From a virus, in IMG/VR virus record IMGVR_UViG_3300023178_000292, positions 1 through 22,410 of that record: DNA of 22,410 bases. One strand, given 5' to 3'. The translations under genes were made by a program, and so were the position numbers. Positions 1 to 22,410 of this stretch are shown piece by piece (within the stretch, counting starts at the first letter, position 1; each line of letters opens with the position of its first letter). Under the pieces are notes generated by a model that saw nothing but the letters and a program-made list of their open reading frames with translations, did no database searches and had not been told where the DNA came from.

Positions 1-12
1 ACGCTGCTCCAT
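1..12 (-). CDS. Start of the gene after portal (partial)
   Basis: On the minus strand an ATG at position 12 begins the codons for Met-Glu-Gln-Arg and runs off the window edge. It lies 13 bases after the portal stop codon. An AAAGGAAG Shine-Dalgarno-like stretch sits just upstream at about 15-22. Four codons give no clue to function. Position in the leftward head module suggests another virion gene, possibly a scaffold or capsid gene, but this is inference from gene order only. Confidence 0.4.
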
Positions 13-25
13 CACTTCCTTTACG

Positions 26-2218
26 TTATCCTTCAACTGCTCTAGGCGTTCCAGAGAACTCACTCTCCCCTGACTGCGGTACACTTCCAGTTCCGATGTT
101 GCCGCCACCAGTACCCGTAGCTCCAAGGTCTTGGCCTTCTGGAGGTACTCCTTCAGGGCCTCCCATAATTCCTTGTTGTTCACCAGCGGGGCCAGCTTCA
201 GGGCCAATTGCTTGTCCAGCATTTTGCATTCCTATGATTTGCGCCATTAGAGCAGCTTCTTCAGGATCGTTGATCAGTTCATCAGGATCAAGATCTAAGC
301 TATAAGCCAACTCGCTAATTAGCTTGTTCATCTTAATAAACGGAGCAATAGCAGGATTCTGTGCGGTTTGAAGGAACATAGTCAATCGTTGGCTACGTAC
401 TTCTTTCTGCATCAAGCTATTAGTTCCAGTCGCCTTAACTTCTAAGTCACCTGTTACGCCTAGCTTAGACTCAAGGAATTGCATGTTCCATTGAAAGTAA
501 GCTTCGCCCATAGGCTTCAAAAGAAAGTCATCTAGGTTCTTAATAACGGTTTTAATATTAAGAGATGCTGCGCCAAGGAGCATGGACATTCCTGAAGCAG
601 TACGGGTCATGCTTTGCACACCCGTTTGACCATGAGAGTAGCTGGGAAGTCCTGTTTGCTCATCTGCAAGCTGCCTGAACTTATCAAACATCATCATGTT
701 TTCTTGTGAGGTATTAGGAAACTTAAGCGCATTAATTGCTTGGCCGGGGACACCTGCTTGTCTTTTAAAGATTTTACCCGGATAAATTTCCATTGATTGA
801 CCACCCACAAGCGCAGTCTCGTCAACATCAAAAACCAAAGAGCCAGATAACGCCAAGTTGTCTATTGCCATACGAGCATGACCATTCATGATCTTTTGAG
901 AATCATCCATGTTCTCAGCAATCCCGATGCCGAAGAAGCTGTAGGGATTACGCTCGTAAGGAAAGGCATGATAAGGCAACCTGAAAGGCGTAAAGGGATT
1001 GACTACGGCTCTGAGAAGTTGTCCGTTGCATACCCAAGCATTGACTTGAACCTCGTCAAGGTCATCTACTTCATCTGGAATATCCATACCCACTTGGCGA
1101 GCATACTCAGCATCCATAACTCCCCAGTATTCCAGAACTTCATATTGCCCGGAGCCATAAGCTTCGGACCTATGATCATCCTTTAGCTCTTGTTCGTAGT
1201 CCTGCTCTTCGTAATTAGGACCAAAAGCTAAAGCTTGTCTAATAGCATCTTTGTTAAAATAAGGCATACGTGACAATGACCGTAGCTTAGTACGGTTCAT
1301 ACGATGCCTATGGAACACATATTCACATTCGTTTATGTTAGTTGCATTAGGGTCAGGGAAAAAGTCCCAAATACTAACAAACTCAATACGAGGCACTCTA
1401 ACGCTAATTGGCGCGTAATCTCGTACTCCTTCTTCATTTTCCTCCCAGCGATTTAATGTCTTATTAAAATTAAAAGGTCCTTTAACAATCCCTGTACCAA
1501 ACAAAGCAGACTCAAACAAAGCGTTACGGATTTCACTGGCTCCGTTAGACTCTTCAATTTGGTCATGGATTAACTTTTCCATCTTACGCGCAGCAGTCTC
1601 TGCTGGCTTTACTTCAAGTGCTTGTGGGTCTGGGCTAGGTCCTTCTTTAAGCTGGGGTTCTGCTGCTTCTTCAAGTTCTTGTACTTCAAACTTCTGTGAG
1701 CCGTATGTCGATCCGGGCTTAAGTACACGCCCGTCACCTTCGTAACCAACATCAAATGGGTTTTCCTGCTGTTCTTCTTTTGCTTCTGATAGTTCTTCTT
1801 GACTAGTTTCAATTCCGGGTAAAGGGTTTTGAGTATCTAGGTGTGCAAACTCAGAGGCTCCTTCAGGAACCTTTGTTTGAGAAATTCCAATAGGAAACTT
1901 CCCTGCACCAAAGATAACATCTACAAGTTGACCAAAGGCTGCAAGCACTTTAGTTTTTGTGACTTTAACAAATACTCGAGACTTTTCAGATTCTCTGAAC
2001 CGTATGTTTTTTCCGTACAGTCCACGATAGTTATGGTAGGCTGTTAGCCACCGCTGTTCATCTAAGTCTCGTGCGCTTTGAGCAGACTGATATCTATCAA
2101 CAAGAAGACCTACAAAGTTATTCCGCAGAGACTCTTCGAGGGTCAGTTCAAGACCCTGCTCATCTTCTACAGGAGCAAAATAAATTTCATTTGCTGTTAG
2201 TGTATTGTCTTCTTCCAT
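26..2218 (-). CDS. Portal protein (podovirus-type head-tail connector)
   Basis: This 730-residue protein is called as the portal, the dodecameric ring at one capsid vertex through which DNA is pumped and to which the tail attaches. The call rests on size, position directly after the large terminase gene, and composition. The N-terminal region has YQSAQSARDLDEQRWLTAYHNYRG-type helices. The middle holds an aromatic 'EYVFHRHRMNRTKLRSL' region and 'DEQTGLPSYSHGQTG', typical of the clip/stem part of large T7-like or SIO1-like portals. The last 90 residues are low-complexity Gly/Pro/Glu, probably flexible. An acidic low-complexity insert lies around residues 130-215. The ATG directly follows the terminase stop codon (TAA-ATG), so the two are probably translationally coupled. 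No frameshift is seen. A portal is much the best fit. Exact family assignment needs a profile search. Confidence 0.82.
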   Translation of the reverse strand: MEEDNTLTANEIYFAPVEDEQGLELTLEESLRNNFVGLLVDRYQSAQSARDLDEQRWLTAYHNYRGLYGKNIRFRESEKSRVFVKVTKTKVLAAFGQLVDVIFGAGKFPIGISQTKVPEGASEFAHLDTQNPLPGIETSQEELSEAKEEQQENPFDVGYEGDGRVLKPGSTYGSQKFEVQELEEAAEPQLKEGPSPDPQALEVKPAETAARKMEKLIHDQIEESNGASEIRNALFESALFGTGIVKGPFNFNKTLNRWEENEEGVRDYAPISVRVPRIEFVSIWDFFPDPNATNINECEYVFHRHRMNRTKLRSLSRMPYFNKDAIRQALAFGPNYEEQDYEQELKDDHRSEAYGSGQYEVLEYWGVMDAEYARQVGMDIPDEVDDLDEVQVNAWVCNGQLLRAVVNPFTPFRLPYHAFPYERNPYSFFGIGIAENMDDSQKIMNGHARMAIDNLALSGSLVFDVDETALVGGQSMEIYPGKIFKRQAGVPGQAINALKFPNTSQENMMMFDKFRQLADEQTGLPSYSHGQTGVQSMTRTASGMSMLLGAASLNIKTVIKNLDDFLLKPMGEAYFQWNMQFLESKLGVTGDLEVKATGTNSLMQKEVRSQRLTMFLQTAQNPAIAPFIKMNKLISELAYSLDLDPDELINDPEEAALMAQIIGMQNAGQAIGPEAGPAGEQQGIMGGPEGVPPEGQDLGATGTGGGNIGTGSVPQSGESEFSGTPRAVEG

Positions 2219-4048
2219 TTAGTATCCAAAGTCAGAGTCTGCTGGAGTGTAAGCCTGTTCTTGTCTAAGCAACCGTAACTGAGTTAACGGATCATTAACT
2301 CTTGGTCTAGACATAATAAGATAACGCAGAGCATCATACGCATGATCTGGCGCATGAGTATCTACGTCTTCGGGGTTAGATTTATCCAGAGGAATCCCTT
2401 GAAGCTCACGTATCAGGTTCGGGCAGCTGCTAAAGATCTGCAAACGTGGTCTGCCGCTTTGTTGCACTCTAAGGTATTCGTGAATCTGGATCTTACCCTG
2501 TATTCTATTTTTATCGGCTCTACGGAGCTTATGGCCTTGCCTAACAAGGGTTTCGCCTACAGTAGGTCCTGTAGTGCCTGTTCTGGCCCATGCTGCGGTA
2601 TCTAAGACTCCAGACACCGAAAAAGGGTCAGACAACTCCATTTCTGTTATTATAGTGCCTAAATCCTGTCCTGTCAAGCCTTTACGATAAAGTTCTCGAT
2701 ATATAATTAAAGTTCCGTCAGAAGGATCTACAGCGGCCCAGATGCAGGCAGACTCACTAGCATAACCATAGTCAATCCCTTTAACCCTTTCCCAGCCTAT
2801 TGGTATTTCAAAAGGTGGAATAACGTGTAGATCTAAATCAAACTCAGTAAAGGCTGCACCCTCGTTAACATCCCAGTTACCTTCTAGGAGCTGCTTACGT
2901 TGCGTAGCAGGTAGCGCCTTTAGCATCTGCTCGTAGCGTCCATCTTTAGCTAGGTACGGGTTGTCTTCTAGGCGAGCAGGAATAAACTTACGTGTAAGAC
3001 CATCAGCGCCTTTAAAGCTATGATTTGGCTCATTGGGTTCTATGTATCTCTTTTTTACCCAGTGTGCGCCTACGCCTCCGGGGTTAGCCGTACATCGCAT
3101 ATAGGGAACTATTTCACTATCGGTAGTACGTAGACGTGAGGCTAGGTAGTTCCACGGGAACTCAGTAGGTAGGTGAGTTATTTCATCAAACCCTATCCAT
3201 GAATAGGCTTGACCCTGATAACGATAAACATCAGCGTCTCGCTCTAAGAACCCGAACTCTATTTTAGCCCCTGAAGGGAAGTTCCATAGTTTCTCTACTT
3301 CACGATACTTACAGCCGGGGAAGGCTTTCGGATATAGTTCACGGCTTTTGTCAATAAGTTCACGTAGTTCAGGCATTGAACGTCGTATGATCAAAGCCCT
3401 GTGAGACGCCCTGTGAGCGTATCTAAGAGGATCTACGAGCATGGCGTAGGACTTACCGCCTCCTGCTGCTCCACCGTACAGAACGTCCGTCTCTGCGGCT
3501 GCTAGGAAGTCTTCTTGAGGTCCTTCGTTGGGACTAAAGATAACATTCTTTTCTACTTCTAGTTCAGTAGGAACCTGATCTTCTGTCAGTACCTTGCCTT
3601 CGGCAGTCACTGCGTCAGCAGGTTCATCTAGCTTACTGTAGGTAGTTTTCTTTCGCTTAAGATCAGTACGTGCATTATTTAACTTCTTTTCAAGCTTTTC
3701 TACTTTCTTTTCGGAGTTACGTACTGTACGTCTTGCTTTGATCTGAGCCTTGACTTCAGAGTGGAAGTTATATTGCCTAGGTTCCTTACCTGCTTTCTCT
3801 AGGTATTTGTTGAGGGTCTGGTGAGATATCTTAACATCTTCACCTAGCTTGCTTTTTATATAGGAGATGCCTTCTCGTAAAGAAGGGATAGACTCGTCTA
3901 ATATTCCGTTGACGGTCTCTTCTAAGACTTCTAGGTAGCCGGGGATAGCCTCCAACATATTTGTTTCTTTGTTGAGAGTATATCCGAACGGTGTAACACC
4001 CCTACCTTTGGGCCTAGTCTTCGGGTATAGATTCGTATTCTGCGTCAT
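2219..4048 (-). CDS. terL: Terminase large subunit with N-terminal HTH-like extension
   Basis: ATPase-nuclease motor that drives DNA into the prohead and cuts it. The ATPase domain has a Walker A-type loop GGAAGGGKS at residues 192-200, a Walker B-like IGFDE at 285-289 and a coupling-type 'CTANPGG' near 319-324. The nuclease domain starts around 'GIDYGYA' with Asp426 and has a C-terminal 'DHAYDALRY' near residue 575 as further metal ligands. At 609 residues it is longer than the common 450-550. The extra part is N-terminal: residues 17-86 ('GVTPFGYTLN...', 'SLREGISYIK', 'ISHQTLNKYL') resemble the HTH segment of serine-recombinase 'recombinase' domains, and residues 92-135 are a Lys/Glu-rich likely coiled coil. 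The start at 4048 overlaps terS by 35 bases, which is long for this genome, so a later start (for example Met31) cannot be excluded. The motor assignment is firm. The role of the N-terminus is unknown. Confidence 0.93.
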   Translation of the reverse strand: MTQNTNLYPKTRPKGRGVTPFGYTLNKETNMLEAIPGYLEVLEETVNGILDESIPSLREGISYIKSKLGEDVKISHQTLNKYLEKAGKEPRQYNFHSEVKAQIKARRTVRNSEKKVEKLEKKLNNARTDLKRKKTTYSKLDEPADAVTAEGKVLTEDQVPTELEVEKNVIFSPNEGPQEDFLAAAETDVLYGGAAGGGKSYAMLVDPLRYAHRASHRALIIRRSMPELRELIDKSRELYPKAFPGCKYREVEKLWNFPSGAKIEFGFLERDADVYRYQGQAYSWIGFDEITHLPTEFPWNYLASRLRTTDSEIVPYMRCTANPGGVGAHWVKKRYIEPNEPNHSFKGADGLTRKFIPARLEDNPYLAKDGRYEQMLKALPATQRKQLLEGNWDVNEGAAFTEFDLDLHVIPPFEIPIGWERVKGIDYGYASESACIWAAVDPSDGTLIIYRELYRKGLTGQDLGTIITEMELSDPFSVSGVLDTAAWARTGTTGPTVGETLVRQGHKLRRADKNRIQGKIQIHEYLRVQQSGRPRLQIFSSCPNLIRELQGIPLDKSNPEDVDTHAPDHAYDALRYLIMSRPRVNDPLTQLRLLRQEQAYTPADSDFGY

Positions 4049-4472
4049 CTATGGTCACTGGAGCTTTTGCAGGTAGGATAAATAGTGTACCTGCACTATT
4101 ATCTACCTTATGGTTAACATCCACTCTCTCAGCTTTACCTAGTCCAATACGGTCTAGGATTGTTTGAGCTGCTTGAATCTTTACATTAGATTGAGGAATG
4201 GAATGTTCTGCTTCCATCACTTCAATTAATTTAAAAGCAGCCTTGGGTGCAGACTGAGCAAGGACATCAGAGGCCAGATCTATCATTTCTTGTCTAAGAG
4301 ATTTAATTACTTGAGGATAGCTACCTTCGGAATACCCTGCTAATTCTGCTGCTTTTTTAGGATCACCTCCTGTTATAAGTAGGTTAGCCAAAAAATCTTT
4401 TTGTTTTTCAGTATACTCACGTTCTTTTTTATCAGTACGTGGTAAGTATTTGGATGTATGTGTCTGAGTCAT
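4014..4472 (-). CDS. terS: Terminase small subunit (leaderless start likely)
   Basis: DNA-recognition subunit of the packaging terminase. Residues 20-65 ('TEKQKDFLANLLITGGDPKKAAELAGYSEGS') are the typical HTH region of small terminases: a Lys-Gln-x-x-Phe start, a Gly-x3-AA-x-x-AGYS turn, then a Ser-rich recognition helix. It sits directly upstream of the large subunit gene. The reading frame is open up to 4535, but I chose the ATG at 4472 (MTQTHTSK) because a perfect sigma-70 promoter lies inside the longer version. Its predicted transcription start falls at about 4473, right at this ATG, so the message is probably leaderless. The C-terminal tail 'DDAEYESIPED' is acidic, as expected for a terminase partner-binding tail. 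The protein is 152 residues from this start. Confidence 0.82.
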   Translation of the reverse strand: MTQTHTSKYLPRTDKKEREYTEKQKDFLANLLITGGDPKKAAELAGYSEGSYPQVIKSLRQEMIDLASDVLAQSAPKAAFKLIEVMEAEHSIPQSNVKIQAAQTILDRIGLGKAERVDVNHKVDNSAGTLFILPAKAPVTIDDAEYESIPED

Positions 4473-4479
4473 AAAGATA

Positions 4480-4508
4480 ATTATAGGGTTAGATCTTTGT
4501 TTTGTCAA
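4480..4508 (-). promoter_or_regulatory. Leftward consensus sigma-70 promoter for terminase operon
   Basis: On the minus strand TTGACA (4508-4503) is followed after exactly 17 bases by TATAAT (4485-4480), a full match to both boxes at optimal spacing. The start point would lie at about 4473, one base before the terS ATG. It should be a strong promoter for host RNA polymerase and drives the leftward packaging/head genes. Confidence 0.82.
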
Positions 4509-4511
4509 CAG

Positions 4512-4526
4512 TATTCCTTCGGAATA
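4512..4526. promoter_or_regulatory. Inverted repeat between the divergent promoters
   Basis: TATTCC and GGAATA form a perfect 6-base inverted repeat with a 3-base centre. It sits between the two outward-facing -35 boxes (4503-4508 and 4544-4549). This is a natural place for an operator that controls both promoters. No cognate protein is known. The LuxR-type mini-HTH at 10674 is one candidate. Confidence 0.45.
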
Positions 4527-4543
4527 TAACAACAAAAATATAC

Positions 4544-4572
4544 TTGACAGATCTGTGTTACGTATGTATACT
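4544..4572 (+). promoter_or_regulatory. Rightward sigma-70 promoter (TTGACA-17-TATACT)
   Basis: TTGACA at 4544-4549 and TATACT at 4567-4572 are separated by 17 bases, so only one base differs from the full consensus. The start point should be about 4579. The first palindrome-containing repeat (4573-4597) begins immediately after the -10 box, so a protein bound there would block initiation. About 115 bases downstream of the start lies an intrinsic terminator. Confidence 0.8.
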
Positions 4573-4597
4573 ATGTAACATATGTAACCTAGTTAAC
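4573..4597 (+). repeat. Operator-like repeat, copy 1
   Basis: ATGTAACATATGTAACC followed by TAGTTA is nearly identical to the segment at 8252-8276. Both copies start 0-1 bases after a -10 box. The core GTAACATATGTAAC (4575-4588) is an imperfect palindrome here and a perfect one in copy 2. Further short matches (AAGTATA, AAGTTA, TAGTTTACATA) continue in the same order for about 60 bases in both copies. The whole promoter module therefore appears duplicated. Confidence 0.65.
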
Positions 4598-4722
4598 GAT
4601 AAACAAATAAAAAGTATAAAAAATATAAGTTAAGTAGTTTACATAGGTAAACAGAGAGGGCATATTTTACTTAGGTACAATATTGTGTACGAGAGGGGAC
4701 CACTATAGGTCTCCTTTTTTTT
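4579..4722 (+). ncRNA. Candidate short terminated transcript
   Basis: A near-consensus promoter at 4544-4572 and an intrinsic terminator at 4695-4722 define a transcript of about 144 nt. It contains no reading frame of note. It includes the inverted repeat GTTTAC/GTAAAC (4637-4652), the palindrome ACAATATTGT (4677-4686) and the terminator hairpin. It could be a small regulatory RNA, or a leader at which readthrough is controlled. Its existence is inferred from signals only. Confidence 0.45.
4695..4722 (+). terminator. Intrinsic terminator
   Basis: GGGGACC (4695-4701) pairs with GGTCTCC (4708-4714) over 7 bp including one G-U pair, with the 6-base loop ACTATA, and is followed directly by eight T residues (4715-4722). 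This is a textbook rho-independent terminator for rightward transcription. Confidence 0.82.
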
Positions 4723-4790
4723 ACCTATGGTTCCTATGTTGACAGTTGGAAAATAGGGAAAAATGTACGTGCATGTGTTATGTACCATAC

Positions 4791-4818
4791 CTACCCCCCG
4801 TGGCCTCCTGCCCGCCCC
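4791..4818. other. C-rich island with G-quadruplex potential on minus strand
   Basis: In otherwise AT-rich DNA a short stretch carries runs of six C (4794-4799), three C (4811-4813) and four C (4815-4818). The minus strand therefore has three G-runs plus two GG pairs. It could form a quadruplex, or mark a packaging or end site next to terS. Function is unknown. Confidence 0.35.
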
Positions 4819-4875
4819 TTGTACCTATGTAAAAGTATTTAACATAATGTAAAATTATTTCTAGTCGCATTGTGC

Positions 4876-4920
4876 ATAGGTGAAATAGGTTTCACGTGGA
4901 ACATAGGGTGAATAGGTGAA
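4876..4920 (+). repeat. Direct repeats flanking the parS-like site
   Basis: ATAGGTGAA occurs at 4876-4884 and again at 4912-4920, on the same strand, bracketing the parS-like 16-mer. Related AGGTA/TACCT words recur nearby (4645, 4672, 4722, 4820), so the region has a loose iteron-like texture. Confidence 0.4.
4888..4903. promoter_or_regulatory. parS-like ParB-binding site
   Basis: The 16-mer GGTTTCACGTGGAACA matches the chromosomal parS consensus TGTTNCACGTGNAACA at every specified position except the first base. The central CACGTG and both TT/AA flanks are intact. Copies of ATAGGTGAA flank it on both sides (4876-4884 and 4912-4920). No parA or parB gene lies in this window, so if functional it would bind the host ParB or a phage protein encoded elsewhere. 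Confidence 0.55.
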
Positions 4921-5037
4921 CTATTTCACAGCGTCAAATTATTGACAGTCTGCTAGACCAATTAAAAAGAGTTTAAAATATTGTATAAACGTACACTATT
5001 TTCAATCTTTCCAATAAGTTAACAATCAATCCCCACC

Positions 5038-5078
5038 TATTCCCAATCTTCAAGTATTCCCAATATTTTACAATATTG
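5038..5078. repeat. TATTCCCAAT repeats and adjoining palindrome
   Basis: TATTCCCAAT occurs at 5038-5047 and 5055-5064, a 17-base period. The second copy runs into an inverted repeat CAATATT (5061-5067) / AATATTG (5072-5078). The arrangement in AT-rich DNA is compatible with protein-binding iterons of an origin or control region. No function can be assigned. Confidence 0.4.
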
Positions 5079-5199
5079 ACCCATCATTAGACGCGCGTAT
5101 TTGCTCGCTGTCAGCTTTTCTTTTTTTGTGACCTAGGCATTGGCTATTTTTAAATCGTCCCATACGCGCCCTCTGTTAGCCTATGAGCCATTTTAAAAC

Positions 5200-5215
5200 T
5201 GGCATAGTGCTTGCT
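5200..5215 (+). promoter_or_regulatory. Sigma-54 (RpoN) promoter match, upstream copy
   Basis: TGGCATAGTGCTTGCT has the sigma-54 -24 element TGGCA and -12 element TTGCT at the exact family spacing. It lacks only the CG at positions 6-7 of the consensus TGGCACG-N4-TTGCW. It lies 27 bases upstream of a perfect copy on the same strand. Confidence 0.55.
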
Positions 5216-5226
5216 TAAATCTAGGG

Positions 5227-5242
5227 TGGCACGTTTCTTGCT
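5227..5242 (+). promoter_or_regulatory. Sigma-54 (RpoN) promoter, exact consensus
   Basis: TGGCACGTTTCTTGCT is an exact match to the sigma-54 consensus TGGCACG-N4-TTGCW, with the GG and GC dinucleotides at the required spacing. It reads toward the early genes at 5733. The start point would be near 5254, leaving a roughly 480-base leader. Sigma-54 promoters need an activator ATPase bound upstream. I do not see a site I can assign to a known activator. Confidence 0.65.
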
Positions 5243-5256
5243 ATAGTGTTTCCTCC

Positions 5257-5291
5257 ATTTTATCTCCACTTTTAAATCTATTTTATCTCCA
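5257..5291 (+). repeat. Tandem ATTTTATCTCCA repeat
   Basis: ATTTTATCTCCA occurs at 5257-5268 and 5280-5291, a 23-base period, with similar T-rich sequence after each copy. It lies immediately downstream of the predicted sigma-54 start point, so it would be in the early part of the leader RNA. Function is unknown. Confidence 0.5.
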
Positions 5292-5552
5292 TTTTTCCTA
5301 TTGAGATCTGCCTCCGCATCATTACCATAGGGAGGGTTGAAGTTAAGCTCATCGCATCACTGGATGACTCACTGACTCCAACTAGGACTAGGGCGAAACG
5401 GTCAAAATATGAGAAGCGATAGCGGATCATTGAATGGCTCAAGTAGGTGGCGGCTAGTCTGAAATTCTGGCGGGTACATTGGCGCTAGAATGATACCTCA
5501 CGAGGATCCGCACTACAGGCCGGCTCTATCACTGCTCAGCAAATAAGACCTC

Positions 5553-5571
5553 ATGACCTATAATGGGTCAT
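5553..5571. promoter_or_regulatory. Inverted repeat enclosing a TATAAT
   Basis: ATGACC (5553-5558) and GGTCAT (5566-5571) flank TATAAT (5559-5564). The -10 box is perfect but the hexamer 17 bases upstream (TCAGCA) is a poor -35. It may be a weak or activator-dependent promoter with an operator over the -10 box, reading toward 5733. Confidence 0.3.
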
Positions 5572-5606
5572 TAATACCAATCTACTCTCATTTACTATTG
5601 CAATGA

Positions 5607-5644
5607 AAAACTGCCTATCGGCTCACGCTGATTAGGGCGGTTTT
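5607..5644 (+). other. Nested hairpin ending in a T run
   Basis: AAAACTGCC (5607-5615) pairs with GGCGGTTTT (5636-5644), one G-U pair. Inside it ATCGGC (5617-5622) pairs with GCTGAT (5627-5632). The long stem with terminal Us could act as a terminator or attenuator upstream of the 5733 gene, or as an RNA-processing site. Confidence 0.45.
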
Positions 5645-5661
5645 CCTATGCTCTAAGGTAG

Positions 5662-5707
5662 ATGATTGGAGACTATCTATTCCAACAAGTAGATAGTCAA
5701 CAATCAT
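5662..5707 (+). other. Long hairpin just upstream of the first early gene
   Basis: ATGATTG (5662-5668) pairs with CAATCAT (5701-5707) and GACTATCTA (5671-5679) with TAGATAGTC (5690-5698). They are separated by a 2x2 internal loop, giving 16 perfect base pairs in total. It ends 25 bases before the ATG at 5733 and just before the AAAAGGAA ribosome-binding site. In T7, RNase III cuts at such helices between early genes. A similar role here is inference. Confidence 0.5.
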
Positions 5708-5732
5708 TTATAACCAAAAGGAATCAAATATC

Positions 5733-6194
5733 ATGACAAATGCAATAAACTCAGCGACTCAGTTTAAGAATCGACTCACCAAAATTAGCAGCGCCACGGT
5801 CTTATCAGATCTCACGGCATGCATGGAATGGGCAGTATTCCAGCTACAAGCGCATAACAATGCGTCGGCGCTAACTGCCATTTTCAAGGTGTTAAAAGAT
5901 ATCGCCAAGCGACCCGCAGGATTAACGCAAAAGAATATGCGAGCTTATCTAGAATCATTCGGCCTAGAATGGAATAAGAAAACCGAAGCTTTCCGCATCG
6001 CAACAAAGGCTGACTATTCAGAGATGAATCCAACATTCTGGAATGACATTCCCAAGGCTGAAAAAGTAGAAAAGTCCGACGCTGAGAAGGCTGCACAATA
6101 CGTGCAAAAGCTTAACCTTTCGCGCGCTCAGTGGATTGAGATTCTGGTTGAACACCTGCCCGAGGAAGCGGAGTTAATGCTTGCCGCTGCCTAG
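5733..6194 (+). CDS. Unknown early protein, 153 aa
   Basis: I do not recognise this protein. The start ATG at 5733 has an AAAAGGAA ribosome-binding site at a good distance. The sequence is largely helical: residues 1-60 alternate small and hydrophobic residues ('CMEWAVFQLQAHNNASALTAIFKVLKDIAKR'). The middle (residues 62-95) is more basic and aromatic, and residues 110-153 form another helix pair ending in 'EEAELMLAAA'. No signal peptide or membrane segment is visible. It is the first gene after the control region, downstream of the sigma-54 matches, so it is probably made early. It is flanked by hairpins on both sides: a 16-bp stem before it and the first copy of a repeated hairpin 10 bases after its stop. 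Host-takeover function is a guess from position only. Confidence 0.7.
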   Translation: MTNAINSATQFKNRLTKISSATVLSDLTACMEWAVFQLQAHNNASALTAIFKVLKDIAKRPAGLTQKNMRAYLESFGLEWNKKTEAFRIATKADYSEMNPTFWNDIPKAEKVEKSDAEKAAQYVQKLNLSRAQWIEILVEHLPEEAELMLAAA

Positions 6195-6203
6195 CTAGAT
6201 GCT

Positions 6204-6242
6204 ACACCATCGCCCATAGCTAAAAACTGTGGGTTTTGGTGT
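6204..6242 (+). repeat. Repeated two-stem hairpin, copy 1
   Basis: ACACC (6204-6208) pairs with GGTGT (6238-6242), and inside it CCCATAG (6213-6219) pairs with CTGTGGG (6227-6233). TTTT follows the inner stem. The same element, with the same spacing and flanks (ATGCTACACC at the start, ATTTTA after), occurs at 6582-6619. Each follows a stop codon by about 10 bases, so both could be weak terminators or RNA-stabilising 3' ends. Confidence 0.6.
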
Positions 6243-6301
6243 GTCATTTTACGATGGCACTAAATCAAACCAACAATACCTACAAGGTAAGGAAAAAAAC
6301 T

Positions 6302-6571
6302 ATGTTCAATTCAGTAAAAGCAGTAAAAGACTCAAGCAATCGCTCAATGATTGGCGTAATTCAAAAAGGACCAGCACCTGCTCGCGGAACCAATCCAAGA
6401 GGAGTGAGAAAGGATCGCGTCCTGTCTATGCAAAAGGGTGATTGGTTTGTAGATGATATATCGCAGATTGAAAACTGGCGATCTGCTGGGGCTTCCTTTG
6501 CACGAGGTAGCCATTCATGCTACAAGCACCCACAAGATCCAACGCTGTGTGTGTTTGAAATCATCAAGTAA
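6302..6571 (+). CDS. Unknown small early protein, 89 aa
   Basis: Not recognised. The frame is open from 6236, but the ATG at 6302 (MFNSVKAVKDSSN) has the better ribosome-binding site (AAGGTAAGGA), and the earlier start lies within the preceding hairpin. The protein is basic in its first half ('KGPAPARGTNPRGVRKDR') and has 'GDWFVDDISQIENWRSAGASFARGSHSCYKHPQDPTLCVFEIIK' at the C-terminal side, with two cysteines and two histidines but no clear zinc-binding spacing. It sits between two copies of the same hairpin element, which suggests a gene-plus-hairpin cassette like the 5733 gene before it. Confidence 0.6.
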   Translation: MFNSVKAVKDSSNRSMIGVIQKGPAPARGTNPRGVRKDRVLSMQKGDWFVDDISQIENWRSAGASFARGSHSCYKHPQDPTLCVFEIIK

Positions 6572-6581
6572 ACAAAATGCT

Positions 6582-6619
6582 ACACCTCTGCCCATAGGTA
6601 AAACTGTGGGCTTTGGTGT
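6582..6619 (+). repeat. Repeated two-stem hairpin, copy 2
   Basis: ACACC (6582-6586) pairs with GGTGT (6615-6619) and CCCATAG (6591-6597) with CTGTGGG (6604-6610). It shares stems, leading ATGCTACACC and trailing ATTTTA with copy 1 at 6204-6242. The loop and unpaired bases differ, so selection appears to act on the helices. Confidence 0.6.
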
Positions 6620-6632
6620 ATTATTTTAGTTT

Positions 6633-6767
6633 GTAGCAGGGCGGGACGAGGCAAGACTGTAAATCTTGTTGGTCAAATAGGCGAATTGCCAAATAAATAG
6701 AACCCTCTAAAGTTCGTTTGCCGTGGCTCTAGTGTGACCTGGTGAAACTCTAACCACGAACTGCTAC
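6633..6767 (+). ncRNA. Candidate structured RNA with tRNA-Tyr-like anticodon arm
   Basis: GTAGCAG (6633-6639) is perfectly complementary to CTGCTAC (6761-6767), giving a closing 7-bp helix like a tRNA acceptor. Inside, CAAGA-CTGTAAA-TCTTG (6652-6668) is a perfect tRNA-type anticodon arm with a 7-base loop, T at position 33 and anticodon GTA (Tyr). AGTTCGT (6711-6717) can pair with ACGAACT (6756-6762), in competition with two bases of the closing helix. It is not a standard tRNA: it is 135 nt long, and I find no D arm and no T loop where one should be. It may be a tRNA mimic or decoy, or a decayed or interrupted tRNA. Confidence 0.4.
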
Positions 6768-6768
6768 A

Positions 6769-6793
6769 CGCCTAAGCATGGCGTTAAACTGCT
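6769..6793 (+). other. Pseudoknot-like module, copy 1
   Basis: CGCC (6769-6772) can pair with GGCG (6780-6783), and AGCA in its loop (6775-6778) with TGCT (6790-6793), the topology of an H-type pseudoknot. The module at 6889-6915 repeats the same order of elements (CGCC, AGCAT, GGCG, TAAAC, TGCT). Confidence 0.4.
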
Positions 6794-6888
6794 GCTTTGA
6801 CGCTGCTTCAGGGTTGCAAACCTGCGGCAGTATTGAGTAGACCGACATGTCTCTAAACTGTCACTATATAAAACTACTATGTATGTAA

Positions 6889-6921
6889 CGCCCTGAGCAT
6901 GGCGCTAAACTGCTCTTTTTT
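6889..6921 (+). terminator. Terminator-like module, pseudoknot copy 2
   Basis: GAGCA (6895-6899) pairs with TGCTC (6911-6915), followed by six T residues (6916-6921): a weak intrinsic terminator. CGCC (6889-6892) can also pair with GGCG (6901-6904), competing or combining as an H-type pseudoknot. It lies 20 bases before the next gene, so it would stop the early transcript unless read through. Confidence 0.45.
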
Positions 6922-6941
6922 ATTTTAAATAAGGAAAAATC

Positions 6942-7166
6942 ATGTACAAACTAACACTCGCTGCAAAGGATGACCTGACTGGTATAGTGAATACAATCCT
7001 GTACTCTCGGATGCAGATGGATGACTTCGCTAAGCGTGGTCAGTGGAAAAGATATCACAAGGCGCGGGGTGATTTTAATCAAGCAATCGTTGACTTGAAT
7101 GATAAGTTTAATGTAGAAACAATAATTCACAGAGCAATCAAGGAGGAGATAAAAAGAAATGTATGA
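6942..7166 (+). CDS. Unknown small protein, 74 aa
   Basis: Not recognised. The ATG at 6942 follows an AAGGA ribosome-binding site. The protein is helical and basic ('AKRGQWKRYHKARGDFNQAIVDLNDKF', 'IHRAIKEEIKRNV'), without membrane segment or cysteines. Its 3' end overlaps the next gene by 8 bases, so both are probably translated as a coupled pair. The AGGAGGAG for the next gene lies within its last codons. Confidence 0.65.
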   Translation: MYKLTLAAKDDLTGIVNTILYSRMQMDDFAKRGQWKRYHKARGDFNQAIVDLNDKFNVETIIHRAIKEEIKRNV

Positions 7167-7767
7167 ACAACACGCGACCAAGGTTCAAGCCTACTCGCAG
7201 CGTTCTGCCGATAACATGGCTGACACCGTTATCATGGTGCTGCTATCTATTCAGCAGAATTGGCTCACAGTAGGTGAGATGCTTGACGATGTGAGAAAAA
7301 CTAAGCAGGACTCTCGTTTTTTGTGGCGCAGTAAAAAGGCTGGCTACACTTACATCATGACACACAAGCACAAGATTCACTCTCAGATGATGGCGGTTAT
7401 AAATTCGCACAAGTCACGAGATGACAAAGCTCTTTCACTGATGAGGATATTTCTAAGAGTGCCGGGTCTTGGTCTACCAAAGGCTGGCTTTGTGTGTCAG
7501 TTGACCGCTGGTCTTGTTGGGTGCATGGATGTCCACAACATCAAAATGTATGACCTTGACACACGAGTCTTGACCCTAGACAAGAACGTCAAGTCCGAAG
7601 CCAAGATCACAGCTAAGATTCAAGACTATGTAAAACTATGCCACGACTATGGCACGGAGTTTCTGTGGAATAGTTGGTGCGAATATCTGTCAACCAAGTC
7701 TGACAAATGGACAGATGGATTTCATGTTTCAGAGGTACACTACACTTATTTAACAGAGGAGAAATAA
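7159..7767 (+). CDS. HhH-GPD DNA glycosylase-like protein
   Basis: This 202-residue protein has a helix-hairpin-helix 'VPGLGLPKAGFVCQL' at residues 101-115, followed by 'GCMDVHNIKMY' with Asp124. In the HhH-GPD superfamily (endonuclease III, MutY) the LPGVG-type hairpin is followed about 20 residues later by the catalytic Asp, as in EndoIII '...VDTHIFRV'. Here the spacing is one residue shorter. The lysine of bifunctional glycosylases is not in register (Lys108 instead). This makes a monofunctional glycosylase or a DNA-binding relative more likely. No Fe-S cysteine cluster follows. The start uses AGGAGGAG at 7141-7148. It would act in base excision, or cut modified bases in host or rival phage DNA. 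The fold is inferred from this one motif. Confidence 0.5.
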   Translation: MYEQHATKVQAYSQRSADNMADTVIMVLLSIQQNWLTVGEMLDDVRKTKQDSRFLWRSKKAGYTYIMTHKHKIHSQMMAVINSHKSRDDKALSLMRIFLRVPGLGLPKAGFVCQLTAGLVGCMDVHNIKMYDLDTRVLTLDKNVKSEAKITAKIQDYVKLCHDYGTEFLWNSWCEYLSTKSDKWTDGFHVSEVHYTYLTEEK

Positions 7768-7771
7768 TCTC

Positions 7772-8041
7772 ATGACGACATATTTTAAAATACGTGACAT
7801 CGAAGGCAACGTAACCGCCGAAGGCGAGGCTCAGGTCGATGTTGACTTGCCCGATCCCACCGTAGGTATCTTCGCTGAGTCATATGACATCTATAACATT
7901 GTTATAAATAACAAGCGTTTAGACAAGCAACCTAATGCAGTGCTTGAGAATATTATCATCGAACAATTCGTTGATGATTGCGAGCAAGCATACGTAGAAA
8001 GAAAGCTAATGGAGTATGAAAGTGGAAGAAGATATTACTGA
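7772..8041 (+). CDS. Unknown acidic protein, 89 aa
   Basis: Not recognised. The ATG at 7772 has GAGGAG upstream within the end of the previous gene. The first half is probably beta-rich ('FKIRDIEGNVTAEGEAQVDVDLPDP') and the second half alpha-helical ('AVLENIIIEQFVDDCEQAYVERKLMEYESG'). It is acidic overall and has no membrane segment. It overlaps the following gene and belongs to the 6942-8225 group. Confidence 0.65.
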   Translation: MTTYFKIRDIEGNVTAEGEAQVDVDLPDPTVGIFAESYDIYNIVINNKRLDKQPNAVLENIIIEQFVDDCEQAYVERKLMEYESGRRYY

Positions 8042-8225
8042 TGATCTATCAGACCGAGAGTTTCTTGATCTCCTAGAAAGAGATCTTCATGTCTATAACA
8101 ATGGCCCTTGGAGGAGGCGACACATAGAACTAACAGATAACATACGTTACCTACGTAACGGTGTGATGTATCAATCTCTAGACGATATGTTGGAGGCTGT
8201 TTTTAAACAACAAACAAGGGTTTGA
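8022..8225 (+). CDS. Unknown small acidic protein, 67 aa
   Basis: Not recognised. I prefer the GTG at 8022, which has GGAG (8011-8014) seven bases upstream. The in-frame ATG at 8016 has that GGAG only one base away. The protein reads 'VEEDITDDLSDREFLDLLERDLHVYNNGPWRRRHIELTDNIRYLRNGVMYQSLDDMLEAVFKQQ', two acidic helices around a basic centre. The stop codon (8223-8225) overlaps the -35 box of the next promoter, so the early gene group ends here. Confidence 0.6.
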   Translation: MEEDITDDLSDREFLDLLERDLHVYNNGPWRRRHIELTDNIRYLRNGVMYQSLDDMLEAVFKQQTRV

Positions 8226-8250
8226 CTCACGGTTCTAGCCGTGGTAAAAT
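8222..8250 (+). promoter_or_regulatory. Second rightward sigma-70 promoter with spacer palindrome
   Basis: TTGACT (8222-8227) and TAAAAT (8245-8250) are 17 bases apart. The spacer contains the inverted repeat CACGG (8228-8232) / CCGTG (8239-8243), and the perfect palindrome GTAACATATGTTAC starts 4 bases after the -10 box. It should drive the DUF932-like gene and the operon behind it, under the same control as the promoter at 4544. Confidence 0.68.
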
Positions 8251-8251
8251 C

Positions 8252-8276
8252 ATGTAACATATGTTACCTAGTTAGC
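8252..8276 (+). repeat. Operator-like repeat, copy 2
   Basis: The core GTAACATATGTTAC (8254-8267) is a perfect 14-base palindrome. With its flanks it is nearly identical to 4573-4597, and sits at the same place relative to a -10 box. This points to one regulator acting on both promoters. Confidence 0.65.
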
Positions 8277-8348
8277 TATAACAAGTTATAAAGTATAGTT
8301 ATCTAGTTTACATATTTAACCTAAGCAAACTATGGAGAAACAAACGTC

Positions 8349-9278
8349 ATGCACGTAATCAACTTAAATCCAAACCAAAAATACATTGACCAGCTTGAGC
8401 CAGTCACTGACCTACCCACCATCTTGTCTAGTCCTGTTGAGTACATGGACCACAACGGCAACACACATCAAGACCCTAACCGCAAGGTGATCTACACTGA
8501 CAAGAGCAGCAAGATCATCAACGTTGTTAAGAATGGGTTCACCTACGATAACAATCAACCTCTGCCCCTTGTGGAGCTTACTGAGGCGACTTTACTTCAG
8601 TCAGGTGTCTCCCTAAAGGATCTAACAAGAACCGTTCAGATGGCCCCTGATGGCTCTAAAATGATTATCACCTACACCTTACCAGAGTTCTTAATTGATC
8701 TAGGTAACGGTGATATCACACAGTTCCAGATAATTTGCCGTAATTCATATGATGGTACTTGGTGTTTTGTTTTAGAAGCAGGTGCAATCCGCATGGCTTG
8801 TCTCAATGGGCAGGTATCGGTTGACAATATCAGCATGTTCAAGTCCAAGCACACGCCCTCTATCAATCCCGACCACGCCAGACGCAAGATGGTCTTAGCT
8901 ATTCAACAGTTCTATATCGAAGGCGAACGCTGGGCCAGATGGAAGGAGCAATCTGTTACCAACCGCGAAGCACTCCGCACCTTTGCTGATGCTGCTGGCT
9001 GCAAGTTTGTACACGAGAACAACGACATGACTCTCATGGAATTGTTTCAACACAAAAATGTGTACAGCAATCGCTCGCTCATGTACATGTGGAACCAGTA
9101 CACCAACCACGAGCAGCCTAAGCTAGGATCCAACGAGTGGGCTGTGTACAATGCCATGACTCACTGGTCTACTCACGCTCCCGCTGGTCGCAAGACTGAC
9201 GAGAACAACGTGCTCGGTACACTGGTGCGTAGGCAAGACAAGGTACGCAATGCAGTTGCGTTAGGGCTGGCCGCATAG
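8349..9278 (+). CDS. DUF932-like protein, 309 aa
   Basis: The overall pattern resembles phage/plasmid proteins of the DUF932 family, which have no settled biochemical role. Relevant pieces are 'LEAGAIRMACLNGQVSVD' near residue 145, where the family has a conserved Arg/Cys-x-Asn-Gly segment, 'FKSKHTPSINPDHARRKM' near 165-180, and 'WAVYNAMTHWSTHAP...NNVLGTLVRRQDKVRNAV' at the C-terminus, where the family has a conserved W-x-x-YNA-x-T motif. It is preceded by its own promoter at 8222-8250 and a 120-base leader, so it is the first gene of a new operon. TGGAGAAA precedes the ATG. It is soluble by sequence. The product must matter early, given the promoter, but I cannot say how it acts. Confidence 0.6.
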   Translation: MHVINLNPNQKYIDQLEPVTDLPTILSSPVEYMDHNGNTHQDPNRKVIYTDKSSKIINVVKNGFTYDNNQPLPLVELTEATLLQSGVSLKDLTRTVQMAPDGSKMIITYTLPEFLIDLGNGDITQFQIICRNSYDGTWCFVLEAGAIRMACLNGQVSVDNISMFKSKHTPSINPDHARRKMVLAIQQFYIEGERWARWKEQSVTNREALRTFADAAGCKFVHENNDMTLMELFQHKNVYSNRSLMYMWNQYTNHEQPKLGSNEWAVYNAMTHWSTHAPAGRKTDENNVLGTLVRRQDKVRNAVALGLAA

Positions 9279-9279
9279 C

Positions 9280-9753
9280 ATGAACATATTCTTTTTAGAT
9301 AAGTTCCCTATGCGAGCAGTGCAACAGTATTGCGACAAGCATGTGGTCAAGATGATCCTTGAGACAGCGCAGCTTTTGTCTACGGCACATCATGAACTGG
9401 GGTCAGCAATGGCCCCTCATGTTTATAAATCAACACACAAGAACCATCCTTCGGCAGTGTGGGTTAGGTCTGGTCACGGTCAATACGTGTGGGCCTTTAC
9501 TCTGCTGTGCGAGATGTTAAAAGAATACACGCACAGGTACGGTAAGGTACATGCAACGGCTCGCCTAGTTGGGCCGCTGTCAAAAGTACCAGACAGGATA
9601 CCTCGTGGTGTTGAGTGGACTGATCCACCTCAGTGTATGTACGATGAGTGCAAAGCAGATGATACCGTCGAGGCTTATCGTAACTACTATAAAACAAGAC
9701 GCAATGAGATTGATATGCGTTGGACTAAAAGGGAGATACCAACATGGCTTTAA
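9280..9753 (+). CDS. Conserved phage protein of unknown function, 157 aa
   Basis: The opening 'MNIFFLDKFPMRAVQQYCDKHVVKMILETAQLLSTAHHELG' is a pattern I associate with a widespread uncharacterised marine-phage family. It has a conserved Cys-Asp-Lys-His-Val-Val-Lys core at residues 18-24, 'HKNHPSAVWVRSG' around 51-63, and 'CMLKEYTHRYGKVH'-type helices at 75-95. The invariant His, Asp and Lys residues suggest an enzyme, but the reaction is not known to me. Such proteins are sometimes labelled DNA repair glycosylases, which I cannot support from the residues. The ATG lies one base after the previous stop. Its end overlaps the next gene by 10 bases. Confidence 0.6.
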   Translation: MNIFFLDKFPMRAVQQYCDKHVVKMILETAQLLSTAHHELGSAMAPHVYKSTHKNHPSAVWVRSGHGQYVWAFTLLCEMLKEYTHRYGKVHATARLVGPLSKVPDRIPRGVEWTDPPQCMYDECKADDTVEAYRNYYKTRRNEIDMRWTKREIPTWL

Positions 9754-10052
9754 CACTTGAAGAGGCTGCTGAAATTACGGGCTTATCTGTTGGAGATTTT
9801 ATAGACTGGATGCAGACGATGAATGGTCCAGACTATATTATTTCAGAAGATGATGAAGAAGTTTGCGGGATCTACACAGACTCAGACGGAGGTGCAATAT
9901 CAGTAAAAGGTTTCTCAGAGATTTTTGAAGAGAAAGGAGTAACGATAAGCATGATAGAAGATGTTAACTATTGTGATATTGAGGTAGATAGTTTCATCAA
10001 GATGCTTAAATCTATAAATAAAACAACAAAGCATTTACATGCTATGCCATAA
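9744..10052 (+). CDS. Unknown acidic protein, 102 aa
   Basis: Not recognised. The ATG at 9744 has GGGAGA upstream inside the previous gene. The N-terminus 'MALTLEEAAEITGLSVGDFIDWMQ' looks like a small helical bundle that could hold a degenerate HTH. The middle is very acidic ('SEDDEEVCGIYTDSDGG'). There is no membrane segment. The bases around the start (AGAT, CCAACATGGCTTTAACA) are nearly the same as around the start of the gene at 10066. Confidence 0.6.
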   Translation: MALTLEEAAEITGLSVGDFIDWMQTMNGPDYIISEDDEEVCGIYTDSDGGAISVKGFSEIFEEKGVTISMIEDVNYCDIEVDSFIKMLKSINKTTKHLHAMP

Positions 10053-10065
10053 CAGGAGATCCAAC

Positions 10066-10263
10066 ATGGCTTTAACAGAACAGCAAACCGTTTTCTTAGA
10101 TAGCGTTCGTTTTAGAATGACCCCCAAGCTATCTATGTACATCGCTGACTACCTCAGAGAGGAGTTTGAGATTACTCGCAAGGGTGACAGGGGTTACGAC
10201 TTAGACTACGCAATCTGTGATGCAGTAGATGCGTTCAATGGAGGTGCAACCGATGAGTGTTGA
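10066..10263 (+). CDS. Unknown small protein, 65 aa
   Basis: Not recognised. The frame is open from 10039, but the ATG at 10066 has a strong AGGAGA eight bases upstream and gives the product 'MALTEQQTVFLDSVRFRMTPKLSMYIADYLREEFEITRKGDRGYDLDYAICDAVDAFNGGATDEC'. It is predicted mostly helical and soluble. Its end overlaps the start of the next gene, whose GGAGG lies in its last codons. Confidence 0.6.
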   Translation: MALTEQQTVFLDSVRFRMTPKLSMYIADYLREEFEITRKGDRGYDLDYAICDAVDAFNGGATDEC

Positions 10264-10495
10264 ATGTAATATAACTAAAGACAATGCAGACTATTACGTC
10301 GAGGCTTACACAAAAGAAATAGGTACGACTCGTTTGGCCTATGTCGCAGGGTACAGAGATTATTCTTTAGAAGAAGAGCAACAGATAACGCTGATGCTTC
10401 AGTTGAAAGATAAGCTCAGGGATTTTTACTCAACGTATCCTGATGGCGAGGTAACTGTTAAACTAGTTATCAAAGAGGACTACGTGAACGTATGA
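10253..10495 (+). CDS. Unknown small protein, 80 aa
   Basis: Not recognised. I chose the ATG at 10253 (MSVECNITKDN) rather than the earlier 10229, because GGAGG at 10240-10244 is at ideal distance. The fold is probably mixed alpha/beta ('DYYVEAYTKEIGTTRLAYVAGYRDYSLEEEQQITLMLQLKDKLRDF', 'EVTVKLVIKEDYVNV'). It overlaps the lipoprotein gene by four bases (ATGA), which suggests coupling. Confidence 0.6.
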   Translation: MSVECNITKDNADYYVEAYTKEIGTTRLAYVAGYRDYSLEEEQQITLMLQLKDKLRDFYSTYPDGEVTVKLVIKEDYVNV

Positions 10496-10704
10496 AAAAG
10501 ATTCTTATAACATTGTTATTACTTAGCGGCTGTTCAACTATTGAGCAGCCTTCTGATAGCATCAAGTTCAAATCAATATGCGGGGCAACTCGCACCTTGG
10601 TTTGCCTGCCGCAGCACCGTGAGTGTTGGTGTCAGGACCCGCTTGAACTGCAGAGAACAGAAGGAGGCCGTACATGGTACGTCAGCTTAGAAAGGATGAA
10701 GTAG
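10492..10704 (+). CDS. Small predicted lipoprotein, 70 aa
   Basis: The N-terminus 'MKKILITLLLLSGCST' is a standard lipoprotein signal: two lysines, a short hydrophobic stretch, and lipobox L-S-G-C with Cys14. The mature part is about 57 residues with four more cysteines ('ICGATRTLVCLPQHRECWCQDP'), which could form disulfides in the periplasm. It is embedded in an operon of cytoplasmic proteins. Possible roles are a spanin-like outer-membrane partner (Rz1) or a superinfection-exclusion lipoprotein. No inner-membrane spanin or lysin lies next to it, which argues against lysis. The 3' end overlaps the mini-HTH gene by 31 bases. Confidence 0.6.
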   Translation: MKKILITLLLLSGCSTIEQPSDSIKFKSICGATRTLVCLPQHRECWCQDPLELQRTEGGRTWYVSLERMK

Positions 10705-10874
10705 CTGATCTTTTAAAATTAGGTATGAGTAACAGCGACATAAGTGAAACTCTTTTCATGAGTAATAGTACAGTTAAAGGTTATCTGTCACAGATCATGC
10801 AGGAGTTAAATGTTAATAACAGGACACAAGCAGCGCTTGTATTACACGGATTAAAGATATGCAAATTGAACTAG
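10674..10874 (+). CDS. LuxR/GerE-type HTH mini-regulator, 66 aa
   Basis: The protein is little more than one GerE-family DNA-binding domain. 'MSNSDISETLFMSNSTVKGYLSQIMQELNVNNRTQAALVLHG' (residues 18-60) matches the family pattern SNKEIA-x-x-L-x-x-S-x-x-TVK-x-H-x-x-x-I-x-x-KL-x-V-x-NRTQA. No receiver or ligand domain is present, so it resembles stand-alone GerE regulators. AAGGAGG six bases before the ATG is the best ribosome-binding site in this group. It is the only clear transcription factor in the window, so it is a candidate to bind the palindromes at 4575/8254 or 4512-4526. That link is inference. Confidence 0.8.
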   Translation: MVRQLRKDEVADLLKLGMSNSDISETLFMSNSTVKGYLSQIMQELNVNNRTQAALVLHGLKICKLN

Positions 10875-11089
10875 ACACAGATCAGTTAGAAGCAGCAGGG
10901 ATTGCTTACATTAAACAGTGTTACGAAACTCATGTGGAGCTATTAGATGGATGCGAAATATCAGATGAAGATGCAAACAGCATTAAGATGCTTGAAGGAA
11001 TGCTGGCGTATGTTCTTACAGATACTGAACGAGAAGAATATTACTCTTCGCTCCCGTTCAATACTAAACAGACTAGCCTCAACCTTTAA
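10859..11089 (+). CDS. Unknown acidic protein, 76 aa
   Basis: Not recognised. The ATG at 10859 overlaps the end of the mini-HTH gene by 16 bases. Its ribosome-binding site is weak. The product is acidic and helical ('LDTDQLEAAGIAYIKQCYETHVELLDGCEISDEDANSIKMLEGMLAYVLTDTEREEYY'), without membrane segment. A second frame with a likely membrane protein overlaps its 3' part. Confidence 0.55.
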   Translation: MQIELDTDQLEAAGIAYIKQCYETHVELLDGCEISDEDANSIKMLEGMLAYVLTDTEREEYYSSLPFNTKQTSLNL

Positions 11090-11198
11090 AGATATCTTTG
11101 AAGATGTTAAGCTAGGCTACCTGACACCAAAGGAACGGTTTGTGTTGGCAGGTATTGTTACCTTCATTACAATCTTCTTAGCAGTGAGTGCCTTATGA
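11010..11198 (+). CDS. Small single-span membrane protein, 62 aa
   Basis: The last 20 residues ('FVLAGIVTFITIFLAVSAL') form one transmembrane helix preceded by 'KERF' and a basic N-terminal region, so the C-terminus is probably out. The frame is open from 10947, but the ATG at 11010 has AAGGA at a usable distance. The start remains uncertain because the gene overlaps the 10859 gene by 80 bases. The stop overlaps the thyX ATG (ATGA). It could be a holin-like or membrane-anchoring protein. Nothing more can be seen. Confidence 0.42.
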   Translation: MFLQILNEKNITLRSRSILNRLASTFKDIFEDVKLGYLTPKERFVLAGIVTFITIFLAVSAL

Positions 11199-11836
11199 GA
11201 GTAGAACTAGTAGACATGATGGGAGATGACCGCACCGTGGTTAACAGTGCGCGAGTATCCTTTGCTAACGAGATAGCGGAGGGAGACTTCAGTAACAGAG
11301 ACGCAAAGCTGATCAAGTATCTAGCCCGACACGACCACTGGACTCCGTTCGCACACGTTCAGTGTCAGTTCAGAATCAAGGCCCCTATCTTTGTTGCTAG
11401 GCAGCTAGTCAAGCATCAGGTAGGCTTGGTGTGGAACGAGGTGAGCAGGAGGTACGTAGACTACGAGCCATCGTTTCATGCGCCTTACTTCTGGAGGAAG
11501 CGAGCAGATAACAAAAAGCAAGGATCGTCTGATGAAATAATATCAGAAGACACAGGATTGTTTGCGTCCTACTGGGACTTGATAACAAGAGCAGAGGACA
11601 CATACAAATACTTCTTGGAAAAAGGAGTAGCACCAGAGCAGGCTAGGATTGTTCTGCCCCAGAGTCTGATGACTGAATGGATCTGGACAGGATCACTTGT
11701 AGCTTTTGCTAGAGTAGTTAAACTACGACTCAGCGAAGACGCTCAGTTTGAGTGTCGCGCTATCGCTGAACGAATCAAAAATGAGTTAGACCAACAAGAC
11801 AAAATAAAACATTCTTGGAGTGAGTTATGTCAGTAA
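11195..11836 (+). CDS. thyX: Flavin-dependent thymidylate synthase
   Basis: ThyX makes dTMP from dUMP with methylene-tetrahydrofolate, NADPH and FAD. The 213-residue length fits the family. 'LIKYLARHDHWTPFAHVQCQFRIKAPIFVARQ' (39-70) is the conserved N-terminal half with the HxTPFEH-like segment. The ThyX signature follows as 'KHQVGLVWNEVSRRYVDYEP' (from Lys73). The usual signature begins RHR; here it is KHQ with one extra residue before the NE-x-S-x-RY part, a variant I associate with T7-like marine phages. The C-terminal 'VLPQSLMTEWIWTGSL' and 'SEDAQFECRAIAERI' match the R-x-x-LP and QxEIR regions. It acts with the RNR at 19597 in nucleotide supply. Start and stop overlap both neighbours (ATGA at 11195; ATG of the next gene at 11827). 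Confidence 0.92.
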   Translation: MRVELVDMMGDDRTVVNSARVSFANEIAEGDFSNRDAKLIKYLARHDHWTPFAHVQCQFRIKAPIFVARQLVKHQVGLVWNEVSRRYVDYEPSFHAPYFWRKRADNKKQGSSDEIISEDTGLFASYWDLITRAEDTYKYFLEKGVAPEQARIVLPQSLMTEWIWTGSLVAFARVVKLRLSEDAQFECRAIAERIKNELDQQDKIKHSWSELCQ

Positions 11837-12006
11837 ACAATAGTATTCATGTTCATGATGCAAAAGAACTGAGGCTAGAGAAAAGCAAGACAGGAGGCTA
11901 TATCGTTAGCACCGTATGTGACGGAGGTTACGTAGACTTCTATGTCCATGACAATCATGGTAAACTAAGGCTCAACATTGACTTAAGGGACTACGACGAT
12001 GAGTAA
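11827..12006 (+). CDS. Unknown small protein, 59 aa
   Basis: Found by direct translation; it is short. The ATG at 11827 overlaps the thyX stop, and its own stop overlaps the next ATG at 11999. It reads 'MSVNNSIHVHDAKELRLEKSKTGGYIVSTVCDGG...' and ends 'LRLNIDLRDYDDE'. It is beta-rich with alternating hydrophobic residues and has an acidic tail. The tight packing on both sides and the continuous frame support it as a real gene. Function is unknown. Confidence 0.6.
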   Translation: MSVNNSIHVHDAKELRLEKSKTGGYIVSTVCDGGYVDFYVHDNHGKLRLNIDLRDYDDE

Positions 12007-12256
12007 TCAAGCAGACTACGATGCATGGTTAGAGGGAATCAATGACTTCAATACGGCTGTTGATGACGCATGGTCTAGGATGTTTGCGTTGCATCTAGGT
12101 ACGGCATTGCCGGACAGCAGCGTCAGGACAGAGTTCCGTGAGTTTGTTGCTGGTTGGTGTATGGAAGCTGAAGATAAACTCAGTGCAACAGAGGATGAGA
12201 TCATCGAACTGCTCCCAGACTTTCTGAATCACTTAGTTCGTAATCAAAAGGCTTAA
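11999..12256 (+). CDS. Unknown acidic protein, 85 aa
   Basis: Not recognised. It starts eight bases before the preceding gene ends. The composition is acidic and helical ('YDAWLEGINDFNTAVDDAWSRMFALHLGTALPDSSVRTEFREFVAGWCMEAEDKLSATEDEIIELLPDFLNHLV'), with several tryptophans and no membrane segment. It sits between thyX and the SSB gene, in the replication operon. Confidence 0.6.
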   Translation: MSNQADYDAWLEGINDFNTAVDDAWSRMFALHLGTALPDSSVRTEFREFVAGWCMEAEDKLSATEDEIIELLPDFLNHLVRNQKA

Positions 12257-12261
12257 TCACC

Positions 12262-12486
12262 ATGTACAAGATCAAGGTTTCTCGACGTGATTTCTTTGAC
12301 TTCAAGCTGAAACATTCGGCTCTGATGTACGAGGACAAGATCCTTACAAAGCTACACGAGATAGACAATGATGGTAATTATGTGATAAGCTTTGGGGAAG
12401 GTATCTCAGAAGATGCCTATCAACTCTTCAATGAGTTCATGAAAGAAAAAACAACCAACGGAGAAAACATTTATGAAAATGATTGA
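12262..12486 (+). CDS. Unknown small protein, 74 aa
   Basis: Not recognised. The ATG at 12262 follows the previous stop by five bases. AAAAGG about 11 bases upstream may serve as ribosome-binding site. It starts with a basic strand-like segment ('MYKIKVSRRDFFDFKLKH') and has an acidic helix near the end. Its last 14 bases overlap the SSB-like gene, whose GGAGA lies within it. It is probably a coupled upstream partner. Confidence 0.55.
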   Translation: MYKIKVSRRDFFDFKLKHSALMYEDKILTKLHEIDNDGNYVISFGEGISEDAYQLFNEFMKEKTTNGENIYEND

Positions 12487-12949
12487 CGGTATTCCTCAGA
12501 TTGTAGAGGGCATGTCTTACTTCGCACATTTGCTGAAGCCTGTGCCTGATTACACTGAGAAGCAGAATCCGGGTGCTGGTAAGTACGGATGGGAGATCAA
12601 CCTCGCAGTAAGCGACGATGTGTTCAAGGCTTTCAAGGAAGCAGGATACAACGTTGGTATGAAGCAGGCTGGTCAGTCTAAGTACACGCCTGATCCTGTG
12701 ATTACTTTCTACCGATATCACCTTGACTACAACAAGCGCGAGAACACTGCACCTATCGTTGTTGATACCGAGAAGGAACCTTTTGGTGACATGATTGGTA
12801 ACGGCTCTCGAGTAGCAGTACAGTGGTCGCCAATGGTGTACGGCAAAGGTAAATTCAAACGACCAATCGTTCAAGCGGTACAGGTTCTAGACCTGATTGA
12901 GATTGGATCGTACCCTGACTCAATGAAAGAAGTAGAGGTGGCATTCTGA
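12473..12949 (+). CDS. Single-stranded DNA-binding protein, T7 gp2.5-like
   Basis: The order of features follows T7 gp2.5. 'MSYFAHLLKPVPDY' near residues 14-27 corresponds to 'EPYAYIAKPDY'. Then comes a strand 'YGWEINLAV' and a central helix. 'APIVVDTEKEPFGDMIGNGSRVAVQWSPMVYGKGKFKRPIVQAVQVLDLIEIG' (95-148) corresponds to 'NLVVVDSKGK...PIIGGGSKLKVKYSLVPYK...LQLESVMLVEL'. It would coat ssDNA at the fork and contact the polymerase and primase-helicase encoded just downstream. At 158 residues it is shorter than gp2.5 (232) and lacks the long acidic tail, but still ends in Phe. The next gene has an acidic tail. GGAGA eight bases before the ATG supports the start. Confidence 0.7.
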   Translation: MKMIDGIPQIVEGMSYFAHLLKPVPDYTEKQNPGAGKYGWEINLAVSDDVFKAFKEAGYNVGMKQAGQSKYTPDPVITFYRYHLDYNKRENTAPIVVDTEKEPFGDMIGNGSRVAVQWSPMVYGKGKFKRPIVQAVQVLDLIEIGSYPDSMKEVEVAF

Positions 12950-13185
12950 TGGCGAGCTGGACATATAAAACAGATACGGGTGTGTATGATGTTGAGCAGC
13001 TGAGTGACGAGGCTAAGATTTCTTTTCAGTATCTTGCTGAAGTAGAAGCTGAGCTTCAGACCCTAGGCAAAAGGTCTGATGTACTACGTGCAGCGGCTCA
13101 GACTTTTCACGCAGCGGTACAGTCTGCTCTAACTGATGACGCGCTGGTCGCAGAAGAAGTGGAGGATGTACAACCAGAGGAGTAA
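12949..13185 (+). CDS. Unknown protein with acidic C-terminal tail, 78 aa
   Basis: The pattern 'MASWTYKTDTGVYDVEQLSDEAKISFQYLAEVEAELQTLGKRSDVLRAAAQTFHAAVQSAL' resembles small uncharacterised phage proteins with a short beta N-terminus followed by one long coiled-coil helix. The last 20 residues ('DDALVAEEVEDVQPEE') are strongly acidic. It starts at the last base of the SSB gene (TGATGG). A partner role to the SSB is possible, since T7 gp2.5 carries such a tail itself, but nothing in the sequence proves it. AGAGGAG near its stop serves the next gene. Confidence 0.6.
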   Translation: MASWTYKTDTGVYDVEQLSDEAKISFQYLAEVEAELQTLGKRSDVLRAAAQTFHAAVQSALTDDALVAEEVEDVQPEE

Positions 13186-13192
13186 CAACAAG

Positions 13193-14851
13193 GTGACGTT
13201 TGTAAAAACACATCAGCCTTGTAACTTGTGCGGGAGCAGTGACGCTGCTGGAATCAACGATGATGGCAGCGCCTACTGTTTCTCCTGTGCAGGGTACGAC
13301 AGGGCAAACAAAGGAACAATAATGGAACAACAAGCAACCCCAGTACAGCAACAAGGGTATGCAGAAGAAGGTCAGTTTGCAGCACTATCTGACAGAGGCA
13401 TATCAATGGACACCGCCAAGAAGTATGGTGTCAAAGTTGCTCATGACTTCAACGGCAACATCGTCAAACATATGTACCCTTACTTCGGAGAAGAAGATAA
13501 GGTCGCTACTAAAACTAGATTAACATTGTCTAAAGGTTTCGCTTGGTCAGGTATGGCAGGTGAGGCATCCCTTTTCGGACAACAACTATTCAGAGAAGGA
13601 GGTAAGTTTATTACGCTCACTGAGGGTGAGTGTGATGCTATGGCTGCATACGAACTCATGGGATCTAAATGGCCCGTAGTTAGTATTAAGTCTGGCGCTC
13701 AGTCAGCAGAGCGTGATGTACGAGAGAACCTAGAATACCTAGAGACTTTCGACAACGTTGTTATTTGTTTTGATTCGGACAAGCACGGTAGAGAAGCGAC
13801 TCGCAGAGTAGCTAGGCTGCTGCGTCCAAGCAAAGCAAAGATCATGACCCTCCCCGAAGGGTTCAAAGATGCTAACGATATGCTACGTGCTAACAAGCAT
13901 GGCGCTTTTGTTCAGGCATTCTGGGACTCTAAAACTTATACACCGTCTGGTGTACTCAACATCTCAGAGAACAGAGACAAGTTTAAGTTCAGAGAAAAGA
14001 AAGCCTCTGTCCCTTATCCTTGGCAGGGTCTGAACTCTAAGCTAGAAGGGCTGCGTCAAGGTGAGTTAGTTACTTTGACAGGCGGCACAGGCTTAGGTAA
14101 GTCCAGCGTTACTCGCGAGATAGAACACTGGCTCATCAAGAACACTTCCGACAATGTAGGTGTAGTTGCTTTGGAAGAAGACTGGAGACGTACTGTTGAC
14201 GGTATCCTTTCTATTGAAGCCAACGCTAAGTTACACATTGATCGCATACGAGAACAGTTCACCGAAGAAGAGATAGATAAGTTATTTGACATCTTGTACG
14301 ACGGTGACAATCGTAACCGTGTGTGGGTCCACGCTCACTTTGGTGCGAATGATATTGATTCTATTTTCAGCAAGCTTAGATTCATGATCATTGGCTGCGA
14401 GTGTAAGTGGGTTGTTGTTGATCACCTTCACATGCTGGTATCCACCACTACAGAAGGCGATGAACGTAGATCTATTGATGCGATCATGCACAGGCTGCGT
14501 ACCCTTGTCGAAGAGACAGGCGTGGGCTTGATTCTTGTTTCACATCTTCGCAGGATTGATGGTAACAAAGGACACGAGAACGGTATTGAAACAGGGCTTA
14601 GTCACCTGCGCGGCTCTCAAAGTATCGCTCAGTTGTCTGACTGCGTGATTTCTCTTGAACGTAATCAACAGTCGTCTGATCCTGTCGAGTCTTCTACTAC
14701 TCGTGTGCGTATCCTGAAGTCTAGGTACACAGGTGACGTAGGCTTGGCAACTCACTTGCTCTATGACAACGATACTGGTAGGCTTGCTGAGATTGAAACA
14801 GACGACATCGCTCACACTGATGAGGAAGAAGTCACTCTAGGATTTGAATAA
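13193..14851 (+). CDS. Primase-helicase, T7 gp4-like
   Basis: One polypeptide makes RNA primers and unwinds DNA at the fork. The frame is open from 13136, but I chose GTG at 13193: AGAGGAG (13176-13182) lies 10 bases upstream, and the earlier ATGs overlap the previous gene without a site. From there Cys10, Cys13, Cys29 and Cys32 form the CX2C-X15-CX2C zinc finger, the same spacing as T7 gp4. The TOPRIM part has 'LTEGECDAMAAYELMG' and 'VVICFDSDKHGREATR'. The RecA-like helicase domain has Walker A GGTGLGKS (297-304), 'VALEE' with the catalytic Glu, a Walker B-type strand with Asp410 ('VVVDHLHML'), and 'HLRGSQSIAQLSDCVISLERNQQ' with the sensing and Arg-finger region. All active-site motifs are intact. 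The stop overlaps the polymerase start by one base. Confidence 0.95.
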   Translation: MTFVKTHQPCNLCGSSDAAGINDDGSAYCFSCAGYDRANKGTIMEQQATPVQQQGYAEEGQFAALSDRGISMDTAKKYGVKVAHDFNGNIVKHMYPYFGEEDKVATKTRLTLSKGFAWSGMAGEASLFGQQLFREGGKFITLTEGECDAMAAYELMGSKWPVVSIKSGAQSAERDVRENLEYLETFDNVVICFDSDKHGREATRRVARLLRPSKAKIMTLPEGFKDANDMLRANKHGAFVQAFWDSKTYTPSGVLNISENRDKFKFREKKASVPYPWQGLNSKLEGLRQGELVTLTGGTGLGKSSVTREIEHWLIKNTSDNVGVVALEEDWRRTVDGILSIEANAKLHIDRIREQFTEEEIDKLFDILYDGDNRNRVWVHAHFGANDIDSIFSKLRFMIIGCECKWVVVDHLHMLVSTTTEGDERRSIDAIMHRLRTLVEETGVGLILVSHLRRIDGNKGHENGIETGLSHLRGSQSIAQLSDCVISLERNQQSSDPVESSTTRVRILKSRYTGDVGLATHLLYDNDTGRLAEIETDDIAHTDEEEVTLGFE

Positions 14852-16662
14852 TGACCCGCCTTGTATTTGATGTAGAAACAGATGGCCTTGATGCTACCAA
14901 GATCTGGTGCATAGTGGCTCAAGATGTAGAATCAAAAGAGATTTATTCGTATGGGCCTGACAAGCTTGACGATGGGTATGATCTTCTTGACTCTGCTGAT
15001 GATCTTGTAGGCCACAACATCATAGGCTTTGACATCCCTGTCATACGAAGGATCATGGACAAGCCTACGTTTGCTGAAGACAAGACAGTCATCGACACGC
15101 TGGTACTGTCTAGATTGTTTAACCCAGTGAAAGACGGTGGGCATAGTCTCAATCAGTGGGGCCATGAGATAGGAGTCAACAAGCTAGAGTTCAAAGAGTT
15201 TGAAGAATACTCTGAAGAGATGCTGGAGTATTGCATACGAGATGTTGAGCTAAACACTCTCGTGTACTATAAGCTAAAAGAACTTAGCCGAGGATTCTCA
15301 AAGCAGTGCGTAGAGCTAGAGCATCAGGTAGCTGGTATCATGAAGAGACAGGAGGAACATGGTTTCTTCTTCGACTCTATACGTGCTGAGCTGTTGCATG
15401 CTCAGCTGCGTGAGCGTATGCAGGATCTTGATGGAGAGATAAAGAAGGTATTTGTACCTAAGATATTTAGGCAAAAGCTTTTTCCTAGATACACAAAGAC
15501 GGGAGCGATAAGCAAAGTAGCTGACACCGAAGAAGCTTATCACCTACGTAAGCTGCAAAGGGAAGAGGAACTGAAACAGATTTCAGGTGTGAGGCTTACC
15601 GAAGAAGAGTACCAGCTTATGCACGAGGAGAAACACTCTGTTCCTCTGCATATCGTTCGTACCTCAAGCGTAGAGCTGAACATCTCTTCTCGCAAGCAGA
15701 TAGGTGAGTACCTTCAGGAGTTTGGGTGGAAGCCTACTGAGTTTACTGTCAACGGAAGACCAATCGTAAACGAAAAGACACTCAGCACAATCACTGACAT
15801 ACCCGAGGCTGAGCTAATCAAAGAACATTTCTTGTTACAAAAGCGAGAAGGGCAGATTAGATCTTGGCTTGAGAAGGTAGAGATGGATGACAGAGTACAC
15901 GGCTTTGTTATTCCTAATGGGACTATCACAGGACGCATGACTCACCGCGACCCTAATATGGCGCAGGTTCCTAGTGTTTCTTCGCCATACGGTAAGGAGT
16001 GCCGCGCTTGCTGGACAGTGCCAAGGGGATACAAGCTAGTGGGTATTGATGCTAGTGGGCTTGAGCTACGAATGTTAGCTCACTACATGCACGACGAGGA
16101 CTACACAAATGAAATCATTAACGGAGATATACACACCGCTAACCAACAGCTTGCAGGACTTGAATCAAGAAATCAGGCAAAGACTTTCATCTATGCACTC
16201 TTGTACGGAGCAGGAGATGAGAAGCTTGGAAGCGTGGCAGGAGGAGGTAGACGCACTGGTGAAAGACTTAGACAATCTTTCTTCGATAATCTACCATCAT
16301 TCGCAAATCTTAAAAATCAGGTTGCAGGAGTCGTCGCAGAAAGGGACTACTTGAAGGGGCTTGATGGTAGGAAGCTGATTGTACGTAGTGAACACAGTGC
16401 CTTGAACACACTGCTTCAGGGTGCTGGCGCTATCGTAATGAAGCAAGCTCTTGTATTACTAGACGAAAAGATCAAAGATATAGACGCACACTTTGTTGCC
16501 AACGTGCATGATGAGTGGCAGATAGAAGTAAGAGAAGACCAAGCCGAACAAGTAGGTCAGTTAGGTGTTGAGGCTATCCGCGAAGCGGGTGAGATCTTAG
16601 AGCTTAACTGTCCTCTTGATGGCGAGTACAAAATAGGAGATGACTGGAGTGAAACTCACTGA
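14851..16662 (+). CDS. Family A DNA polymerase with 3'-5' exonuclease, T7 gp5-like
   Basis: Replicative polymerase of 603 residues; T7 gp5 has 704. The exonuclease domain shows Asp7/Glu9 (VFDVETDG), 'LVGHNIIGFDIPVIRR' and 'YCIRDVELNTLVYYKL'. In the polymerase domain motif A is 'GIDASGLELRMLAHY' with Asp400. The O-helix 'RNQAKTFIYALLYGAGDEKLG' has Lys444 and Tyr448 at the position of E. coli Phe762, so it is a Tyr762-type enzyme, as in T7. Motif C is 'NVHDEWQ' with Asp554. 'GLDGRKLIVRSEHSALNTLLQGAGAIVMK' matches T7 almost word for word. A roughly 75-residue charged insert in the thumb (about residues 205-280) lies where T7 carries its thioredoxin-binding segment, but the sequences differ. No thioredoxin gene is in the window. 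Confidence 0.96.
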   Translation: MTRLVFDVETDGLDATKIWCIVAQDVESKEIYSYGPDKLDDGYDLLDSADDLVGHNIIGFDIPVIRRIMDKPTFAEDKTVIDTLVLSRLFNPVKDGGHSLNQWGHEIGVNKLEFKEFEEYSEEMLEYCIRDVELNTLVYYKLKELSRGFSKQCVELEHQVAGIMKRQEEHGFFFDSIRAELLHAQLRERMQDLDGEIKKVFVPKIFRQKLFPRYTKTGAISKVADTEEAYHLRKLQREEELKQISGVRLTEEEYQLMHEEKHSVPLHIVRTSSVELNISSRKQIGEYLQEFGWKPTEFTVNGRPIVNEKTLSTITDIPEAELIKEHFLLQKREGQIRSWLEKVEMDDRVHGFVIPNGTITGRMTHRDPNMAQVPSVSSPYGKECRACWTVPRGYKLVGIDASGLELRMLAHYMHDEDYTNEIINGDIHTANQQLAGLESRNQAKTFIYALLYGAGDEKLGSVAGGGRRTGERLRQSFFDNLPSFANLKNQVAGVVAERDYLKGLDGRKLIVRSEHSALNTLLQGAGAIVMKQALVLLDEKIKDIDAHFVANVHDEWQIEVREDQAEQVGQLGVEAIREAGEILELNCPLDGEYKIGDDWSETH

Positions 16663-16987
16663 TATGGAACAACTTAATATATTTGATAATGTAGATCCGA
16701 ATAAGTTACATAGAAAGAACGACCCACTAACAAGCAGGGAAGCTGCTTTTTCTGCTAATATAGCAAAGAGCCGGAAGTTTGTTTTAGACTTGATAGAGCA
16801 AGCTGGATCACGGGGTAGGACAATCAAGGAAATGACCACTGAAAACCCCAATGTCCCTACCAGCTCTATTTCTTCTCGGCCTAATGAGCTAGAAAAATTA
16901 GGGCTTGTATTTTATGCCGGAGATAAGCGAGACAGAGCAAGGGTTATAAGACATATAAAATATAAGAAGACTACAAATGAAAGTTAA
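16649..16987 (+). CDS. Winged-helix-like protein, about 113 aa
   Basis: Residues 40-90 ('RKFVLDLIEQAGSRGRTIKEMTTENPNVPTSSISSRPNELEKLGLVFYAGDKRDRARVIRHI') look like a winged helix: a helix, a TxKEM turn, a recognition helix with Ser-Ser-Ile-Ser-Ser-Arg, then a wing. Such domains occur in phage proteins beside polymerase genes. Three starts are possible: ATG 16640 (AGGAG too close), GTG 16649 (AGGAGA eight bases upstream, my choice) and ATG 16664 (GGAG 14 bases away). The GTG start overlaps the polymerase gene by 14 bases. It may regulate transcription or act on DNA at the fork. Family not identified. Confidence 0.6.
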   Translation: MKLTDMEQLNIFDNVDPNKLHRKNDPLTSREAAFSANIAKSRKFVLDLIEQAGSRGRTIKEMTTENPNVPTSSISSRPNELEKLGLVFYAGDKRDRARVIRHIKYKKTTNES

Positions 16988-17261
16988 ACACGAGCCTAAT
17001 AGACTAGGAGATATGGCAGAACACTACGCTATCACATGGCTATGGGATAAAGGCTATCATGTGTTCAAGAACTGTGGCTGCACTGGCCCCGCTGATATCG
17101 TGGCAGTGTCACCGAAAGGAGAGACTTTGCTGATTGATGTTAAGTCCTACAAAGATGGTAGGTTGTCTGCTAAGACTACCGATCAACGAAAACTTGGTGT
17201 ACAATATGTTCACTATAATTCGGAGACAAGAAAATGTCGGTTCGTGAATCACAGAAAGTAA
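16977..17261 (+). CDS. Small PD-(D/E)XK nuclease, resolvase-like, 94 aa
   Basis: The protein has the minimal nuclease core. 'NRLGDMAEHYAITWLWDKGY' supplies the helix with Glu15. 'GPADIVAVSPKGETLLIDVKS' supplies Asp40 and the Asp54-x-Lys56 pair. This arrangement is shared by archaeal Hjc-type resolvases, VSR-like and group I homing enzymes. It is small, with no extra domain. It overlaps both neighbours (10 bases with the winged-helix gene, 28 bases with the next nuclease gene). Placement between polymerase and two more nucleases suggests a role in recombination or DNA degradation. Whether it cuts branched or sequence-specific DNA cannot be read from this. Confidence 0.65.
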   Translation: MKVKHEPNRLGDMAEHYAITWLWDKGYHVFKNCGCTGPADIVAVSPKGETLLIDVKSYKDGRLSAKTTDQRKLGVQYVHYNSETRKCRFVNHRK

Positions 17262-18109
17262 AAACACTAGACACCCTGATAGATGACATCTACGGTGTAC
17301 TAGACAACCTCAACACAGACAAAGGCATAGAGATCCCAGAGGAACTTACGGAAGAGTTCCTCGCCTCTATGAAAGAGTCGCTTGAGTCTTGGTCTACGCC
17401 TAAGCTACAGTCTAAATCTATCCGCATGTCTAACGTAGGTCGCCCTCTCAGGCGTATCTGGTACGACATGCAAGAGGAGCCAGAGGGTTCCACCACTAAA
17501 CACGTACACCCCTCTACCTTTGTTAAGTTCTTGTACGGCCACATGCTAGAGCATCTTGCTATTCTTCTTGTTAAACTATCTGGACATACTGTTACAGATA
17601 TGCAGAAAGAAGTAGAGATTGATGGCATCAAGGGTCACATGGACTGCAAGATAGACGGTGAGGTAGTTGACATCAAGACAGCCTCTGGTTTTGCTTTCAA
17701 GAAGTTTTCTGAAGGAACCCTACCTGACAACGATCCCTTTGGCTACATCGCTCAGCTGTCAGGATACGAGCAGTCAGAGGGTACAGAGGATGGGGGATTC
17801 CTTGCCATCAACAAAGAGAACGGTGAGTTGAGTTTGTTCAGGCCGGGGAATCTGTCTAAGCCAAACGTATCTACACGGATCAACACAATCAAAGATGCCT
17901 TGGCAAAAGACGAGCCGCCTATCAAGCCTTGCTACAATCCAGTAGCAGAAGGTAAGAAAGGGAACATGAGGCTAGAGGCTGGCTGTGTTTACTGCCCTCA
18001 CAAGGCTAAGTGCTGGGATGGATTGAGAGCATTCAAGTATTCTAACGGTGTTAAATATTTTACTCGTGTAGTAGCCTTGCCTAAAGTACCGGAGGTTCCT
18101 TTGATATGA
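17234..18109 (+). CDS. Cas4/AddB-like PD-(D/E)XK nuclease with cysteine cluster
   Basis: The central core 'HTVTDMQKEVEIDGIKGHMDCKIDGEVVDIKTAS' has Asp137 and the Asp146-x-Lys148 pair of PD-(D/E)XK enzymes, preceded by a helix with 'GHMLEHLAILLVKLSGH'. 'GYIAQLSGYEQSE' supplies the conserved Gln-x-x-x-Tyr motif of the RecB/Cas4 group. The C-terminus has 'CVYCPHKAKCW', a CX2CX5C pattern that in Cas4 and AddB binds an Fe-S cluster together with a fourth Cys. The likely fourth is in 'KPCYNP', just before the other three rather than at the N-terminus. It is probably a phage exonuclease used for recombination, end processing or host DNA degradation. No CRISPR array or cas1 is present. GGAG eight bases before the ATG supports the start. 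Its stop overlaps the next ATG. Confidence 0.78.
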   Translation: MSVRESQKVKTLDTLIDDIYGVLDNLNTDKGIEIPEELTEEFLASMKESLESWSTPKLQSKSIRMSNVGRPLRRIWYDMQEEPEGSTTKHVHPSTFVKFLYGHMLEHLAILLVKLSGHTVTDMQKEVEIDGIKGHMDCKIDGEVVDIKTASGFAFKKFSEGTLPDNDPFGYIAQLSGYEQSEGTEDGGFLAINKENGELSLFRPGNLSKPNVSTRINTIKDALAKDEPPIKPCYNPVAEGKKGNMRLEAGCVYCPHKAKCWDGLRAFKYSNGVKYFTRVVALPKVPEVPLI

Positions 18110-18393
18110 ACAGGAAAGTATCTAAAAGAATTAACAAGAAAGCCTTGGAGATTGCCGTTGAATGGTTGAAGAGTATGTTGCCTGAAGAAGAGGCAGCTAA
18201 GGTTCAAGTAGATGAGATACCTAGAGAGAACCACACAGTCTATAAAAACTCTGTTGCTTACTCTATTCCTTTCTCATACAAGGGAGCTAAGCAGATAATC
18301 AAGAGACTGATAAAACGAAACCCATCTCTTTCTATAGAAGACATCACTACCCAAGACATTGCTTCTTATCAGAGGCAGGCAGGTAGACCATGA
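18106..18393 (+). CDS. Unknown basic protein, 95 aa
   Basis: Not recognised. It overlaps the nuclease stop (ATGA). It has a lysine-rich N-terminus ('MNRKVSKRINKKALEIAVEWLKSMLPEEEAAKVQ') and a basic second helix ('GAKQIIKRLIKRNPSLSIEDITTQDIASYQRQAGRP'). It is probably a small DNA- or protein-binding protein in the recombination group. GGAGG about eight bases upstream supports the start. The stop overlaps the ATG of the next small gene. Confidence 0.6.
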   Translation: MNRKVSKRINKKALEIAVEWLKSMLPEEEAAKVQVDEIPRENHTVYKNSVAYSIPFSYKGAKQIIKRLIKRNPSLSIEDITTQDIASYQRQAGRP

Positions 18394-18554
18394 TGTTAGA
18401 GATTGATGACGATGTTGAAAGCATTGTTGCCTCCATGTTTACTTTCTTTATGTCAACTGGAGAAGGAGTAGAGAAGGTTCCAGACGAGGAACTAGTTAAA
18501 CTACTTAACCTATTGCAACGAGAGATCATAAGAAGAAACGGTACATTACATTGA
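18390..18554 (+). CDS. Unknown small acidic protein, 54 aa
   Basis: Identified by direct translation: the ATG at 18390 overlaps the previous stop (ATGA), and the TGA at 18552-18554 overlaps the TTG start of endonuclease I. It begins 'MMLEIDDDVESIVASMFTFF' and continues with two charged helices ('EELVKLLNLLQREIIRRNGTLH'). The exact end-to-end fit between neighbours makes it likely to be a real gene. Function is unknown. Confidence 0.6.
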   Translation: MMLEIDDDVESIVASMFTFFMSTGEGVEKVPDEELVKLLNLLQREIIRRNGTLH

Positions 18555-18985
18555 GTAGAAGAAAGCCTAGAGTTAGGCGTCCTATTGAAAAGGATAAGCC
18601 TAGAGGATACGATTCTAAATGGGAAAAGACGTTACATGATACAGTGCTACAGGACTGGACGCATCATGATGGCACTATCCCATACGTTATTGAACATAAC
18701 TACCACCCTGATTTTACTAAAAGGATAGGACGTAAGAAAATTATTATAGAAGCAAAGGGTAGGTTCTGGGACTACGCTGAGTTCAACAAGTACGTATGGA
18801 TTCAGAAAGCATTACCTAGTACAATGGAGTTAGTCTTCCTGTTCGCTGATCCATCAGCACCTATGCCACAGGCAAAGCGCAGGAAAGACGGGACTAAACG
18901 TAGTCACGGTGAGTGGGCATCTGATAATGGGTTCAGATGGTTTACTGCTGAAAGCCTTCCCGATGAGTGGAGGAGCGACACATGA
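18551..18985 (+). CDS. T7 endonuclease I-like Holliday junction resolvase
   Basis: Cuts branched DNA so that replicated genomes can be packaged, and in T7 also helps break down host DNA. It matches T7 gp3 (149 residues) in length and motif order. Glu25 in 'SKWEKTL' corresponds to T7 Glu20, 'HNYHPDF' with Asp54 to Asp55, and 'IIIEAKGRFW' with Glu67 and Lys69 to Glu65/Lys67. The downstream parts 'MELVFLFADPSAP', 'SHGEWASDNGFRWFTAESLPDEW' follow T7 'DIRIVFSSS', 'SYGEFCEKHGIKF', 'LIPAEW'. The N-terminus is basic. The start is TTG at 18551, overlapping the previous stop, with no other Met nearby, so non-ATG initiation is required. GGAGGAG near its 3' end serves the next gene. Confidence 0.92.
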   Translation: MSRRKPRVRRPIEKDKPRGYDSKWEKTLHDTVLQDWTHHDGTIPYVIEHNYHPDFTKRIGRKKIIIEAKGRFWDYAEFNKYVWIQKALPSTMELVFLFADPSAPMPQAKRRKDGTKRSHGEWASDNGFRWFTAESLPDEWRSDT

Positions 18986-19296
18986 AGTACAAATCAATAG
19001 ATAATGCTGCAATTGCAGAATGGGATTCTGTTAGAGCTAACATAAAAAAATATGGAGTAGTGAATGCTATGCTAGATCCTGTTAATAATCCTGAACACTA
19101 CAACAAAGGGGACATCGAGTGCATCGACGGCATCGAAGCAATGCTAACCAAAGAAGAGTTCATTGGGTACTTACGCGGAAACAGTCTGAAGTATCGATGG
19201 AGGTTCCCGTACAAGAACGGAGTAGAAGATCTAAAGAAAGCAGAATGGTACGAGAAGAGACTCCTGAATCTCCTGACAGAAGATGAAAAAGAATAA
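18982..19296 (+). CDS. DUF3310 family protein, 104 aa
   Basis: The C-terminal part 'NPEHYNKGDIECIDGIEAMLTKEEFIGYLRGNSLKYRWRFPYKNGVEDLKKAEWYEKRLLNLL' (residues 35-97) is the DUF3310 domain: HY-x-x-G-x-IE-x-I, then FI-x-Y-x-R-G-N-x-x-KY-x-W-R, then a Lys-rich helix. These proteins are common in phages and sometimes labelled nucleotide kinases, but no kinase motif is visible. The frame is open from 18967, but the ATG at 18982 has GGAGGAG upstream and is preferred. It overlaps endonuclease I by four bases, and a short gene overlaps its end. Confidence 0.85.
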   Translation: MKYKSIDNAAIAEWDSVRANIKKYGVVNAMLDPVNNPEHYNKGDIECIDGIEAMLTKEEFIGYLRGNSLKYRWRFPYKNGVEDLKKAEWYEKRLLNLLTEDEKE

Positions 19297-19453
19297 CAAC
19301 AATAATAACTACATCGACGCTAAGACAGAGCGTAGAAATAAGTACAATAAGAAACATAAGGGAAAGCCTACACGTATTCAGAAAAACTTTAAGAGTCTGA
19401 GGCGTGAGCAGCTACGCATGTTAGATGATGAACAGGACATAAGAGATGCGTGA
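19283..19453 (+). CDS. Unknown basic protein, 56 aa
   Basis: Found by direct translation. It starts at ATG 19283 inside the end of the DUF3310 gene and ends at TGA 19451-19453, inside the next gene. It opens with 'MKKNNNNNNYIDAKTERRNKYNKKHKGKP', an asparagine run and many lysines and arginines, then a charged helix 'LRREQLRMLDDEQDIRDA'. It is probably nucleic-acid binding or disordered. Overlap on both sides supports it. The ribosome-binding site is weak. Confidence 0.5.
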   Translation: MKKNNNNNNYIDAKTERRNKYNKKHKGKPTRIQKNFKSLRREQLRMLDDEQDIRDA

Positions 19454-19631
19454 CCCAGACTTTGAATTGTTTTGTCAGCTAATGTATGCTGAGTATTGTG
19501 ATGAGAAAGCGTTTAACAAAGAGATGCCTGTATTAAGATACTCAGAGTACAGGATAAGAAATGTAAGTTTTTTAAGAAAGGAGTTTGAAGAAAGATATGG
19601 ATCAGTATCAACAGTACATCCACAAAAGTAG
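19446..19631 (+). CDS. Unknown small protein, 61 aa
   Basis: Not recognised. It begins eight bases before the previous stop, and its last 35 bases overlap the RNR start. It is charged and helical ('MRDPDFELFCQLMYAEYCDEKAFNKEMPVLRYSEYRIRNVSFLRKEFEERYGS'). The overlap with RNR means the two may be coupled, or the true RNR start may be further on. Confidence 0.5.
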   Translation: MRDPDFELFCQLMYAEYCDEKAFNKEMPVLRYSEYRIRNVSFLRKEFEERYGSVSTVHPQK

Positions 19632-21456
19632 GTATGCTAGATATCTAGACGAAGAACAACGTAGAGAAACTTGGAACGAGACTGTCCTAAGATACGTTGA
19701 CTTCTGGAAAGATAAGCTAACAACAGAAGAACAAGGGGAAATCTATACAGCTATTTTAAATATGGAAGTCATGCCCTCTATGCGTTGCATGATGACCGCA
19801 GGCCCCGCCTTAGAAAGAGATAACGTAGCAGGATTCAACTGCTCCTACTTACCTATCGATAGCCCACGTTCCTTTGACGAGCTAATGTATATCCTATTGA
19901 ACGGAACTGGCGTAGGCTTCAGTGTTGAACGTGACTACGTTAATCAGTTACCAGAGGTTGCAGATAGTTTTCACGAGACAGACACAACGATTGTTGTAGC
20001 AGATAGTAAGATAGGTTGGGCCAGTTCCTTCCGTGAACTAATCAGCCTATTGTACGTAGGTAAAATACCTAAGTGTGACTTGACTCGTGTTCGTCCTGCC
20101 GGGGCTAGACTAAAGACCTTTGGAGGTAGAGCTAGTGGACCGCAGCCTCTTGCCGACTTGTTTAACTTTTCTGTTGAGCTTTTTCAGGGAGCTGCGGGTA
20201 GAAAGCTTACGTCTCTTGAGTGCCACGATCTTGTCTGCAAAATTGCTGACATCGTTGTGGTTGGTGGTGTACGCAGGTCTGCGCTTATCAGCCTCAGCAA
20301 CGTTACTGATAATCGTATGGCTAACGCTAAGAACGGTGAATGGTATCTTAGTAATGGTCAGAGGGCTTTGGCGAATAACAGTGCTGTTTACTCTGAGCGG
20401 CCTGACTTTGACACCTACTCCTCTGAGATGAAGCGCCTCTACGAATCTAAGTCTGGCGAGCGTGGCATCTTCAGCCGCATAGCAGCCCAGAAGGTAGCCG
20501 CTAAGAACGAACGGCGTGATGCGACACATAAGTTTGGAACTAATCCTTGCTCTGAAATTATTTTGCGGCCTTATCAATTCTGTAATCTCTCCGAAGTTAT
20601 TGTACGCTCCAACGACACAGAAGATACGCTGAAGTATAAGGTTAAGATTGCTACCATTCTTGGTACGTTACAGGCAACCATGACTAACTTCCGTTACCTA
20701 CGTAACATCTGGAAACGTAACACCGAAGAAGAAGCATTGCTTGGTGTATCTATGACAGGCATCATGGACTGTAAATTAACTAATGGCTCTTCTAATGGTT
20801 TACCTATGTTGCTTGATGAGCTGCGTCAGGTAGCTATTGATACCAATAAAGAATGGTCTAAGAAGCTAGGCATCAATCAGTCAGCAGCTATTACTTGCGT
20901 TAAACCTAGTGGTACTGTGTCACAGCTAACAGACAGTGCATCAGGTATTCATCCTAGATTTAGCGAATACTACATACGTACAGTACGTGCAGATAAGAAA
21001 GATCCGTTAGCTACTTCAATGATTGAAGCAGGTTTCCCACACGAAGAAGACATAATGAACAACTCTAACTGGGTGTTTTCGTTTCCTCAGAAAGCACCAG
21101 CTAAGGCTGTAACCGTAGAAGATATGGGAGCTATGGAGCAACTTAAACTATGGAAGATTTATCAAGACCACTGGTGCGAACATAAACCTTCTATGACTTG
21201 TTATTATAACGACGATAACTTCTTTGCTGTGTGTCAGTGGATATGGGAAAACTTCGACAGCGTTAGCGGCATCAGCTTTTTGCCCGAGGCTGAGCATGTA
21301 TATAAGCAAGCTCCGTACCAGAAAATAGATGCAGACACCTATAAAGAAATGTCTAAAACTATACCTAAGCAATTTAAGTGGGACTTAACAGAGGAAGATG
21401 ACAACACAGAAGCTATGCAAACCTTAGCATGTGTGTCTGGGGTGTGTGAGATATAA
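19597..21456 (+). CDS. nrdJ: Class II (adenosylcobalamin-dependent) ribonucleotide reductase
   Basis: Reduces ribonucleotides to deoxyribonucleotides using coenzyme B12; the monomeric type related to Lactobacillus RTPR. Signature parts: 'VAGFNCSYLPIDSPRSFDELMYILLNGTGVGFSVE' with the first active-site Cys, 'RPAGARLKTFGGRASGPQPL', 'GTNPCSEIILRPYQFCNLSEVIVR' with the radical Cys, Glu and partner Cys, and 'CVKPSGTVSQLTDSASGIHPRFSEYYIRTVR'. The C-terminus 'ACVSGVCEI' carries the CX4C pair that re-reduces the active site, as in RTPR. The length of 619 is shorter than RTPR (739). ATG 19597 is preferred to TTG 19585, since GGAG (19580-19583) is too close to the TTG. No NrdB-type subunit gene is needed or present. 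Vitamin B12 must come from the host. Confidence 0.94.
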   Translation: MDQYQQYIHKSRYARYLDEEQRRETWNETVLRYVDFWKDKLTTEEQGEIYTAILNMEVMPSMRCMMTAGPALERDNVAGFNCSYLPIDSPRSFDELMYILLNGTGVGFSVERDYVNQLPEVADSFHETDTTIVVADSKIGWASSFRELISLLYVGKIPKCDLTRVRPAGARLKTFGGRASGPQPLADLFNFSVELFQGAAGRKLTSLECHDLVCKIADIVVVGGVRRSALISLSNVTDNRMANAKNGEWYLSNGQRALANNSAVYSERPDFDTYSSEMKRLYESKSGERGIFSRIAAQKVAAKNERRDATHKFGTNPCSEIILRPYQFCNLSEVIVRSNDTEDTLKYKVKIATILGTLQATMTNFRYLRNIWKRNTEEEALLGVSMTGIMDCKLTNGSSNGLPMLLDELRQVAIDTNKEWSKKLGINQSAAITCVKPSGTVSQLTDSASGIHPRFSEYYIRTVRADKKDPLATSMIEAGFPHEEDIMNNSNWVFSFPQKAPAKAVTVEDMGAMEQLKLWKIYQDHWCEHKPSMTCYYNDDNFFAVCQWIWENFDSVSGISFLPEAEHVYKQAPYQKIDADTYKEMSKTIPKQFKWDLTEEDDNTEAMQTLACVSGVCEI

Positions 21457-21458
21457 GC

Positions 21459-21674
21459 ATGGAAGCTAACATCATTTCCTTTAAAGTATTTCTGGATAGA
21501 AAAGGAAGGCTCATGACAGAGCTTTCCTCTGTTCCAGATGAAGAACTAAGCAAAGTATTTACTGACCCTTACACACAAAACTACATACGTGTGGTCTTAA
21601 GAGAATGCCACTTAAAGTTTGATGACCTGCACGAGTATTTAGAGAAACACTTGGAGGCATTGAAGCATGTCTGA
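21459..21674 (+). CDS. Unknown small protein, 71 aa
   Basis: Not recognised. The ATG is two bases after the RNR stop, with no strong ribosome-binding site, which suggests coupling to RNR translation. It reads 'MEANIISFKVFLDRKGRLMTELSSVPDEELSKVFTDPYTQNYIRVVLRECHLKFDDLHEYLEKHLEALKHV': a short strand, then two helices. Its 3' end overlaps the next gene by eight bases. Confidence 0.55.
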   Translation: MEANIISFKVFLDRKGRLMTELSSVPDEELSKVFTDPYTQNYIRVVLRECHLKFDDLHEYLEKHLEALKHV

Positions 21675-21879
21675 AGAAATATATTTTACACCTGAGTCAA
21701 AGCTCGGAATCATCATGCGAGCTAACGTAGATATCGTTACTGCTGTAGCAGCTATGGAACACTACGAAGAGTCTTTAGAATATATGATAAATATTATCAA
21801 TAGGCACACAGATTTAATCTATGAGATCTCTCAAAAGGTTGTAGCTGCTGAACGTATGGATATACGTAGCGTTAAGTAA
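21667..21879 (+). CDS. Unknown small helical protein, 70 aa
   Basis: Last gene of the rightward operon, not recognised. It starts in the end of the previous gene (TTGGAGG upstream). It is a two-helix protein ('IIMRANVDIVTAVAAMEHYEESLEYMINIINRHTDLIYEISQKVVAAERMD') that could form a coiled coil. No membrane segment. Its stop is one base from the stop of the converging leftward gene. Confidence 0.55.
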   Translation: MSEEIYFTPESKLGIIMRANVDIVTAVAAMEHYEESLEYMINIINRHTDLIYEISQKVVAAERMDIRSVK

Positions 21880-21899
21880 TTACTTTTTAGACTTAGCGC
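21869..21899. terminator. Possible bidirectional terminator hairpin
   Basis: GCGTTAAGT (21869-21877) pairs with ACTTAGCGC (21891-21899) over nine bp with one G-U pair, across the junction of two converging genes. A smaller palindrome AAGTAATTACTT (21874-21885) lies inside and is followed by TTT. No T run follows the big stem, so efficiency is uncertain. Confidence 0.3.
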
Positions 21900-22140
21900 C
21901 TACACACTTCCAGCGTTTACGAGAAAGATTATTGGGTGTGTTAGGATCATTTTGTTTTTTCTTAGGTAAACGTTTTTTAATACCTAGACTTCTTGCACAA
22001 TAACTATCACCTTTAGATGTTCCGGGTTTAACACGAGGACCACCACCTTTTGCATTACCTGCCTGCCCGTAGCTTACTCTCTTACCACTAGCAGTTACTT
22101 TTACTTTGGCTTTTCCTTTTCTTGGCTTTGCTTTACTCAT
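21880..22140 (-). CDS. Small basic phage protein, 86 aa
   Basis: The N-terminal third is lysine-rich ('MSKAKPRKGKAKVKVTASGKRVSYGQAGNAKGGGPRVKPG'). The second part 'SKGDSYCARSLGIKKRLPKKKQNDPNTPNNLSRKRWKCVGAKSKK' has 'SYCARS' and 'NxPNNLSRKRWKC' patterns shared with small virion-associated or uncharacterised proteins of marine phages. It has two cysteines that could pair or bind metal. It probably binds DNA or sits in the virion. The leftward orientation and overlap (ATGA) with the next basic gene suggest they are made together. AAAGGAAAG precedes the ATG. Confidence 0.65.
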   Translation of the reverse strand: MSKAKPRKGKAKVKVTASGKRVSYGQAGNAKGGGPRVKPGTSKGDSYCARSLGIKKRLPKKKQNDPNTPNNLSRKRWKCVGAKSKK

Positions 22141-22379
22141 CGTTTCTTTCCTTTATGTAGCCCATGTCTAGCGTGTTGCTTACCTTTAGCAGTAGCCTGT
22201 CTTTTCTTTTTGTTAGCTGCTGCCAGCTTTTTTTTACCTGCTGAAGTAGATTTAAGTTTCTTAATAGTTTTAGAAGGTGCGTATACTTCACCAGTTTCAG
22301 AGGACTTCCTGCCACTAGGTGTACGCCATTTCTGTTTAGTCCAACGCTTAAGAGACTTCTGAGATTCTTTTAACGCCAT
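22137..22379 (-). CDS. Small very basic protein (KWTKQKWRTPSGRKSS type), 80 aa
   Basis: 'SLKRWTKQKWRTPSGRKSSETGEVYAPSKTIKKL' (residues 9-42) matches a short domain seen in many marine phages and some giant viruses (probably DUF5872). The remainder is 'AGKKKLAAANKKKRQATAKGKQHARHGLHKGKKR', a lysine/arginine-rich tail. It is probably DNA binding. The start ATG at 22379 overlaps the stop of the upstream gene (TAATG), and GGAGG lies about ten bases upstream. Confidence 0.7.
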   Translation of the reverse strand: MALKESQKSLKRWTKQKWRTPSGRKSSETGEVYAPSKTIKKLKSTSAGKKKLAAANKKKRQATAKGKQHARHGLHKGKKR

Positions 22380-22410
22380 TACTTATAGCCTCCACCTTTA
22401 GCTTTGTATT
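22379..22410 (-). CDS. 3' end of a leftward gene (partial)
   Basis: A minus-strand frame enters from the window edge and ends at TAA (22381-22379) with the residues YKAKGGGYK. That Lys/Gly/Tyr ending is common in small basic phage proteins, and the TAATG overlap with the next gene is typical of this operon style. Nine residues are too few to name it. Confidence 0.45.
   Translation of the reverse strand, partial: YKAKGGGYK

Follow-up and report, generated by a model that had tools for sequence, protein, structure and literature searches.

A sigma-54 promoter normally stays silent as long as no host activator has spent ATP on it, which makes the reliance of a virus on such promoters unexpected. 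Why, then, are two elements resembling them present in front of the early genes of a phage? The window, that is the whole stretch of DNA analysed here, is a 22.4 kb virus record and represents part of a marine HMO-2011-type podovirus. Its structural genes run leftward and its replication genes rightward, as is typical of that group, and its PolA is 49% identical to that of Pelagibacter phage HTVC103P. The first-pass annotation had reported an exact TGGCACG-N4-TTGCW at 5227-5242 and a second element 27 bases upstream on the same strand. Both statements were borne out: the former is the sole exact match within the window, and the latter, at 5200-5215, starts 27 bp before it. Both elements lie on the plus strand and face gene 5733, so they do read toward the early genes. 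The surrounding region, which had been described as 1.2 kb of gene-free DNA, extends from the start of TerS (about 4474, minus strand) to the ORF at 5733. About 1.26 kb are indeed devoid of any credible ORF, but the region is not featureless, as it carries sigma-70 promoters, hairpins and a structured RNA:

4480-4508, minus strand: near-perfect sigma-70 promoter facing terminase, TTGACA-N17-TATAAT, present in 17 of 17 relatives examined
4544-4572, plus strand: near-perfect sigma-70 promoter directed at the early genes, TTGACA-N17-TATACT, present in the same 17 of 17 relatives
4691-4722, plus strand: terminator-like hairpin about 140 nt past the sigma-70 start, also found in the relative L003
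4962-5170, no strand assigned: conserved upstream DNA containing an inverted repeat, CAATATT-N4-AATATTG (5061-5078)
5200-5215, plus strand: putative sigma-54 site 1, TGGCATAGTGCTTGCT, with both boxes and the same spacing as site 2
5227-5242, plus strand: putative sigma-54 site 2, TGGCACGTTTCTTGCT, an exact match to TGGCACG-N4-TTGCT
5252-5256, plus strand: start predicted for site 2 from sigma-54 geometry, about 12 bases past the -12 GC
5336-5574, plus strand: conserved structured leader RNA with covarying helices and homologues in relatives
5607-5644, plus strand: terminator-like hairpin behind the leader RNA; in L003 a C-G pair is replaced by a compensatory G-C
5659-5710, plus strand: second conserved hairpin, preceding the first rightward gene
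5733-6194, plus strand: first rightward gene, 153 aa, function unknown

The number of exact matches expected per window had been put at about 0.005, which is correct for 22.4 kb. When the motif is relaxed to TGGCAY-N5-TTGCW, 0.075 matches are expected by chance in the same length and two are observed. A chance origin of the window sites was rejected on the basis of this excess, of the enrichment of one spacing and of the control contrast for triple sites (see below).

Relatives were searched for the same element, as the first-pass annotation had proposed. The closest relative covering the region (L003) is 87% identical to the window at 4962-5170 and 93% identical at 5336-5740, and between these two blocks identity amounts to only 46% (69/150). 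Within this diverged segment L003 keeps all 11 defining bases of site 2 in exact spacing, while the 5-base spacer keeps a single base; the chance of such complete preservation at local identity is about 0.0002. The core of site 1 is present as well, in inverted orientation. A relative with 72% TerL identity (L015) possesses four such sites, and one of them, a perfect TGGCAYG-N4-TTGCT (TGGCATGATTATTGCT), faces the early genes upstream of the leader RNA of that phage. Altogether, TGGCAY-N5-TTGC was found 18 times, in nine phages, in about 78 regions upstream of TerL taken from the window and its terminase relatives, as against 0-1 occurrences for each of nine other spacings in the same regions. 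All sites in these nine sequences are located about 700-1450 bp from the TerL start, and conservation at a homologous place is thus seen for a subgroup only. Remaining motif matches in whole records belong to the portal coding sequence. Site orientation varies between close relatives. Loss of the elements in close relatives that retain gene 5733 had been named as a finding that would speak against the proposal. The phage records L031, L085 and L089 possess both the 5733 homologue and the leader RNA without any sigma-54 site; L003 keeps site 2.

About six phage lineages (L003, L031/L086, L085, L088/L089, L015 and L087) have homologues of the leader RNA, located in front of a rightward gene. Its core consists of CTRTCACTGC, a hairpin and GCAAATAAGAC. 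With helix arms chosen by eye, 39 of 41 positions of the 5' helix pair within lineages, compared with 68% when arms are swapped between lineages; for the 3' helix, arms likewise chosen by eye, the values are 36 of 39 and 35%. Folding energy is not unusual, and it is the covarying helices that argue for a structured molecule. Rfam families gave no match to the leader RNA at gathering threshold and nothing credible up to E=10, and scanning the whole window for Rfam families and for tRNA/tmRNA genes produced no match either. We regard the leader RNA as a candidate new family of structured RNAs. The idea that it forms one system with sigma-54 clusters was rejected, since the RNA model matches none of 125 cluster or genome-contig loci. 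In some lineages sigma-70-like elements are found at the start of the RNA in place of sigma-54 sites, suggesting that the type of promoter is exchangeable.

The back-to-back sigma-70 promoter pair beside TerS is also found in those close relatives that have no sigma-54 sites. As all 17 close relatives examined thus have near-perfect sigma-70 promoters in both directions, sigma-54 is not needed for rightward transcription to start. The proposal that early transcription as a whole is tied to sigma-54 is supported only in part: the sites do face the early genes, but so does a conserved sigma-70 promoter, site 1 is inverted in L003 and no phage-borne activator was detected in the records searched. 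On the other side, the terminator-like hairpin that follows the sigma-70 promoter in the window and in L003 would make a second promoter further down useful; antitermination is an alternative.

Do the two sites belong to a wider group? Scans of a viral collection listed at least 120 stretches with two tandem sites and at least 120 with three; these totals are lower bounds, and the loci were sampled non-randomly and are not fully independent. A control scan for two tandem sites with one extra base per spacer yielded 45 stretches, 40 of which are situated in long open frames. Coding repeats, considered as the source of the real two-site matches, explain only 28 of the 120 listed and were rejected in this role. 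For three tandem sites, shifted spacing gave four stretches. The same triple pattern has 15 matches in about 85,000 prokaryote genomes, seven of which proved by inspection to be non-coding, non-repeat clusters (L276, L279, L282, L283, L286, L288 and L290); phage- or mobile-element-type genes lie near at least three of these seven (L276, L279 and L288). After removal of redundancy and coding matches, the fetched loci comprise 176 clusters of 2-10 sites, and single records hold up to 26 sites in total. Clusters are mostly located in divergent intergenic regions (43 divergent versus 2 convergent). The window sites thus represent a small member of a widespread and apparently unreported class of phage control regions, which contain two to about ten tightly clustered sigma-54 sites. 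No report of such clusters in phages was found in the open-licence literature, and their novelty is accordingly provisional.

Some of these loci deserve separate mention. Six related phages (L116, L128, L133, L144, L163 and L171) carry nine-site arrays in alternating orientation, whose sites start at distances of 22 and 25 bp from each other. In L283, a Chitinophagales contig of 383 kb, eight sites are packed within 240 bp at 341-580. In a Methylococcaceae bin (L288, 5267-5485), a cluster of six sites is flanked by a D5-type primase gene on one side and by a pheT-like gene on the other; sigma-54 arrays may occur on integrated islands as well.

Several properties of the motif point to the protein that is likely to recognise it. 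N5 is the single enriched spacing. Where the scan left positions free, Y prevails before TGG and R after the Y, and a T-rich stretch precedes the second box. Sites with one mismatch are far commoner within clusters than in shuffled sequences; their mismatches affect T1, C4 (to T), A5 and T12 and hardly ever GG (2-3) or TG (13-14). The sigma-54 core is formed by GG and TGC (PMC3844500). Each of the seven bacterial genomes that contain non-coding triple clusters encodes RpoN, against four of 14 control genomes, in a small test composed mostly of metagenome bins. The single spacing, the preferences at free positions, the preservation of the GG and TG cores and the occurrence of the motif in unrelated phages and of its triple clusters in RpoN-encoding bacterial genomes all argue for sigma-54. 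The identification put forward in the first-pass annotation is strongly supported by the enrichment of the exact spacing, by conservation in diverged surroundings, by the pattern of tolerated bases and by recurrence in many phages. Judging from sequence, both window elements are very probably real binding elements for host sigma-54, and we hold their recognition by this factor to be highly likely.

Further, we examined how the sites are oriented and packed. Homology to portal, TerL, primase and PolA served to tell early from late arms; 289 sites face the early/replication arm and 119 the late arm. Out of 91 clusters, 72 are mostly early-facing, 15 mostly late-facing and 4 tied; 11 point only at late genes. 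Distances between sites in direct orientation peak at 25-29 bp (the 27 bp of the window fall inside this range), those of convergent sites at 18-22 bp and those of divergent sites at 25 bp. Sites 25-29 bp apart are too close for two holoenzymes to be bound side by side.

Neither a sigma-54 activator domain nor a sigma-54 DNA-binding domain was found in the phage records searched, many of which are fragments, and a phage-encoded sigma-54 or activator was rejected as a candidate for the array phages searched. In line with the suggestion to look for activator sites, which typically lie 70-150 bp upstream of a sigma-54 promoter, NtrC, NorR, NifA, DctD-like and PspF-like motifs were counted; they display no clear enrichment near clusters. 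Counts of GCAC-N7-GTGC (10 near clusters) and of IHF-like sites are raised there, which plausibly reflects non-coding, AT-rich DNA. Sigma-54 enhancers have no common consensus (PMC3844500). The conserved DNA at 4962-5170 contains no known activator motif and is possibly an activator site.

How might the sites be used? In the explanation that we favour, the two window elements would be recognition sites for the host sigma-54 (RpoN) RNA polymerase, and the cluster would capture scarce sigma-54 holoenzyme at the control region. Such a role of extra sites near a sigma-54 promoter, in speeding up the search or raising the local holoenzyme concentration, has been proposed (PMC3844500). At least part of their function would be that of rightward promoters in tandem, dependent on an activator, which would transcribe the leader RNA as well as the first rightward genes alongside the strong conserved sigma-70 promoter; a host activator ATPase would be needed. 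We lean slightly toward this combination of capture and partial promoter use. The orientation bias toward early genes favours promoters, and promoter function of at least one rightward site is, by a narrow measure, probable.

The clusters might instead act as decoys that titrate host sigma-54 polymerase and so starve flagellar, pilus, nitrogen and stress genes, with the phage transcribed by sigma-70 and the sites not necessarily being promoters. This would suit near-consensus sites in compact and often alternating arrays, flips of orientation between relatives, the failure to find an activator gene or known enhancer motif, and the presence of strong sigma-70 promoters nearby. It is nevertheless unlikely, since a pure decoy would not be expected to favour early genes so strongly, a pair of sites like that of the window would make a weak sponge until the genome has been replicated, and packing at 25-29 bp restricts the number of holoenzymes that can be bound. 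Closed sigma-54 complexes that do not initiate could also repress sigma-70 transcription in their vicinity, or set its timing, until they are cleared by a host activator. There is precedent in E. coli, where sigma-54 polymerase represses sigma-70 promoters at some genes (PMC4551910), and the window sites do lie downstream of the rightward sigma-70 promoter. In the E. coli cases, however, sigma-54 site and sigma-70 promoter usually overlap, whereas near-consensus sigma-70 promoters found near phage clusters are mostly placed tens to hundreds of bases beyond the array, and we consider a roadblock of this kind improbable.

The remaining alternatives dispense with sigma-54. Mixed orientations and tight packing resemble operator arrays, and another DNA-binding protein, of phage or host, might share the bipartite motif. 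Such a protein would have to be common to unrelated phages of different hosts, tolerated bases, free positions and the single spacing all fit sigma-54, and the phage records searched yielded no sigma-54 DNA-binding domain; this explanation has little probability. Finally, the window sites might be fortuitous, with rightward transcription starting from sigma-70 elements, either an extended -10 (TGCTATAGT, 5240-5248), which overlaps site 2, or a weak pair at 5301-5328, which stops 7 bases short of the leader RNA helix. In L031 and L085, -10-like elements occur at the corresponding place. The extended -10 promoter was rejected because L003 has lost TATAGT and possesses TGCTGTGTC in place of a TGnTATAAT-like element while retaining both sigma-54 boxes. 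As relatives moreover show clusters at one spacing only, a fortuitous origin is extremely unlikely.

With enhancer-dependent -24/-12 sigma-54 (RpoN) promoters the phage elements share both boxes, exact spacing, the GG and TGC core and location upstream of genes. They differ in forming clusters of several near-consensus sites, 18-29 bp apart and in mixed orientations, without a recognised activator site. Secondary or non-promoter sigma-54 sites of Salmonella, E. coli and Vibrio, for which a role as search aid or in local holoenzyme enrichment was proposed, are largely scattered and often intragenic (PMC3844500), while the phage sites are clustered in control regions. A link between phages and sigma-54 is also implied by genes annotated as sigma-54 factors or regulators in Pectobacterium phage Q19 (PMC7693777) and phi1422 (PMC3391216). 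In these cases the link lies in predicted proteins of the phage, for one of which the HHpred E-value is 0.67, whereas the link in the window consists of DNA sites for a host factor. HMO-2011-type marine podoviruses (HMO-2011, HTVC103P and CRP phages) resemble the window in divergent early and structural arms and in related PolA, portal and terminase, but neither a sigma-54 cluster nor a detectable leader RNA is present in any of the 15 phage genomes tested, which comprise 14 isolates whose hosts are named and one uncultured phage. The two sites in MW202701 are isolated and lie antisense within annotated genes. A laboratory phage model is consequently missing.

Given such clusters in many phages, a whole class of viruses would read, exploit or disable the host pathway that governs flagella, pili and nutrition. 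Clusters may also mark RpoN-bearing hosts of uncultured phages. A bolder view, possible though rather doubtful, is that arrays in many uncultured phages form a dedicated device that seizes host sigma-54 RNA polymerase, starving the motility, nitrogen and stress regulon while feeding the divergent control region of the phage.

Other repeated or conserved elements were noted in the window. TGGCCTCCTGCC at 4801-4812 is conserved in the same gap of about 30 relatives, even amid diverged surroundings, and is possibly a packaging or replication signal. Palindrome-like GTAACATATGTWAC is repeated at 4573-4597, just past the sigma-70 promoter that reads rightward, and at 8138-8159 and 8252-8276, ahead of gene 8349; a phage regulator likely uses these elements as operators. 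Two successive small early genes are followed by intergenic repeats that are nearly identical and contain a hairpin (6199-6251 and 6577-6628). The segment 10674-10874 encodes a 66-aa protein that consists essentially of a LuxR/GerE-type DNA-binding domain alone.
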